Of a stretch of DNA of 64,000 bases, positions 1 to 64,000 are shown one piece after another (position 1 is the stretch's first letter; each line of letters opens with the position of its first letter). A model generated the notes under the pieces. The model made no database searches and had not been told where the DNA came from. It was given only the letters and a program-made list of their open reading frames with translations. The DNA is from Woeseiaceae bacterium (GTDB lineage Bacteria > Pseudomonadota > Gammaproteobacteria > Steroidobacterales > Woeseiaceae). The DNA is taken from assembly GCA_021773135.1 (NCBI GenBank), contig JAJFKP010000006.1:1-64000 (forward strand), written 5' to 3'. The position numbers and the translations under genes are program-made.

Positions 1-130
1 TGGCGGAGTGGACGGGATGGACCAGCGGCATCCTGCCGCTGTCCCTGCGGGCGCTCTTCGAGCGTCCCCAATCGCTCCCGGCGATTGGGTCGAACTCGCT
101 TCGCGGGTTCGAATGATCAACGTTCGGAGA
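1..130. repeat. Hairpin train next to a second copy of the tRNA-Asp 3' end
   Basis: Positions 1-18 are identical to positions 171-188, the 3' end of the intact tRNA-Asp. Between them lie four short inverted repeats: 24-40 (7-bp arms, 3-nt loop), 51-63 (5-bp arms), 67-89 (9-bp arms) and 92-110 (8-bp arms with one G.T pair). No convincing protein-coding frame is seen. The stretch could be a degenerate tRNA-Asp copy or the scar of an element that used the tRNA 3' end as its attachment site. The left side is cut by the window edge, so its full extent is unknown. Confidence 0.5.
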
Positions 131-131
131 C

Positions 132-161
132 AAAAAAAACCGGGCCCCTTCCGGGACCCGG
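132..161 (-). terminator. Rho-independent terminator of the tRNA-Val/tRNA-Asp unit
   Basis: Directly after the CCA end of tRNA-Asp on the minus strand, a GC-rich hairpin (arms about 140-147 and 153-161) is followed by a run of eight T (A on plus, 132-139). A T run also lies on the other side (164-169), so the structure could work in both directions. Confidence 0.85.
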
Positions 162-170
162 CATTTTTTG

Positions 171-247
171 TGGCGGAGTGGACGGGATTCGAACCCGCGA
201 CCCCCGGCGTGACAGGCCGGTATTCTAACCAGCTGAACTACCACTCC
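171..247 (-). tRNA. tRNA-Asp (GTC)
   Basis: The minus strand reads as a 77-nt cloverleaf with encoded CCA, a TTCGAATCC T-loop and anticodon GTC in the middle of the anticodon arm. It lies 6 nt downstream of tRNA-Val on the same strand and is followed by a strong terminator, so the two are probably co-transcribed. The last 18 nt of the gene are repeated at 1-18. Confidence 0.97.
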
Positions 248-253
248 TAAACC

Positions 254-329
254 TGGTGGGTGCTGACGGGATCGAACCGCCGACCCTCGCCTTGTAAGGG
301 CGATGCTCTACCAGCTGAGCTAAGCACCC
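254..329 (-). tRNA. tRNA-Val (TAC)
   Basis: This is a 76-nt cloverleaf on the minus strand, beginning GGGTGCTTAGCTCAG, with anticodon TAC and encoded CCA. It is the first gene of a two-tRNA unit, and tRNA-Asp follows after 6 nt. Confidence 0.97.
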
Positions 330-346
330 GCTGAACAAACAGAATT

Positions 347-424
347 CGGGGACAGTGACCTTAGTTAACTACGTCGATAAAAGCGTCCAACCGACCATAA
401 TGCAACTAGGGACACTGCCCCCAA
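347..424. repeat. REP-like imperfect inverted repeat (about 19-nt arms)
   Basis: Arms at 348-366 and 404-422 are imperfect reverse complements, built around a GGGGACAGTG / CACTGCCCC core and enclosing about 37 bp of AT-richer DNA. The flanking AATTCGGGGACAGT type of sequence resembles short palindromic elements associated with REP-type (Y1) transposases in other proteobacteria. That family link is inference from memory. No transposase gene is present. It lies in the upstream region of tRNA-Val and may contain or displace its promoter. Confidence 0.45.
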
Positions 425-538
425 ACCTGTGTATGCGTCACAGCTGTGTTCTCAACAAATGGACACAACTCCGGGCCAGAACTGAAAAAAATCATGCCGT
501 TACGGCGTAATTCTTTACCCCCCGACCCGAAGGGCGCG

Positions 539-811
539 CTAGTTTACGGCATCCTTCAGGGCTTTGCCAGCCTTGAAACCAGGCACATTGCTGGCCTTGA
601 TTTGGATTGCTTCCCCGGTGCGAGGATTACGTCCCATGCGAGCCGCACGCGCCTTAACTGAGAAAGTTCCGAAGCCAACGAGCGAGACTGAACCGCCACT
701 CGCGAGCGTGCTGGTTACACTGTCAAGCACACCGTCGACCGCTTTGGTTGCATCCGCTCTCGACAGGCCTGCCGAAGCCGCAACCGCCTCAATGAGTTCA
801 CCCTTATTCAT
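539..811 (-). CDS. hupB: DNA-binding protein HU-beta
   Basis: This 90-residue HU/IHF-family nucleoid protein binds and bends DNA without strong sequence preference and compacts the chromosome. The sequence shows the full HU fold: N-terminal [11 protein letters not shown] helix, the GFGTFSV strand, and the DNA-binding arm with GRNPRTGE, ending in KALKDAVN. An in-frame start 27 nt upstream exists, but the ATG at 811 has a good AAGGGTGA ribosome site and matches the usual HU N-terminus. It follows lon, the common gammaproteobacterial order. A separate consensus-like promoter lies at 994-1022, giving a leader of about 175 nt. Confidence 0.96.
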
Positions 812-993
812 GCATTCACCCTTGCTAAAAGTATTCAAAATAAAACAATGCGGAATGCCATAAGAAAATCGTCCCGCATCTCCGTGCGCGCTCCAGAGTT
901 TGCAAACGCGTTACCCTTTTTTGCCGGTGATCAGTGAAGAAGTCACCAACGCCTTGGCACGCTTGGCTTCCGGCGCATCAAAGCTCGCGTTAG

Positions 994-1022
994 CTTATAC
1001 CAAGCGCCCCAAACACCGTCAA
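994..1022 (-). promoter_or_regulatory. Sigma-70-type promoter of hupB
   Basis: On the minus strand a -35 TTGACG (1017-1022) and a -10 TATAAG (994-999) are separated by exactly 17 nt. Transcription would start near 987, about 175 nt before the hupB start, leaving a long 5' leader that includes an inverted repeat (GGTGA...TCACC). Confidence 0.7.
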
Positions 1023-1052
1023 CAAGCCCAGTGTTTTAGCGGTTTTCAGCGT

Positions 1053-3512
1053 TTAGTGGGGACGGGCGATGTCGGTCGATTTGTCGTCTTTTTTGGGTGC
1101 TTCGGACTCCGCCTTGGAGCCCTTGGATTTCGCCTCGGGTACCGGTACGTGTTGCAAAGCTACCTCAAGAACTTCGTCAATCCATTTCACAGGAACTATG
1201 TCCAGCTTGTCTTTGATGTTCTTCGGTATTTCTGCAAGGTCTTTTTCGTTTTCCTGGGGTATGAGCACCGTCTCGATGCCCCCTCTGTGGGCCGCGAGCA
1301 ACTTCTCTTTGAGGCCGCCAATTGGCAGCACTTCACCACGTAAAGTGATCTCTCCAGTCATCGCTACAGCACTCTTAACAGGGATGTCGGTTAACGCCGA
1401 CACGAGGGCAGTACACATGCCAACTCCCGCACTCGGTCCGTCCTTGGGAGTGGCCCCTTCGGGCACATGGACATGTACATCAAGCTTTTGATGAAAGTCC
1501 GGATCGATACCCAGAACGCCGGCACGACTCCGTACCACCGTCATCGCAGCCTGAATTGACTCCGTCATGACGTCGCCCAGCTGCCCCGTATGCGTCAATT
1601 TCCCCTTGCCGGGAACGACAGCGCCCTCGATAGTTAACAGTTCGCCGCCGACCTCAGTCCAGGCAAGACCGGTAACCTGGCCAACCTGATCATTGTCCTC
1701 CGCTTTGCCATAGCGGAAGCGGCGCACACCCAGATATTTCTCCATACTCTTAGGGGTAACACGAACTCGCGAATCTTTGGGTTTGAGTAGCAGCGATTTG
1801 ACCACCTTGCGACAGATTTTCGAGATTTCCCGCTCAAGGTTTCGGACACCGGATTCACGCGTATAGTGCTGAATCACGTCAAGCACAGCAGACTTGCTGA
1901 TCGAAAGCTCGTCGTCCCGCAGACCGTTTTCTTTCATCTGCTTCGGAATCAGATAGCGCATTGCAATATTAAGCTTTTCATCCTCGGTGTAACCAGGAAT
2001 ACGAATAACTTCCATGCGGTCGAGGAGCGGCGCCGGTATGTTCAGGCTATTAGCCGTGCAGACGAACATGACATCTGACAAGTCGAAATCGACCTCGAGG
2101 TAGTGATCGGCAAAACTCGAATTCTGCTCTGGATCCAGCACTTCCAGCAGCGCCGAAGACGGATCACCACGGAAATCCATTGCCATCTTATCGACCTCAT
2201 CCAGGAGGAACAGCGGGTTTCTCACCGTTGTTTTCGCAAGGTTTTGAATGATCTTGCCTGGCATCGATCCGATATACGTTCTGCGGTGGCCGCGGATTTC
2301 GGCCTCATCACGCACACCACCCAGCGACATGCGGACAAACTTTCGATTGGTCGCCCGGGCGATACTTTGGCCCAGTGATGTTTTGCCGACACCCGGTGGA
2401 CCAACGAGACACAGAATAGGACCCTTTAGTCGCTTAACTCGCAACTGAACTGCCAGGTACTCAAGAATTCGCTCCTTGACCTTATCTAGTCCGTAGTGAT
2501 CTTCTTCGAGCACCTCTTCCGCCCGGCTAAGGTCTTTCAATACCTTGCTGCGTTTTTTCCAGGGCGCCTTTAACAGCCAGTCGACATAGTTCCTGACGAC
2601 CGTGGCCTCCGCCGACATCGGAGACATGAGCTTGAGCTTGTTCAGCTCCGAAGTAGCCTTTTCCTTGGCCTCTTTTGGCATGCCCGCCTTTTCAATCTTC
2701 TTTTCCAGATCGGCCAACTCATTTGGCGCATCTTCCATTTCGCCGAGTTCTTTCTGAATCGCTTTCATTTGCTCATTCAGATAATACTCGCGCTGGCTTT
2801 TTTCCATTTGTTGCTTAACGCGGCCCCGAATGCGTTTCTCGATCTGCAGGACGTCAATTTCACCCTCGATGATGCCAAGGATTTGCTCCAGGCGTACTTT
2901 GACATCCTGTATTTCCAGGACACGCTGTTTCTCAGCCAGCTTCAACGCCATGTGCGCGGCCACTGTATCAGCCAGCCTGCCAGCCTCGTCGATGCCTGAC
3001 AGTGACGTCAATATTTCGGGTGGTACTTTCTTGTTCAGTTTTACGTATTGTTCGAACTGCGCAATGATCGAACGGACCAATACGTCGACCTCGCGTTCAT
3101 CGTGACGGTCTTCCTCCGCGAGAATCGTGATCTCGGCTGAAAAGTGATCAGTGACGATCAACTCGTCAACACTTGCTCGCTCACCACCCTCGACCAGCAC
3201 CTTAACCGTGCCGTCAGGCAGCTTGAGCAATTGCAGGATCGTCGCCAACGTGCCGACGTCATACAGATTCTCCGGGGCGGGATCGTCCATGTCAGCAGCC
3301 TGCTGCGCGATAAGGAGAATCTTCTTGCCACTGTTCATGGCGCGATCAAGCGCGACAATCGACTTCTCTCGCCCGACAAACAGAGGAATGACCATGTGTG
3401 GGTACACAACGACATCCCGTAACGGCAGGACCGGTATTCCCCTCACGCCGTCCCCAATGACTTCATCGAGGCGCTCAATTTCATTGTCAATGGTTAGATC
3501 TTTATCAGACAC
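1053..3512 (-). CDS. lon: ATP-dependent protease Lon
   Basis: This cytoplasmic AAA+ serine protease degrades misfolded and regulatory proteins. It has 819 residues, close to the usual bacterial LonA length. The N-terminal substrate-binding domain starts near residue 25 ([13 protein letters not shown]). Walker A is GPPGVGKT at 371-378, followed by the LLDEVDK Walker B near 437. The protease domain carries the PKDGPSAG motif with catalytic Ser694 and the partner Lys737 in GGLKEK. It sits between clpX and hupB on the same strand, with about 240 bp upstream, enough for its own promoter. No clear heat-shock promoter was recognised there. Confidence 0.98.
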
Positions 3513-3688
3513 TTATAAAATCCTTGCTTGCACTGGGTATGGTTTCATAGAGCGGGACATAAGTCCGTTTCAGCTATTATCAAGCAGGATGGGCGCCCTA
3601 TTTTGAACAGTGCGCTCTGAAAGCCCTGCCCGCCATTACGCTATCGGCGAGGCTGAAAAAATCCTGAATGTTGATTTCGCTGCAAACA

Positions 3689-3716
3689 GGTCTCTTTACC
3701 CAAGTCAAAGGAGACC
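3689..3716. repeat. Inverted repeat between clpX and lon
   Basis: Arms GGTCTCTTT (3689-3697) and AAAGGAGACC (3707-3716) pair over nine positions with one bulge. The repeat lies just after the clpX stop and about 180 nt before the lon start. It lacks a T run on either strand, so it looks more like an operator or mRNA structure than an intrinsic terminator. Confidence 0.4.
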
Positions 3717-3754
3717 ATTCGAAATAAAAGTCGTGCTGTACGCTACGACCTGAA

Positions 3755-5065
3755 TCAGTTGTCGGAACCCGTCGCGCGTTCCTGTTGCTCAATATTGACC
3801 GTCGGTGGCTCGTCGGACTCATGAATAACGTATGGCTTCGTCTCACCATTCACCACCGCCTCGTCCAGCACGACCTTTCTGGCGCTGGCAGAAGAAGGCA
3901 AATCGTACATCGTATCCAACAGGACACTCTCGAGAATGGTGCGCAAACCGCGCGCGCCGGTCTTGCGTTTCATCGCTCGCTGAGCAACCGCGCGCAGTGC
4001 GTCCTCGCGAAACTCGAGCTCGACACCTTCCATATCGAACAGTTTGCGGTACTGTTTGGTCAGTGCGTTCTTCGGCTCTTCGAGAATACTGATAAGCGCG
4101 TCTTCATCCAGCTCTTCAAGCGTTGCCACTACAGGCAGTCTGCCTACAAATTCCGGAATCAAACCAAATTTAATCAGGTCTTCCGGCTCGACGTCATGCA
4201 GAAGTTCGCCGACATTCTGTTCTTCCGCTTCGGTCTTGACGTCGGCGGTGAATCCGATACCGCTCTTTGACGAGCGATCCTGAATTATTTTTTCGAGGCC
4301 CGCAAACGCGCCGCCCACGATAAACAGAATATTGCCGGTATCGACCTGCAGGAATTCCTGTTGCGGGTGTTTTCTGCCACCCTGCGGCGGCACCGACGCG
4401 ATGGTGCCCTCGATCAATTTCAGCAACGCCTGCTGCACGCCTTCACCGGAAACATCCCGAGTGATTGAAGGGTTGTCAGATTTGCGAGAAATCTTATCGA
4501 TTTCATCAATATAGACGATTCCGGTCTGCGCCTTGTCAACATCGTAATCGCATTTCTGCAGCAGCTTCTGAATAATATTTTCGACGTCTTCACCGACATA
4601 GCCTGCTTCGGTCAGCGTCGTCGCATCAGCAATTGTGAATGGCACGTTTAACAGACGTGCCAGCGTTTCAGCCAGCAAGGTCTTGCCACAGCCGGTGGGT
4701 CCGATCAATAGGATATTGCTCTTCGCGAGCTCTATATCATCTTTGCGATCCCCGGCGGCGTCATCGAGTCGTTTGTAATGGTTGTATACAGCGACGGCCA
4801 GCACTTTCTTGGCGCGTTGCTGGCCAATCACATACTCATCGAGAATCGATTTTATTTCCTGCGGTTTTGGCAGCTTGTCGCGACTCGTATCACCGGCGTC
4901 TTCGAGTTCTTCGCGGATGATGTCATTACAGAGTTCTACGCATTCATCGCAGATAAATACGGACGGGCCCGCAATCAGTTTACGGACTTCGTGCTGGCTC
5001 TTGCCACAAAACGAACAATAGAGGAGTTTGCCGTCCTCATTTTTTCCACGAGCGTCATCGCTCAT
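3755..5065 (-). CDS. clpX: ATP-dependent Clp protease ATP-binding subunit ClpX
   Basis: This AAA+ unfoldase feeds substrates to ClpP. It is 436 residues from the chosen start. The N-terminal zinc-binding domain has the paired cysteines of YCSFCGKS and ICDECVELC, then Walker A GPTGCGKT and Walker B VYIDEID, the GYVGEDVE pore loop, and the IGF-type ClpP-docking loop ([11 protein letters not shown]). The reading frame opens at a TTG 18 nt upstream, but the ATG at 5065 has an AGAGG ribosome site and gives the normal N-terminus ([17 protein letters not shown]). It follows clpP, the standard clpP-clpX-lon order. Confidence 0.98.
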
Positions 5066-5189
5066 AACCGCATGCCTCTGCAACCAAAAATCAGTCTGTT
5101 ACGACTGCATGTTTATATAACACGCGCACTTTAAGGGTGCAAAGCGCCATGTCTCAACTATCGGGAATAGTGGCGATAAACCACTGATT

Positions 5190-5822
5190 TTACTTGGAAT
5201 CGTCCTTCTTAGACGCGCTCATTTCCGTCCGGTTCCCGAGTACCGTGTCAATAAGGCCATACCGGACCGCCGCTTCGCCGCTCATGAAATTATCTCGCTC
5301 CAGATCTTTTTCAATAGTTTCAACGGGTTGCCCGGTACTTTTCGCCATAATCTCATTCAGCTTACGTTTTAGCGCAAGGACCTCTCTGGCATGGATGTCG
5401 ATATCTGTTGCCTGTCCCTGGTAACCGGCACTCGGCTGGTGAACCATTATGCGCGAGTGCGGTAACGCGTAGCGTTTGCCCTGAGCACCGCCGCCCAGTA
5501 ACAGCGCGCCCATACTTGCCGCCTGGCCAACGCAGATGGTGGATACATCGCAATTCACGAACTGCATCGTATCGTAGATTGACAGACCGGCGGTTACCGA
5601 ACCACCCGGCGAATTGATGTAGAGCTGGATGTCCTTGTCAGGATTGTCAGATTCAAGAAACAACAGCTGCGCGACCACCAGGTTGGCCATATGGTCTTCG
5701 ACCGGCCCGACGATGAAAATCAAACGGTCCTTAAGTAGCCTGGAGTAGATGTCGTAAGACCGTTCTCCACGGGCAGTCTGCTCGACCACCATCGGTACAA
5801 GATTCAGTGCTTTTGCGCTCAT
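5190..5822 (-). CDS. clpP: ATP-dependent Clp protease proteolytic subunit ClpP
   Basis: This is the serine peptidase of the ClpXP/ClpAP complexes, 210 residues. The catalytic triad is visible as Ser103 in GQAASMGA, His128 in MVHQP and Asp177 in LERDNF. The oxyanion motif SPGGSVTAG is intact. A short N-terminal propeptide precedes the mature start. It lies 67 bp downstream of tig and 124 bp upstream of clpX on the same strand, so tig-clpP-clpX could share transcripts, although the gaps allow separate promoters. Confidence 0.98.
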
Positions 5823-5889
5823 TTATTTACCTGTAATCATCTGTAATATGTCTCGTCATCAACCAGTTTGGCGACCGATGTTTCTAATT

Positions 5890-7185
5890 CTACTCATCAG
5901 GTTGCATAAATTCCTTGAACCCTATCTTCTTTTTCTTTTCCTTGCCGTTCGCGACGAGCCATTCAATCGCCTGCTCTTCGAGCACCATCGGTTCGATTTG
6001 CGCCATGATTTGCGGATTACTCGTGTAGCTGGCAACGATTTCCTGCGGATTTTCATACCCTGCACACAACTGCTCGACGCGCGCTCGAAGGCGATCTGCG
6101 TCGACAGTAATATCGTTATCGTCAATGACCTGCCTGATCAACAGACTCAGGCGTACACGCTTTTCAGCGTTGTCGCGAAAATTGTCTATGGGCGGGGCCT
6201 GGGAATGGTCCTCAATGCCATACTGACGCATCGCTTCGTGCTGCATCGAATGCGCCTCCTGTTCGATCATCGCACCGGGCACATCCAGCGGATTGGCGTC
6301 CAATAACGCCGTCATTGCCTGCTCGCGAATTTCATTGCGGACTTTTTGCTCTGCCTCCCGCTGCATGTTTTCGACCACGTCATTTTTCAATTTTTCGAGG
6401 CCACCTTCGGTTACGCCGTAGGCCTCGGCCAGGCTGTCATCGAGCGGTGGCAACTCCTGCTCCTCGACCCGATGCACCTTGATGGAGAAATCGACCTTCT
6501 TGCCCTGCAATTCTTCGGCCTGGTAATCCTTTGGAAACTTGACCTTGAAAGACTTTTCGTCGTCCGCCTTAATTCCAAAGAGCGCCTTTTCAAAGTCGGG
6601 CAACATCTGCCCTTCGCCCAACACGACCGGCACTTCAGTCCCTTTGCCACCCTCGATCGTCTCGCCATTCAATTGACCTTCGAAATCGACGATCACCCGG
6701 TCGCCCTCCGCCGACGCCCGGTCGACGGCAACCCAGTCTGCTTTTTGCCGACGCAGATTGTCGAGCATGTCATCCCTGTCAGAGTCCCCGATATCGACCT
6801 CTGGCACGACAACCTCAATCTTTTCGAGCCCTTTCAGTGTGACCTCAGGTAAGACCTCGAAAGTCGCTGTGTAAACAAAGGCATCACTATTGTCAGTAAT
6901 TTCCGGCTGTATTTGTGGCTGTGCGACCGGACTCAGGTTTTCCTGCTGCACGGCATCACGATAGCTCTGGCCCATGAGATCGGAAAGCACTTCCTGCCGA
7001 ACTTTCGAGCCATAGTGCTGTTTGATGACTTTCGGCGGAACCTTGCCGGGGCGAAAACCTTTCAATTTAGCCGTTTTGCCTACTCTTTTGAGTCGGTTCT
7101 CGACTTCTTTCTCAATACGCTCGGCAGGAAGCTCCACGCGCATGCGCCGCTCCAGCGTTCCTGTCGATTCGACGGTAACCTGCAT
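5890..7185 (-). CDS. tig: Trigger factor (ribosome-associated chaperone/prolyl isomerase)
   Basis: This 431-residue protein binds the ribosomal exit tunnel and folds nascent chains. The N-terminal ribosome-binding domain contains the signature GFRPGKVPP near residues 44-52. The FKBP-type isomerase domain (about 150-245) includes GDRVIVDFEGQLNGE, and the helical C-terminal domain fills the rest. The C-terminus ends in a basic stretch (GKEKKKKIGFKEFMQPDE). It is the first gene of the tig-clpP-clpX-lon block and lies downstream of tRNA-Leu, a common arrangement in this class. Confidence 0.98.
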   Translation of the reverse strand: MQVTVESTGTLERRMRVELPAERIEKEVENRLKRVGKTAKLKGFRPGKVPPKVIKQHYGSKVRQEVLSDLMGQSYRDAVQQENLSPVAQPQIQPEITDNSDAFVYTATFEVLPEVTLKGLEKIEVVVPEVDIGDSDRDDMLDNLRRQKADWVAVDRASAEGDRVIVDFEGQLNGETIEGGKGTEVPVVLGEGQMLPDFEKALFGIKADDEKSFKVKFPKDYQAEELQGKKVDFSIKVHRVEEQELPPLDDSLAEAYGVTEGGLEKLKNDVVENMQREAEQKVRNEIREQAMTALLDANPLDVPGAMIEQEAHSMQHEAMRQYGIEDHSQAPPIDNFRDNAEKRVRLSLLIRQVIDDNDITVDADRLRARVEQLCAGYENPQEIVASYTSNPQIMAQIEPMVLEEQAIEWLVANGKEKKKKIGFKEFMQPDE

Positions 7186-7292
7186 TGTCCTTAAACCCTT
7201 TCGACTGGCTCTCGGACCGGCATGTATGTGCCTGGCCGAAAAGCAAATTTAACTTTATAAAACAATTAGATGAATTGAGATACCAGGGAGCC

Positions 7293-7519
<227 letters not shown>

Positions 7520-9337
7520 CTAGATGAACATCTCCAGCCAGATTTCAAAGGTGAGCATCCTGAAAAGATGCACGGCGACGGGCTCACTGGAGGCGCCTTC
7601 CCGAGCGTAGATGTCCAGATAATGATCCGCGACCCGCTGGTCAAGAAATTCCCGAAAGCGACTGTCGGGCCTACGCAGATTCAGGACAGCATCGCGAAGC
7701 TGGTCGGATTCGTTCAGCCAAAGTGGCATCGGCGCCGCCAACTGCTTCTTCACACCGTAGGCAACCTTTTGGTCAAAAATATCGGCCGCAAGGCCACGAA
7801 CGACCGGCTTGTTTACGCCGTTTGCATTGCGCAGTTCGTCCGGCATTTCCAGACCAAACTGCAAAATATCATTGCTTTCGAACGGGTGAAAACACTCCAG
7901 GCCAACCGCAGCAGAAAGCTTTTCCATTCTTTCGATCCAGCAATGGGCTGCTTCACGTAGCGTCATGAACGTGTATTGCGACTGAATTGGCCAGTCGGAC
8001 GTGACGTTCGCAAGCATGCCGACAATGTCATTGGCGGGTGGCGATACTGCGCCGGGAACAAGATCGCAACAGTTAGCTGAACACTTCTGCCCATAATCTC
8101 TGATTGATTTCCAATCCAGGTAAGGCGCCAGCGCACGCAAATGCCGCGATGGCATGCTCGCCAACGGCAGGTTGCGTCCGATCGCGCGAACAAAGGCAGG
8201 TAGCTTCAGGATTTTTTCAATCCTGCCGGCGACTTTGTGCTCGCGCTCGCCGAGAATGAAATCGGCGCCCTCTCCGGTCATTAGCGCCGTACATTGATCC
8301 GCTGCGTCTCGAGTGGTCATTTGCAGCGCCATTGCGTTCTCGAAGCGAGTCGGCTCTTCCAGCACATGAATCACCTGGCGCAGTGAACCAAGCAGGTCAT
8401 CGTCCGGAGCGACGAATGTGCGGCTGAATCCCATTCCAAGGGTTTCGGCTAGCCTGGCCGCGTCGCCGGACTCGTCACTCGACCAGGATTCGGCGCCAAA
8501 ACTAACGGCGCGAGTCTGCGCATCACTGAGTTCGGTAGCCAGGTGCGCCAGCAAAGCAGAATCGACGCCGCCTGAGAGCATTACCGCAAGCTCCGGGCAG
8601 GCGTCGAGATAATGGCCGACGTTTTTCCGGACGGCGTCAAGAACGAAACGCTTGCCCTCCTCTATCGTCAGATCGGGCTTAACGTCGATCGTTGGCGTAA
8701 AGTAGTCAGTTGTGTGTTGATTACCGGAATCGTCGAGCTTGACCACGAATCCGGGCACACACTTAAATATACCTTTGTAGAGTGTCTGCGGACCTGGTGT
8801 GAAGCCGTATCCGATCGCCGAATGGAGGTTGTTTCGATTGAGTTCTCGTTGATACCCAGGTGCATCAAGAATGGCTTTCGCTTCGGTAGCCACCCAGGTA
8901 TTTCCGTCGGCGTGCCCGAAATACATAGGCCGGTGCGCAAACCGATCGCGAACGAGGACAACCCCGCCGGAACCCAGTTCCACGATCATCAATGCGAAAC
9001 TACCATCAAGCCTGGCAAACCAACTGTTGCCATATTTACGGAATCCATCCAGAACAACGTTTGCAATATCGCCAGAATTCCGCGCATCAACCGACCGCGC
9101 CAGTTCCCCATGATTAAAAATCAATCCATCGAGAATGACCGCGAATTGCCCGTCGCAGTAGGTCGTCGTCGTATAACCCGACCCGGAGCGGCTGCGTGTT
9201 GCAACTGCGCAGCGCTCAGAGAAATTATCGACCGATTCCTGATCACCGCGGTACGCAATATTCTGCGAGATCTTCCGCAGTTGGCTGGCAAAATCTGCAT
9301 TGGCATGACTGCCAACGACGGCAACAAATCCGCTCAT
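7520..9337 (-). CDS. Asparagine-synthetase-like protein lacking the glutaminase cysteine
   Basis: This 605-residue protein has the two-domain AsnB architecture. The N-terminal Ntn-amidotransferase-like domain (about 1-200) retains the FNH (YNH-like) element (74-76), LDGSFA and RDRFAHRP. The C-terminal ATP-pyrophosphatase domain has the PP-loop SGGVDS at 255-260 and GEGAD further on. The protein starts MSGFV, so residue 2 is Ser instead of the Cys that is the glutaminase nucleophile in AsnB (MCG...). It may use ammonia or another nucleophile, as beta-lactam synthetases and lasso-peptide cyclases do. No precursor peptide, protease or transporter gene is adjacent. It is alone between tRNA-Leu and tRNA-Lys. 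The exact reaction cannot be named. Confidence 0.75.
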   Translation of the reverse strand: MSGFVAVVGSHANADFASQLRKISQNIAYRGDQESVDNFSERCAVATRSRSGSGYTTTTYCDGQFAVILDGLIFNHGELARSVDARNSGDIANVVLDGFRKYGNSWFARLDGSFALMIVELGSGGVVLVRDRFAHRPMYFGHADGNTWVATEAKAILDAPGYQRELNRNNLHSAIGYGFTPGPQTLYKGIFKCVPGFVVKLDDSGNQHTTDYFTPTIDVKPDLTIEEGKRFVLDAVRKNVGHYLDACPELAVMLSGGVDSALLAHLATELSDAQTRAVSFGAESWSSDESGDAARLAETLGMGFSRTFVAPDDDLLGSLRQVIHVLEEPTRFENAMALQMTTRDAADQCTALMTGEGADFILGEREHKVAGRIEKILKLPAFVRAIGRNLPLASMPSRHLRALAPYLDWKSIRDYGQKCSANCCDLVPGAVSPPANDIVGMLANVTSDWPIQSQYTFMTLREAAHCWIERMEKLSAAVGLECFHPFESNDILQFGLEMPDELRNANGVNKPVVRGLAADIFDQKVAYGVKKQLAAPMPLWLNESDQLRDAVLNLRRPDSRFREFLDQRVADHYLDIYAREGASSEPVAVHLFRMLTFEIWLEMFI

Positions 9338-9471
9338 CGAATGAGAATCCCCGGAATCCCTCTATTCAGGAAGATCCAGTTAAATAGCAATATTACGTGC
9401 GCGCAATCTAACGGCCCGATATTGTGACGCAGGTCACTGGAATGATCGGAACAGACATACACAAAGAGGAA

Positions 9472-9547
9472 TGGTGGGCCCTCGGGGGCTCGAACCCCGG
9501 ACCAAGAGATTAAGAGTCTCCTGCTCTACCAACTGAGCTAAAGGCCC
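9472..9547 (-). tRNA. tRNA-Lys (CTT)
   Basis: This is a 76-nt cloverleaf on the minus strand with anticodon CTT in the loop CTCTTAA, the TTCGAGCCC T-arm and encoded CCA. The acceptor stem pairs GGGCCTT with AGGGCCC (one G.T). A perfect 7-bp hairpin (9557-9573) lies just upstream, possibly a precursor-processing structure. Confidence 0.95.
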
Positions 9548-9548
9548 C

Positions 9549-9656
9549 AATATCCCCTCGTCCCAAGGACGAGAGCAATTGGTTGGTGGATATTGATCTT
9601 TAGTCGGCCGCGAAGAGCAGCGTTCGTTCGTTCTCCGTACCGAACTTGAAACTAGA
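9549..9656. other. Gene-free spacer between tRNA-Lys and the repeat array
   Basis: Apart from the 9557-9573 hairpin, the stretch 9597-9625 contains a degraded inverted match to the neighbouring 76-nt repeat unit (TTTAGTCGG followed by CGCGAAGA, with the middle missing). No coding frame is convincing. Confidence 0.4.
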
Positions 9657-10053
9657 GATCAATTCGCACCTGATTAGCAACTTCGTTTATCATTGCGGCT
9701 GATTATTGTGCCAATAATTCCAGCCGACTAACGATCAATTCTCACCGACTTACCAGTTTTGTTCATCTTCGCGGCTGGTCACTGCGCCAAAAAGATAAAC
9801 CCGCTAAAGATCAATTCGCACCTGATTAGCCACTTCGTTCATCTTTGCGGCCGTTCATTGTGCCAATAGTCCCAGCCGACTAAAGATTAATTCTCACCTG
9901 CTTACTAGATTCGTTCGTCTTCGCGGCTGTTCATTGTGCCAAAGAGAAAAACCCGCTAAAAATCAATTCGCACCTGATTTAGCAACTTCGTTCATCTTCG
10001 CAGCTGTTCATAGTGCCAATAATCCCAGGCGACTAAAGATAAATTCTCACCTA
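9657..10053. repeat. Tandem array of a 76-nt unit, five full copies plus a partial
   Basis: Copies begin at 9657, 9733, 9809, 9885, 9961 and 10038, a period of exactly 76 nt (77 for the fifth, with one extra T). Each starts GATCAATTC(G/T)CACC and ends CCGCTAAA or CCGACTAA. Odd copies share GCACCTGATTAGC and a CCAGCCGAC end. Even copies share TCTCACC, CTTAC and an AAACCCGCTAAA end. The true period is therefore about 152 nt, an A-B higher-order repeat. The array interrupts the tRNA-His to tRNA-Lys interval. It does not fold as a tRNA, although the unit has tRNA length. No open frame runs through it, because 76 is not a multiple of three. Confidence 0.9.
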
Positions 10054-10083
10054 CCAAATTTTCCCGAGCCAGCGGCGAGGGAG

Positions 10084-10203
10084 AATTTGGGGTGGACGAT
10101 GGGACTCGAACCCCAGTGCGAAAAAACGCCGGGATCGACTTCCTCACAGCAATCATAAACTGTGACCGGCCGGAATCACATTAACAATCGATTCCGGTCA
10201 CGC
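10084..10203 (-). pseudogene. Broken tRNA-His copy
   Basis: Positions 10084-10113 are identical over 30 nt to 10235-10264, the T-arm and 3' end of the intact tRNA-His plus four flanking bases. After about 45 unrelated bases, 10168-10190 again resembles the tRNA-His anticodon arm (CCGGAATCACA...). The acceptor 5' half and D-arm are missing, so this copy cannot make a tRNA. It may come from tandem duplication and decay, or from use of the tRNA 3' end as an integration site. Confidence 0.6.
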
Positions 10204-10238
10204 CAAAATACACCCTCAAATTTGATCAAATGAAAATT

Positions 10239-10315
10239 TGGGGTGGACGATGGGACTCGAACCCACGACGACCGGAATCACAATCCGGGGCTCTACCAAC
10301 TGAGCTACGCCCACC
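10239..10315 (-). tRNA. tRNA-His (GTG)
   Basis: The minus strand reads as a cloverleaf with anticodon GTG and the diagnostic extra 5' G (position 10315) paired to the discriminator C, as expected for tRNA-His. CCA is encoded. Its last 26 nt plus 4 nt of flank are repeated exactly 151 bp downstream on the minus strand. Confidence 0.96.
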
Positions 10316-10524
10316 ATTATTCATCACATTGTACTAAGCATAGACCCTAAGTTCATAGACCCTAAGTTCATAGACCCTGCGTCCATAGACCCTGCGTTCC
10401 TAAACCCAAGGTCGCCAGCTGCCTTCGATTCCAGGACGGCTGGTCACCGCGGTTCTGCACTCATTCTACTAAAGGTAAGTTCCCACCTGCCGTTTTCTGC
10501 CGACTAACGAACATCAGGAGAACT
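10316..10524. other. tRNA-Arg/tRNA-His spacer with short repeats
   Basis: This 209-bp gap holds the 15-nt repeat at 10339-10413 and, at about 10436-10490, a diverged copy of the 76-nt unit seen downstream (CGGCTGGTCAC, then CTACTAAAGGTAAGTTCCCACCTGC). No protein gene is seen. Confidence 0.5.
10339..10413. repeat. 15-nt tandem repeat, about five copies
   Basis: Units at 10339, 10354, 10369 and 10384 read CATAGACCCTAAGTT or CATAGACCCTGCGT(C/T). A fifth, diverged copy starts at 10399. The first two copies are identical. They lie between tRNA-Arg and tRNA-His in the transcribed spacer. Confidence 0.9.
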
Positions 10525-10601
10525 TGGCGCGCCCGGCAGGACTCGAACCTGCAACAACCGGCTTAGAAGGCCGGTGCTCTATCCAGTTGAGCTACGGGCG
10601 C
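10525..10601 (-). tRNA. tRNA-Arg (TCT)
   Basis: This is a 77-nt cloverleaf on the minus strand, acceptor GCGCCCG/CGGGCGC, anticodon TCT in the loop CTTCTAA, with encoded CCA. It lies 77 nt downstream of tRNA-Pro and is probably in the same transcript. Confidence 0.97.
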
Positions 10602-10678
10602 GAGTCAACATTTCATAGCACAGCCAAAAACATAGTGGCCCGGCACCCCCGCCGATGTCCATTCTCGATTCAAGTTCT

Positions 10679-10755
10679 TGGTCGGGGCAGAGAGATTCGA
10701 ACTCCCGACCCTCTGCTCCCAAAGCAGATGCGCTACCAGGCTGCGCCATGCCCCG
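10679..10755 (-). tRNA. tRNA-Pro (TGG)
   Basis: This is a 77-nt cloverleaf on the minus strand, acceptor CGGGGCA/TGCCCCG, anticodon TGG, with encoded CCA. It is the first gene of a Pro-Arg-His-Lys series transcribed from the strong promoter at 10800-10828. Confidence 0.97.
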
Positions 10756-10799
10756 ATTCCAGAACTTGAATCCTACCGGCCCGGACCCGGCGGGGCACG

Positions 10800-10828
10800 A
10801 TAATACGACCGGCCATAGGACCAGTCAA
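10800..10828 (-). promoter_or_regulatory. Promoter of the tRNA-Pro-Arg-His(-Lys) unit
   Basis: On the minus strand -35 TTGACT (10823-10828) and -10 TATTAT (10800-10805) are spaced by 17 nt. The bases after the -10 are very GC-rich (CGTGCCCCGCC), the kind of discriminator typical of stable-RNA promoters under stringent (ppGpp/DksA) control. The start would be near 10793, about 38 nt before tRNA-Pro. Confidence 0.85.
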
Positions 10829-10944
10829 TTTGAATTACCGGATTTCCGCAGAAAATCGGGCACTTAACGCTTCCGGCAAGCAGTGCTTTAGTGGCGGCAC
10901 GTGCTTTGGTATCGTGCGGGTGACAATTCAGCCCCGGAATCTTA

Positions 10945-11520
10945 ATGAAAAGATCGTTACTGACAATCATTCTCATCGTGATGACCGGCACCGCTGTCCC
11001 GCAGGACAGGGTGCCCGCTCATCCGTATATCAAACTGGAAACCACTGAAGGTGACATCGTTTTGGAACTCGATGGTCGACGTGCGCCGATCACTGTGCGC
11101 AATTTTCTCGCATTGGTCGACGACGGCTATTTCGACGGCACAATATTTCATCGCGTAATTCCCGATTTTATGATCCAGGGCGGCGGCTATACTCCGGGAT
11201 TGAAGCTAAAGGAGCCTTCGGACTTCATTGTCAACGAGTCCGGAAACGGTCTGCGAAACTCGCGGGGCACCATAGCAATGGCCAGGCAGCAGGCGCCACA
11301 TACAGCGATGGCCCAGTTTTTTATCAACGTCAAGGATAATAATTCGTTAAACCCGGCGCGCGATCACTGGGGATATGCGGTATTTGGTGTCGTGATCGAA
11401 GGCATGGATGTGGTCGACAACATTGCAGGCGTACGCACGGGCCCGCAAGGTGATTTTGAAACAGATGTACCCATCGTCCCGGTCGTAATCAAGACCGCTT
11501 CCCGGTTCGAATTCGAATGA
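10945..11520 (+). CDS. Secreted cyclophilin-type peptidyl-prolyl isomerase
   Basis: This 191-residue cyclophilin catalyses cis-trans isomerisation of X-Pro bonds. An N-terminal hydrophobic segment (residues 4-17) looks like a signal peptide, which places the protein in the periplasm (PpiA-like) rather than the cytoplasm. The cyclophilin core runs from about 27 to 185 and keeps FHRVIPDFMIQGG with the catalytic Arg, GTIAMAR and AQFFINVKDN. A GGAA ribosome site precedes the ATG. lpxH follows on the same strand after 56 bp. Confidence 0.92.
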   Translation: MKRSLLTIILIVMTGTAVPQDRVPAHPYIKLETTEGDIVLELDGRRAPITVRNFLALVDDGYFDGTIFHRVIPDFMIQGGGYTPGLKLKEPSDFIVNESGNGLRNSRGTIAMARQQAPHTAMAQFFINVKDNNSLNPARDHWGYAVFGVVIEGMDVVDNIAGVRTGPQGDFETDVPIVPVVIKTASRFEFE

Positions 11521-11576
11521 AGCTATTGCTTGCAGCAATTGACACCGTCCAGCGCACTGCGAAGACTTAAGCCGAA

Positions 11577-12299
11577 GTGACGACACTTTTCATTTCCGAT
11601 CTGCATATGGAGGCCGACAGGCCTGATATTGCGGCTCAGTTTCTGCGCTTCCTGGAAACCGAAGCGCTTGGCGCAGATGCGCTTTATATTCTCGGAGATC
11701 TGTTCGAGTCCTGGGTTGGTGACGATGACCCGAACGAGCACTACGCATGGGTCAAACAGGGACTGAAAAAGCTTACGCGGAAAGAAGTACCGGTGTTTTT
11801 CATGCATGGCAACCGCGATTTCATGATCGGTGACGATTTCGCCGCTGAAACCGGTGTGCAAATTCTGGACGACCCGGTATGCATTAATTGTCATGGTTTT
11901 GAGGTTCTTTTGAGCCATGGCGATGCGTATTGCACCGATGATGTTGAATACCAGGCGGTCAGAAAAATGACCAGGGATCCGCAATGGCAGGCAATGATGT
12001 TGTCCAAGTCACTCGAAGAGAGATTGGCTTTCGCGGAGCAGGCGCGCGCAGCAAGTCTGGCACATGGCGGCAAAATCGATGCAGTCATAGCGGATGTCAA
12101 TCCGGATGCTATTCAACAGGCGTTTGTGGCTGCAGATGTAAACATGATGCTGCACGGACACACGCACCGGCCAGCGGTGCACGATCTGATGGTGGCCGGG
12201 CGACCGGCACAGCGGATAGTTCTCGGCGATTGGTATGAGCAGGGAAGCGTCGTACGGTGGAATGATACCGGCCCCGAACTTTGTGTATTGGAGCGGTGA
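11577..12299 (+). CDS. lpxH: UDP-2,3-diacylglucosamine diphosphatase
   Basis: This 240-residue calcineurin-like metallophosphoesterase makes lipid X from UDP-2,3-diacylglucosamine in lipid A synthesis. Metal-binding motifs are intact: SDLH near residue 7, GDLFESWVGDD near 43, HGNRDF near 81 and GHTHRP near 195. The start is GTG, giving MTTLFISDLHMEADRP. It follows the cyclophilin gene, as in several gammaproteobacteria. Its presence shows a Gram-negative cell envelope with lipid A. Confidence 0.95.
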   Translation: MTTLFISDLHMEADRPDIAAQFLRFLETEALGADALYILGDLFESWVGDDDPNEHYAWVKQGLKKLTRKEVPVFFMHGNRDFMIGDDFAAETGVQILDDPVCINCHGFEVLLSHGDAYCTDDVEYQAVRKMTRDPQWQAMMLSKSLEERLAFAEQARAASLAHGGKIDAVIADVNPDAIQQAFVAADVNMMLHGHTHRPAVHDLMVAGRPAQRIVLGDWYEQGSVVRWNDTGPELCVLER

Positions 12300-12393
12300 C
12301 AGCCACTCGCGCCGAAGACCAATTTGCGCCGGGCACTGAGGAATCTGAACACACTGCGGGTAAACTGGGACTCCAGTCGCAATGTTTTTCCGT

Positions 12394-13014
12394 TTACGTG
12401 GGCACACCTGAATGAAATCGAAATTGCGAATCCGGAGACAAGATCAAATCCGCCTCGATCGCCATGAGTTCCTGCAACCGCTGTTCGAAAAGTTCGTCTT
12501 CAATGTCAACTTCCCGCCGCGCAAATTTGAGATAGTGCTCAAAATGCCGCGCCTCTGACGCCAGCAGGCCGGCATAAAACCGAGCGATATCATCCGGCAA
12601 ATGTGGCACCAGGGCAGCGAATCGCTCACAGGAGCGGGCCTCGATAAGTGCGCCGACGATCAATACATCTAACAGCTTCGCCGGCTCTTTGTCCCGGCAG
12701 GCACGTCGTAATGTTCCGGCGTAGCGGGACGCAGAGACGTGGGCAAAATCGATATCCATAACTGCGAGCATTTTGCGAACCTGCTCAAAATGCCGCAATT
12801 CCTCTCGCGCCAGTCGTGACATTCTGTAGGCGAGTTCCGCCTTTTCCGGGTATCGATAGATAAAACCAAGCGCGGTTCCGGCGGCTTTCAATTCACAATT
12901 GGCATGATCGTGCAGCAATTCCGGCAAACGCACGACCGCCTCAGCGACCCATTCGGCCGGCGTAAGCACTTCAAGAAATTCGGCGATGGGCGCCGGTAGC
13001 GAAGCTAGAGCCAA
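12394..13014 (-). CDS. miaE: tRNA-(ms2io6A)-hydroxylase MiaE
   Basis: This 206-residue non-haem diiron monooxygenase hydroxylates the ms2i6A37 side chain of tRNAs reading U-starting codons. The six expected iron ligands can be placed at Glu41, Glu72, His75, Glu125, Glu154 and His157 (motifs EELRHF and SEARHF). The TTG start at 13014 lies inside the last codons of the upstream kinase gene (10-nt overlap), with GAGG seven bases before it, so translation is probably coupled to the kinase. Convergent with lpxH. Confidence 0.93.
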   Translation of the reverse strand: MALASLPAPIAEFLEVLTPAEWVAEAVVRLPELLHDHANCELKAAGTALGFIYRYPEKAELAYRMSRLAREELRHFEQVRKMLAVMDIDFAHVSASRYAGTLRRACRDKEPAKLLDVLIVGALIEARSCERFAALVPHLPDDIARFYAGLLASEARHFEHYLKFARREVDIEDELFEQRLQELMAIEADLILSPDSQFRFHSGVPT

Positions 13015-14207
13015 GCCAACACCTCATCCGCGCTTTGCAGGCGGTCATCCGGGCGTTTGGCCAGCAACAGGTTGATTAGCGCCTGATGCTGACTGAGCCT
13101 GTGCGGCAATACCGGCACCGGCGCCTTTGCATGTTTCATTATGATAGTCATTGCGTCACTGCCGAGATACGGCTTTTCACCTGTCAGCATCTCGTAAAAA
13201 ATTACGCCCAAACCGTATATATCACTGCGCTCATCCACATCTTCGGCGTGCCCCTGCTCCGGGCTCATGTAATAGGGCGTACCGAAAATTTCCCCGTTAC
13301 CGGTTATCTCCTGCTCGAGGCGCATGCGCTTGGCGAGGCCGAAATCGATCAGGGCAAGTGTGTCATCAGCACGCACCATGATGTTGCCGGGTTTCAAATC
13401 GCGATGCAGAATACCCAGGGAGTGCAGTTGCGACAGCGCGCCGGCGATCTGGCGTACATAGGCAACGGCGTCCTTCTCCAGAATGCCATGAGCGATGCGT
13501 TGTTTAAGATCGCCGCCGGGTACGTACTCCATGGCTATATGGGCGTGATCATCGCTGACGCCCAGGTCGAAAATACGAACGATATTGGGGTGATCAATTT
13601 CTGCGATCATCTCGTATTCTTGCAGGAAGCGGTCGAATGCACCGAGACCATCAGATAAATCCGGCACCTGCCGCAACACTTTCAGTACCATTTCGACGTT
13701 CGTTGACTCTTTTTTGGCAAGGTACACTGCAGAGTGCTCGCTGGCAGCAAGCCGCCTGACAAAGCGATAGCCTTTGATCAGCGGGTGGATCCCGGTCGCC
13801 ATGTCGCCGACGAATAGCGAATCGGTATTCGACACCCCGCGCCGATTTCTCAACAAGTCTCCCAAGCGCACGATAAACGCATTATGGCGGATGTTGTCGA
13901 TCTGAAAATAGGCGCTGGCGCCCGCCTTGAGCGCTTGTGCCTTATTGTCATTGCCGAAATAGATCACCGGGGGGAAGCCCGGTGTCGAAACAAATTGCCT
14001 GATTGTCAATAACGGATCCCGATCGCCCTGATTTTCTCCGAGCAGAATAACGTCGTTACCTGCGCCGGAAAACTCATCGGGAAGATGCCCTGCAGAGGTT
14101 GGATCGTAGGCCGAAATGATTGCTTCGGGCCAATGCGTTGTGACGTGATGCATTAGAAGCGAGCGAAAATCAGCGACGCCGTCGATGATCATGACCTTTA
14201 TGCTCAT
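13005..14207 (-). CDS. Ser/Thr protein kinase with an N-terminal pseudo-receiver domain
   Basis: This is 400 residues from the chosen ATG. Residues 1-120 have the layout of a response-regulator receiver (KVMIIDG, then VIYFG and GASAY), but the phosphoacceptor position is Gly57 (VILLG) and the conserved Lys is missing, so it is unlikely to be phosphorylated. Residues 145-400 are a complete Hanks-type kinase: Lys176, HRDLKPGN at 268-275, DFG at 288-290, PYYMSPEQ. No transmembrane or PASTA segment is seen. A longer TTG start (14243) exists, but a TATAAT at 14226-14231 lies within it, which favours the later ATG. It overlaps miaE by 10 nt. Confidence 0.88.
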   Translation of the reverse strand: MSIKVMIIDGVADFRSLLMHHVTTHWPEAIISAYDPTSAGHLPDEFSGAGNDVILLGENQGDRDPLLTIRQFVSTPGFPPVIYFGNDNKAQALKAGASAYFQIDNIRHNAFIVRLGDLLRNRRGVSNTDSLFVGDMATGIHPLIKGYRFVRRLAASEHSAVYLAKKESTNVEMVLKVLRQVPDLSDGLGAFDRFLQEYEMIAEIDHPNIVRIFDLGVSDDHAHIAMEYVPGGDLKQRIAHGILEKDAVAYVRQIAGALSQLHSLGILHRDLKPGNIMVRADDTLALIDFGLAKRMRLEQEITGNGEIFGTPYYMSPEQGHAEDVDERSDIYGLGVIFYEMLTGEKPYLGSDAMTIIMKHAKAPVPVLPHRLSQHQALINLLLAKRPDDRLQSADEVLAWL

Positions 14208-14225
14208 GCCGAATGCATTCCTCGG

Positions 14226-14231
14226 ATTATA
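14226..14231 (-). promoter_or_regulatory. -10 element upstream of the pseudo-receiver kinase
   Basis: The minus strand reads TGACTATAATCC here. The TATAAT would start transcription near 14219, about 12 nt before the chosen ATG. The -35 region is weak. Confidence 0.5.
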
Positions 14232-14282
14232 GTCATGCCGCAAAACGGCCTCGCGCTCGCAGGGAGAAGCGGAATTAAAATG

Positions 14283-15824
14283 CTAGAGGCTCACAACACG
14301 CCCGGATTCATTGAGCTCATCGCTAACGGCCAGTCTAGGGACTGACCACTTTCCACTTTGCCGCTTCTTGGCGGCATCGGAGCGCGCCTCCTCGAGCGCG
14401 CGCAGGTAGTCCTCGGTCACGTCCGCCGTTACGTATTCGCCTGAAAAACAGGACGTATCAAAGCGCTTTATATCCGAATTGTCGTGCCGCACTGAGCGAA
14501 TCAAGCCGTGCAAATCCTGGTATATAAGGCGATCGGCACCAATAAGTTCCTCTATTTGCGCAACCGTCCGGCCATTGGCAATTAGTTCCGACGCTGCCGG
14601 CATATCGATGCCATAGACGTTCGGGTAACGCACCGGCGGTGCTGCGGATGCGAAGTAGACCTTTCTTGCACCGGCTTCCCGCGCCATCCTGATGATTTGC
14701 CGCGACGTTGTGCCCCGCACGATCGAATCGTCTACCAGCAATACGTTCTTGCCGCGAAACTCCAGATCAATCGCGTTCAGTTTGCGGCGCACAGATTGGG
14801 TACGTTCCGCCTGGCCGGGCATGATGAACGTACGGCCGATATAACGATTCTTGATGAACCCTTCACGGTATTTGACGCCAAGATGATAGGCAACCTGCAC
14901 TGCTGCGGTACGGCTGGTATCCGGAATCGGAATTACTACATCGATATCGTGGTCCGGCCATTCACGGACGATTTGTCCTGCCAACTGTTCGCCCATGCGT
15001 AAACGTGCCTTGTAGACGGAAAGCTTGTCTATGATCGAATCAGGTCGCGCGAAATAGACAAATTCGAAAATGCAGGGCGAGTAGCTGGTTTTGCCCGAGT
15101 ACTGGCGACTGCTCAGCTTCCCGGAATTGCTGATGAAGACCGCCTCGCCAGGCTGCAGGTCACGCATGTTTTTGAAGCGCAATGTCGCGAGAGCGACGCT
15201 TTCCGACGCGACCATGTATTCCGTGCCGGCACTCGTTTCGCGCTCACCGATCAGTATGGGCCTGATTCCATTCGGATCCCTGAATGCCACGATGCCGTGT
15301 CCAATGATCATTGCGACCACCGCATAGCCGCCGGAACATCGATCGTGCACCGCCTCGATCGCGTCGAAAATCTGCTCAGTCGTCGGCATGCCACTGGTGC
15401 GATTCTGCAGCTCGTGCGCAAAGACGTTGAGGAGCACCTCCGAGTCTGATGTTGTGCTCAGATGCCGCCGATCTTCCCGCGTCAGCAGTTCGGCCAGCTC
15501 ATCGTAATTCGTCAGATTGCCATTGTGACCGAGACAAATGCCGTAAGGTGAATTGACGTAGAAAGGCTGCGCTTCGGAGGATTTGGACGTCCCTGCTGTC
15601 GGGTAGCGAATGTGCCCCATGCCAACATTACCGGTCAGGTGAAGCATGTGTCGGTGTCGAAATACATCGCGCACAAGGCCGTTGCTTTTGCGCACCTTAA
15701 GCCCCTCATCGCCCCAGGTCACGATGCCTGCAGCATCCTGACCCCGATGCTGCAGAACAGTCAAACCATCGTAAATCGTCTGGTTTACCGGTTGTTTGCC
15801 TACAATTCCTACGATACCGCACAT
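14283..15824 (-). CDS. purF: Amidophosphoribosyltransferase
   Basis: This 513-residue enzyme makes 5-phosphoribosylamine from PRPP and glutamine, the first step of purine synthesis. The N-terminal Ntn-glutaminase domain starts MCGIVGI with the nucleophile Cys2 intact and includes [11 protein letters not shown]. The C-terminal phosphoribosyltransferase domain has the PRPP loop [14 protein letters not shown]. It is downstream of cvpA, the classic cvpA-purF pair. The purine gene purL is found at the far right of the window. Confidence 0.98.
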
Positions 15825-15840
15825 GTGTACTTGGGACCCT

Positions 15841-16380
15841 TTATGTTTCCTGATTCAACCACTGAATTTTCAGACCGATACTCTGTTGCAACGCCTCGGG
15901 ATCCAGCATTTCCAGGCCGCGTGGCGCCATAACACTAATCCAGTCCGCCACATATTCGCCATACGGGATAATTCGCGAATCCATCCACCACAGTCGGGAA
16001 TCGAATCCGCCATATCGCCCTGCAAGTATGAAAATTCCGACAAAAAGAACCGCTCTGATCAAGCCAAACAGTCCGCCAAACCCGCGGTCCATGCCGCTCA
16101 ATCCAGACATATGAACTATTTTCGAGACGGCCCAGCCAGTCAACGCGCCGCCAGCGAGTACCACAGCAAAAATCAGAAACCTACCTGACCACAGCTGCAG
16201 CTCCGTTGAATCAATTGTGCCGCCAAGCCAGCCGCCCGCATAGGGACCCAAATGCATTGCTGCCCAGATTGCCGCGAGCAGTGCGGCGATGGAAATCGCT
16301 TCTTTAACAATGCCGCGAAACCACCCGATAACGACGGATGCAAAAGTGACAACGAGAATGATTATGTCGACGATCGCCAT
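15841..16380 (-). CDS. cvpA: CvpA family membrane protein
   Basis: This 179-residue inner-membrane protein is required in other bacteria for colicin V production and envelope homeostasis. Four hydrophobic segments are visible, the first at residues 3-20 ([20 protein letters not shown]). The conserved glycine-rich GWFRGI and the [12 protein letters not shown] region are present. It sits between dedD and purF (16 bp before purF), as in E. coli and Pseudomonas. Confidence 0.93.
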
Positions 16381-16466
16381 TGGTGAAATTAGCGTGAATT
16401 CAGGTCCATTGCCGTGTCGTTATCAACTTTGAAGGCGGATTCTAGCAGATCGACCAACGTGCGCAC

Positions 16467-17108
16467 TCACGGGTGCGGCACCACCTGCCCTTTATGTCCG
16501 CTCTTCGCGAGCTGGGCCGCGATTTGTTCAGCTCCGGCGCGGTCCTTTTGTGGTCCGATGCGCACACGGTGCAGCGCTGACCCGCCCCTTTCCAGCTGGC
16601 TCAGGAAAGCCGCATAGCCCTGGTCCCTGAGACTCGACGCTAACTTTTCGGCGTTCTGCTGATTCGAGAAGCTGCCCAACTGCACCGCCCACATGCCGGT
16701 CGCCGACGTTGTGGCCGCCGATACCGGCGCATCCTCCACGGGTTTCTCTGCCGGCAAGATCTCTGGCTCAGATTCCGCCGCAGGCGCTGTCGCAGCCGAC
16801 AACTCATCTGCCCGCCTCTCCGCGGGTTTGGGCAACGTTTGTGTCGCTGTGATAACGGGCGTTTCGGTTGCAGGAATCGGTTCCGCGCGCGTCGCAGGGA
16901 CGGGTTCACTGCGGTCGCGATTCAGCACGATGGTTTGCTGTTGCCGACCGGCATCAGTTTGCCCGGGCAGCGTTACTGAAGAACTAATGGTCTCCCGTTC
17001 ATCGGGCGGACCATCGAGAAAAATCGGCACAATCAACACTGCAACAAGCACCAATACGACTGCGCCGATGATTCGTTCTTTCAGTGCTCGGTCAGACAGG
17101 GTTTGCAT
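16467..17108 (-). CDS. dedD: DedD-like SPOR-domain cell division protein
   Basis: This 213-residue protein has one N-terminal transmembrane helix (about residues 12-32, IIGAVVLVLVAVLIVPIFLDGP), a Pro/Ala/Glu-rich linker and a C-terminal SPOR domain (about 138-211: WAVQLGSFSNQQNAEKL). SPOR domains bind denuded septal peptidoglycan. The position between folC and cvpA is that of dedD. The linker is low-complexity and gives long shadow frames on the other strand. Confidence 0.9.
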   Translation of the reverse strand: MQTLSDRALKERIIGAVVLVLVAVLIVPIFLDGPPDERETISSSVTLPGQTDAGRQQQTIVLNRDRSEPVPATRAEPIPATETPVITATQTLPKPAERRADELSAATAPAAESEPEILPAEKPVEDAPVSAATTSATGMWAVQLGSFSNQQNAEKLASSLRDQGYAAFLSQLERGGSALHRVRIGPQKDRAGAEQIAAQLAKSGHKGQVVPHP

Positions 17109-17139
17109 GGGCGCGAGTATAACTCAACGATCTGTCAAT

Positions 17140-18432
17140 TCATGATTTCCGTTCGAGCGAAAGCCAGTCAAGCGCGGGCCCCACAAGATAGAAAGATCCG
17201 GTAACGATGACCGCATCAATTGCGCATGCCTCTGCCGCTGCAGTCTTCATCGCGGCGTCAATCGAGTCGGCGATAAGGCAGGGTTTGCCCGACAGATTGG
17301 CTATTTCCGTAGCAATATGTTCGGCGGTCGCGGCACGGGAACCCGCGACGGTTACCGCGACCCAGCGATCAACGAAATCGCCGAGGGGCTCAATAACGCC
17401 CTGCACGTCTTTATCTCGCAACAGGCCGACGATCGCCGTCACCCGGCCTGCGATTTGCAGGTCGACGAGGCGCTCCGCTAACGCGGCTGCGGCCGCAGGA
17501 TTGTGCGCGACATCCAATATCCACAGACATTGACGCTGCACCAACTGGAACCTGCCTTCGAGTGCCAGATGGGGCAGAACCGCGTTCACTGTTGCAGCGG
17601 TCAATAACTCGTCCAGGCCAACTGCTTCGAGGGTTGCCAGGACCGCAGCGGCATTCTGCAATTGAACGTCGCCCGCAAGCGATGGCATGTGCAGCCCAGC
17701 CAGTTCAACCGTGGCACCCCGCCACGACCAGCAATCGGCGTCGACAGGGTCTCTCTCAAATGCGAAATCCTGGCCTGCGACACGGAGGTCGGTGCCAGTT
17801 GTTGCAGCGGACGTTCGAATCGCATCCGGCACCGTCGTACTGCCAAAAATGGTGGGCCTGCTGGCGCGCATGATGCCCGCTTTCTCTGCTGCGATTGACT
17901 CCACGTCGTCGCCCAGCCATGCACAATGATCCAGAGAAACGTTTGTTATCAGGCTGGCGTCCGGATCGACAGCATTGACTGCGTCTAGGCGACCGCCCAG
18001 CCCAACTTCCAGTACCCAGGCCTCTACGCCGAGGGCGTCAAATACAACCAGTGCGGCAAGCGTGCCAAACTCGAAGAAGGTCAGTGGCAGATCGGCGCGC
18101 ATTGACTCCACCAGCCGTAACGCTCGCAAGATTTGCTGATCACCGGCCGCAACGCCGTCAACTCGAATGCGTTCGTTATAGACATGAAGGTGCGGTGACG
18201 TGTAGCAGCCGGTGCTGATACCGCCGTGTTGCAACATTGCGGCCAGCATGGCGGCGCACGAGCCCTTACCGTTGGTGCCACCAATATGGATTACTATTTG
18301 CGGCCGCGTCAGGTCGAGCCGCTCCAGCATGGTATGGACACGGTCGAGTCCGAGCACAATTTCACGCGGCGACAGCGTTTCGAGCCAGGGCAGCCACTCT
18401 GCAAGTGTTGTGAATGAAGCGGGCTGGCTCAC
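17140..18432 (-). CDS. folC: Bifunctional folylpolyglutamate/dihydrofolate synthase
   Basis: This 430-residue Mur-ligase-family enzyme adds glutamate to dihydropteroate and folates. The P-loop is GTNGKGS near residue 52, with the folate loop region YTSPHL near 77, GGRLDAVNA and LDHCAWLG further on. The start codon is GTG. It lies in the accD-folC-dedD-cvpA-purF series, with 58 bp to accD. Confidence 0.96.
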   Translation of the reverse strand: MSQPASFTTLAEWLPWLETLSPREIVLGLDRVHTMLERLDLTRPQIVIHIGGTNGKGSCAAMLAAMLQHGGISTGCYTSPHLHVYNERIRVDGVAAGDQQILRALRLVESMRADLPLTFFEFGTLAALVVFDALGVEAWVLEVGLGGRLDAVNAVDPDASLITNVSLDHCAWLGDDVESIAAEKAGIMRASRPTIFGSTTVPDAIRTSAATTGTDLRVAGQDFAFERDPVDADCWSWRGATVELAGLHMPSLAGDVQLQNAAAVLATLEAVGLDELLTAATVNAVLPHLALEGRFQLVQRQCLWILDVAHNPAAAAALAERLVDLQIAGRVTAIVGLLRDKDVQGVIEPLGDFVDRWVAVTVAGSRAATAEHIATEIANLSGKPCLIADSIDAAMKTAAAEACAIDAVIVTGSFYLVGPALDWLSLERKS

Positions 18433-18490
18433 AGGGTGTTCGGCGTCAGGGCGACTGCATTTGCGACTGGTGCAGGAAAACAGCCGGCGC

Positions 18491-19354
18491 TTAGTCTGCT
18501 GGCGCGGCGCGGTGATCGAGCTTCGCCAGAAGATCTGCGATCTCGTCCCGGAGTTTGCGCCGGTCGATAATCATATCGACGGCGCCATGGTCGAGCAGAA
18601 ACTCGCTGCGTTGAAACCCTTCCGGCAGCGTCTGACCAACCGTTTGTTCGATCACCCTGGGGCCGGCAAAGCCAATTAGCGCTTTCGGTTCTGCGATATT
18701 GATATCACCCAGCATCGCCAGGCTCGCGGATACGCCGCCCGTGGTAGGATCGGTCAGGACCGAAATGTACGGCACTTTTTTTTCTGACAGAATTGCCAGA
18801 GCGGCGGCCGTCTTTGCCATTTGCAACAATGAAAACAGCGCCTCCTGCATTCTCGCCCCGCCACTTGCCGAAAAACAAATCAGCGGCATATTGTTTTCTG
18901 TACTCAGCTGCGCTGCTCGGCAAAACCGCTCGCCGACCACGGATCCCATCGAGCCGCCCATGAATCCGAATTCAAAAGCGCAGGTTACGACAGGCGTACC
19001 CTTAAGTGTTCCCCTGGCTGCCACCAACGCGTCTTTTTCTCCGGTTTTTTTCTGTGCCTGAACGATGCGATCTTTGTATCGTTTGCTGTCGCGAAACTTA
19101 AGCGGATCCACGGGCTCCAGGTTGCCGGCAATTTCTTCTACTGAATCGGCATCGAGAAAAAACTCAAGCCGTGTTCTTGCGCCAATACGCATATGATGAT
19201 CGCACTTTGGACAGACGTGCAGATTTCGCTCAACCTCTTTGCGAAACAGCTGTTCATCGCAGGATGGACAGGTTAGCCACACGCCCTGTGGCACAGACCG
19301 TGCGCGATTTTCTGTGCTGATACGCGACGGCATCAGTTTTTCAAGCCAACTCAT
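18491..19354 (-). CDS. accD: Acetyl-CoA carboxylase carboxyltransferase subunit beta
   Basis: This 287-residue subunit works with AccA to transfer CO2 from biotin to acetyl-CoA, making malonyl-CoA for fatty acid synthesis. The N-terminal zinc ribbon has CPSC (residues 29-32) and CPKC about 20 residues later. The crotonase-like body contains [20 protein letters not shown] and [11 protein letters not shown]. It is between truA and folC, the standard gammaproteobacterial order. Confidence 0.98.
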
Positions 19355-19380
19355 GGATTCATCCTATTCGCCTGTGCGCA

Positions 19381-20163
19381 TCATAAACCAAATTCTTCCA
19401 CACCAGAATTCTGTGGAATGCCGAATCGCCCCGGATAATCGACGCCGATCAGAGTTAGTCCCTGCGGCGGCGCCGCCACGCCGCCCTGGGTTCGATCGCG
19501 ACTGTCCAGAACGGTCCTCGCCCAATGCTCAGGCTGCTCGCCCTGCCCTATGGCAACCAGGACCCCGGTCATGTTGCGCACCATGTGCTGCAGAAAGGCA
19601 TTCGCCACGACCTTGATGCTGATCCATCGACCCGTGCGGGTAACCGCAATACTCAGCATATCCCTTACCGGTGATGCTGCCTGGCAGCCGGCAGCCCGGA
19701 AGGCGGAGAAATCGTGTCGGCCTACAAGCTGGTTGGCGGCTGCCTGCATAGCCTGTTCATCAAGCTCCTCGTACAACCACCAGGAATGTCGGCGCAGCAA
19801 TGCGGAACGGACAGGCTGATTGAGTATCAGGTACCGATAGGTTCTGCTAGTCGCCGAAAATCGTGCGTGGAACTCGTCGTCGACCTGTCTCGCCCAGGCA
19901 ACGTTGATGTCGTCAGGTAGGTTCGAGTTGATGCCCAAAACCCAGCCGCGCTCCGAACGCTCCGAAAAGGAGTCTATGTGGACGACCTGCGCCGTTGCGT
20001 GAACACCTGCGTCTGTTCTGCCTGCGCAGATTGTCTTCACCGGCTCGTTGGCGACGACGCCGATCGCTTTTTCCACCAGCGCCTGGACACCTGCGCCGGT
20101 TTTCTGGCGTTGCCAGCCGACGTAGCAGGTCCCGTCATATTCAATGCCAAAGGCTACGCGCAT
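19381..20163 (-). CDS. truA: tRNA pseudouridine synthase A
   Basis: This 260-residue enzyme converts U38-U40 in the anticodon arm of many tRNAs to pseudouridine. The catalytic Asp is in CAGRTDAGVHA near residue 52. Other family marks are YDGTCYVGWQRQ at the start and NAFLQHMVRNM near 207. It lies 48 bp after fimV and 27 bp before accD on the same strand. Confidence 0.97.
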   Translation of the reverse strand: MRVAFGIEYDGTCYVGWQRQKTGAGVQALVEKAIGVVANEPVKTICAGRTDAGVHATAQVVHIDSFSERSERGWVLGINSNLPDDINVAWARQVDDEFHARFSATSRTYRYLILNQPVRSALLRRHSWWLYEELDEQAMQAAANQLVGRHDFSAFRAAGCQAASPVRDMLSIAVTRTGRWISIKVVANAFLQHMVRNMTGVLVAIGQGEQPEHWARTVLDSRDRTQGGVAAPPQGLTLIGVDYPGRFGIPQNSGVEEFGL

Positions 20164-20210
20164 GAGTCCCGAACCAGGCAGGGGCGTTTAGCCTGCCGCG
20201 TCAAATACGG

Positions 20211-23200
20211 TCAGGCAGGAAGAGATTCCAGCAGCTGCCGGGCCTGTTGTTTTTGCCCTTCATCGCCTTCGTCCAATACTTCCTCGAGAATGCTGCGCGC
20301 GCCACTTGGATCACCCATGTCAACATAAGCTCTTGCGAGGTCCAGCTTGGTTCCGACCTCGGTCATGGTGCGCGCTTCATGCAGGTCCCCGGATAGCTCT
20401 TCCGGCGCAAGCGCCTGAGTGGAACCCGTCGCACCGGCCACGTCCTGCGGGTTAATCCGCGGCTGTTCGACGGTAGCGTCATCACGCATTTGATTGACCG
20501 TGTCGCCGACTTCGCTGACTTTGAGCGCCGCCGTAAGATCATCGAGATCAAGGTCGAGGTCGGTACTTCCTGCCAGTCCCTGCATCCTGCCGGTTTCATC
20601 AGACGACATATCCGAACTGAATACATCCTTTGGCAGCGCTTCCGTCTTGGCGAAATCAAACTCGCTCGTCTCGTCGTTGAGTGGTGCAATAAGCGTTGCG
20701 GCGTCATCTGGCAGGGCGTGCGTAACATCGTCATCGCCATAGTCAGCGACAGGAATATTGCCGTCGGTCGCGGATAAATCGGATTCAATTATGCCGGACA
20801 TCTCGGCCGCAATGTCATCAGTAAGGACCTGCGTCTGACCCGTTGCATCGAGGAGACTTGAATCGATTCCTACATCAGTATCTTCGCCATCGTCGTCCAG
20901 TGACGCCAGCAGCGTGGCATCATCGTCACTGAGTGCCGGCATCTCGCTCGTGCCCTCGCCCAACGATGGCATCTCGCCAGTCGCCGCAAGCATTTCGTCA
21001 ACATCGAGCGCCGCTTGCAAGCCGGTCTGGCCGGCAGGATCGTCAATTGCAGGGTTACGACCGGTTTCCGCAAGTTCATTCATATCCGCACCGGTTTCGT
21101 CAATTGCATCGTCGAAATTCAGGCGCGCGCCTCTCGCGGTGTCCTCAAGCTCATCGATCAGGTCATCATCAGCGATATCGGTTGCAACTGCCGTTTCTTC
21201 CAGGTTGCCCAGATCCAGGCCCAGGTCATCAAGGTTAATTTCAGCAGTCGAGTCTGCGCTCGGAAAAGCGGTATCAACGTCCGCAATAGCGGGCATTTCA
21301 CCGGTAGCATCAGCACTAAATGGCTGCTCGACCGTCGGAGTTTCGGCAGTGGCCTCGAGGTCATCATTTGCCGCAGGCATTTCAGCGGTGCCGTCAACCG
21401 GCGGCATCTCCCTGGTCACTGATGCATCGACGTCAGCCTCCTCGTCTCCAAAGCTGAAATCGATGTCATCACCGCCGTCCGACGCAAGCGCGTCCTGGCC
21501 GGCGTCCGCACCAAGATCGATGATGTCGCTTACCGCCCCGTCCGGTCCGCCTGCAAAGTCGATATCCAACGCAGCACCATCATCCATGCTACCGTCGAAC
21601 GACAAATCAACAGCCTTGGTTGCGCCCTCGGCACTAACGCCCGAAAACAACTCGTGATCGCCGGCGATCTGCTGCCCCATAATCACGATCTTGTCCCAAT
21701 CCGGGTTTGAACCGTCGCCGGCGACTGAACGCATACGGCCCGCCGCATCGACAAATCCGTCGCGATTGCCCCACACGAAATAGATTTCGCACAGTTTGGC
21801 CAGCAGACCTTCGTTTTCGGCATCGGACGACAGTGCACCATTAATCAAGTCAGCGGCCTGATCGTAAAGTCCGTAGGCCATATGGAAATCAGCCTCAGCA
21901 ATCGGATCAGACTGATCCAGATTGATCGCCGTCTCGCTGCTGAAAGTGTCTTCAATGGATTTGTTGATACCGGTCTGGGAAGCAGCATCCGCCACCGGCA
22001 TGACCGGCGCCGGCGTTTCCAGGGTTCTATCCGCTTCCGGCGTATCGAGCGTATCTGACAGGAAGTCGTCGTCGCCAAGCGTCGCGGCCTGTTGCGTCTC
22101 TACCACGACAAATGAATCATCATCCCTTGTCAGTGCCGAAAGCTGCTCGGTGGAGGTGCTCTCAGCATCAAAATCGTCGGAATCGAGTGCCTCCCAGACG
22201 CCGGTCACGGCTTCTTCGTCACGATTCGCGGACCGACGCATGAACCAGAAAAGGATGCCAATTGTTACCAGCAGCGCACCGCCAACCAGCACCCAGAAAT
22301 TCTGGAGATAGCCCATGATCGTTGCAACGATGCCCTCGTCACGGACGGGTGTCGTGACGACTGCCGGCGGCGCTGTTTCGACCTGGTCATCGACAACCTC
22401 ATCGGGCACGGCGTCATCAACCAGCAGATCGTCAACTTCGTCTGCAAACACATCATCGACCGGGTCCGCCGGCAATTCTTCACCGCGCAGCGCGGCAAGC
22501 TCCGCGCGCAACGCGGCGAGCTCATTATCCGGAATCTCTAACAGGGCATCCTGATCGTCGAGAATTGCCTGAATTTCATTGATGCGCGTCTCGACCGGAT
22601 CGAGGTCTTCAACGACTGTATCATCAATCGCATCAACAGCATCGTCTATGCCAACATCGAGCGGGTCATCAATCAGGTCGATGTCGTCTTCTTCATCTGG
22701 CGGCACCAGCGTGAGACTGGGTTGCGTGTCCACCGGCGCCAACGCTGGCTGGCCGGTCCATGCGGAATTCTGGCGCTGCACTTCGGCCAGCGCGTCGCCA
22801 CGGCTGATCCGGAAAACGTCGTCAGCGCTGGGAATGCGCAGCGACGCACCGGCACGCATCACATTGATATTGCCATCAAAGGCCTGTGGGTTTGCCTCGT
22901 AAATGGCAAGCATTGTCTGGTTGACCGAAAGTCGGGAATCGGGTTGCACGCGACTCGCAATACTCCACAGTGTCTCACCACGCTGAACCTGCACGTCGCC
23001 GCCTGGCGCGGTGTCAAACCCTGCCTGACCGGCATTTTGTCCGCTGTTTTGCGGCGCTGCCTGGACGGGTGGGCGGGAAACCGCTGGCGCCTGTGCCGGC
23101 CCTTGAACTGCCACACTTGAAGATGCCGCGGCGGGACCCGGTCTCCGGATCTGACCCGCATCGGCTTCATTGGCCCGATTTGGCGCGGTTACCGCCTGGG

Positions 23201-23624
23201 TGGCTCGTGCGGCAGGCGGCGGGGCGAAAGTCGGTGGATCCAGCAAGATCGTGTATTCCCGCAAAAGCCGACCACGCGACCACGACGCTTCCACAAGAAA
23301 CGTCACAAACGGCTCGGAAATCGGCTCTGCGGAGGTAACGCGGATGAAATTTCCGTCTGCCCTGCCGGATTTTACGACATCAAAATCCAGGCCCGTCAGA
23401 AAGCCCGGTCGATCAAGATCATAGCGATCGAACGTGTCGGCTGATGCCAGTTGTATGGTGAGATTGGTGAGCTCTTCCGGCGTCGCCGAAAGTAACGCTA
23501 TTTCGGCACGCATCGGCTGATTGAGAGCTGAACTCAGTCGTATATCTCCGAGGCCCAGTGCCATTGCCTGTCCGCCAAGCAAAAGGAATGGCATGAGCCA
23601 CATACGATTAAGTCTTGACGACAT
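20211..23624 (-). CDS. fimV: FimV-family polar/pilus assembly protein, full length
   Basis: This inner-membrane peptidoglycan-binding protein acts in type IV pilus assembly and cell polarity in Pseudomonas. It has 1137 residues from ATG 23624 (an upstream in-frame ATG at 23693 would spoil the signal peptide). Order of parts: signal peptide ending near ALGLG, FimV N-terminal domain (LSSALNQPMRAEI), LysM region near residue 260, Asp/Glu-rich stretch, one transmembrane helix near 460 (WVLVGGALLVTIGILFWFM), a very acidic cytoplasmic region with TPR-like helices and repeated (T)xEMP motifs, and the FimV C-terminal domain (KLDLARAYVDMGD...). Location next to truA and asd matches Pseudomonas. Confidence 0.95.
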   Translation of the reverse strand: MSSRLNRMWLMPFLLLGGQAMALGLGDIRLSSALNQPMRAEIALLSATPEELTNLTIQLASADTFDRYDLDRPGFLTGLDFDVVKSGRADGNFIRVTSAEPISEPFVTFLVEASWSRGRLLREYTILLDPPTFAPPPAARATQAVTAPNRANEADAGQIRRPGPAAASSSVAVQGPAQAPAVSRPPVQAAPQNSGQNAGQAGFDTAPGGDVQVQRGETLWSIASRVQPDSRLSVNQTMLAIYEANPQAFDGNINVMRAGASLRIPSADDVFRISRGDALAEVQRQNSAWTGQPALAPVDTQPSLTLVPPDEEDDIDLIDDPLDVGIDDAVDAIDDTVVEDLDPVETRINEIQAILDDQDALLEIPDNELAALRAELAALRGEELPADPVDDVFADEVDDLLVDDAVPDEVVDDQVETAPPAVVTTPVRDEGIVATIMGYLQNFWVLVGGALLVTIGILFWFMRRSANRDEEAVTGVWEALDSDDFDAESTSTEQLSALTRDDDSFVVVETQQAATLGDDDFLSDTLDTPEADRTLETPAPVMPVADAASQTGINKSIEDTFSSETAINLDQSDPIAEADFHMAYGLYDQAADLINGALSSDAENEGLLAKLCEIYFVWGNRDGFVDAAGRMRSVAGDGSNPDWDKIVIMGQQIAGDHELFSGVSAEGATKAVDLSFDGSMDDGAALDIDFAGGPDGAVSDIIDLGADAGQDALASDGGDDIDFSFGDEEADVDASVTREMPPVDGTAEMPAANDDLEATAETPTVEQPFSADATGEMPAIADVDTAFPSADSTAEINLDDLGLDLGNLEETAVATDIADDDLIDELEDTARGARLNFDDAIDETGADMNELAETGRNPAIDDPAGQTGLQAALDVDEMLAATGEMPSLGEGTSEMPALSDDDATLLASLDDDGEDTDVGIDSSLLDATGQTQVLTDDIAAEMSGIIESDLSATDGNIPVADYGDDDVTHALPDDAATLIAPLNDETSEFDFAKTEALPKDVFSSDMSSDETGRMQGLAGSTDLDLDLDDLTAALKVSEVGDTVNQMRDDATVEQPRINPQDVAGATGSTQALAPEELSGDLHEARTMTEVGTKLDLARAYVDMGDPSGARSILEEVLDEGDEGQKQQARQLLESLPA

Positions 23625-23723
23625 AGTCTGTTTCTCCAGCTCCCCAATTCCCGTTAGAACGGACCGCTCGGAGCGTGAATGATAGATTGACAAAGCCCAA
23701 ACGCTTTGATGGTGAACTATAGC

Positions 23724-24746
23724 TTATAAATAGTTTTTCGCCAAAATTTCAGCTATTTGGACGCTATTTAGAGCCGCGCCCTTACGTATGTTATCCGAGA
23801 CTATCCACAGGTCAATTCCAGTGGGATGACTGATATCCTCGCGCACTCTGCCCACATAAACCGGATCATTTCCGGAGGCATCGGTAACGGCAGTCGGATA
23901 GGCGCCCGTTTCGACCCCGTCCATGAGCTCGACACCGTCTGCCTCGCGCAGCAGGTCACAGACTTCGGCAGCCGTGATCTTTTTAATCGTCTCAACATGC
24001 ACGGCTTCAGAATGCCCGAAAAACGCCGGAATTCTGACCGCCGTCGGATTTACGGCGATGGTGTGGTCTCCCATTATCTTGCGGGTTTCCCACACCATTT
24101 TCATTTCTTCCCGGGTGTAGCGATTATCCTCAAATACATCGATATGTGGCACCGCGTTGAACGCGATCTGCCTGGCAGCTCCCTTGATGTCCAGGGGCTG
24201 TCCATTCAGGAGTTTGGCCGACTGCCTGGCCAGTTCCTCGACGGCACTTTTCCCTGCGCCGGAAACCGCCTGATAGGTGCAAACGTTGATTCGCGAAATT
24301 CCAACTGCGTCATAAATCGGTTTCAGTGCAACGACCATTTGTATCGTTGAACAATTCGGGTTTGCGATGATTCCCGTCGACTTGTAGTGCGCAATATCCT
24401 GCGGATTGACTTCGGGAACGACGAGCGGCACGTCATCCTCGTTTCGAAAGCGCGACGTGTTGTCGACAACAACGCAGCCGGCGGCCGCAGCGATTGGCGC
24501 ATAGACTTCGGATACCGAGGCGCCAGCGGAAAACAACCCGATCTGCGCCTGCGAGAAATCAAACTCCGCAATATCCTGCACCGTCAGACTGCGGTTACCG
24601 CAATCAACCTGCTTTCCGGCCGAGCGGGAGCTGGCCAGTGCGTAAACTTTGCCGACGGGAAACTTCCGCTGGACAAGCATAGCCAGCAGCGCCTCACCAA
24701 CCAGGCCGGTCGCCCCAACCACCGCAATATCATAGTTTTCGGACAT
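23724..24746 (-). CDS. asd: Aspartate-semialdehyde dehydrogenase
   Basis: This 340-residue NADPH enzyme makes aspartate semialdehyde for lysine/DAP, threonine and methionine synthesis. It shows the N-terminal GATGLVG dinucleotide motif, the catalytic Cys in NPNCSTIQ near residue 131, and the HVETIKK region near 245. It is upstream of fimV and downstream of aroC on the same strand. The short length and motif type match the Gram-positive/Pseudomonas class of Asd. Confidence 0.97.
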   Translation of the reverse strand: MSENYDIAVVGATGLVGEALLAMLVQRKFPVGKVYALASSRSAGKQVDCGNRSLTVQDIAEFDFSQAQIGLFSAGASVSEVYAPIAAAAGCVVVDNTSRFRNEDDVPLVVPEVNPQDIAHYKSTGIIANPNCSTIQMVVALKPIYDAVGISRINVCTYQAVSGAGKSAVEELARQSAKLLNGQPLDIKGAARQIAFNAVPHIDVFEDNRYTREEMKMVWETRKIMGDHTIAVNPTAVRIPAFFGHSEAVHVETIKKITAAEVCDLLREADGVELMDGVETGAYPTAVTDASGNDPVYVGRVREDISHPTGIDLWIVSDNIRKGAALNSVQIAEILAKNYL

Positions 24747-24785
24747 TCGAATCTTTACTCTGAAAAATTATTGAAAGGGTCTTGA

Positions 24786-25877
24786 TCAGACGGTGACAAC
24801 GGGAGTTGTTGAGCTCACGTCAGCATTCTGTGCACGATGGCGTAAATAATGATCCATCAGCACCAGCGCAACCATCGCTTCCGCGATCGGCGTGGCTCGC
24901 AATCCAACGCACGGATCGTGGCGCCCGGTGGTGACAATTTCTGCCGCTTTGCCGGCCTTGTCGATCGTCGCTCCGGGTTTCGAGATGCTGGACGTGGGCT
25001 TGAGTGCAATGCTGGCGAGAAGATCCTGTCCAGACGATATACCGCCCAGGGTGCCGCCGGCATCATTCTTGGAGAATCCATCTTCGCCAATTTCATCCCT
25101 GTGTTCACTGCCGCGCTGTTCGACCGCAGCGAAGCCGGCACCGAGTTCAACGCCCTTCACCGCATTAATGCTCATCAGGCCATGTGCCAGGTCGGCCTCT
25201 AGTTTGTCAAACACCGGTTCACCGAGTCCGGGCGGCACACCGGTGGCAAGTACGCTTATTCTTGCGCCGATGGAATCGCCCTGTGCGCGGAGTTCATCCA
25301 TGAAATCGTCGAGCTCAGGAATTCGAGCAGGATCTGCGCAAAAAAATGGGTTCGAATTCACGGCTTCCAAATCGGTTGCCGCGAGCTTAAGCGGCCCGAG
25401 CTGAGAGACATAACCGCGGATTCTCAGTCCCAGCCGTTCGTGGAGGAATTTTTTTGCAATGGCGCCCGCGGCCACCCGCATGCTGGTCTCTCGCGCGGAC
25501 GAGCGTCCGCCGCCACGGTAGTCGCGAATGCCATACTTCTGCTGGTAAGTGTAATCTGCATGACCGGGCCGAAACTTGTCCTTGATATCGCCGTAGTCTT
25601 TGGATCGCTGATCTACGTTTTCGATCAGGAGCCCTATCGGCGTGCCGGTGGTCTGACCCTCGAATACGCCGGACAGGATTTTTACCCGATCCGGCTCCTG
25701 ACGTTGCGTCGTGTGACGTGACTTGCCAGGCCGGCGTCGATCCAGGTCTTCCTGTATGTGCGACTCGCACAGCGACATTCCTGGCGGGCAACCATCAACA
25801 ACACAACCCATGGCCGCCCCGTGGGACTCGCCAAAAGTCGTCACCGTAAATAAGCGGCCAAAACTGTTTCCTGACAT
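24786..25877 (-). CDS. aroC: Chorismate synthase
   Basis: This 363-residue FMN-dependent lyase makes chorismate from EPSP, the last step of the shikimate pathway. The signatures GESHG (residues 15-19), [16 protein letters not shown] near 125 and GGISSGQ near 270 are intact. It begins 3 nt after the prmB stop, so the two are co-transcribed. Confidence 0.98.
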
Positions 25878-25880
25878 TAA

Positions 25881-26804
25881 CTAGTTGCTCTCGAATTTCT
25901 CGTGGTGGCGCTCAAGTTCTTCCCTGTCCAGTAAAAATACGCCCTGACCGCCGCTTGCAAATTCCAGCCAAATGAAGCCAACGCCTGGAAACCGTTTCTC
26001 CAGCGCGTGCCGACTGTTGCCGACTTCTACTATAAGAATACCGTTATCGGCGAGGAATCGGCATGCATCATGCAGGATCGTTATGGTCGAATCCAGACCA
26101 TCCTGACCGGACGCCAGCCCAAGCGGTGGTTCATGGCCGAATTCGGGCGCCAGTGTCTCCATGTCGACGGCATCAACGTAAGGCGGATTGCTAAGAATCA
26201 CGTCGTAACTGGGGGCCTCATCGGCACGTTTCAGTGCCGCGAAGAAATCCGACTGCAGCAGTTGCACGCGCCTGCCCACTCCGTGGCGCTCGACATTAAT
26301 GGCCGCCACCTCGAGCGCACCGGGCGAAATATCCACTGCATCAACCCGCGCCTCGGGAAACGCGAGTGCCGACGCAATCGCGATGCAGCCACTACCGGTG
26401 CCGAGATCGAGCAAGCGGGAGACACGATCGGACTCAGTCCACGGCTCGAACCTGGCCAGGATAAGCTCCGCAATAGGCGATCTTGGCACCAGCACCCGCT
26501 GGTCAACAAAGAAATCCAAACCTGCAAACCATGCCTGCTCGACCAGGTAGGCTACTGGCACTCGCTCGCAGATCCGGCGAGCGGCGAACGACTGTACGCG
26601 ATCCAGTTCAGTGGTCGAAACCGGCCGCGCATACGCTTCAGCCGCGGCACCGTGATCAAGTTGCATCGCCGCAAACACGAGGTAGGCTGCCTCATCAAGC
26701 GCGTTGTCTGTGCCATGCCCATAAACCAGGTCTTCTGCTGCAAATCGGTCGGCAACCTGCTGGATGAGTTCTGCGACGTTGTCGGGTGCTGCGGGAATTG
26801 GCAT
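25881..26804 (-). CDS. prmB: 50S ribosomal protein L3 glutamine methyltransferase
   Basis: This 307-residue SAM-dependent N5-glutamine methyltransferase is of the HemK/PrmB family. Motif I is [14 protein letters not shown] near residue 134 and the substrate Gln motif is SNPPYV near 205. The extended N-terminal domain and the position directly before aroC point to PrmB (L3) rather than PrmC (release factors). It is divergent from the sco gene. Confidence 0.93.
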
Positions 26805-26916
26805 GGGGGGAGGTTTGATATTTAACCAGCCTGAAATCTAACACGCGCACAGCAACGCGTCGCGCCCGTTACAAACGCGACTACTTTCCATGCAGCTGAG
26901 TTAGAATGCCGCCACG

Positions 26917-27534
26917 ATGAATATCATGCGCAGATTACTGGTTGGAATATTTGTAACGCTGGCATTTGTCGGCGGGTCATTTTTCCTGTTTAAAACCTTT
27001 CAGCAAAATAATGCGCAGCCGGCGTTTGCGACCGTTTGGCCTTCGCCAATGCCGTTACCTGATTTTAACATGGTGGACCAGACCGGACGCCCAATCGAGC
27101 GCGCTGACCTTGACGGCAAATGGCACCTGGTTTTTTTCGGCTTTACCCATTGTCCGGATATTTGCCCCGCAACGTTGCAGCAACTATCCATAGCGCGGCA
27201 GCAGCTCATTGAAATCGGCGCGAGGGCCCCGGAGATAATATTAGTGACTGTCGATCCGGAAAGGGATACACCGCAGATTATGGCCGCATACGTCGGGCAT
27301 TTCGGGCCAGGCGTCTCCGGCCTCACCGGAGACCTGTCCGAACTGCGCAAGCTGACGTCCACGGCCGGCATCTTTTTCGAGAAAGTGGCCGATAGCAACG
27401 GTGCCTACACGGTAGATCATTCTGCAGTGGTCCTGCTGCTTAACGACAATGGCGCGATTCATGCCTCTTTCAGCGCGCCACACCGAATTGAGAATTTTGT
27501 GCACGACCTGCCGCTGGTTATGGGCTCAAATTGA
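26917..27534 (+). CDS. Sco1/SenC copper-delivery protein
   Basis: This 205-residue protein has an N-terminal membrane anchor (about residues 8-27) and a periplasmic thioredoxin-like domain. The copper site is visible as Cys79 and Cys83 in THCPDICP and a His in the VDHSAVV segment near 166. Sco proteins load copper into the CuA centre of cytochrome c oxidase. The next gene, PCuAC, overlaps it by 4 nt, a functional pairing seen widely. No cox genes are in the window. Confidence 0.93.
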   Translation: MNIMRRLLVGIFVTLAFVGGSFFLFKTFQQNNAQPAFATVWPSPMPLPDFNMVDQTGRPIERADLDGKWHLVFFGFTHCPDICPATLQQLSIARQQLIEIGARAPEIILVTVDPERDTPQIMAAYVGHFGPGVSGLTGDLSELRKLTSTAGIFFEKVADSNGAYTVDHSAVVLLLNDNGAIHASFSAPHRIENFVHDLPLVMGSN

Positions 27535-27971
27535 GAAGGCGCCCGTTGTTAGCGGTTTTGATCGCGATGGCCCTTGGCGCCTGCGCTGAACCGCGCGGCG
27601 CAGAGGTATCGATTAGCGACGTGCGCATCCTGGCCCCCGCTATTGCCGGTCAGGCCAGTGTTGCCTATTTCACCGTCCACAATCGCTCGAACGAAACACT
27701 GACCTTAAGCCGCGTAGACAGTCCGCAGTTCGGTTCAGTCGAGATGCATGAGACAACTTTTGACAATGGCGTAGCGCGCATGCGCCGTATCGAATCGATC
27801 GACGTCGCCAGTCAATCGACGCTCTCTTTTGCGTCAGGGGGTATGCACGTCATGCTGATGCAACCTGCGGCAAGCACGACACCAGGCGCACCGATCACCC
27901 TGGAAATCCTGGTTGGCGACAACCTGCTGCTCGTCCGGGCTGAGCTGCAGGACAGACTTGCCCGGCAATAA
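27531..27971 (+). CDS. PCuAC-type periplasmic copper chaperone lipoprotein
   Basis: This 146-residue protein has a lipobox LGAC at 15-18 that would anchor it to a membrane by lipid. The copper ligands follow the H(M)X10MX21HXM pattern: MHET near residue 67 and GGMHVMLM near 104. It would carry Cu(I) to Sco1 or directly to CuA. The start is a TTG that shares bases with the upstream TGA stop (TTGA), so it is translationally coupled to sco. Confidence 0.9.
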   Translation: MRRRPLLAVLIAMALGACAEPRGAEVSISDVRILAPAIAGQASVAYFTVHNRSNETLTLSRVDSPQFGSVEMHETTFDNGVARMRRIESIDVASQSTLSFASGGMHVMLMQPAASTTPGAPITLEILVGDNLLLVRAELQDRLARQ

Positions 27972-27992
27972 ATAAAGGCGCGACCAACGACG

Positions 27993-28862
27993 ATGTCCTC
28001 ACTACCGGCAAAACTTTTCGTGCTCCTGCAACGAGCCCTGCCAAAAAACCTGCTAACGCTGATGGTTTATAAAATTGCGCGAATCCGCGTTGTGCGTGTC
28101 AAAAACTTTCTTATTCGATCCTTTATTAAGGCGTATGACGTCAACCTGGAGGAAATCAAGCAATCCGTACCGGAAGATTTTGACTCATTCAATGCATTCT
28201 TTATCCGGGAACTGACGCTTGGTGCACGACCGGTCGACAATGCCAGGGACACAATATGTTCTCCGGTAGATGGGACTGTCAGCGCCGCCGGAATGATAAA
28301 AAATGAGAGGATTTTTCAGGCCAAGGGAATCGACTATTCACTGACGGAATTATTGGCGACCGATACGCAAGACGCAGCGACTTATGCAGAAGGCAGCTTC
28401 GCGACAATTTACCTTGCGCCTTTTAATTATCATCGCGTGCATGCGCCGGTCTCAGGCCGCATTGCCAAGATTTCTTACGTACCGGGCTATCTCTACAGCG
28501 TCAATGAAGCGACCGTCAGCCAGCTTCCCGGACTGTTCGTCAAGAACGAACGCCTGGTATGCCATTTGCACACAGACGCCGGCCCGGCCGTTTTGATCTT
28601 TGTCGGCGCAATGAATGTCGGCAGCATCAGCACACAATGGACTGGAGAGATACGGCCGCGAAAAAACGGTGTGGTTGAGCAATTTGCACTGCAACAGGAC
28701 AAGTCGGCCCTGGTGTTTGAAAAGGGCGACCTGTTTGGCTGGTTCAACATGGGCTCAACCGTCATTATGCTTTTCCCGCCTGGCGCGGCAACGAACCTCG
28801 ACGATCTCGGTGCCGGAAGGACTGTCAAGGTTGGCGAAGTGCTGGGTCGCGTCGTAACCTGA
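27993..28862 (+). CDS. psd: Phosphatidylserine decarboxylase proenzyme
   Basis: This 289-residue inner-membrane enzyme makes phosphatidylethanolamine. It self-cleaves between Gly and Ser to give a beta chain and a pyruvoyl-containing alpha chain. The cleavage site here is MGST (residues 253-256) where E. coli has LGST; the Gly254-Ser255 bond is kept. SPVDG (90-94) and FNYHRVHAP (144-152) supply the other catalytic residues. epmA starts 3 nt downstream. Confidence 0.96.
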   Translation: MSSLPAKLFVLLQRALPKNLLTLMVYKIARIRVVRVKNFLIRSFIKAYDVNLEEIKQSVPEDFDSFNAFFIRELTLGARPVDNARDTICSPVDGTVSAAGMIKNERIFQAKGIDYSLTELLATDTQDAATYAEGSFATIYLAPFNYHRVHAPVSGRIAKISYVPGYLYSVNEATVSQLPGLFVKNERLVCHLHTDAGPAVLIFVGAMNVGSISTQWTGEIRPRKNGVVEQFALQQDKSALVFEKGDLFGWFNMGSTVIMLFPPGAATNLDDLGAGRTVKVGEVLGRVVT

Positions 28863-28864
28863 CA

Positions 28865-29824
28865 ATGCGCTGGCAGCCCAATTCATCGCCGGCGGTCGCT
28901 GCCAAACGTGCGGCCATGCTGCAAAGGGCACGCCGGTTCTTTGCTGAACGCATGGTACTCGAGGTCGAAACGCCTGGACTTGCTGCATACGCCACGATGG
29001 ATCCCAATATCGCCAGTATTCGGGCGGTCGTATCCGATCGAACTGCTTATCTGTGTACATCACCCGAATATCATATGAAACGCATGCTTGCCGCTGGCTA
29101 CCCGGATATCTATCAGGTTTCGCAGGTTTATCGTGACGGCGAATCGGGTCGGCATCACCTGCCGCAGTTCACCATGGCCGAATGGTATCGCCTGGGATTC
29201 GGTCTGAATGAAATGATACAAGAAGCGATTGATTTTGTTGCGCTTATGCTGGACGACGGTGCGTACGCCAAGCAAGCAAATTGGGTCCGTTACACGGCAG
29301 CATTTGAAGAAACCCTCGGCATCGACCCGCTGCGCGCGAGTGTCGAAACCATCGCCGGCAAACTTGACGCGGATGAAGGTCTGATTAACAGGCTCGGCAA
29401 CGATCGGGACGCCTGGCTTGATCTGGCGATGGCCACTGGCGTCGCTCCGTCCTTTGCAGAGGAAAACCTGACGGTCATCCATCACTACCCGCTGAGCCAG
29501 GCTGCGCTTGCGCAACAATGTCCGGACAATCCGGCATTTGCCGATCGTTTCGAAATTTATTATGGCAGCCTGGAACTCGCTAACGGTTTCGTGGAGCTTA
29601 CAGACGCCGACGAACAAAAAAAACGATTTAGAAAGGACCAGTTAATTCGCGGCCAAAACAACCAGGTCGTTCATGAAATCGATGAATATTTCATCGCTGC
29701 TCTGGAGCATGGGCTGCCGGCCTGTGCCGGCGTGGCAATTGGTCTCGATCGACTGCTGATGATTTCCTGCGACACGGATGACATTCACGCAGTGACGGCA
29801 TTCACGCCAGGAATACAAATATGA
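28865..29824 (+). CDS. epmA: EF-P--(R)-beta-lysine ligase
   Basis: This 319-residue class II lysyl-tRNA-synthetase-like enzyme lacks the anticodon-binding domain. It attaches beta-lysine to Lys34 of EF-P. Class II motifs are visible: motif 2 VYRDGESGRHHLPQFTMAEWY near residue 92 and motif 3 GVAIGLDRLLM near 290. The substrate EF-P is encoded nearby on the opposite strand (30296-30862). The partner EpmB (lysine 2,3-aminomutase) is not in the window. It overlaps the next gene by 4 nt (ATGA). Confidence 0.95.
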   Translation: MRWQPNSSPAVAAKRAAMLQRARRFFAERMVLEVETPGLAAYATMDPNIASIRAVVSDRTAYLCTSPEYHMKRMLAAGYPDIYQVSQVYRDGESGRHHLPQFTMAEWYRLGFGLNEMIQEAIDFVALMLDDGAYAKQANWVRYTAAFEETLGIDPLRASVETIAGKLDADEGLINRLGNDRDAWLDLAMATGVAPSFAEENLTVIHHYPLSQAALAQQCPDNPAFADRFEIYYGSLELANGFVELTDADEQKKRFRKDQLIRGQNNQVVHEIDEYFIAALEHGLPACAGVAIGLDRLLMISCDTDDIHAVTAFTPGIQI

Positions 29825-30303
29825 CTGTCAATTACGAGTTGCTCGAGAAACAGCTTGTGGCTTTGCTTTCTGACGAGACTGATCTGCTCGCATTGAGCGC
29901 GAATTTTGTGGGGCTGCTCCATGCCGAAATTCCACGCATCAGCTGGCTGGGAATCTACGTCGTCAGGGGCGACACGCTTGTACTGGGACCCTTCCAGGGA
30001 TTGCCCGCCTGTGTGCGCATTCCCATGGGCCAGGGTGTTTGCGGCACGGCAGCACGGGAAGCGAAAACGCTGCGCGTGGACAATGTGCATGCGTTTGAGG
30101 GCCACATTGCGTGCGATCCGCAGTCAATATCGGAAATCGTTGTACCATTGCGGAACCGCGACGAGGTGTTCGCGGTTCTTGATATTGACAGCCCGTTCGA
30201 GGCTCGCTTTGGCAGGCAGGATCAGCAAGGAGTCGAGCGGCTTTGCGGGCGATTTGTGCAGCGACTGAGCGACCTTCGCCCCGATCTTACCGAGTTCATT
30301 TGA
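29821..30303 (+). CDS. msrC: Free methionine-(R)-sulfoxide reductase (GAF domain)
   Basis: This 160-residue single-GAF protein reduces free L-methionine-(R)-sulfoxide in the cytoplasm. The three catalytic cysteines fall at 64, 74 and 98, the same spacing as in the E. coli enzyme (84, 94, 118). The motifs [20 protein letters not shown] and SEIVVPL are typical. The ATG overlaps the epmA stop, and the 3' end overlaps the efp stop region by 8 bp in convergent orientation. Confidence 0.93.
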
Positions 30304-30862
30304 CCCGGGATACATACTCCGCAGAACGGGTATCTACCTTTATCACTTCGCCCTGCTCAACAAAAAGCGGCACACGCACAACGGCACCTGTCGACAGTGT
30401 CGCCGGTTTGACACCACCGCTCGCCGTATCGCCGCGCACGCCCGGATCTGTTTCGGTAATTTCCAATTCTACGAAATTGGGCGCCAGAACAATTATCGGC
30501 TCGTTGTTCCATAACGTTATCTGACAAACATCTTGCTCCGTGAGCCATTTTAGTGCATCGCCAACCGCCTTCTCATCGGCCGCGTACTGCTCAAAGGTAT
30601 CGGCAACCATGAAATGCCAGAACTCTCCATCCGAATACAAGTACTGCATATCGGTATCCATCACGTCCGCCGCTTCGACGTTTTCTCCCGACTTGAACGT
30701 TTTGTCGACGACTTTGCCCGTCTTCAGATTCTTGATGCGGACCCGATTGAATGCCTGCCCTTTGCCCGGCTTGACGAACTCATTCTCTACAATTATGCAG
30801 GGATCGCCGTCGATAATAATGCGCAGTCCCGATCGAAACTCGCTGGTGCTGTAATTGGCCAT
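30296..30862 (-). CDS. efp: Elongation factor P
   Basis: This 188-residue translation factor relieves ribosome stalling at polyproline stretches. The start [12 protein letters not shown] at 30862 is the usual N-terminus; a longer frame from 30925 has no support. The modified residue Lys34 is in KPGKGQA, matching the beta-lysylation pathway of EpmA encoded next door. The three OB-like domains are complete. It is convergent with msrC, and the two coding regions overlap by 8 bp. Confidence 0.97.
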
Positions 30863-31146
30863 TTTCTGATTTCCGGCGCCAGAAATAGATCCGGCGATAA
30901 AGATGATAATTGTTAGCCGCTTCAAAAAGCAGCGGCGGACGCCATGATACCCGTGAATGCATCTCAGGATAAGCAGCCCGAACGTCGCTAGCGTCGAACA
31001 GGACGCTTCGACAGCCCTGTTTTATTGATATCCGTCACGGTTTTGACATGGCGTCAGGGACTCGCCCCAACGTTCTGTATAGACTTGTTTCCAATTGACA
31101 TTATGTCTTGGCGCCGCCATTCAAACGGACTTAAAGGGCTCGCGAA
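30863..31146. other. Divergent intergenic region between efp and the fimX-like gene
   Basis: This 284-bp region must hold promoters in both directions. A TTGACA occurs on the plus strand near 31045, but no well-spaced -10 follows. An AAAGGG ribosome site lies just before the TTG start at 31147. No small gene or riboswitch was recognised. Confidence 0.4.
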
Positions 31147-33246
31147 TTGACTAAGAAACACAGTATCACCATCGCGGTCTTGTCCGCCAACCAGGACGAT
31201 ACCCAGCTTGTAAATTCCAGTCTCCGTGATGCCGGCCACGCGGCACACTGTCATTGGATCAAGAATCCAACCCTGTTCGACGACATCCTCGACCAGCGGC
31301 GGGTCGAATTGATTATCCTGAACGTCGATGACTACCCGGATTCAGTCAAACAGGTTGTCAGTCAAAAGGATGTCTATCATCCTGAAGTGCCGGTTATCGT
31401 CCTGCGTGGAGCCGCAGACGAGGAAATTATTCTCCAGGCAATGAAAGATGGGGCCAGTGACCTGGTTTCCATCGAGCAGCGGCCTCGGCTGCAAGCGGTG
31501 GTCGAGAGGGAGCTGCGTGCCTTCCGTGTGGAGCGGGCACTCAATTCGACTCTGAACTCCGCAACCGAGTATCGCCGCCAGCTGCAGGACTACATGCAAA
31601 ATTCGAGCACGGCGATCGCCTATACACAGGAAGGGATTATCACCGAGGTCAATCGGGCCTGGCTGGATCTTTTTGCAGCGCGCACCGCCGACGATGTCGT
31701 CGGCATGCCCTTGATGGATAATTTCATCATCGAAAGCCATGCGGCAGTAAAAGGCGCATTGAATGCAACCGCGCAGGGCAGATGGCAAAAGGAAGAAAAG
31801 CTCCACGCACAGTCGCGCATCAAGAGTGGCAGCAACATCGACCTGGAACTCGAATTTCAGCTAACCGAATTCGACGACGGCCCATATGTGCAGATTCGCA
31901 TCAGTGCGCCGATAGCGGTTGCTGAGGAACCGACGAAACTTGTTCACGAAGCACTAAAACGCGATCCCACGACGCTTTTTTTCCATCGTTCACAGTTTCT
32001 CGATCGAATCGCCAAACGACTGAAGCGAAAACCAAAATCGGGGCTGCATGCGTTGGTTTACGTAAAGCCCGACGACTTCTCCGAGATCAAGAAAAGGGTC
32101 GGCATACTGGAAACAGAGGAAGTGCTTGCCCAGTTCGCGGAGGAGCTTCGCAAACGGATGCATCCGCGAGACATTGCCGGCCGTTTCGAAGGGACTGTGC
32201 TCATGGCACTGCTCGAACGTGGCAACGAGCGCGATGCTGAAGTCTGGGGCCAGCAACTCGTTGATCACATCAGGAATCACGCGTTTCGTATCGGGGACCA
32301 GGAAATTCGCTTAACCTGCACAGTTGGCGTGGTCGGCGTTAGCGGCGTCTATTCCAGCATTGAGGAAATCGTATCGGCAGCAGCAGAGGCACACGATACA
32401 GGCAAAAATTCAGGCGGCAACGCAGTCCATCTTAGTGAATCCACGGATGTCGATACTCGCCTGCGGCAATACGACGAGATCTGGGTGAAACGTATTAACG
32501 CCGCACTCGCAGAAAACCGATTCCGGCTCGCACAGCTGCCGATTGCGGGTCTCCGCAGTGATTCAACCAGGATGTTCGACATGCTGGTGCGCATGATCGA
32601 CGAACAGGGGAATGCGGTCCTACCCTCTGAGTTCCTGCCAGCAGCAGAACGCAACAACCTGATGACATTGATCGATCGCTGGATCATTTCGTCTTCAATA
32701 AGCTTCTGCAAGGAAAACGACGCTGAAAAAATATTCATTCGGCTTTCCCGTCAGTCCATGCAGGACGACAGCCTGGTCGAGTGGGTGCTGACGGAACTTG
32801 AGACTCACGGGCTGCATCCGTCGTTTCTGTGCATGCAAATACCGGAGCAGGAAGCTGCAAAATACATTAAAGAAACCAAAGTCAAGGCGGACGAATTTCG
32901 AGAGGCCAATATCAATTTTGCCCTGGAACATTATGGCGTTGACAAGAACCGCTTTCAGATCCTCGACATCCTGCGACCGAATTACATAAAAATTGACGGA
33001 GAACTGATGCATGCCCTGATGACAGATACGGAACTGCAGGACGCGGTCCGGCACCTGGCGTCGGCAGCGTCACAACGCAACGTCGAGACGATCGCCGAAC
33101 GGGTCGAAAATGCAAATTCCATGGCGGTTCTCTTCCAGCTGGGCGTACATTTCATGCAGGGACATTATGTTCACGAGCCGGAGGTTGTGCTGCAAGAACC
33201 AGCGAACGTGGCACCAACGACATTGGAAGCAATGGGCTCCAAATAG
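31147..33246 (+). CDS. fimX: FimX-like protein with REC-PAS-GGDEF-EAL domains, both catalytic motifs degenerate
   Basis: This 699-residue protein is close to the length of Pseudomonas FimX. Residues 5-125 form a receiver-like domain with Asn in place of the phospho-Asp (LIILNVDD). A PAS domain follows (about 140-260, SSTAIAYTQEGIITEVN). The GGDEF domain has EGTVL in place of GGDEF (RFEGTVLMALL). The EAL domain reads FDMLVRM where EAL would be. Such proteins bind c-di-GMP without making or degrading it and direct type IV pilus assembly at a cell pole. The start is TTG. A second FimV-like gene follows, in line with this role. Confidence 0.85.
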   Translation: MTKKHSITIAVLSANQDDTQLVNSSLRDAGHAAHCHWIKNPTLFDDILDQRRVELIILNVDDYPDSVKQVVSQKDVYHPEVPVIVLRGAADEEIILQAMKDGASDLVSIEQRPRLQAVVERELRAFRVERALNSTLNSATEYRRQLQDYMQNSSTAIAYTQEGIITEVNRAWLDLFAARTADDVVGMPLMDNFIIESHAAVKGALNATAQGRWQKEEKLHAQSRIKSGSNIDLELEFQLTEFDDGPYVQIRISAPIAVAEEPTKLVHEALKRDPTTLFFHRSQFLDRIAKRLKRKPKSGLHALVYVKPDDFSEIKKRVGILETEEVLAQFAEELRKRMHPRDIAGRFEGTVLMALLERGNERDAEVWGQQLVDHIRNHAFRIGDQEIRLTCTVGVVGVSGVYSSIEEIVSAAAEAHDTGKNSGGNAVHLSESTDVDTRLRQYDEIWVKRINAALAENRFRLAQLPIAGLRSDSTRMFDMLVRMIDEQGNAVLPSEFLPAAERNNLMTLIDRWIISSSISFCKENDAEKIFIRLSRQSMQDDSLVEWVLTELETHGLHPSFLCMQIPEQEAAKYIKETKVKADEFREANINFALEHYGVDKNRFQILDILRPNYIKIDGELMHALMTDTELQDAVRHLASAASQRNVETIAERVENANSMAVLFQLGVHFMQGHYVHEPEVVLQEPANVAPTTLEAMGSK

Positions 33247-33497
33247 CGCAGATCCGGAATGCCGTAAATCGGAAAGCCTTTTTTCGGTTAAGCGGATCAA
33301 GTCAAGGCGTGTGATCCTGATCACAGTTTTAATGCTGAGAACGGCGTGAGCGCTGCCTTTTCCTAAAACGTAGAGGGCGTCTGTTTACACAATCCTGACC
33401 GATCCCTAACCTGCAAAGTCTTGGCCTGTGTGCGACGAAGAAGTCGCCGCGCTTAATTAAGCGTTAGCAATGACCGATATTCACGAGGAAGGAATCT
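33247..33497 (+). promoter_or_regulatory. Upstream region of the second fimV-like gene
   Basis: This 251-bp gap contains a CRP/Vfr-type palindrome (33310-33325) and a possible promoter with -35 TTTACA (33384-33389), 17-nt spacer and -10 TAACCT (33407-33412). The palindrome would be centred about 100 bp before the start of transcription. GAGGAAGG precedes the GTG start. No gene is seen. Confidence 0.5.
33310..33325. promoter_or_regulatory. CRP/Vfr-like binding site
   Basis: The 16-bp sequence TGTGATCCTGATCACA consists of perfect inverted repeats of TGTGATC around CT, and matches the core TGTGA-N6-TCACA of the cAMP receptor protein consensus exactly. In Pseudomonas the homologue Vfr controls type IV pilus genes. 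No crp gene is in the window, so the regulator is inferred. Confidence 0.7.
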
Positions 33498-35696
33498 GTG
33501 AGTGCCATGACGAAAACCCGACAGAAGACCAAACCGTCCCGCCGTAATTCGATGCAGCTTTTGCCCGCGCTTGTCGCAGTAGGCGGCGCTTGTGGACTTG
33601 CAGCCACACCAGCCGCAGCGCTCGAACTCGGTGAACTACGAGTCAATTCGGCATTAGGGCAACCGCTGCGCGCGAGCATCGCCTATGCACTGAACCCGAA
33701 TGAACAGATCGCGAATTTTTGTATATTCCTTCGCCCAGGTGGATCCGGTAACGGCATGCCAGTGCTCGACCAGGCACGAATAACCGTCACCGAAAGCGCG
33801 ATCATTGTGGCCGGAAACTCGCCGGTCAGGGAACCGATTCTCAGTATGCAACTTGCTGTGGATTGTCCTTACACGCCACACCTTTTGCGCGAATACACTT
33901 TCATGATCGACCCCGCAAACCCGTCGTTTGTCGAACAGGCAGCCCGTTCCGCCACGGCTCGCGCAGTAGTTCGACAACCCGCAGTTTCACAGCAGCCGGT
34001 TGTTGCGCAATCGGCACCGGCCGAGACCGCGGCAAGGACCGCTTCTGTAGCGCCCAGATCAGCAGCAAATACCTCGCCGATAAGCGCGAGCTCTGAGTAC
34101 CGGGTACTGCCTGGAGATACTGTATCGACTATCGTCGCCAGAATTGCAGATCGCGACCTGGGCATGTGGCCCGCGGTAAACGCTATTTTCGAGGCCAATC
34201 CGGACGCGTTCATTGACAACGATGTGAATCGCCTGATTGCGGGCAAGACCCTTCAGATTCCGGCAATGGTTGGCAATGCACCGGCAGCCGCCAACGTAAC
34301 TTCATCTGCTGCTGCGACAGAAACGGCACAAACCGCTGCGGCCAATGCTGTAGCCGACAGTACGGCCATTGCTGCTGATGGAACGCCGGATTCAGCTTCA
34401 CCGGTGGTGCAGCAATCCGCTGCAGCAGCTGACGCTGCGGCAACCGAAATGCCAGAGGCAACGATCGTCGTCGACGAAAGCGATGGCAGTATCGAGGCGA
34501 CTATGCCGGTCACGGAAACGTCCAACGCTCTGCAACCGGACGTCGCCCTGCCCGCAGCGACGCAAACCGATAGCCCGGTAACCTCTATTCCAAACACAAT
34601 CATCAATGACGACTCCGCAGTCCGCGTCGTGCCCGCTGTCGGTACCCAATCTGCGGACTCGACTGGTACCAGTGGTGCCTGGGAATGGCTGATGTGGCTG
34701 GGCGGAGCAGGATTGGCGCTGATTGTTGGTCTGCTGTTGTTCGGCCGAACCCTGCGCGAGCGGTTCAGCTTCTTCGGCGCGGGCGCTGTCGATATCGCCG
34801 GGCGTCGTGCTGATGATGACCCTACGCAGAAAACGCGCATAATCGAAGACGTCGACTACAACTTTGAAGATGCCGTAAATTCGCAGGCAATCTCCCTGGA
34901 TGCAGACCTTGGCGCGGGCACCGGACTTCAGGACGCTGGCGAAATAGATGTTGCGGAAGACTATGGATTCATGTCAGTTGGTGACGCGAGTGGCGAAGTC
35001 GACCTTGAAATCACTGCAGAATCTGCCGCCGTCCAGCCTGAGGAAACGTCAACGGACATTATTCCACCGAGTCATCGCTCGGATGTCAGCACGATTCTTG
35101 AGAATGAAGTTCCGCCTGAAATCAAGGTTGAAGAATACGACCTGTCTATGATTGTGGACGCCACCAAACAACCGCTTGGTGACGATGACGATACCGCGCA
35201 GGATCTGCAGGCAATAAAGGTCGATACCATACCCGAGAGCGAAGATGACGGTAATTACACGCTCAGCCAGGAAATTGATTACGAGGTTCTTGAGCAGGAT
35301 TACGAGGATGAACTGACTGCCACACAGGCGCTCAACATCGAAGTGGAAAAAGCCGCTCAGGAACTGGCTGCGAGAATGCAGGAAGACGCAGAGCTAACGG
35401 CGGAAATGCAGCCGTTGGAACCTACCAACGAAATGCCGGCAATTGACAAGACTCAGGAAATGGAAGCCACCGGAGACACGGATGCGGTTGCCACGCTTAT
35501 TCCGGACGTAAGCAGTCCGGATCAGACTGCCGAATTGTCGACCAATTTACCGACATCACTGCTGGCCGAAAACGACGAAGTTGCCGCGGCAGGATCTGCA
35601 GCAACCACGATTGAACTGTCCGCCGCAGGCAGCGACATCACGGTCGAAATGCAGGTTGAATCCGGCAAGGTCGATACCAAGAAAAACCGCCGATAG
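33498..35696 (+). CDS. Second FimV-like protein without the C-terminal TPR/FimV domain
   Basis: This 732-residue protein has a signal peptide (cleavage near AAALEL), then the FimV N-terminal domain (LRVNSALGQPLRASI), a LysM peptidoglycan-binding region (about 195-255, YRVLPGDTVSTIVARI), an Ala/Thr-rich linker, a transmembrane helix near 395-415 (GAWEWLMWLGGAGLALIVGLLLFG) and a long acidic cytoplasmic tail ending VDTKKNRR. Motifs such as TNEMPA recur in both FimV proteins of this window. The GTG start is preceded by GAGGAAGG at proper spacing. It lies after the fimX-like gene and ends at a terminator. Confidence 0.88.
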   Translation: MSAMTKTRQKTKPSRRNSMQLLPALVAVGGACGLAATPAAALELGELRVNSALGQPLRASIAYALNPNEQIANFCIFLRPGGSGNGMPVLDQARITVTESAIIVAGNSPVREPILSMQLAVDCPYTPHLLREYTFMIDPANPSFVEQAARSATARAVVRQPAVSQQPVVAQSAPAETAARTASVAPRSAANTSPISASSEYRVLPGDTVSTIVARIADRDLGMWPAVNAIFEANPDAFIDNDVNRLIAGKTLQIPAMVGNAPAAANVTSSAAATETAQTAAANAVADSTAIAADGTPDSASPVVQQSAAAADAAATEMPEATIVVDESDGSIEATMPVTETSNALQPDVALPAATQTDSPVTSIPNTIINDDSAVRVVPAVGTQSADSTGTSGAWEWLMWLGGAGLALIVGLLLFGRTLRERFSFFGAGAVDIAGRRADDDPTQKTRIIEDVDYNFEDAVNSQAISLDADLGAGTGLQDAGEIDVAEDYGFMSVGDASGEVDLEITAESAAVQPEETSTDIIPPSHRSDVSTILENEVPPEIKVEEYDLSMIVDATKQPLGDDDDTAQDLQAIKVDTIPESEDDGNYTLSQEIDYEVLEQDYEDELTATQALNIEVEKAAQELAARMQEDAELTAEMQPLEPTNEMPAIDKTQEMEATGDTDAVATLIPDVSSPDQTAELSTNLPTSLLAENDEVAAAGSAATTIELSAAGSDITVEMQVESGKVDTKKNRR

Positions 35697-35715
35697 AATT
35701 TGCAAACGAATAGAG

Positions 35716-35747
35716 GTCAGGGCCTGCAAGGGCCCTGGCTTTTTTTA
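35716..35747 (+). terminator. Rho-independent terminator of the second fimV-like gene
   Basis: CAGGGCC (35718-35724) and GGCCCTG (35731-35737) form a 7-bp stem with a 6-nt loop, followed by seven T. It overlaps the parC stop codon on the other strand, where no T run follows. Confidence 0.9.
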
Positions 35748-38000
35748 TTCCGCAATATCGGTAGCTAACAGTCTTTCTACCTTGCGCCAGCCTTTTGGCA
35801 GCATGCTGCCACGTAAGGCGCGATCTCCGTAGTAGTTGTCCAGATCGTTCCATTTCAACGTCATCGCGCGCGTGCCCGTGTGCACCTGCAAACTAGCCTC
35901 TTCCGGAATCACGGTTGCAGCAACCAATTGCTCGTCACCTGCCTTGTATTTGCTGGCCGGGATGTTGATCAGCTTGTTGCCCTTGCCCTTGGCAAGTTCT
36001 GGCAACTCGTCCATCTCAAAGCAAAGCAGCCGACCTATCGATGACACTGCCGCAATCAGGCATTCGGTGTCACGCGGCACGAATGCCGGCACAATCGCCT
36101 TGCCGCCGGCTGGAACTCGGAGTATGGATTTGCCAGCCTTGTTGCGAGAAACGAGGTCCTCGAGCGTCGCGACAAACCCGTATCCCGCATCACTGGCAAG
36201 CAGGTAGCGATCATCGCTTTCTCCAATCATCGCTCCGCAGAATTCTGCACCATCCGGTGGCTTGAAAAGACTGGAGAGCGGATCCCCCTGGCCGCGAGCA
36301 GACGGCAGGGTCTGTGCTAATACACTGTAAACCCGGCCGGTACTGTCGATAAACATCGCGAGCTGGTTGCTTTTTCCCTGGGCCGCGGCTAGAAACCCGT
36401 CGCCGGACTTGTAGTTGAGCGCCAACGCATCGATATCGTGCCCTTTGGCAGCACGGGCCCAACCACGCCGCGACAAAACGACGGTGACCGGCTCGCTCGC
36501 GACCAGCTGGGACTCATCCAGTGCCTGCGCGGCTTCGCGCTCCACAATCGCGGTTCTGCGCGGATCGCCATAACTCTCCGCATCCTCCAGGATTTCCTTC
36601 TTGATCAGGCTCTTAAGACGAGCCGCGCTTTGCAGCGTTTTCTCCAACCCCGACCGCTCGTCGTTTAATTCCTTTTGCTCGCCAGTAATCTTCATCTCTT
36701 CGAGCTTTGCCAGGTTGCGCAGGCGCAGGTTGAGAATTGATTCGGCCTGCAGATCGCTTAACTTGAACTTCTTCATCAATACCGGCTTGGGTTTGTCTTC
36801 GGTACGAATGATCTTGATGACCGCATCGATATTCAGGTAGGCAACGAGCAGACCATCGAGAATATGCAGGCGATCCAGCACGATCTGGAGGCGGTGGTTC
36901 AGCCGACGCTTGACAGTGTCCTTCCTGAACTTCAGCCACTCGCCTAGGATCCCGACCAGGTTGAAAGTCCGCGGACGCCCGTCCAGCGCAACGATATTCA
37001 TATTGACTCGAACCGTGCGTTCCAGCGACGTGGTAGAGAACAGGTGTGACATCAGCTCGTCGACATCGACGCGCCTAGACTTGGGCGAAATGACCAGTCG
37101 AATGGGTTCCTCGTGATCGGATTCGTCTCGCAGATCATCAACCAGCGGCAGTTTCTTATTGCGCATTTGAGTCGCAATCTGCTCCAGGATCTTGCTGCCC
37201 GATATCTGGTAGGGGAGGGAATCAATGACGATGTCTCCGTCTTCCATCCGGTAAGAGGCACGCAGCCGCAGAGTGCCGCCGCCGGTCGAGTATATTTGCT
37301 TGATATCGTCGCGGGATGAGACCAGCTCGCCGCCAGTCGGAAAATCCGGTCCCGAAATGTGCTTCATCAGCTGCGCAACAGTCGCTTTCGGATTATCGAT
37401 CAGATGCACAAGGGCGCTGGCCACCTCGGGTAAATTGTGCGGCGGAACATCGGTCGACATTCCAACGGCGATCCCGGTTGTACCGTTAAGCAGCAGGTTC
37501 GGCAGCCGCGCCGGCAACACGGCGGGTTCATCCATGGTGCCGTCGAAATTAGGCAGCCAGTCAACGGTGCCGTGAGCAAGCTCCGCGAGTAACGATTTGG
37601 CATAGGGCCGCAGTCGCGACTCCGTGTAGCGCATTGCGGCGAACGATTTGGGATCGTCAGTCGAGCCCCAGTTGCCCTGCCCGTCCACAATCGGATGTCG
37701 GTAGGAAAAATCCTGTGCCATCAAGACCATAGCTTCGTAGCAGGCCGAATCGCCGTGCGGGTGAAACTTGCCGATGACGTCGCCGACGGTGCGCGCGGAT
37801 TTCTTGTGTTTCTGGCCGGCAGACAGCCCGAGCTCACTCATGGCGTAAATGATGCGCCTCTGGACTGGTTTGAGTCCGTCACCAATTTGCGGCAGGGCCC
37901 GATCGAGGATGACGTACATCGAATAGTCGAGATAAGCCTTCTCCGTATAGTCTTTGAGAGGCTGTCGCTCGACGCCCTCCAGATTCAGTTGATTTTGCAT
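35745..38000 (-). CDS. parC: DNA topoisomerase IV subunit A
   Basis: This 751-residue subunit cleaves and rejoins DNA during chromosome decatenation. The quinolone-resistance region reads [12 protein letters not shown] with Ser85 and Glu89 both wild type, and the catalytic Tyr125 is in AMRYTES. The C-terminal region lacks a GyrA box, which separates it from GyrA. A GTG start 12 nt upstream is possible, but its ribosome site would touch the start codon, so the ATG at 38000 is preferred. It is 18 bp downstream of parE. Confidence 0.97.
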
Positions 38001-38018
38001 ATCGGTATGCACTCCCCG

Positions 38019-39905
38019 TCATATTTCCGCGAGGTTGCCTTTGTCCTCCAGCCATTTGCGTCGATCGCCTGAGCGTTTCTTAGCCAGCAGCATATCCATG
38101 AGCTGATCGGTCTTGTCCCTGGCACTGATTGTTAGTTGCACGAGTCGCCGGGTGTCCCGATTCATCGTGGTTTCCCGCAGATGGGAAGGATTCATTTCAC
38201 CGAGACCCTTGAACCTGGTCACCGATACCTTGCCCTTGATCTTTTCGGCCTCAATTCGATCCAGAATACCGTGACGTTCGTGCTCGTCGAGTGCGTAAAA
38301 CTTTTCCTTGCCGACGTCGATGCGATATAGCGGCGGCATGGCAACGTATACGTGTCCCGCGAGAACCAATTCGCGGAAATGTCGCAGGAACAATGCACAG
38401 AGCAGTGTCGCGATATGCAATCCGTCGGAATCAGCGTCAGCCAGAATACAGATCTTGTGGTAGCGCAAACTGTCGAGGTCGGGACTGCCGGGGTCCACAC
38501 CCAGTGCCACGCTGATATCGTGCACTTCCTGCGACGCGAGAATCTCGCCGGCGTCAACCTCCCAGGTATTCAGAATCTTGCCGCGCAAAGGCATGATGGC
38601 CTGTGTGTTTCTGTCGCGGGCCTGTTTTGCCGAGCCGCCTGCAGAATCACCCTCAACCAGGAAAATCTCGCACAGCTCCGGCTCCTGTGACGTGCAATCA
38701 GCCAGCTTCCCCGGCAACGCCGGCCCCGAAACCACTTTCTTGCGAACAACTTTTTTGGCGGCCTTCATTCGGCCTTGCGCATTGCTGATAGCTCGCTGCG
38801 CGATGGTATCGCCCGTTTCCGGGTGTTGATTGAGCCACAATGCAAAACTGTCCTTGATCACTCCCGTCACGAACGCTGCTGACTCTCGAGAGGACAAACG
38901 TTCCTTGGTTTGGCCGGAGAATTGCGGATCCTCCAGCTTTGCGCTCAGGACGAAATTCAGGCCATCCCATACATCTTCCGGCGCGATCTGTACTCCGCGC
39001 GGCAACAGGCTGCGGAAATCGCAAAATTCCCTGATCGCGTTGGTTAGCCCGGTCCGCAGGCCGTTCACATGCGTGCCACCTTGCGGGGTTGGCACCAAAT
39101 TAACGTAACTCTCTGTAACCGTTTGGCTGCCATCCGCATGCCAGGCGAGCGCCCAGTCGACGGCCTCGCTGTTGCCACTCAGTGATCCGGAGAACGGTTG
39201 CGCCGGCAGGTGTTCGCCCTTACCCATCGCTTCCAGCAGATATTCTTCAAGCCCGCCGTCGTAGCACCACTCCATTTTCTCTTTAGGTTTAGCTACCTTG
39301 AGACGGACGACCAAACCGGGACACAGGACCGCCTTGGCCTTTAACGCGTGCTTGATTTTCGGAACTGAAATCCGGGCGGAATCGAAATACTTCGGATCGG
39401 GCCAGAATCGAATGGTCGTGCCGGTATTTGCCTTGCCGACTTTGCCAACGACATCCAGCTTGCCGCGCTTCTTGCCGCCGGCGAAACTTAAGTTGTACTC
39501 CTTTCCGCCGCGACGTATCCAGACCTCGAGATTCTTGGACAAGGCATTCACCACCGACACGCCGACGCCATGTAACCCGCCCGAATACTGATAATTGTCT
39601 TTATTGAACTTGCCGCCCGCATGCAGACGGGTAAGGATTAGTTCGACGCCAGGAATCTTTTCTTTTGGATGCTTGTCAACCGGCATCCCGCGGCCGTCAT
39701 CATTTACTTCGACAGAACCGTCGGCATGCAGGGTAACCTCGATCTTCTTGCAATGGCCGGCCAGCGCCTCGTCGACACTGTTATCAACAACTTCGTGTGC
39801 CAGGTGATTCGGCCGCGACGTATCGGTATACATACCTGGCCTGCGCCGAACTGGATCAAGACCACTTAAGACCTCGATGTCGGCGGCATCGTAACGTTTG
39901 CCCAT
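38019..39905 (-). CDS. parE: DNA topoisomerase IV subunit B
   Basis: This 628-residue ATPase subunit has the GHKL domain (EVVDNSVDEALAGH near residue 35, DDGRGMP near 68, GGLHGVGVSVVNALS near 108), the transducer domain and the TOPRIM domain (LVEGDSAGG near 415, DADSDGLH near 492). The short length and the adjacent parC identify ParE rather than GyrB. The ATG is the first in frame. The region from 39906 to 40101 upstream is free of genes and should hold the promoter. Confidence 0.97.
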   Translation of the reverse strand: MGKRYDAADIEVLSGLDPVRRRPGMYTDTSRPNHLAHEVVDNSVDEALAGHCKKIEVTLHADGSVEVNDDGRGMPVDKHPKEKIPGVELILTRLHAGGKFNKDNYQYSGGLHGVGVSVVNALSKNLEVWIRRGGKEYNLSFAGGKKRGKLDVVGKVGKANTGTTIRFWPDPKYFDSARISVPKIKHALKAKAVLCPGLVVRLKVAKPKEKMEWCYDGGLEEYLLEAMGKGEHLPAQPFSGSLSGNSEAVDWALAWHADGSQTVTESYVNLVPTPQGGTHVNGLRTGLTNAIREFCDFRSLLPRGVQIAPEDVWDGLNFVLSAKLEDPQFSGQTKERLSSRESAAFVTGVIKDSFALWLNQHPETGDTIAQRAISNAQGRMKAAKKVVRKKVVSGPALPGKLADCTSQEPELCEIFLVEGDSAGGSAKQARDRNTQAIMPLRGKILNTWEVDAGEILASQEVHDISVALGVDPGSPDLDSLRYHKICILADADSDGLHIATLLCALFLRHFRELVLAGHVYVAMPPLYRIDVGKEKFYALDEHERHGILDRIEAEKIKGKVSVTRFKGLGEMNPSHLRETTMNRDTRRLVQLTISARDKTDQLMDMLLAKKRSGDRRKWLEDKGNLAEI

Positions 39906-40101
39906 CTACTCGTTTGCCCCAAGCGAAAGCAGGTTTTCTGCCGGCTGGGATTCTATCTTGAATCACGCCGGCGTGCTATTGAACCGGCGCAGTAATATTC
40001 CTGCAGTCGATCTACGCGAAAGTCGCGTCCGCAGCGTCAACGTCCCGCCGCTGCCACGAGCGTTTGATTCAGCAGAAAATAAAATTGTCCGAAAGGAGGC
40101 G

Positions 40102-40686
40102 TCAGTCGAGGTCGTTGATTAACGAGCGCCGAATATTTTCGGCAACGGGCCTGATCTCGACCTGATATACGTCGTGGTCGATGCCTGCTGCCAGTTCAGC
40201 ACCGTTTTTCAAAGCATCCACCTGTTCAGCTGACAGTTCGAAACGCAGGAAATGCACCGCAGAGGTTTTGTCTTCGTCGGATCGCTCGAGGTCCTCGTCC
40301 GCGATCGGCCTGATCAATGGCAAGTCACCGATCTGAATCCAGACGTTGTTCTCGATACCAATCAGGCGGCCCAGCATCGCCCGGCGCTCGTCGACGTCCG
40401 GAAATTCAACCATGAAGGTCGCTTTCCAATTGCTGCCATCAGGGATTAGCGGATTGTAGGCATCCAGCTCTTCCTGGATTGCATCGGCTTCGAAGATCTT
40501 TTCAATACGCAGCATCTCCTGAACCTGGTACTGCATCGTTTTCTGGTCTTCGAAATAGAGCATCGCATTTGTGCCCAACGCCAGGCGCCTGTTGCGCTTG
40601 TGCGCCATGACATCCTCACGGAATTCATCGCGAATCTGCGCATACTTCTCGAGCGTAAAGAGTGTTTCCCTGGTGAGTAATTGCAT
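40102..40686 (-). CDS. DUF3501 family protein
   Basis: This 194-residue protein of unknown function is recognised by its N-terminal MQLLTRETLFTLEKYAQIRDEFR and the RLALGTNAMLYFEDQKTMQYQVQEMLRIE segment. No signal peptide, membrane helix or cofactor motif is visible. The family is usually encoded with a CCG-type Fe-S oxidoreductase and a rubrerythrin, and here it starts 6 bp after the oxidoreductase stop, so a shared oxidative-stress role is inferred from context. Confidence 0.85.
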   Translation of the reverse strand: MQLLTRETLFTLEKYAQIRDEFREDVMAHKRNRRLALGTNAMLYFEDQKTMQYQVQEMLRIEKIFEADAIQEELDAYNPLIPDGSNWKATFMVEFPDVDERRAMLGRLIGIENNVWIQIGDLPLIRPIADEDLERSDEDKTSAVHFLRFELSAEQVDALKNGAELAAGIDHDVYQVEIRPVAENIRRSLINDLD

Positions 40687-40692
40687 AATTTT

Positions 40693-42036
40693 CTAGATTC
40701 CGTAAGCCTGTCTTAAGAGTGCCGCCGGATTGCCGGGTTCCACGGCATCCAACTCCTGAGCGATTTGTTCGGCCGCCATTGGGCAGTCACTGATGAAGTA
40801 GTCAGATTCGCTTTTCCTAACCTTGGCGACTACCGGTCGTGCAATTTTCCTGGAGATAGCGTGGGTCTCTTTTTTCACTGCATACGTCCCATCATGGCCT
40901 GAACAGCGCTCGATAACCTGGACGTCGGTGTCGGGCACAAGTTGCAGAATATCCCGTGTCTTCAAACCAATGTTTTGCACGCGCAGATGACAGGGCACCT
41001 GGTAGGCAATCGTCCCAAGCGAATTCGCAAACCGGGTATCCAGTTTGCCCGCTTTGTGACGCAGCATCAGGTATTCAAACGGGTCGAAAGTTGCGTCCCG
41101 AACCTTGATCACATCCGGGTCGTCCGGGAACATTAGTGGCAGTTCCTGCTTGAACATCAGTGTGCAGGAGGGAACGGGCGTAATGATGTCCCATCCTTGA
41201 TCGACCTGCCGTGCCAGCGCCGGAATATTGATCTCTTTTAGTCTCGCGACGGCCTCCAGGTCGCCCAGTTCGAGTTTCGGCATACCGCAGCACGCCTCAT
41301 TTTCTGCAAGCGTAACCGCAATGGCATTGTGTGCGTAAATCGCGGCGAGATCATCATTCACAGATGGCATATTGTGATTGCCATAACAGGTGGTGAACAG
41401 CACGACCTGCCCTCTTGTGCCTTCGGTCGGTATCGCCGCCGTCGCTGTGGGCGAACTCAACCCTTGTAGACGTTTACGGGCAGTATCAGAGTAATAACGC
41501 GGTACCGGCGCGTCTCGATGAACACCCAGTGCACTCTCAAGCAATGCGCGACCCGCCTTGCTTTTGTTGATCGCGTTTACGGTCTGCGTGATTAACGGGA
41601 TGCCGGCAAATCGACCAACCTTGTCCGTCGATGTGAGCAGATTGTCGCGGAACGATGCACCGTTATTTTTGAATCGGGTCGCCTTGGCTCGCAACATCAG
41701 GTGCGGGAAGTCGACGTTCCATTCATGTGGCGGTACGTACGGACATTTTGTCATGTAGCACATGTCGCACAGATAGCAATGATCGACAACGTCCCAAAAA
41801 ACGGCTTTCGGAACCGTGTCGACCTCCATACTTTCGGACTCGTCCACTGCGTCGAACAAGGTGGGAAACGAGTGACACAAATTGAAGCAACGACGACAGC
41901 CGTGACAAATATCAAAAACTCTTTCGAGCTCAGACATCAATGAGGATTCGTCATAGAAATCCTCGGATTGCCAGTCAATCGGATGACGCGTGGGTGCCTC
42001 GAGACTCCCCTCGCGGTTGTCGTCAGGTGGGGTCAT
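40693..42036 (-). CDS. CCG-domain 4Fe-4S oxidoreductase (heterodisulfide reductase/GlpC-like)
   Basis: This is 447 residues from ATG 42036. Two ferredoxin-type [4Fe-4S] motifs lie near the N-terminus: CHGCRRCFNLC and CYLCDMCYMTKCP. Two cysteine-rich CCG-type domains follow (NEACCGMPKLE near 265; VIERCSGHDGTY near 385). Such subunits pass electrons between a donor and a partner enzyme; the donor is unknown here. An in-frame TTG 24 nt upstream lies inside a terminator hairpin, so the ATG is chosen. It lies between rubrerythrin and DUF3501 genes. Confidence 0.88.
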   Translation of the reverse strand: MTPPDDNREGSLEAPTRHPIDWQSEDFYDESSLMSELERVFDICHGCRRCFNLCHSFPTLFDAVDESESMEVDTVPKAVFWDVVDHCYLCDMCYMTKCPYVPPHEWNVDFPHLMLRAKATRFKNNGASFRDNLLTSTDKVGRFAGIPLITQTVNAINKSKAGRALLESALGVHRDAPVPRYYSDTARKRLQGLSSPTATAAIPTEGTRGQVVLFTTCYGNHNMPSVNDDLAAIYAHNAIAVTLAENEACCGMPKLELGDLEAVARLKEINIPALARQVDQGWDIITPVPSCTLMFKQELPLMFPDDPDVIKVRDATFDPFEYLMLRHKAGKLDTRFANSLGTIAYQVPCHLRVQNIGLKTRDILQLVPDTDVQVIERCSGHDGTYAVKKETHAISRKIARPVVAKVRKSESDYFISDCPMAAEQIAQELDAVEPGNPAALLRQAYGI

Positions 42037-42045
42037 AGCTAATTT

Positions 42046-42070
42046 GAAAAAGCCGGGCAATCGCCCGGCT
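42046..42070 (-). terminator. Terminator between rubrerythrin and the Fe-S oxidoreductase gene
   Basis: AGCCGGGC and GCCCGGCT form a perfect 8-bp stem with a 4-nt loop (42051-42070), followed on the minus strand by five T. It ends 10 nt before the ATG of the next gene. It would make rubrerythrin transcripts end here most of the time, with read-through supplying the downstream pair. Confidence 0.85.
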
Positions 42071-42084
42071 CTTAAGTGCCTGCC

Positions 42085-42504
42085 TTAGTCGTCGAGTGAG
42101 TCCAGTGCTTTCTGAAAACGATTCGCATGCGATCGCTCGGCTTTCGCCAATGTCTCGAACCAGTCGGCAATTTCCTCGAATTCTTCGTCGCGGGCTGTTT
42201 TTGCCATTCCTGGATACATGTCAGTGTACTCATGTGTCTCGCCGGCAATTGCCGCTGCCAGGTTCGCGGAGGTGGAGCCGATGGGCAGGCCGGTTGCCGG
42301 ATCGCCGGTCTCCTCGAGATACTCGAGGTGGCCATGTGCATGCCCGGTTTCACCTTCTGCCGTTGAACGAAATACTGCAGCTACATCGTTGTAACCTTCC
42401 ACGTCGGCTTTTGCGGCGAAGTAAAGATAACGACGGTTGGCCTGAGATTCTCCGGCAAATGCGTCTTTAAGATTGTTTTCAGTCTGGCTGCCTTTCAGTG
42501 ACAT
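42085..42504 (-). CDS. Rubrerythrin-like diiron protein without rubredoxin domain
   Basis: This 139-residue ferritin-like four-helix protein carries diiron ligand motifs: FAGESQANRRY near residue 16, EGETGHAHGH near 50, and the second set in the helix around AGETHEY and AKAERSHANRF. The usual C-terminal rubredoxin domain (CxxC pairs) is absent, so it needs an external electron donor, perhaps the Fe-S protein encoded next. Rubrerythrins reduce hydrogen peroxide. A perfect 17-bp palindrome lies 31 bp upstream. Confidence 0.9.
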   Translation of the reverse strand: MSLKGSQTENNLKDAFAGESQANRRYLYFAAKADVEGYNDVAAVFRSTAEGETGHAHGHLEYLEETGDPATGLPIGSTSANLAAAIAGETHEYTDMYPGMAKTARDEEFEEIADWFETLAKAERSHANRFQKALDSLDD

Positions 42505-42534
42505 GGTCGCTCCTCTAGATACGATTGATTATGA

Positions 42535-42551
42535 TTTAGACTGAGTCTAAA
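42535..42551. promoter_or_regulatory. Palindromic operator upstream of rubrerythrin
   Basis: TTTAGACT-G-AGTCTAAA is a perfect 8+1+8 inverted repeat, 31 bp before the rubrerythrin start and close to a possible minus-strand -35 TTGTTT and -10 CATAAT. Its TTTAGA...TCTAAA ends resemble boxes of Fur-family regulators of the Irr/PerR type, but the regulator cannot be named from sequence alone. Confidence 0.65.
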
Positions 42552-42671
42552 CAATTGCTAAACTCTATGCCCGCCAGCAGCACATGTCAATGTACTGACA
42601 ACGTTGACCCGTTTGCGACACCGATGTAGCGTACGCGCTCGAGCAATGACACCTGGTGGAATCCTACGCGC

Positions 42672-42908
42672 ATGGCCAGCGAAAAAAAATTGAATCTCGA
42701 GAAGTCTCTAGCCGACCTCGAAAAGCTGGTAGAGGAACTCGAGAGCGGCGACCTGCCGCTTGACAAGGCGATGAAAAAGTTTGAAGACGGCATAAAACTG
42801 ACGCGTGGTTGTCAAACCGCACTCAAAGATGCTGAGCAGAAAGTTGACGTGCTGCTCAAGAGCACCGGCGGCCAGGAATCATTGCAGGCGTTTGACGAAC
42901 CCGATTAG
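42672..42908 (+). CDS. xseB: Exodeoxyribonuclease VII small subunit
   Basis: This 78-residue helical protein forms the nuclease ExoVII with XseA, which degrades single-stranded DNA. The family pattern is clear: LEKSLADLEKLVEELESGDLPLDKAMKKFEDGIKL. In many gammaproteobacteria it is followed by ispA and dxs. Here it stands alone and faces feoB, with 7 bp between the two stops. Confidence 0.94.
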   Translation: MASEKKLNLEKSLADLEKLVEELESGDLPLDKAMKKFEDGIKLTRGCQTALKDAEQKVDVLLKSTGGQESLQAFDEPD

Positions 42909-42915
42909 ACGTTTT

Positions 42916-45105
42916 TCAAACGGTTCCGAGCTGATAGGCGGCTAAGGCACCGAGATAGCCGAGTGCAGTCATATAGGTCCATGCAAATATTGGCCAACGC
43001 CAGCTGTTCGTTTCGCGCTTGATAACCGCAATGGTTGCTGCACACTGCAAGCAGCAGGCGTAGAAAATTAACAGACCGATGACCATCGGCAACGTGAAGA
43101 CCGGCGTTCCGTCGCTGTGACGCGCCGATTTAAGTCTTTCGGTTAGGGTAGCCTCGTCGGCTTCATCGCCGACGGCATAAACGGTTCCTAACACCGCAAC
43201 GACTACCTCGCGCGCCGGAAAGCTGGCAATAACAGCTGAGGAAATTTTCCAGTCCCAACCCAGTGGTTTGAATACGGGTTCGATAAATTTCCCTGCACGA
43301 CCCAGGAAGCTTTGCTCCAATTGGGCAGCGGCGGCATCGTTTTCGAGCTGCGCCCACGCGGTTTCCAGCTCGGCGCCGGCGAGCCTGTTCGCCACGAGCG
43401 CCTGTTGCTGCTCGAGATTAGCCTGAATATCGGTCGCACGCGGATAGTACGCGAGTGCCCAGATCACCACGGCAACCGCGAAAACAACCGTGCCCGCCCG
43501 CTTTAGAAAAATTTTCGCCCGCCCGTATAGTTGCACCAGCACCGTTTGCAGGTTCGGCCGTCGAAATTCAGGCAGCATCAGGGCAAATGTCGGTTTCGGT
43601 CCATGCAAAGCACTCTTGCGCAGTAGCAATGCCGTAAGAAGACCCGCCACAATTCCTAACAGATACAGACCGAACAGCACGATGCCCTGCAGATTCATGA
43701 AACCGACATTAGTCGCCGGCACAAATGCGGCAATCAGTAATGCGTACACAGGCAATCGCGCCGAGCAGGTCATAAAGGGCGCCGCCAGGATAGTCGCGAT
43801 GCGGTCGCGACGATTCGGAATGACCCGGGTGGACATGATGCCGGGAACCGCACAGGCGAAGCTCGAAATCATGGGAATGATCGACTGGCCCGACAAGCCG
43901 ACGGAACGCATCGTTCGGTCCATCAGGTAAGCGGCACGCGCAAGGTAGCCGGAATCTTCCAGCACGATGATGAACAGAAAGAGAATCAGGATCTGCGGCA
44001 GAAAAACAATAACGCTGCCGACGCCGGCAATCACGCCATCGGCGATAAAGCTTGATAAAGCACCTGCGGGGAGGTTCTGCGCCATGAAGGCGCCAATAGC
44101 CGCAGTGTTGCTGTCGATCGCATCCATTAACGGTGTGGCCCACGCGAATACCGCCTGAAAGACGACCGCCATGACGAGGAATAGTCCGATGGTTCCCGGC
44201 ACCGGTTGATTGATGAAATGCCTGGTGCGCGATCCCCAGGTCGTGATCGCCGGCGCGGCTTGCTGGACCTCATTCATTACCTCGCGTACCCAGGAATAGC
44301 GCTGGCGTGCCTCTTTTGCGAGTGGCGGGTCCGACCCGAACAGCCGCTCCCGCATGTTGGCAAGCTGGTCAGCGCCGTCGTCACCCAGGTATTCCGCGAC
44401 TTCCTGAGCGAGTTCGCTATCGACGTCAATCAGGGCGCGTTCAATCTCAAAGCGGGGCACCGTTGCCGGCAACGTTTTGGCCAACTCCTCTGAGGCCGCA
44501 CCGAGCTCACCCCAGATTGGCGGAACCACGTGCCGCGGGGCATCGGGCAATTCGCTCAATGCTAATTTTAGTTCGTCCAGGCCCTGACCTGTGGTTGCCA
44601 CTACCGGGCATACCCGAACGCCGCCAAGGCGCTGTTCGAGTGCCATACTGTCGATAGCGATACCGCTGGCAATCGCTGCGTCGGTCATTGTCAATGCAAC
44701 CATCACCGGCAGGTCGAGCTCCAGCAACTGTTGGACGAGATAGAGACCCTGGTAGAGATGCGTTGCATCTACAACGGCGAGAATGCCGGCGGGTCGGTCC
44801 ATATCCGGCATGCGTCCCAGCACGACGTCGGCTGCAATGCGTTCTTCCAGCGAATGCGCACTCAGTGCGAACATCCCAGGCAGGTCGATCAATTCGAGCT
44901 CGATATCGCCAACGCGTGTGATGCCCAAATGCTTCTCGACCGTAACCCCGGGATAGTTTCCGGTTCGTTGCCGCATGCCGGTTAGTCGATTGAATAGTGT
45001 ACTTTTGCCGGCATTGGGATTACCGACGACCGCGATGCGTGCCGACGGGCGTCGGCGTACGGAAATCTGGTCAGCCGATATCCGGGTGACCGACTCTTTA
45101 CTCAC
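42916..45105 (-). CDS. feoB: Ferrous iron transport protein B
   Basis: This is 729 residues from the GTG at 45105, which overlaps the feoA stop by 8 bp (GTGAGTAA). A longer frame to 45195 would overlap feoA by almost 100 bp and is rejected. The N-terminal G-protein domain has GNPNAGKST, and the membrane domain follows with repeated Gate motifs (CAVPGIMSTR; MTCSARLPVY). Two late helices include a CCLQCAATIAVIKRE segment near the C-terminus. It imports Fe(II) across the inner membrane and is co-transcribed with feoA under Fur control. Confidence 0.97.
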   Translation of the reverse strand: MSKESVTRISADQISVRRRPSARIAVVGNPNAGKSTLFNRLTGMRQRTGNYPGVTVEKHLGITRVGDIELELIDLPGMFALSAHSLEERIAADVVLGRMPDMDRPAGILAVVDATHLYQGLYLVQQLLELDLPVMVALTMTDAAIASGIAIDSMALEQRLGGVRVCPVVATTGQGLDELKLALSELPDAPRHVVPPIWGELGAASEELAKTLPATVPRFEIERALIDVDSELAQEVAEYLGDDGADQLANMRERLFGSDPPLAKEARQRYSWVREVMNEVQQAAPAITTWGSRTRHFINQPVPGTIGLFLVMAVVFQAVFAWATPLMDAIDSNTAAIGAFMAQNLPAGALSSFIADGVIAGVGSVIVFLPQILILFLFIIVLEDSGYLARAAYLMDRTMRSVGLSGQSIIPMISSFACAVPGIMSTRVIPNRRDRIATILAAPFMTCSARLPVYALLIAAFVPATNVGFMNLQGIVLFGLYLLGIVAGLLTALLLRKSALHGPKPTFALMLPEFRRPNLQTVLVQLYGRAKIFLKRAGTVVFAVAVVIWALAYYPRATDIQANLEQQQALVANRLAGAELETAWAQLENDAAAAQLEQSFLGRAGKFIEPVFKPLGWDWKISSAVIASFPAREVVVAVLGTVYAVGDEADEATLTERLKSARHSDGTPVFTLPMVIGLLIFYACCLQCAATIAVIKRETNSWRWPIFAWTYMTALGYLGALAAYQLGTV

Positions 45106-45334
45106 CTGGCTCGGCTGGAGTAACGGCGAAATGCCGGGCCTGTTCCCGACGCAGCGAGATTGCGTTACCAAACATGCGGATTTCCAGGGGGTCACCGCCT
45201 ATCGCTGAGCTGGCCAGCTCGATCTCGGCGCCCTCGACAAGGCCCAAGACCATCAGCCGCTGCACATCCGGATCAACGGCGTTGACGTCGTTAATCACGT
45301 ACTTTCGGCCACGCTGCAGTGATGCAAGAGTCAT
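45098..45334 (-). CDS. feoA: Ferrous iron transport protein A
   Basis: This is a small SH3-like cytoplasmic protein of 78 residues from ATG 45334, chosen because AGGGA lies nine bases upstream; an in-frame ATG at 45361 would add nine residues. MTLASLQRGRKYVINDV and the RLMVLGLVEGAEIEL and RREQARHFAV segments are typical. FeoA supports FeoB-mediated Fe(II) uptake. A Fur box lies 46 bp upstream of the chosen start. Confidence 0.93.
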   Translation of the reverse strand: MTLASLQRGRKYVINDVNAVDPDVQRLMVLGLVEGAEIELASSAIGGDPLEIRMFGNAISLRREQARHFAVTPAEPGE

Positions 45335-45379
45335 GTCGTCGAATTCCCTGAATTCATTCATCGGTAATTAGTGTACAGA

Positions 45380-45398
45380 AATGAGAATGATTCGCAAT
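45380..45398. promoter_or_regulatory. Fur box of feoAB
   Basis: AATGAGAATGATTCGCAAT fits the 19-bp Fur consensus with the GAGAATGATT core and an AT-rich imperfect inverted repeat. It sits 46 bp before the feoA start, the place expected for iron-dependent repression. Confidence 0.8.
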
Positions 45399-45406
45399 AG
45401 CATTCC

Positions 45407-45646
45407 CTACGTAATCCTACTTACGTCACAACATCCGCGTGGTCTGCGTTCATCAAAAACCGTGATGCAAGCGGATTCAGGGATAAAACCCGGCGCCGGA
45501 TCGGGACCGAGGTCGCTGATGCCATACTTTTCATCATCGATGTGGAGGTCTGAACCCTGCGAGCTACAAATGTGGGCCGGCATGAGCGACAGTTGTGCCA
45601 CCGTGGGAGCGGCATCAGCGACAACATCAATGCAGCATTCTACAGT
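45407..45646 (-). other. 80-codon open frame in phase after the kinase stop
   Basis: The frame of the upstream kinase continues for 80 codons after its TGA (45647-45649) until a TAG at 45407-45409. The text looks coding-like (ECCIDVVADAAPTVAQLSLMPAHICSS, then LHIDDEKYGISDLGPDPAP). An internal GTG at 45601 could start a 64-residue peptide. No ribosome site is evident and the family is not recognised. It may be a separate small gene, a read-through extension, a decayed domain, or chance. It also fills the gap before the feoAB control region. Confidence 0.35.
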
Positions 45647-46951
45647 TCAGGTTTGCGCGCTACCGTCGCCCTGCAACCTGGTAATGAGCGCTCGCAGGAA
45701 TACCTTATTAAATCTCAGCTGGCAGGCTTGCGAAACCTGCTCCATCAGTGTCGAACTTACGCGAAGTATCTGGATCGATCCGCTCGCAGTGATGGATGCA
45801 GTTCGTTTAGCGCCGCGCACATAGCTCGTTTCTCCGAAACAGTCGCCATTGGTCAGTACGCCCAGCTTCTTACCATTGGCCTCCACGTCCGCCTCGCCCG
45901 AAACGATGATGTAGAACCGGTCATCCATCTCGCCTTCGCGCACGATGTCTTCGCCATCCTGGTATTCATGCCAATCCGACGCCCGCAGGACTTCCCAGAT
46001 CTCCGCATGCGAAAATTCGTGAAAGAATGTCAGCGTTCGCAGCAGGTCAAAATGTTCCTGGTTATCGAGGCTGTCGTACTTGGTTCGCAGATCCTGGTAC
46101 ACGCGGGTTAAGTCTGCCGCCATCGCGTTGCCATTGGGGCAGCGCTTGCCAGGCTCTTTTTGCATGGTCATCGCAACAACCTCTTCCAGCTCTTCCGGCA
46201 GGTCGTCACGATAGGTATGAATAGGTGGCGGCGTCGCATAAACGATCTGATGCAGCAGTTTGGAGAGATTGTCGGCGCGAAACGGACGAAATCCCGTTAG
46301 CAATTCATACAGAACGGCGCCAAGGGAATAGATATCAGACGCCGACGTCAGGTCTTCGGACTGCACCTGCTCGGGCGACATATAGCTGGGTGACCCGGCG
46401 ATACCCTCGATGCGGGATATATCCGCATCGGCGCAAATGGCGATGCCGAAATCGATGATGCGAACGTCATTGTCAATGGTCAACATGACGTTGCTGGGTT
46501 TGATATCGCGATGTATTACGCCGCGACTGTGCGCGTAGTGCAGTGCCTTGGCGCATTTGTAAATTATTTCTACGACATCGTCGACGCGGAGCAAATTGTC
46601 GGGTCGACAGTACGCGGCGAGCGTACGGGCACCCTGAATATGTTCTGTAACAACGTAATATTGCCCGTCTTCTTCACCGGCGTCGTAGATGGGCATGATA
46701 TTCGGATGCTGCAACATGCCGACCATGTGCGCTTCGTTGAAGAACATCTTGCGCGACACCTTGGCACGATCGGCGTCGATGTCTTCCTCGATATTGTAAA
46801 CCTTGATCGCAACGTCGCGACGGTAATAAGGATCGTGCGAGAGATAAACGTCACCGGTGCTCCCTTTACCAACCTTGTTGATAATGACGTATTTACCGAT
46901 CTTATCGGGGACATCATTCGGTCGCTGAATTTCGCTGACGTTCCGTGCCAT
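45647..46951 (-). CDS. Ser/Thr protein kinase with C-terminal cyclic-nucleotide-binding domain
   Basis: This 434-residue protein has a Hanks-type kinase domain at about 20-290 with Lys50, HRDIKPSN at 147-154, DFG at 167-169 and SPSYMSPEQ. A cNMP-binding domain covers about 320-425. Its phosphate-binding cassette CFGETSYVRGAKRTAS keeps the FGE and the Arg that contact cAMP or cGMP, so ligand binding is plausible. No transmembrane segment is visible, so it is probably cytosolic. It starts 15 bp after pgpA at the end of the glyA-to-pgpA series and may be co-transcribed with it. Confidence 0.9.
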   Translation of the reverse strand: MARNVSEIQRPNDVPDKIGKYVIINKVGKGSTGDVYLSHDPYYRRDVAIKVYNIEEDIDADRAKVSRKMFFNEAHMVGMLQHPNIMPIYDAGEEDGQYYVVTEHIQGARTLAAYCRPDNLLRVDDVVEIIYKCAKALHYAHSRGVIHRDIKPSNVMLTIDNDVRIIDFGIAICADADISRIEGIAGSPSYMSPEQVQSEDLTSASDIYSLGAVLYELLTGFRPFRADNLSKLLHQIVYATPPPIHTYRDDLPEELEEVVAMTMQKEPGKRCPNGNAMAADLTRVYQDLRTKYDSLDNQEHFDLLRTLTFFHEFSHAEIWEVLRASDWHEYQDGEDIVREGEMDDRFYIIVSGEADVEANGKKLGVLTNGDCFGETSYVRGAKRTASITASGSIQILRVSSTLMEQVSQACQLRFNKVFLRALITRLQGDGSAQT

Positions 46952-46966
46952 TTGATCGCTTCTCAG

Positions 46967-47461
46967 TTAGTTAATAATCCACCCCCCAAAACCGAGTAAC
47001 AGAGCGGCATACAGAGCGGCAACGAGGTCATCCAGCATAATTCCCGTGCCTCCGGCCAGTCTGTGATCCAGGTCCCGAATCGGCCACGGTTTCCAGATGT
47101 CGAATAGCCGGAAAAGCCCAAACGCCAATGCCCAGGCTGCCACCCCGGTTGGTGCGACCAGCAACGTCAGGTACATACCAGCGATCTCATCCCAGACGAT
47201 GCCGGGATGGTCATGCGTGCCCAGCCGCCGGGCGCTTTCCCCGCAAATCCAGATACCGCTTAGAATCAAGACCATAGCAATGCCGAGACGCCAATCCAGG
47301 CTGAGCGGCAGGGTTAGCCAGGCCAGCAGTACGCCCGGGATAGAGCCAAAAGTGCCTGGCGCTTGCGGCGCGAGGCCGGATCCGAAACCGAATGCCAGGA
47401 CGTGGACAGGGTCACCGAATACGGTCTTCCACAGTGGCGTGTCGTGACCGTCACGGCTCAT
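46967..47461 (-). CDS. pgpA: Phosphatidylglycerophosphatase A
   Basis: This 164-residue inner-membrane enzyme dephosphorylates phosphatidylglycerol phosphate. The N-terminal FGSGLAPQAPGTFGSIPG and the WDEIAGMYL motif with the metal-binding Asp and Glu are present, with several hydrophobic helices around them. The ATG overlaps the thiL stop by 11 bp, the usual thiL-pgpA coupling. Confidence 0.95.
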   Translation of the reverse strand: MSRDGHDTPLWKTVFGDPVHVLAFGFGSGLAPQAPGTFGSIPGVLLAWLTLPLSLDWRLGIAMVLILSGIWICGESARRLGTHDHPGIVWDEIAGMYLTLLVAPTGVAAWALAFGLFRLFDIWKPWPIRDLDHRLAGGTGIMLDDLVAALYAALLLGFGGWIIN

Positions 47462-48413
47462 TAAAATGCCTGTAGCCGGAGTCCTGATACGGAAATTCCT
47501 TGCCGTTGCGAGTGCAGGTTAAGCGCCGCTCGTCGGTAACCGTCCCTATTCGGGTCACGGGCACGCCCGCAACTTCGAGGACTCCTTCGAATGCACTCTG
47601 CGGTGCGGCAAAACACAGTTCGTAATCATCACCACCTGACAATGCGTAGTGCCACTTCTCGCTGGCAGCAGTCGCTGCCCGGTACGCGTCTGATAAAGGA
47701 ATATCGTTCACTTCAATTGTTCCGCCGACGCCACCGGCTGAAAGAAGTTTTTCGGTATCAGCAAACAGTCCATCGGACAGATCGATTGCCGCGGTCGCCA
47801 CCGACGCAATTTCCTGACCGACCTGTACACGCGCAGCTGGCCTGGCAAACCGCCTGAGCAGGAAGTCATCGCCATTCGGGTGCGGTACATCCTCTTGTCT
47901 CGACAGCAGTCTTTTCAAACCCAGCGCCGCGTCACCGATAGTACCCGTGACATAAATGCCATCGCCGGGATACGCGCCGCTGCGCGTCATGACTCGCTCG
48001 GTCGCTATTTCCCCGGTAATTTGCACACTCACTACGATTTCCTGCCCGCGTGTCGTGTCTCCGCCCACCAACTCCACACCATACTCGGCCGCCGCTGACA
48101 TGAGGCCGGCTGCAAAACCGTCAAGCCAGTCTGACCGGGAATGATCCATCGTCAATGCGAGCGTCATCCATCTTGGTTTGCCACCCATCGCCGCGATATC
48201 TGAAAGATTCACGACAACCGCTCGATAGCCTACATCCTCGGCCGGTAATGCCGCCGGAAAATGCACGCCTGCAACCATGGTATCAACTACGGTTACGATG
48301 TCAGTGCCAGGCTGCGGACGCAGGACCGCCCCATCGTCACCAACTCCTACGATGACGCTGGCACTCCTGGTGTCCGGGACAAAGAGACGACGAATAATTT
48401 CAAATTCGTCCAC
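47451..48413 (-). CDS. thiL: Thiamine-monophosphate kinase
   Basis: This 320-residue ATP-dependent kinase forms thiamine diphosphate from thiamine monophosphate. It shows GVGDDGAVL near residue 23, the VVDTMVAGVHF segment, VVNLSDIAAMGG and ALSGGDDYELCF. The start is GTG at 48413, eight bases after the nusB stop. Position between nusB and pgpA is conserved in gammaproteobacteria. Confidence 0.96.
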   Translation of the reverse strand: MDEFEIIRRLFVPDTRSASVIVGVGDDGAVLRPQPGTDIVTVVDTMVAGVHFPAALPAEDVGYRAVVVNLSDIAAMGGKPRWMTLALTMDHSRSDWLDGFAAGLMSAAAEYGVELVGGDTTRGQEIVVSVQITGEIATERVMTRSGAYPGDGIYVTGTIGDAALGLKRLLSRQEDVPHPNGDDFLLRRFARPAARVQVGQEIASVATAAIDLSDGLFADTEKLLSAGGVGGTIEVNDIPLSDAYRAATAASEKWHYALSGGDDYELCFAAPQSAFEGVLEVAGVPVTRIGTVTDERRLTCTRNGKEFPYQDSGYRHFNEP

Positions 48414-48421
48414 GCTGCTTC

Positions 48422-48850
48422 CTAGGCGGAGGGCCTGAGTTTGGCGGCAGCCCGATCGAGGAGCGCATTGATGTACTTATGTCCATCGATGGCACCGAAT
48501 CGTTTTGCGAGATTGACTGACTCGTTAATGACGACCTTGTACGGAACATCAAGCTGTTCTGTTAATTCGTAGAATCCAAGCAGCAAAATTCCGCGTTCCA
48601 CCGGATCAAGCTGTGCCAGCGGCCGATCTGCCAATTCCTGAATGCTCGTCTCAAGCGCATCCGTCTCGGCACAGATCGCTTTCAACGCATTATCGTAGTA
48701 TGCCTTGTCAACGCGCGCATAGTCCGGCCTGTCATGAAACTGGCGCAGCAGTTCAACGAGATCATGGCCACTGATCTGCCGCTGATAGAGCGTTTGCACA
48801 ATGAGTTCTCGTGCGCGACTGCGCGCACCGGATGATTTCGATCGGGACAT
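48422..48850 (-). CDS. nusB: Transcription antitermination factor NusB
   Basis: This is a 142-residue all-helical protein that binds boxA RNA with NusE for rRNA antitermination. The frame extends 65 codons upstream, but that part is out of character and overlaps ribH. The ATG at 48850 gives MSRSKSSGARSRARELIVQTLYQ, the normal start, with the ribH stop 14 bp away. GILLLGFYEL, PYKVVINESVNLAKRFG and KYINALLDRAA are typical. Confidence 0.96.
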   Translation of the reverse strand: MSRSKSSGARSRARELIVQTLYQRQISGHDLVELLRQFHDRPDYARVDKAYYDNALKAICAETDALETSIQELADRPLAQLDPVERGILLLGFYELTEQLDVPYKVVINESVNLAKRFGAIDGHKYINALLDRAAAKLRPSA

Positions 48851-48864
48851 CAGGAGGAGTTTTC

Positions 48865-49338
48865 CTAGTCGAGCTGGCGCAACAGGCTGACCATTTCGAT
48901 GACGGCAAGCGCCGCCTCTTCGCCCTTGTTGCCGGATTTGGTCCCCGCCCTCTCGATCGCCTGCTCGATCGACTCCGTGGTCAGTACGCCCATGCCGATC
49001 GGGACGCCATGCTGCCGGCCAACCGCGGCGATACCGCGCATACACTCACCCGAAACATAGTCAAAGTGCGGCGTCGCACCGCGAATAACCGCACCCAATG
49101 CAACAATGCCGTCGGCGCGCCGAGCAGCCGCGACTTTGTCGACCGCAAGCGGCATTTCGTGGGCGCCCGGTACGCGAATTATTTCTAGCGCAGAATCGGT
49201 GGCACCGTGCCGACGCAGACAGCTGACGGCACCTTTGAGCAGCGACTCGACAATAAAATCATTGAATCTCGCAGCAACCAGGGTAATACGCATGTCACGC
49301 GCATTCAGGTCACCTTCAATTGTCTTGATCTTATCCAT
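48865..49338 (-). CDS. ribH: 6,7-dimethyl-8-ribityllumazine synthase
   Basis: This 157-residue subunit condenses the ribityl-pyrimidine with dihydroxybutanone phosphate. Family marks are [14 protein letters not shown], the [11 protein letters not shown] loop and [14 protein letters not shown]. The ATG at 49338 overlaps the ribBA stop (TGATG), indicating translational coupling; a TTG one codon earlier is less likely. Confidence 0.96.
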
Positions 49339-50483
49339 CAACTCTCAACGTATTCAGTGACTTCGAGGTCAAAGCCGGAGATACCATACATCTGTTTGGG
49401 TGCGGACAGTACCCGCATCTTCTGAATATTCAGGTCACGCAGAATCTGCGCGCCGATGCCGTAGGTGCGCAGCACTGAGTCACCGTCCCGGCGCTGCTTC
49501 AAGTCATCCCTGTCATCCGCCAGCGCTTTCACCGTTTCCATCAGGTCCCGCGCGGACTCCTGCTCACGCAATATGACAATAACGCCGGCCTCTTCTTCTG
49601 CTATCCGCCCGATAGCACTCTGGAGTGGCCAGCCCAGGTTTGGATTACGTATGCCAAGTGCATCGCCCAGTGTGTCCTGAATGTGCACCCGCACCAGTGG
49701 GTCGGTCACGGCACTCAGGTCGCCCTTGGCGAGGGCAATGTGTACGGTCTGGTGCACATGATCGTCATAGCAGTACATCGTGAGCTGGCCGTGATCTGTC
49801 GTTACGACCTGCTCGGCGATTCGCTCAATATTACGTTCCTTTTCCAGGCGGTAGGCAATCAGGTCTGCAATGGTGCCAATCTTGATATTGTGCTCGCGCG
49901 AAAACCGCTCAAGATCCGGTCGACGAGCCATGCTGCCGTCTTCGTTAAGGATTTCGACTATTGTCGCAGCAGGCTCCAGTCCTGCCAGGCGCGCCAGGTC
50001 GCAGCCTGCCTCGGTATGTCCGGCGCGGGTTAACACGCCACCGGGCTGAGCCATGACCGGGAATATATGACCGGGCTGGCTCAGGTGCTGCGGCTTCGCA
50101 CCGGCCGCAACCGCTACCTGGATCGTGCGGGCACGATCATGGGCGGAAATGCCGGTGGTAATCCCTTCAGCCGCCTCAATGGAAATCGTAAAATTTGTAG
50201 TATGGCGCTGATCTGTTTCCGCAACCATTAGTGGCAATCTTAGCTGAGCACAGCGCTCCCGCGACATCGTCAGGCAAATCAGGCCACGCCCGTAGCGCGC
50301 CATATAGTTTATGTCCTCAGGCCGCACACGTTCCGCCGCCATCAACAGGTCGCCTTCATTCTCGCGATTTTCGTCGTCAACCATGATGACCATCTTGCCC
50401 GCAGCAATATCGGCAATGATTTCCTCGATATTGCTGAATTCCGTAGGCGCCGCGCGTGGATGTAATGTTGTGTTTTCAGACAT
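49338..50483 (-). CDS. ribB: 3,4-dihydroxy-2-butanone-4-phosphate synthase with degenerate GTP cyclohydrolase II domain
   Basis: This 381-residue protein is a RibBA-type fusion. The N-terminal RibB domain (about 1-205) is intact: [23 protein letters not shown] and [16 protein letters not shown]. The C-terminal part aligns with GTP cyclohydrolase II ([12 protein letters not shown]), but the zinc-binding cysteines (SECLTGDVF, RCDC in active enzymes) are replaced, so it is probably inactive for that step. Such RibBX-type proteins are known in other gammaproteobacteria, and a separate RibA must exist elsewhere. ATG 50483 overlaps the ribE stop by 8 bp; ATG 50489 is an alternative. Confidence 0.93.
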
Positions 50484-51117
50484 AGCCATGTGCTCTCAAG
50501 AAATCTTTAGTAACGCCGTCACGTCCGTCGCCTGTAAGCAGACGCTCCAAATATCGGGCCAGCAGGTCAACTTCAATATTCACCAGGTCACCTGCCGTAT
50601 AGTCATCGACAATCGTCACTTCCGCCGTATGCGGAATAATATTGACGGAAAAGCCAGCGGCCGATACCGAATTTACGGTAAGACTGACGCCATCAATACA
50701 AACTGATCCCTTCTTTGCGACGTATCGTCGATAGTCGTCGGGGATCTCCACCTGCAGTCTAACCGAGCGGGCGTCCGCCTCGCGACACTTAATCTCACCA
50801 ATGCAGTCCACGTGGCCACTGACAAGATGACCACCGAGCCGTTCGCCAATCGCCAGCGACGGTTCCAGGTTGACGCGACTGCCTGGCGCAAGTCGCGCAA
50901 GCGCTGTGACACCTAAAGTTTCCGCAGACACGTCGGCTACGAAGCCGTCGGCGAGCAGCTCGACTGCGGTCAGGCACACACCGTTGACGGCAATGCTTTC
51001 TCCAACTTCGAACTCGGACCACGGCAGGCCTGTCGATCTGACGGTCAGACGAATGTCACCACCCTGCCGTGCAATCTGCCCGACTTTGCCCAAGGCTTTG
51101 ACGATTCCGGTAAACAT
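50476..51117 (-). CDS. ribE: Riboflavin synthase alpha subunit
   Basis: This 213-residue enzyme makes riboflavin from two lumazine molecules. It consists of two similar beta-barrel halves: MFTGIVKALGKV with GESIAVNGVCLTAV in the first, and GHVDCIGEI with GSVCIDGVSLTVN in the second. It lies between ribD (16 bp upstream) and ribBA on the same strand. Confidence 0.96.
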   Translation of the reverse strand: MFTGIVKALGKVGQIARQGGDIRLTVRSTGLPWSEFEVGESIAVNGVCLTAVELLADGFVADVSAETLGVTALARLAPGSRVNLEPSLAIGERLGGHLVSGHVDCIGEIKCREADARSVRLQVEIPDDYRRYVAKKGSVCIDGVSLTVNSVSAAGFSVNIIPHTAEVTIVDDYTAGDLVNIEVDLLARYLERLLTGDGRDGVTKDFLRAHGYV

Positions 51118-51133
51118 ATATCAGAAGATCTGC

Positions 51134-52231
51134 TTATAGTGGTTTGGCGGTAATACGCATGTCGACGCCAATTCTTCTTGTATCAAGAATTTCCAGATCC
51201 TGTCGCTGGCTAAGCCCCTGCCACATTGGCGTCGTCACCATCCCGCGTGTTTCGCTCCCCATAATATGGGGCGCCTGATAAATAACAAGCTCGTCGACGA
51301 GTCCGCGCGCCAGGAAACCGCCCGCCAGCGTCGGGCCTGCCTCGACCAGGACGTCGTTGATGTCCCGATTTCCCAGGTTTTCCAGAACACAGACCAGGTC
51401 CGGACGCCCTTCATGCGCACTGATCATGACCACTTCCGCGCCGTGGTCCTCCAGCGGCGCCCTGTTTTCGTCAGCGATGCAAAAAATCAGCGTCTCGCCA
51501 TCGATGCTCAACATCTGTGCAGACGGCGGCATACGCAACGTACTATCGACGATTACCCTTAGGGGCTGCAGGATCTCGCTGTGCCCGGCCATGTCCCGGA
51601 CGGTCAGCGACGGATCGTCGTCAAGGACTGTGTTGACACCGGACAAGACCGCGCCGGACGATGCGCGGAAAAGGTGCACATCGCGCCGCGCGGCAGGTCC
51701 CGTGATCCATTTGCTTTCTCCGTCCGCCATTGCGGTCCGGCCGTCAAGGCTTGCAGCAATTTTAAGTCGAACAAACGGACGTCCACGCCGTACCCTGGAG
51801 AGGAAACCGGCATTGAGTTTTTCGGCGACGTCGCTCATCAGGCCAACCCGAACGTTGATGCCCGCCTCTTGCAACAGAGTGCACCCCATTCCGGAGACTT
51901 TCGGGTTTGGATCCTGCATTGCGGCAACTACGTTGGCGACACCGGCATCGATGAGCGCGCGGGCGCAAGGTGGTGTCTTGCCAACATGTGCACAGGGTTC
52001 GAGTGATACGTACGCGGTTGCTCCGGCCGCTGCCGCACCCGCTTCGCGCAGGGCATTCACTTCCGCATGCGGCTCGCCGGTCTTACGATGCCAGCCCGAG
52101 CCAACGACCTCACCAGACTTGACCAGTACACAGCCAACGCGCGGATTCGGGTGTGCACTATAACGTCCGTTTTCTGCCAGGCGTAAAGCCATTGCCATGA
52201 ACACATGATCGGACGAATCGAACGTTGACAT
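51134..52231 (-). CDS. ribD: Bifunctional riboflavin deaminase/reductase RibD
   Basis: This 365-residue enzyme deaminates and then reduces the pyrimidine intermediate of riboflavin synthesis. The N-terminal deaminase has zinc ligands in PHAEVNAL near residue 51 and PCAHVGKTPPC near 78. The C-terminal reductase domain begins near 148 (RPFVRLKIAASLDGRTA). It starts 12 bp after the nrdR stop, in the standard nrdR-ribD order. Confidence 0.97.
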   Translation of the reverse strand: MSTFDSSDHVFMAMALRLAENGRYSAHPNPRVGCVLVKSGEVVGSGWHRKTGEPHAEVNALREAGAAAAGATAYVSLEPCAHVGKTPPCARALIDAGVANVVAAMQDPNPKVSGMGCTLLQEAGINVRVGLMSDVAEKLNAGFLSRVRRGRPFVRLKIAASLDGRTAMADGESKWITGPAARRDVHLFRASSGAVLSGVNTVLDDDPSLTVRDMAGHSEILQPLRVIVDSTLRMPPSAQMLSIDGETLIFCIADENRAPLEDHGAEVVMISAHEGRPDLVCVLENLGNRDINDVLVEAGPTLAGGFLARGLVDELVIYQAPHIMGSETRGMVTTPMWQGLSQRQDLEILDTRRIGVDMRITAKPL

Positions 52232-52243
52232 CGTGGCCCCCGG

Positions 52244-52756
52244 CTACTTCTTGCCAAGCAGCTCAGGCAACAAAGACATTTGCTCGCGGGCAGCGCTTGC
52301 ATCCGTTATGTCCTGCAGGCGCTTTATTTCGTCTTCAAATTCGGTGATGTCCTGGAAGCTGCGATATACCGATGCAAACCTGACGTAGGCAACTTCATCC
52401 AGATCGCGCAGCTCTTCCATCACCATTTCTCCGATCAGACGCGACGGCAACTCTCGCTCACCCATCGTACGCAGTTTATGGATCAGTCGGCCAATAGCCT
52501 GCTCGAAGTCATCCGCAGATACGGGGCGTTTCTCCAGCGCCCGCACCATACTGTTGCGAATTTTAGATTCGTCGAACGGTTGTCGACTGTTGTCGCTTTT
52601 GATAAGTCGCGGCATGACCAGTTCCGCACTTTCAAACGTAGTGAACCGTTCGTTGCAATCGAGGCACTGTCTGCGACGGCGAATCTGACGACCCTCGCCG
52701 GCCAGGCGGGAGTCAATAACTTTCGTTTCTTCGTGACTGCAAAAAGGACAGTGCAT
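52244..52756 (-). CDS. nrdR: Transcriptional repressor NrdR
   Basis: This 170-residue regulator of ribonucleotide reductase genes has the zinc ribbon MHCPFC...CLDC (residues 3-34) and the nucleotide-binding ATP-cone from about 46 ([18 protein letters not shown]). It responds to ATP/dATP levels. The gene lies between glyA (46 bp upstream) and ribD. Confidence 0.97.
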
Positions 52757-52802
52757 CTGCTTCTACTGTTGGCAATCCTATTGCACGGAGAATAGCATTC
52801 AA

Positions 52803-54056
52803 TTATGAGTACACGGGGAAGCGCTTGCACAGGTCGAGCACCTGTCCGCGAACACGCTGGATCGTGACGTCATCGTTCAGATCCTCAAGGATGTCACACA
52901 TCCAGTCCGTGACCTGGCGAACTTCAGCGGTGCCGAATCCGCGGGTCGTGATCGCCGGTGTACCGAGACGCAGGCCGCTTGTAACGAACGGTGAGCGCGG
53001 GTCGTTTGGTACCGCATTCTTGTTGACGGTGATATTAGCCCGCCCCAGCGCTGCATCCGCATCTTTGCCGGTGATGTCCTTGCTAACCAGGCTGAGCAGC
53101 ATGAGGTGGTTGTCAGTGCCACCGGAAATAATGTCATATCCCCGGTCAACGAATGCCTCTGCCATGACGGCCGCGTTTTCGACAACGGCGCCCTGATAGG
53201 TGCTGAATTCGGGACTCATGGCCTCCAGCAAGGCGACCGCCTTCGCCGCGATCACGTGCATAAGGGGGCCCCCCTGGGTTCCGGGAAACACCAGCGAATT
53301 GAATTTCTTGGTCAGCGTCTCGTTTTCCCTGGCCAGGATCAGTCCACCACGGGGGCCGCGAAGGGTTTTGTGCGTGGTCGTCGTGACTACGTCTGCGACG
53401 GCGATCGGGTTCGGGTAGTGGCCGGAAGCGACCAGGCCCGCAACGTGCGCCATGTCGACCATCAGGTAGGCGCCGACAGAATCGGCAATCTCGCGAAATC
53501 GCTGCCAGTCAACGATGCGTGAGTAGGCAGAGAATCCGGCAATGATCATGCGCGGCTTGTGTTCATTTGCCAGGGTTTGTACCTGGTCGTAATCAATGTG
53601 TCCCGTCTCGGCCACAACGCCGTACTGCAATGCGTTGAACAGTTTTCCCGAAAAATTTACTTTCGATCCATGTGTCAGGTGACCGCCGTCAGCCAGGCTC
53701 ATGCCGAGAATATGATCGCCTGGTTGCAGCAATGCATGAAATACCGCGGCATTCGCCTGCGAGCCTGAATGTGGCTGCACGTTTGCGTAGTCGGCGCCGA
53801 ATAACTCCCTGGCGCGCTCAATCGCCAGCCTCTCGGCTACATCAACATACTCACAGCCACCGTAGTAACGCTTGCCCGGATAGCCTTCCGCGTATTTGTT
53901 GGTCAGCTTGGAACCCTGCGCCTCCATGACCCGCGGACTCGCATAGTTTTCTGATGCGATCAGTTCGATATGTTCTTCCTGCCGCCGGGATTCATCGACA
54001 ATGGCCTGGAATAATTCGTGGTCAAACTGCTCAATAGTGGTCGTTTCGGCAAACAT
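52803..54056 (-). CDS. glyA: Serine hydroxymethyltransferase
   Basis: This 417-residue PLP enzyme converts serine and tetrahydrofolate to glycine and methylene-THF. The PLP lysine is in [13 protein letters not shown] near residue 229, and [10 protein letters not shown] and [15 protein letters not shown] are conserved. The frame continues 65 codons further, but [16 protein letters not shown] at 54056, with CGGAG upstream, is the normal start. It is the first gene of the glyA-nrdR-rib series. The 118 bp upstream has a TACAAT that may be a -10; no glycine riboswitch was seen. Confidence 0.97.
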
Positions 54057-54174
54057 GCTGAAAGGGATCTCCGGAGTTAAGTAGGGTGTCGCTCGGCGGC
54101 GGTGCAGGCATTGATCGGCTGCGGAATTGTACCTGAGGTGCACGGCCAGGCGCGACTGATTCGGGCCGATTCGT

Positions 54175-55143
54175 CTAAGCGCCTGATGCGACGAATGCTT
54201 CGACGACCCGGGTCCAGGCGCGTGCCAGGTTGTCGCGATTGTAGCCTCCACCGCCCGTACCGATCAGGCGGCCAGCGCACCATTTCTCAGCGAGTCGACT
54301 TAAGTCGTGAGCCGCGTGTGCATGGGCGTTTTCGGTGAATCGCAAGTGGGTGATCGGATCGCCCTCTAAACTGTCCGCGCCGCATTGCAGGATAATAAAC
54401 TCCGGCTGCATAGCGTCGATATAGGCCGCAACTTTTTGCCAGGCACCGTCAAACTCGGCATCACCGGCTCCGGGCGGCAGCGGGATGTTCAGTTTCGTGC
54501 CAACGGCACGCCCTGTTCCGGTTTCAGTGGCCGCACCCGTGCCGGGGTAAAGAAAGCGCCCATCCTCGTGAATATCAGCGAAAATCAGGTCAGGATCGTC
54601 CTCGAATCCGTAGAAAACACCGTCGCCATGATGGGCATCGATATCGACATAGGCGACACGCTTGAGACCGTATTTGGCACGGAGGTACTCAACGGCGATC
54701 CCACAATCGTTGAAAACGCAAAACCCTGCCGCGTGCTCACGGCCCGCATGGTGCAAACCGGCGATCGGGATAAAAGCCTTCCGGGCCTGTCCGGACATAA
54801 CGGCGTCGACAGCGGCCAGCGTCGTGCCAGCCACGTCCGCCGCAGCCTCGAAAATACCGGAAAATGCCGGCGTATCGCCGCCATCGAGATAACCGCAACC
54901 TTCTTCTGATTTCCTGGATACTAAGTCTATGTAGTCGGCCGAATGAAAAAGCGCCAGCTCGTCAACGCTTGCACGTCGCGGCATTGCATAGTGTATTGCC
55001 TCGCCAAGGTTCGAGCGCACCAGCTCGCGATGAAATGCCTCGTGTCGATCGTGCCCGAATGGGTGCCCGTCTCCGAAGCCATAGCGAGCGAGTTCGGCTC
55101 CGCGATACACGTAAACCGCAGCTTTTTCACTAGTTGAAGTCAA
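54175..55143 (-). CDS. Histone-deacetylase-family (AcuC-like) amidohydrolase
   Basis: This is 322 residues from a TTG at 55143, which has GAGGT eight bases upstream; the longer frame overlaps ettA and is rejected. Zinc and active-site motifs are present: [18 protein letters not shown] with the His pair, [14 protein letters not shown] and GGGGYN near the C-terminus. Such bacterial enzymes deacetylate acetyl-lysine (for example on acetyl-CoA synthetase) or polyamines; the substrate here is unknown. It is divergent from ettA and 118 bp upstream of glyA. Confidence 0.88.
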
Positions 55144-55206
55144 CGGGCAAACCTCTTCGTGCGCGGCCGATTTCGTTACAAGCGCAGCATACCCGATATT
55201 TGCCTC

Positions 55207-55212
55207 TATAAT
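55207..55212 (+). promoter_or_regulatory. -10 element of ettA
   Basis: A perfect TATAAT in CCTCTATAATGCGCG lies 30 bp before the ettA ATG, in the divergent gap with the HDAC-family gene. The -35 region is poor. Confidence 0.55.
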
Positions 55213-55242
55213 GCGCGCTTCGTTTCGTACACGTGAGTCAGC

Positions 55243-56916
55243 ATGGCGCAATATATTTACACGATGAACAGGGTTGCCAAGATAGTGCCGCCCAAGAGAT
55301 TCATCATCAAAGACATTTCACTAAGTTTCTTTCCCGGCGCAAAAATTGGCGTGCTGGGCCTTAACGGTTCCGGCAAATCGACACTCCTACGCATTTTGGC
55401 CGGCATCGACAAGGAGTTTGAAGGAGAGGCAAGGCCACAGCCCGGTATAAATATTGGCTACCTCCCGCAGGAGCCGGAACTCGACCCGCAGAAAGATGTT
55501 CGCGGCAACGTTGAGGAAGGCGTGGCGGCCACCAAAGCGTTGCTCGATCGATTCAACGAAATCAGTATGGCATTCGCTGCGCCTATGGACGACGAGCAAA
55601 TGAACTCGCTGCTCGAAGAGCAGGGAAAGTTACAGGATGCGATTGACTCGGCAGGGGCGTGGGAGCTCGATCGAAAACTGGACGTAGCCGCCGACGCGCT
55701 TCGCCTGCCACCGTGGGAGGCCGATGTCAGCAACCTGTCCGGCGGCGAGAAACGTCGTGTGGCACTTTGTCGCCTGCTGCTTTCCGAGCCGGACATGCTG
55801 CTGCTCGACGAACCGACAAATCACCTGGACGCTGAGTCCGTCGCATGGCTCGAGCGCTTCCTGGAAGAGTATCCGGGCACTGTGATCGCGGTCACCCATG
55901 ATCGGTATTTTCTCGACAACGTCGCAGGCTGGATTCTCGAACTGGATCGCGGCCACGGCATTCCCTGGGAAGGCAACTACTCTTCCTGGCTTGAGCAGAA
56001 AGAACAGCGACTCAAGCAGGAAGAATCATCGGAAAAGGCTCGACAAAAGGCGATGCAGTCGGAGCTCGAGTGGGTACGCACCAATCCAAAAGGTCGACAG
56101 GCGAAATCAAAGGCCCGCCTCCGCCAATTCGAAGAGATTTCATCGGAGAATTACCAGAAGCGCAATGAAACCAATGAAATCTATATTCCACCGGGACCGC
56201 GCCTAGGCGATGTCGTCATCGAAGCTACAAATGTCAAGAAGGCCTTTGGCGACAAGTTGCTGATGGTCGACCTTGGCTTCACACTGCCAGCCGGCGGTAT
56301 TGCCGGAATAATCGGTCCAAACGGTGCCGGCAAAACGACGCTGTTTCGCATGATTACCGGCAGCGAAACGCCAGATGACGGCAATATCCGACTGGGTGAA
56401 AGCGTGAAGATCGCCAGCGTAGATCAGTCTCGTGAAAGCCTGGATGACAGCAAGACGATTTGGGAGGAAATATCGGAGGGTCAGGATTTGATTACGGTGG
56501 GAAAATACGAAACGCCCTCACGCGCTTACGTAGGACGATTCAACTTTCGCGGCACGGAACAGCAGAAGAAAATAGGGCTGCTGTCAGGCGGCGAGCGCAA
56601 TCGTGTCCACCTCGCCAAAATGCTGAAGGCAGGAGGCAACCTGCTATTACTGGATGAACCGACTAATGATCTTGATGTCGAAACGCTAAGAGCGCTGGAG
56701 GAGGCGTTGCTGGAGTTTCCGGGATCAGCCGTCGTCATTTCGCATGACCGCTGGTTCCTGGATCGAATCGCGACGCACATCCTTGCCTTCGAAGGAGACA
56801 GTCAGGTGACCTGGTTTGCAGGCAATTATTCTGATTACGAGGAGGATCGACGAAGACGGCTGGGTGCCGAGGCGGACCGACCGCACAGGTTAAAATACAA
56901 GCGACTCGATGCCTGA
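55243..56916 (+). CDS. ettA: Energy-dependent translational throttle protein EttA (ABC-F)
   Basis: This 557-residue ABC-F protein gates ribosome entry into elongation according to the ATP/ADP ratio. Two ATPase domains each have Walker A (GLNGSGKST near residue 45; GPNGAGKTT near 360) and a signature ([16 protein letters not shown]). The linker between them is rich in charged helices (the P-site tRNA interaction motif). Start [19 protein letters not shown] is typical. The stop overlaps the next ATG by one base (TGATG). Confidence 0.97.
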
Positions 56917-57575
56917 TGAACATACTGATCGCGGGCAGCGTTATGTTTGCCTTACTGGCGATATTTTTGTTACTGCGTGCCGGACGCTGTTTACGGCGCG
57001 GGCACATATTGCGCGCGAGCAGTGCCGGGATCAGCTGTGTTGCATCTGTGGGCATCGCCGCCCTGGGTGCAATGGTGATGCTCAGCTATCTCAGCTATGC
57101 ACGCCTCGTCGAAGAGCAACACGTGTCCCGCATCTCGTTCAGCCGCCTGTCGCCTGATGAGTACGAGGCACGGCTCATGATCGGCGGCGAGCTTGACCGC
57201 TTTTTTGTCCTGCGTGGTGATGAATGGCAGCTTGACGCGAAGATCGTTACCTGGAAAGCGCCCATGACCGTGTTCGGCCTCGATCCGATTTTCAAACTTG
57301 ATCGACTTAGCGGCCGCTATGCGGACGTTGAACGTGAACGAACCGAATTGCGCACAGTCCATTCGCTCGCAGCTAACGTGCCGACCGACCTGTGGCAGTT
57401 TGCGCAACAATTTCCTTTCCTGTTACCGGGCGTGGATGCTCACTATGGTACGGCAACGTATGTACCGATGGCCGACGGCGCGCAGTTCGACGTTTCTTTG
57501 AGCCGCGATGCATTAATCGCACGCCCGGCCAACGATAAGGCACGCCAGGCGGTCGGTGCCTGGAACGAAAATTGA
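56916..57575 (+). CDS. Membrane protein of unknown function following ettA
   Basis: This is a 219-residue protein with two hydrophobic segments at about 4-22 (LIAGSVMFALLAIFLLLRA) and 38-61 (GISCVASVGIAALGAMVMLSYL), then a soluble domain with WQLDAKIVTWKAPMTVFGLDPIFKLDRLSGRY. Similar proteins are known from other gammaproteobacteria without an assigned role. The one-base overlap with ettA implies co-translation. No catalytic motif is recognisable. Confidence 0.75.
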   Translation: MNILIAGSVMFALLAIFLLLRAGRCLRRGHILRASSAGISCVASVGIAALGAMVMLSYLSYARLVEEQHVSRISFSRLSPDEYEARLMIGGELDRFFVLRGDEWQLDAKIVTWKAPMTVFGLDPIFKLDRLSGRYADVERERTELRTVHSLAANVPTDLWQFAQQFPFLLPGVDAHYGTATYVPMADGAQFDVSLSRDALIARPANDKARQAVGAWNEN

Positions 57576-57697
57576 TTGTGCTGAAAACGGGACGGTATTA
57601 TGTCGAACGAGGGAAGTGCCGGTCAGGACTGCCGCTATACTAAATCGGCACTGTCCCAAACAATAAAACTAACCAGCGGACAGGGTTGGAAACTACA
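57576..57697. repeat. Gap with a REP-like inverted repeat
   Basis: GGGAAGTGCCG (57611-57621) and CGGCACTGTCCC (57646-57657) form an 11-bp imperfect stem whose core GGGACAGTG resembles the element at 347-424. A TATACT inside the loop could be a -10 for the next gene. Confidence 0.45.
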
Positions 57698-58390
57698 ATG
57701 GCGATAACGATCGAGCGTGACCGGGGCATCCAGCGCCAATCCGAGGAAGAGTTCGGACTGGAGTGTCCGTATTGCGGCGTTTATGCTCACATGGCGCCGC
57801 AATCCGTGCCGGATTTCGACAAGCTCGAAGAAACGCGTCCCAAGCATGTCGGCCTGGTTTATCAATGCGACGCCTGCGCGGCACCCGTGTTCCTGCGATT
57901 TGCCGTAAAACAATTCAGTGAAAGCAAGATCGAACTTTATCGGAATTTCATTGAATTGGAACGGCCCAAAGAGCGCTTCCAGTTTTCTTACTTGCCGAAT
58001 CGTACGGAAGTGATTTTTCGCGAGGCGCTCGCCTGTTATTCCAACAACCACTTCAATGCTTTCGCATCAATGTGCCGCAGGGCTGCAAATAGTGCGTTTG
58101 AGGCACTTGGCGAAAACGGAAAATTGCGCGCTTTTGATGAAGTCATGATGGCGCAGGACATTGCGGAACTAGATGACGTCAGTTTTGAACCGATCAAAAA
58201 AGTCCTGTTTGAGCATAGCGAAGGAGAGGACCTGCCCCTGCTGAATCGGGCCCAGGCTGGCGTTCTTCTGGAAGTCACGAAGGACATGTTCTATCAATGC
58301 TTCGTCCGGCGCGGAAAACTGACGCGCGCCATCAAGGTACGGCGATTCTTCGTTCAGGAAGCCAATGGCGGACTGAGTAATTCCGCCTGA
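57698..58390 (+). CDS. Zinc-ribbon and DUF4145-like protein
   Basis: This is 230 residues from ATG 57698 (a TTG four codons earlier is possible). The N-terminus has a zinc ribbon, CPYC near residue 24 and CDAC near 56. The middle (SNNHFNAFASMCRRAANSAFEALGENGKL) resembles the helical DUF4145 domain, which often occurs next to restriction or defence genes but also alone, as here. No nuclease or DNA-binding motif is seen. It ends directly against the stop of the next, convergent gene. Confidence 0.6.
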   Translation: MAITIERDRGIQRQSEEEFGLECPYCGVYAHMAPQSVPDFDKLEETRPKHVGLVYQCDACAAPVFLRFAVKQFSESKIELYRNFIELERPKERFQFSYLPNRTEVIFREALACYSNNHFNAFASMCRRAANSAFEALGENGKLRAFDEVMMAQDIAELDDVSFEPIKKVLFEHSEGEDLPLLNRAQAGVLLEVTKDMFYQCFVRRGKLTRAIKVRRFFVQEANGGLSNSA

Positions 58391-58780
58391 CTAGTTCATG
58401 TCCTGCGGCGGTGCCGGCGCCAGCGCTTCTGTATCGTCCACAACGTCAATTTTGTCCTCTTCAACGGGTAAATCTTCGCGAGCTGCAGCGGACACGCCAC
58501 ACTCCCATCCCATTTCGAGGAGCTTGCCGACGAACTCGGTCATTTTCGCCTCGCAATAGCCTGCCTCATTCAACGCGCGCCAAAGAACCTGCTGCTGTCC
58601 GGGTGCTTCGTCATCTTTGTAGTAATGTACTTCGCAGGGAACGGTCACGCCGGTTTCATGCATGATTTCTACGCGGCGCGTTAAGCCGCCCATCTTGCAC
58701 GCGTAACTTTCAATACCCTGCGCATACGACAGAACCGGTATCAGCAGTGCCGGGATCAGCACCAATAATTTCTTGATCAT
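58391..58780 (-). CDS. Small secreted protein of unknown function
   Basis: This is a 129-residue protein with a clear signal peptide (MIKKLLVLIPALLIPVLSYAQG). The mature part has four cysteines (YACKMGG, VPCEVHYY, GYCEAKM, WECGV) that could form two disulfides in the periplasm, and an acidic C-terminus (EEDKIDVVDDTEAL). The family is not recognised. Convergent with the DUF4145-like gene, with no bases between the two stops. Confidence 0.7.
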   Translation of the reverse strand: MIKKLLVLIPALLIPVLSYAQGIESYACKMGGLTRRVEIMHETGVTVPCEVHYYKDDEAPGQQQVLWRALNEAGYCEAKMTEFVGKLLEMGWECGVSAAAREDLPVEEDKIDVVDDTEALAPAPPQDMN

Positions 58781-58883
58781 GCCAAACTCCTGAGTGTTTT
58801 TTGCGTCCTGCTAATCTGAGTGAAAAAGCCGTCTTCGACTATAAACCATGTTTTAACTGTGCTGCGGTATGTCCGTAACGCGG

Positions 58884-60005
58884 TCATTGTGTTGGCGACA
58901 TCCAGTCTGAAAGCGGTTTGAAACGACCGTCCTCGAGTTCGCAGATGAAACCTGACTCCTGCGCGTGATGATCGGTTGCGGAGAAGTTTACCGGCGGCAG
59001 GATGCCGCCACTATCCCAGTTGTGGATTGATTCCATTGCATCGAGAAAGCGGTCCTTTGTCAGGTTTTCGCCGGCGCGGCGCAGACCTTCGACAACTAAC
59101 TGACCGAAAACGTAGCCGTACAACGAATATCGATTTGCCGGATGCCCCGGATAATATTTCGCCAGCAATGATCGATACGCAGCAATTCCCGGTGCCGAGC
59201 TTTCGTTGGGATCAGGATAGTGGCAAAAGCCTATGGTCCCCTCGGCCTCGCCTCCGGCGACATTCAGATACTGCTCATCGGTCAATGGGCCGGCGGAAAC
59301 CAGTCGAACGTTCCAGGCAAGCGCTGCTTTTGCGTCGATTGCCTTGCGGGCGCCAGCCGGATACAACGCCATCAATACGACATCCGGCTTGTGCGCGGCA
59401 AGATCGGACATTTGCCTGATCGCATGGTCTGCGTTATTGGGCAGAGCCTGCGCGCCGACGAATTCGTAACCGAATTCGCCAGCCAGCGACGCAGCACGCT
59501 TCCTGAAGAACTCACCGTAGATGTTGGGCGCATGTATCACAGCAATGGAATTTACGCCTCGTTCCTCTGCCAAATAGCGGAGCATCACGCGAGACTCCCC
59601 GGCGTATCTTGGGTAGGACGTAAACACGTGCCGCTCGCCATCGACAGTCAATAATGCGGTGTGCGGAAACAGGTACGGCACCTGGTTCTCCATGGCGTAC
59701 TTTCCGATCCGAACAGACGCCGGGCCGCCGAAATTAAACAGCAAAAATGCGCCGTCTTCCTCGACCAGCCGCCGGGCATTTTCGACGGCCTGCTCGACCG
59801 GGTTTTCGCGACCGCGTGAGTAGGCCACGATCTGCAGGCGCCGACCGTGGATTCCGCCCAGGTCGTTCACCTGGCTTACCACGAGCTGCATCCCCAGGTT
59901 CTCTTCATCGACGGAGAAAGAGTTCGCTGGACCCTCCATACCAATGACGATGCTGTCAGGCGTGACCCCCTGGGCAAGCACGATCAGTAGTAGTGACGTG
60001 AGCAT
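58884..60005 (-). CDS. Periplasmic binding protein of the branched-chain amino acid (LivJ-like) type
   Basis: This 373-residue protein has a short N-terminal hydrophobic leader (MLTSLLLIVLAQG) and the type I periplasmic-binding fold: DSIVIGMEGP, QVNDLGGIHGRRLQ and AAHKPDVVLMALYPAGARKAI. No permease or ATPase genes are adjacent, so the partner transporter or sensor is elsewhere, or the protein acts as a receptor. It starts 13 bp after the esterase stop and is probably co-transcribed with it. Confidence 0.85.
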   Translation of the reverse strand: MLTSLLLIVLAQGVTPDSIVIGMEGPANSFSVDEENLGMQLVVSQVNDLGGIHGRRLQIVAYSRGRENPVEQAVENARRLVEEDGAFLLFNFGGPASVRIGKYAMENQVPYLFPHTALLTVDGERHVFTSYPRYAGESRVMLRYLAEERGVNSIAVIHAPNIYGEFFRKRAASLAGEFGYEFVGAQALPNNADHAIRQMSDLAAHKPDVVLMALYPAGARKAIDAKAALAWNVRLVSAGPLTDEQYLNVAGGEAEGTIGFCHYPDPNESSAPGIAAYRSLLAKYYPGHPANRYSLYGYVFGQLVVEGLRRAGENLTKDRFLDAMESIHNWDSGGILPPVNFSATDHHAQESGFICELEDGRFKPLSDWMSPTQ

Positions 60006-60018
60006 GTTTGCTAAACCT

Positions 60019-61746
60019 CTAATATCTCCACGACGTTACATCAGCGCCTGCAGGCGCGGTCGTTAGCAGCCTGTCGAGGATGCGTGGAATATACATCGTG
60101 TTGTAGCGCAGCCTGGAAATGTAATTCGGGTTTTCCTGATCGCCGTTCCAGCAGTGCTCCTGTCGATCCCCGTAATCTATGAATCCGTCGTAATAAGGAT
60201 CGCTCGTGTTCTCCAGGAAATCCTCCAGCAGGTATACGGCATTGTTCAGGTGAAAGTTGTCCATATCGCCCACGAAAACGTGCAGCTTACCGGTCAGTTT
60301 CGGCCCCAGCGTTTCCCAGTCACGCTCTAGAATGTGGCGCATGTCATAATTCTCTTTCCAGTAAGCGGCCACCTCGTGATCTATTTCGCCGGTCTTCTTG
60401 TCCCAGATGCGCATCGGGTAACCGTCGGCGCCCATTGGGGAGTAAACCGCTTCCCACGCGTCCCACTGCCCGCCCGACCGACTTTTGTCGCCGATTACGA
60501 GTTCCATGTGATTTTCGTCTTCCATCGTTACGCTGATGTTGCCCAGATAGTCACGATAGGCAGGACGTTCAACGGTATTGAAAGCGCCGATCATCCGATA
60601 GGCATTCTGATTTTCGTAAATATTCGTCGCAGAGTAATGCCTGAAATCCAGTGAATCGGGGCAGGCCGCAAAGGTGCCATTGAATTCGTCCGGATAGAGC
60701 ACCTGCACGCCAAAAGCCTCCCACCCGCCGGTTGAACCACCGTAAAGAAAACGTGCCCAGCCTGCTCCGATGCCGCGAAACTGCTCTTCAATATGGGGAA
60801 TCAGCTCGTAGGTAATTGCGTCACCGTACGGTCCCATACTGGCAGAATTCACCGCGTAGCTGTCATCGTAATACGGGTTGGCGTGCTGTACCTGGATGAT
60901 CAGCATGCGTGGCATGTCCGGGCCTGTCCACTGTTGGTAAAAGTCGTAAGCCTCCTGCTGCCTGATACGATTGTAGCAACTGACGTTGTCGCGCTCGTTG
61001 CGCACGCATTCCAGGTTGGCGTCAGGCGGTTCGGTTCTGAAACCGGCGAAATCGGCGGGAAAATGCCCGTGAAATACGGCCAGCGGGTAACGGGCCTCTG
61101 GATGCTCATCGAATCCTGCCGGCAACAGTACGTGCGCCCCCAGAAACATATCGCGACCCCAGAATTCGCTGAGCATTTCGCTTTTAATTTTTATGTGTTT
61201 GACGAACTCCGTATCTTCCGGCGGAACAATCGATTCGATGACCTGATCCAATACGATCGGCACGGGCAATGAGGTTGCAGTAACGCTGAGCATGCGGGGT
61301 TCACTGTAAAGATTCCCTGGCGACGATTCCCATTGCTGTCCTTCACCCTGGTCCATCGGCAGTTTCACTATTTTGCCATTGCCCAGGGTGAACGTGTCGT
61401 ATTTGTGCAAGACCGCCTGGACAAAATATTCGCCGGGCGGCACGTCTGCCAGACTGTCGTGCGGATAACCGAATACAGAATCGTCCAGGATGACTGCCTC
61501 GCCCGGAGCAAGGCCGTCAACGTTCATGCCGAACATTTGCACTGCATCGACCCCCGGACGCACTTGAAAACGAGGTTCACTGGAATCATCTTTTGACAAC
61601 AGCAGCAACAGCCGTCCGTCGAGTGTCTCTGGCGATGCTGCTGCGGAAAATGACAACGCAAACGCCGCGGATTCCGGCGCAGGCGTCTCTGCGGGTTGGC
61701 AGGCACCGAGCGACAGCACAAACAGTAAAGTCAGAAATTTTTTCAT
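60019..61746 (-). CDS. Lipoprotein alpha/beta-hydrolase (esterase-like)
   Basis: This is 575 residues from ATG 61746, which begins an ideal lipoprotein signal MKKFLTLLFVLSLGAC with Cys16 as the acylated residue. The second half has the esterase core: LAVFHGHFPADF, then the nucleophile elbow YGGSTGGWEAFG, and likely acid and His residues later (VGDMDNFHL). An N-terminal beta-sandwich-like region precedes it. The substrate is unknown. It is upstream of the orphan binding protein and 58 bp downstream of purL. Confidence 0.75.
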   Translation of the reverse strand: MKKFLTLLFVLSLGACQPAETPAPESAAFALSFSAAASPETLDGRLLLLLSKDDSSEPRFQVRPGVDAVQMFGMNVDGLAPGEAVILDDSVFGYPHDSLADVPPGEYFVQAVLHKYDTFTLGNGKIVKLPMDQGEGQQWESSPGNLYSEPRMLSVTATSLPVPIVLDQVIESIVPPEDTEFVKHIKIKSEMLSEFWGRDMFLGAHVLLPAGFDEHPEARYPLAVFHGHFPADFAGFRTEPPDANLECVRNERDNVSCYNRIRQQEAYDFYQQWTGPDMPRMLIIQVQHANPYYDDSYAVNSASMGPYGDAITYELIPHIEEQFRGIGAGWARFLYGGSTGGWEAFGVQVLYPDEFNGTFAACPDSLDFRHYSATNIYENQNAYRMIGAFNTVERPAYRDYLGNISVTMEDENHMELVIGDKSRSGGQWDAWEAVYSPMGADGYPMRIWDKKTGEIDHEVAAYWKENYDMRHILERDWETLGPKLTGKLHVFVGDMDNFHLNNAVYLLEDFLENTSDPYYDGFIDYGDRQEHCWNGDQENPNYISRLRYNTMYIPRILDRLLTTAPAGADVTSWRY

Positions 61747-61804
61747 CCACCTGCCCTCCGCCATCGGTAACCTTGTATTGTTCGTTGCCAGGTTTGGAAA
61801 CCCG

Positions 61805-64000
61805 TCAAGACACTGCCACCCGCGCGTTGCGAAACAAGCGCAACCATGGCCCTTCTTCTCCCCAGTCAGCTGGATGCCAGGAATTTTGCATAGTCAGGGC
61901 AACTCTCTCGGGATGCGGCATCATGATCGTGACGCTGCCATCTTCGCTGGTCAATCCGCAAACGCCATCAGCAGAGCCATTCGGATTGACGGGGTAACGG
62001 GTAGCGACTCCGCCGTAATTGTCTACATAGCGCAACGCGACCGGCGCCGCGCTTCTGGTTGCTGCATCAGCAAACACTGCTCGACCTTCACCGTGCGAGG
62101 TCGCTATCGGAATTCTTGAGCCGGTCATGCCCGTAAGAAACAGTGAGTTGGAATCGGTGACTTCAACCAGATTTACTCGCGCTTCAAATTGTTCCGACTT
62201 GTTGCGCAGAAACCGCGGCCAGTGATCGGCGCCGGGAATCAGTTCACGCAGATGCGCAATCATTTGACAACCGTTGCAAACGCCCAGGGAAAAAGTATCT
62301 GTACGTGCAAAAAAGGCGGCGAACTCATCGCGAAGGCGGCTCTGAAACAGGATGGATTTGGCCCACCCACCGCCGGCACCCAGAACGTCGCCGAATGAGA
62401 AGCCACCGCAGGCAACAATGCCCTGATAATCTGCCAGGCTGTCACGGTTGCTGGTCAGATCATGCATGTGTACATCGACCGCATCGAAGCCTGCGCACAT
62501 AAACGCCGCAGCCATTTCGTACTGGCTGTTGACTCCCTGCTCCCTGAGAACAGCAACCCGCGGTTTCTGGCCGCCAACCAGGGGTGCGGCAATATTCTCT
62601 GACGGATCAAAAGTCAGTGCCGCATTTAAGCCGGGATCATCTACATCAAGGATTGCATCATATTCCTCAAGCGCAGTTGCCGGATTATCGCGCATCGCCT
62701 GCATGCGCCAGGTCAGCTCCGACCACGCGCGTTGCAGATCGACTCTGCCAGCCCTGAAGACGACGTTGTCGTCGTTGTACAAGGTTAACTGGTCGTCGGG
62801 TTCGACCCTGCCAATTTCAACCCAGCCCGCGCCGCAGTCGTCGAGCAGTGCAAGAGCTTGCGGAAGATTGCTATCGGCAATCTGCAATACCGCCCCAAGC
62901 TCTTCGTTGAACAGCTGCGCCAGCAGATCCGAATCGGATCCGGCCAGACGAAGTGAGGCCCCCAAGTGTCCCGCGAACATCATCTCCGCTACTGTCGCCA
63001 GTAAGCCGCCATCGGACCGGTCGTGGTACGCCAGGATCAGTTCGTGTTCACTAAGCACCTGGATAGACCGGAACAGACTGATGAGTTGGTGTGCGTGGTC
63101 TAGGTCCGGCGTCGCGCCGCCAAAGCGTTCGAACACCTGGGCCAGGCATGATCCTCCGAGCCTGGTCGCGCCAGCCGAAGCATCAACGAGCAACAGCGTA
63201 CTGGGTTCATCAACTGAGCGCAGTTGCGGCGTTAAATGTCGCCGCACGTCCGTCACCGGCGCGAACGCTGAAACGATCAGTGACACCGGCGCAACCACGT
63301 TGTGCTCGCCCTGGCCGTCTTCCCAGCGTGCTCGCATTGACAACGAATCCTTGCCAACCGGAATTGCGATCCCCAACTCACGGCACAGCTCGGCGCCGAC
63401 CGCCTCGACCGTATCGAAAAGGTTTGCGTCCTCACCGGGATGCCCTGCCGCCGCCATCCAGTTTGCCGATAGTCGGATCTGGCCTATGTCGGTTATTGCT
63501 GCTGCCGCAATATTCGTTACTGCTTCACCCACCGCCATGCGTCCGGAAGCGGGTGCATTCAATGTCGCCAGTGGCGTACGTTCGCCCATGGCCATCGCCT
63601 CACCGCTCACACCCCGGTACCCGCTCGCCGTGATCGCTACATCGCTGACCGGAGTCTGCCAAGGTCCTACGAATTGGTCGCGCACGGTCAGTCCGCCGAC
63701 CGTTCTGTCGCCAATGTGAATGAGAAACGTTTTATTAGCGACCGCAGGAAAGCGCAGCACTCGATAAATCGCTTCTTCAAGTTCAATTCCCGACAAATCC
63801 AGCGGCGCGGATGGACGACTGAGCCGAGTTACATTGCGCGTCATCCGCGGTGCTTTGCCCAGCAACATTTCCATTGGCATGTCGACAGGCCGATTGTCGA
63901 ACTCGACATCATTAACGACCAGCTGCTCATCCTTGGTCAGGACGCCGATGACCGCATGCGGACAATTTTCCCGCGCACAAAGCTCGCCGAATTCTTTGGT
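61805..64000 (-). CDS. purL: Phosphoribosylformylglycinamidine synthase, partial (5' end outside window)
   Basis: This is the C-terminal 731 residues of the large single-chain PurL (about 1290 in relatives). The frame is open through the window edge; the ATG at 63880 is internal, because the upstream codons read CARENCPHAVIGV...FDNRPVDMP, a conserved PurL segment. The synthase domain continues with GEAMAMGERTP, GKDSLSM and YHDRSDGGL. The glutaminase domain near the C-terminus has LREQGVNSQYE, GGFSFGDVLGAGGGW and the nucleophile Cys in GVCNGCQM. It makes FGAM in purine synthesis. Confidence 0.97.
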   Translation of the reverse strand, partial: TKEFGELCARENCPHAVIGVLTKDEQLVVNDVEFDNRPVDMPMEMLLGKAPRMTRNVTRLSRPSAPLDLSGIELEEAIYRVLRFPAVANKTFLIHIGDRTVGGLTVRDQFVGPWQTPVSDVAITASGYRGVSGEAMAMGERTPLATLNAPASGRMAVGEAVTNIAAAAITDIGQIRLSANWMAAAGHPGEDANLFDTVEAVGAELCRELGIAIPVGKDSLSMRARWEDGQGEHNVVAPVSLIVSAFAPVTDVRRHLTPQLRSVDEPSTLLLVDASAGATRLGGSCLAQVFERFGGATPDLDHAHQLISLFRSIQVLSEHELILAYHDRSDGGLLATVAEMMFAGHLGASLRLAGSDSDLLAQLFNEELGAVLQIADSNLPQALALLDDCGAGWVEIGRVEPDDQLTLYNDDNVVFRAGRVDLQRAWSELTWRMQAMRDNPATALEEYDAILDVDDPGLNAALTFDPSENIAAPLVGGQKPRVAVLREQGVNSQYEMAAAFMCAGFDAVDVHMHDLTSNRDSLADYQGIVACGGFSFGDVLGAGGGWAKSILFQSRLRDEFAAFFARTDTFSLGVCNGCQMIAHLRELIPGADHWPRFLRNKSEQFEARVNLVEVTDSNSLFLTGMTGSRIPIATSHGEGRAVFADAATRSAAPVALRYVDNYGGVATRYPVNPNGSADGVCGLTSEDGSVTIMMPHPERVALTMQNSWHPADWGEEGPWLRLFRNARVAVS

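Follow-up and report, generated by a model that had tools for sequence, protein, structure and literature searches.

Why should a non-coding tandem repeat stand in the middle of a tRNA cluster, and does it belong to that cluster alone? The question is raised by an array of 76-nt units between the co-oriented genes for tRNA-His and tRNA-Lys in a 64,000-nt stretch of a Woeseiaceae genome (assembly GCA_021773135.1, contig JAJFKP010000006.1, positions 1 to 64,000), which we call the window. The initial annotation had counted six repeat starts spaced by 76, 76, 76, 76 and 77 nt, and heads do lie at 9652, 9728, 9804, 9880, 9956 and 10033. Five of them open array units, but the sixth does not: it is the start of a complete 55-nt copy of an element, here termed E. 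The array was also said to lie exactly between the two tRNA genes; it lies between them but does not reach tRNA-His, as a tRNA-His fragment (10088-10113) and 125 nt intervene. Local spread of the sequence was recognised correctly, while the two “diverged pieces” on which this rested are parts of complete Es (10464-10528 on the plus strand and 9545-9608 on the minus strand). Three complete Es are present in the window, at the 5' end of tRNA-Lys, at the tRNA-His 3' fragment and at the 3' end of tRNA-Arg. The features are as follows.

9472-9547, minus strand: tRNA-Lys (CTT), by ARAGORN and Rfam.
9549-9603, minus strand: complete E, one base upstream of the tRNA-Lys 5' end (d=1); model match 9608-9545, 58.8 bits.
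9652-10032, plus strand: array of five units starting at 9652, 9728, 9804, 9880 (76 nt each) and 9956 (77 nt), by TRF, self-comparison and head search.
10033-10087, plus strand: complete E with a core of 55 nt, its right end abutting the CCA end of the tRNA-His 3' fragment; model match 10028-10091, 59.2 bits.
10088-10113, minus strand: tRNA-His 3' fragment, T-arm to CCA; repeat with 97% identity to 10232-10264 over 33 nt.
10114-10238, minus strand: stretch separating tRNA-His from its own 3' fragment; it contains a hairpin motif whose distance is the same in relatives.
10239-10314, minus strand: tRNA-His (GTG), by ARAGORN and Rfam.
10469-10524, plus strand: diverged complete E abutting the tRNA-Arg 3' end (d=0); model match 10464-10528, 32.7 bits.
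10525-10601, minus strand: tRNA-Arg (TCT), by ARAGORN and Rfam.

Other repeats occur in the same region. The spacer between tRNA-Arg and tRNA-His holds a 15-nt tandem repeat of 4.6 copies (CATAGACCCTGCGTT, 10339-10407, TRF), and tRNA-Pro (10679-10755) is bracketed by a perfect 12-nt inverted repeat (10667-10678 and 10761-10772). A weak match to the E model at 12307-12370 on the plus strand (17.8 bits, E-value 0.0026 in the window) is perhaps a decayed copy.

Every array unit opens with the 19-nt head of E, and the units alternate between two types, A and B. TRF reported a period of 76 (9652-10019) and, with the higher score, one of 152 (9652-10054, 86% matches), and self-comparison gave spacings of 76, 76, 76 and 77 nt. 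The alternation is real since the 152-nt stretch at 9652 matches 9804 at 86% vs 9728 at 68%, which bears out the two subtypes and the duplicated unit of 152 nt proposed earlier. Mutual identity among the copies is 68-89%, so an assembly artefact stacking one sequence is unlikely. Only two units gave matches to the E model, both weak (15.1 and 10.0 bits, E-values 0.014 and 0.37), and hence no complete E lies within the units. They were rightly described as neither tRNA nor coding: ARAGORN found no tRNA in the array, no ORF of at least 100 aa is listed between 9428 and 10944, and against Rfam 15 the array had no match at gathering score, the matches in the window being tRNA only. In contrast, a significance of the period as the length of a tRNA is not supported, as elsewhere the period equals the element (54-56 nt) plus a variable flank, with 73 nt at locus L126 and 177-181 nt in genome G017. 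The 403-nt array as a query matches only itself in its own genome (E-value<=0.001), and 25 of the 29 matches of the 152-nt dimer outside the array (E-value<=10) fall in its first 22 bases. The wide scatter as an ordinary interspersed repeat that the initial annotation had named as refuting its view is therefore borne out by half: the head occurs genome-wide, whereas the whole 76-nt unit was found only in the window; a repeat unique to this tRNA spacer is ruled out by the same distribution of the head. The best reading of the array is a set of locally amplified, decayed copies related to E, the product of an old local amplification and not a one-off.

What, then, is E? It measures 54-56 nt and consists of CTAAAGATCAATYCGCACC, about 28 variable nucleotides and GGGCGRATT, usually followed by GG; 70 copies align to GCA CTAAAGATCAATYCGC A CC, about 28 variable nucleotides and GGGCGRATT GGG. 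A stem with one bulged A is possible (the bulged base is A in 155/169 Es), and its arms vary among copies yet remain complementary. An exact complement of the own left arm lies downstream of 119 of 184 heads, and in 118 cases its start is 47-50 nt from the first base of the head. Where the arm is non-standard (88 copies), its exact complement is present in 46 copies and the complement of the standard arm in 10, while shuffled arms gave a mean of 10.8 and a maximum of 19 in 300 trials against the 46 observed. In the pair counting over the 70 aligned Es, for which seven of the ten pairs had already been selected for complementarity, there were 65 double-changed cells vs 16 in shuffles and six pairs with a double change vs 3.8 (9/500), and further pair types (11 vs 10) were not above shuffles (145/500). 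Because of this preselection, the unbiased evidence comes from the outermost pair, the two inner pairs and the test on non-standard arms (46/88). The outermost, unselected pair is C-G in 63 copies, A-T in seven and unpaired in none, and the two inner pairs are unpaired in 6/70 and 20/70. The right neighbour of E is GGG in 123/169 and TGG in 17/169. Between equal-length copies from different loci, identity amounts to 94% in the first nine bases (inflated, as heads were found by pattern), 85% in the arm and, without such inflation, 34% in the loop and 27-30% in the flanks, with 25% expected by chance. Dispersed Es thus share head and arms but hardly the loop, and are best read from these alignments as a structured repeat that would behave like a recognition site, with head and fold kept and the loop free, rather than as the copies of a transposon burst.

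The head occurs at 51 sites in the own genome (<=3 mismatches), seven of them in the window, and the reversed pattern at one. A covariance model, whose training copies match by construction in all counts given here, detected at least 46 Es in this genome (E-value<=1e-3; 150 of 1441 candidates scored) and, at E-value<=0.1, 43 in G020, 30 in G014, 10 in G017, one in G021, six in G013 and 15 in G032. Across the order, the head (<=1 mismatch) was present in 34/396 genomes, 28 of Woeseiaceae and six from two other families. A GTDB scan returned at least 80 stretches, nearly all from Woeseia, Woeseiaceae and unclassified Proteobacteria or Gammaproteobacteria; exceptions among the matches listed were Bacterium MnTg02 (L071), which the E model recognises, and a Bacilli bin (L085), which it does not. 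Viral carriage of the head was considered and rejected, IMG/VR containing 0 stretches with the exact head pattern. E is an interspersed repeat mainly of Woeseiaceae and of a few related families, for which we found no description in the open-licence literature, and the array is not a local curiosity of one tRNA cluster but part of a structured repeat of a bacterial family.

Within genomes E is mostly intergenic. Of 80 Es in the 80 GTDB loci listed, only nine lie in an ORF of at least 120 aa, though such ORFs cover 84% of the DNA. The 54 intergenic Es of these loci with both neighbours lie between codirectional (30), convergent (17) or divergent (7) genes, and intergenic length is distributed over the three orientations at 58%, 21% and 21%. 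In a set of 169 Es enriched for tRNA-His loci, 17 adjoin a tRNA 3' end, eight a tRNA 5' end, 13 a fragment from T-arm to CCA and one a degenerate fragment. A T-run adjoins 13/169 (7.7%) vs 2.2% of random positions, and 117/169 have no adjoining tRNA end, fragment or T-run. No gene flanked by two Es in the manner of an insertion sequence was noticed when the position lists were read by eye.

A recurrent feature of these sites is duplication. In 57/169 Es a second copy of the right-hand flank lies no more than 250 nt upstream, vs 8/498 with exchanged flanks, a count in which Es of one tandem array enter separately and are not independent; the other 112/169 have no flank duplication at the threshold used. 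One third of the sampled Es are therefore flanked by direct duplications of part of the gene end that precedes them. The right copies start with tRNA T-arm fragments at 13 Es, with the 3' end of tRNA-Lys at L113, with the 3' end of tmRNA at L215 and, as judged by eye, in some cases with a terminator arm. A 5S rRNA end at L092, likewise read by eye, found no confirmation in Rfam and was left out of the count. Tandem arrays occur as well: behind tRNA-Asn in G017 (L235) stand four near-identical 179-nt units, each combining a 3' fragment of tRNA-Asn, a terminator-like stretch and E, and seemingly amplified recently; G017 has further arrays behind two tRNA-Met genes, and our own genome has a tandem array of tRNA 3' fragments behind tRNA-Leu. 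At tRNA-Asn, E stands at the duplication junction in G000 (our own genome), G017, G020, G026 and G032, and the start points differ (by eye, from marked heads), which suggests repeated events. In G030 and G107 the E head is absent at <=1 mismatch, and the tRNA-Asn junction has stems ending flush with it, of 7 bp in G030 (3/300 shuffles) and 9 bp in G107 (0/300 shuffles); the left arm starts 48 nt from the junction in G030, as in G017, and 34 nt in G107. In G139 a duplication at tRNA-Asn lacks any stem flush with the junction.

These observations bear on the view that sees in E an old mobile repeat, now dead, or a BIME-like family whose arrays arose by slippage or unequal crossing-over and whose arms match because they descend from few founder subfamilies. 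Such an origin would fit the low identity of the units in the window (just 68-89%), the differing number of heads in the spacer between tRNA-His and tRNA-Lys among relatives, the near-random loop and flanks of dispersed Es and the few classes that hold most arms. However, founder subfamilies should share the loop too, and the loop is hardly alike; the near-identical units of G017 look recent; differing start points at the same tRNA across genomes suggest repeated events; and slippage alone does not place E at every junction. We consider this explanation unlikely.

The tRNA-His locus allows a comparison across relatives. Of the 107 genomes of the family, 65 matched the tRNA-His pattern. E lies directly behind tRNA-His in 11/67 loci and, in 3/67 (G000, G003 and G032), behind its duplicated 3' end, three contigs among these 67 stopping too early for its presence to be judged. 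Fifteen tRNA-His Es, one of them from another family (G044), have 20 double-changed cells vs 7.6 in shuffles (0/500); 95% of their cells are paired and G-U is absent from the eight outer pairs, while shuffles are not exceeded either in double-changed pairs (4; 271/500) or in types of pair (5; 497/500). In the spacer from tRNA-His to tRNA-Lys, our own genome carries six heads oriented opposite to the tRNAs, together with five spacer motifs. Among head-bearing relatives the number of heads in this orientation ranges from none to three and that of spacer motifs does not exceed one, so the expansion to five units is, within the sample, special to our own genome.

The stretch between the tRNA-His gene and its fragment has a pattern of its own. 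At 10088-10238 on the minus strand, a hairpin motif of the type GACCGGGATC...GATCCCGGTC stands behind tRNA-His, followed by the tRNA-His 3' fragment. Both recur at nearly fixed distances behind tRNA-His in 12/67 loci, including those of genus g11, with the motif at 42-46 nt and the fragment at 126-132 nt, and G277 seemingly has two units of motif plus tRNA-His fragment, 152 nt apart.

The position of E beside mature tRNA ends might instead point to a function in RNA, in which case E would be a hairpin acting as a processing signal or insulator, kept by selection and copied by ordinary recombination. Its location directly at tRNA 3' or 5' ends in 25/169 copies (a set enriched for tRNA-His loci) agrees with this, as does its presence in 14/67 loci behind tRNA-His or a repeated tRNA-His 3' end, with compensatory changes. 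The initial annotation had likewise expected structured RNA from the spacer, and the fold of the spacer does surpass those of 20 shuffles (z -3.7), but both complete Es have outer stems with a pair probability of 0.00 in the long precursor. The outer stem beside tRNA-Lys reaches 0.91 when folded with tRNA-Lys alone, while that of the E at the tRNA-His fragment stays at 0.00 even when folded alone, because an inner hairpin in the loop part competes for the right arm. Such a competitor was found in 7/21 tRNA-flush Es vs 1.9 in shuffles and in 22/120 other Es vs 10.9. The majority of sampled Es lie away from tRNAs, and the absence of G-U from the eight outer pairs is at odds with a selected RNA stem, which would tolerate it. 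A functional RNA hairpin accordingly seems to us a somewhat unlikely explanation.

For E as a folded-DNA recognition site, with the array as a local amplification, we see about an even chance. A putative activity would read E as folded single-stranded DNA and join it to GG at the ends of stable-RNA genes and terminators. Joining of this kind would yield partial tandem duplications, each made of a gene-end fragment, a terminator, a spacer and E. Between tRNA-His and tRNA-Lys, two Es of opposite orientation lie at tRNA ends, and the units between them would have been amplified to five copies in this genome. The fixed head and fold, the free loop, the GG junction and the duplicated gene ends fit a recognition site that is read as folded DNA, and the analogous flush stems of G030 and G107, which lack the E head, speak for it too. 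Counting against such a site are the distributions of RAYT and integron integrase, which do not follow E, the 117/169 copies that adjoin no tRNA end, fragment or T-run, the 112/169 with no flank duplication at the threshold used, the separate counting of Es from one tandem array, those covariation measures that are not above shuffles and the duplication in G139 that lacks a flush stem.

Among known systems, REP and BIME sequences resemble E in several ways: they are short palindromes between genes that may contain a bulge, one end bears an unpaired tag, and a genome has dozens of them. RAYT-associated REPs differ in that GTAG or GGAG was found at the 5' foot of E in just 1/169 (plus strand) and 5/169 (minus strand), and CGTC at the end of its stem in just 2/169 and 11/169. 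The loop differs as well, being about 28 nt long and hardly conserved in E, whereas loop lengths of 2-20 and 4-5 are given for two REP super-families in PMC3733652. A Y1_Tnp match was obtained in 25/36 genomes, and none in G017 or in G020, which is 98% complete and has 43 Es. No E was found in 24 enzyme loci, namely 22 Y1_Tnp loci (of 41 matches listed; E-value<=0.1) and two of integron integrase. RAYT was therefore rejected as the enzyme of E. The three Y1_Tnp genes of our own genome (L172, L173 and L174) lie in loci without the E head; by eye, their flanks carry other short repeats.

The attC sites of integrons are another possible model. Their stems contain unpaired bases, comparable to the bulge of E, and their boxes follow the motifs GTTRRRY and RYYYAAC. 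Arrays of site plus spacer are a further likeness, and so is a fold kept more than the sequence, which PMC2727003 describes for attC. In contrast, GTTRRRY near the right end of E was found in 0/169, RYYYAAC near the left end in 1/169 and both in 0/169, and the spacers at E are duplicated local sequence. Integron integrase was above the cut-off in 5/36 genomes, to which neither of the E-rich genomes G000 and G020 belongs, and with the boxes absent as well, the integron was discarded as the system of E.

The rtT repeats at tyrT of Escherichia coli share the layout of tandem units that each start with a tRNA 3' fragment. Units containing the upstream tRNA 3' end are likewise found at tRNA-Asn and the two tRNA-Met genes of G017 and at tRNA-Leu of our own genome, whereas no more than one tRNA-His fragment stands next to the array of the window. 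In four arrays scanned with Rfam, rtT gave no match, and in the Rfam 15 scan of the loci (E-value<=1) only tRNA reached gathering score. In E. coli K-12, a 19-nt tRNA-Tyr fragment is repeated behind tyrV at three spacings of 178 nt each and has a single copy between tyrT and tyrV. One of the four fragment junctions has a flush 9-bp stem with one bulged base (0/300 shuffles), another a weak 5-bp stem (12/300), and two have no stem; the fragment begins at AATCC and not, as at E, at GG. The word GAACTCYC is common to some tRNA-Asn spacers and the tyrT spacers (by eye), perhaps by chance. We know of no accepted explanation for the origin of tRNA-fragment repeats such as those of tyrT. A far-reaching reading, which as a whole we regard as improbable, would make E a new kind of folded-DNA recombination site, with a putative enzyme recognising a one-bulge stem with little regard to the sequence of arm or loop and splicing fragments of gene ends into tandem arrays where tRNAs, tmRNA and terminators end; the sister lineages G030 and G107 would use a similar shape with another sequence, and the tyrT repeats of E. 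coli might be a relic of the activity. A similarity of rtT to dispersed BIMEs is reported in PMC2965389, a precedent for linking tRNA-fragment repeats with dispersed palindromes. With partial tRNA duplications that recur at the same tRNA, start at varied points and usually have a hairpin at the junction, the question of their origin becomes testable in Woeseia.
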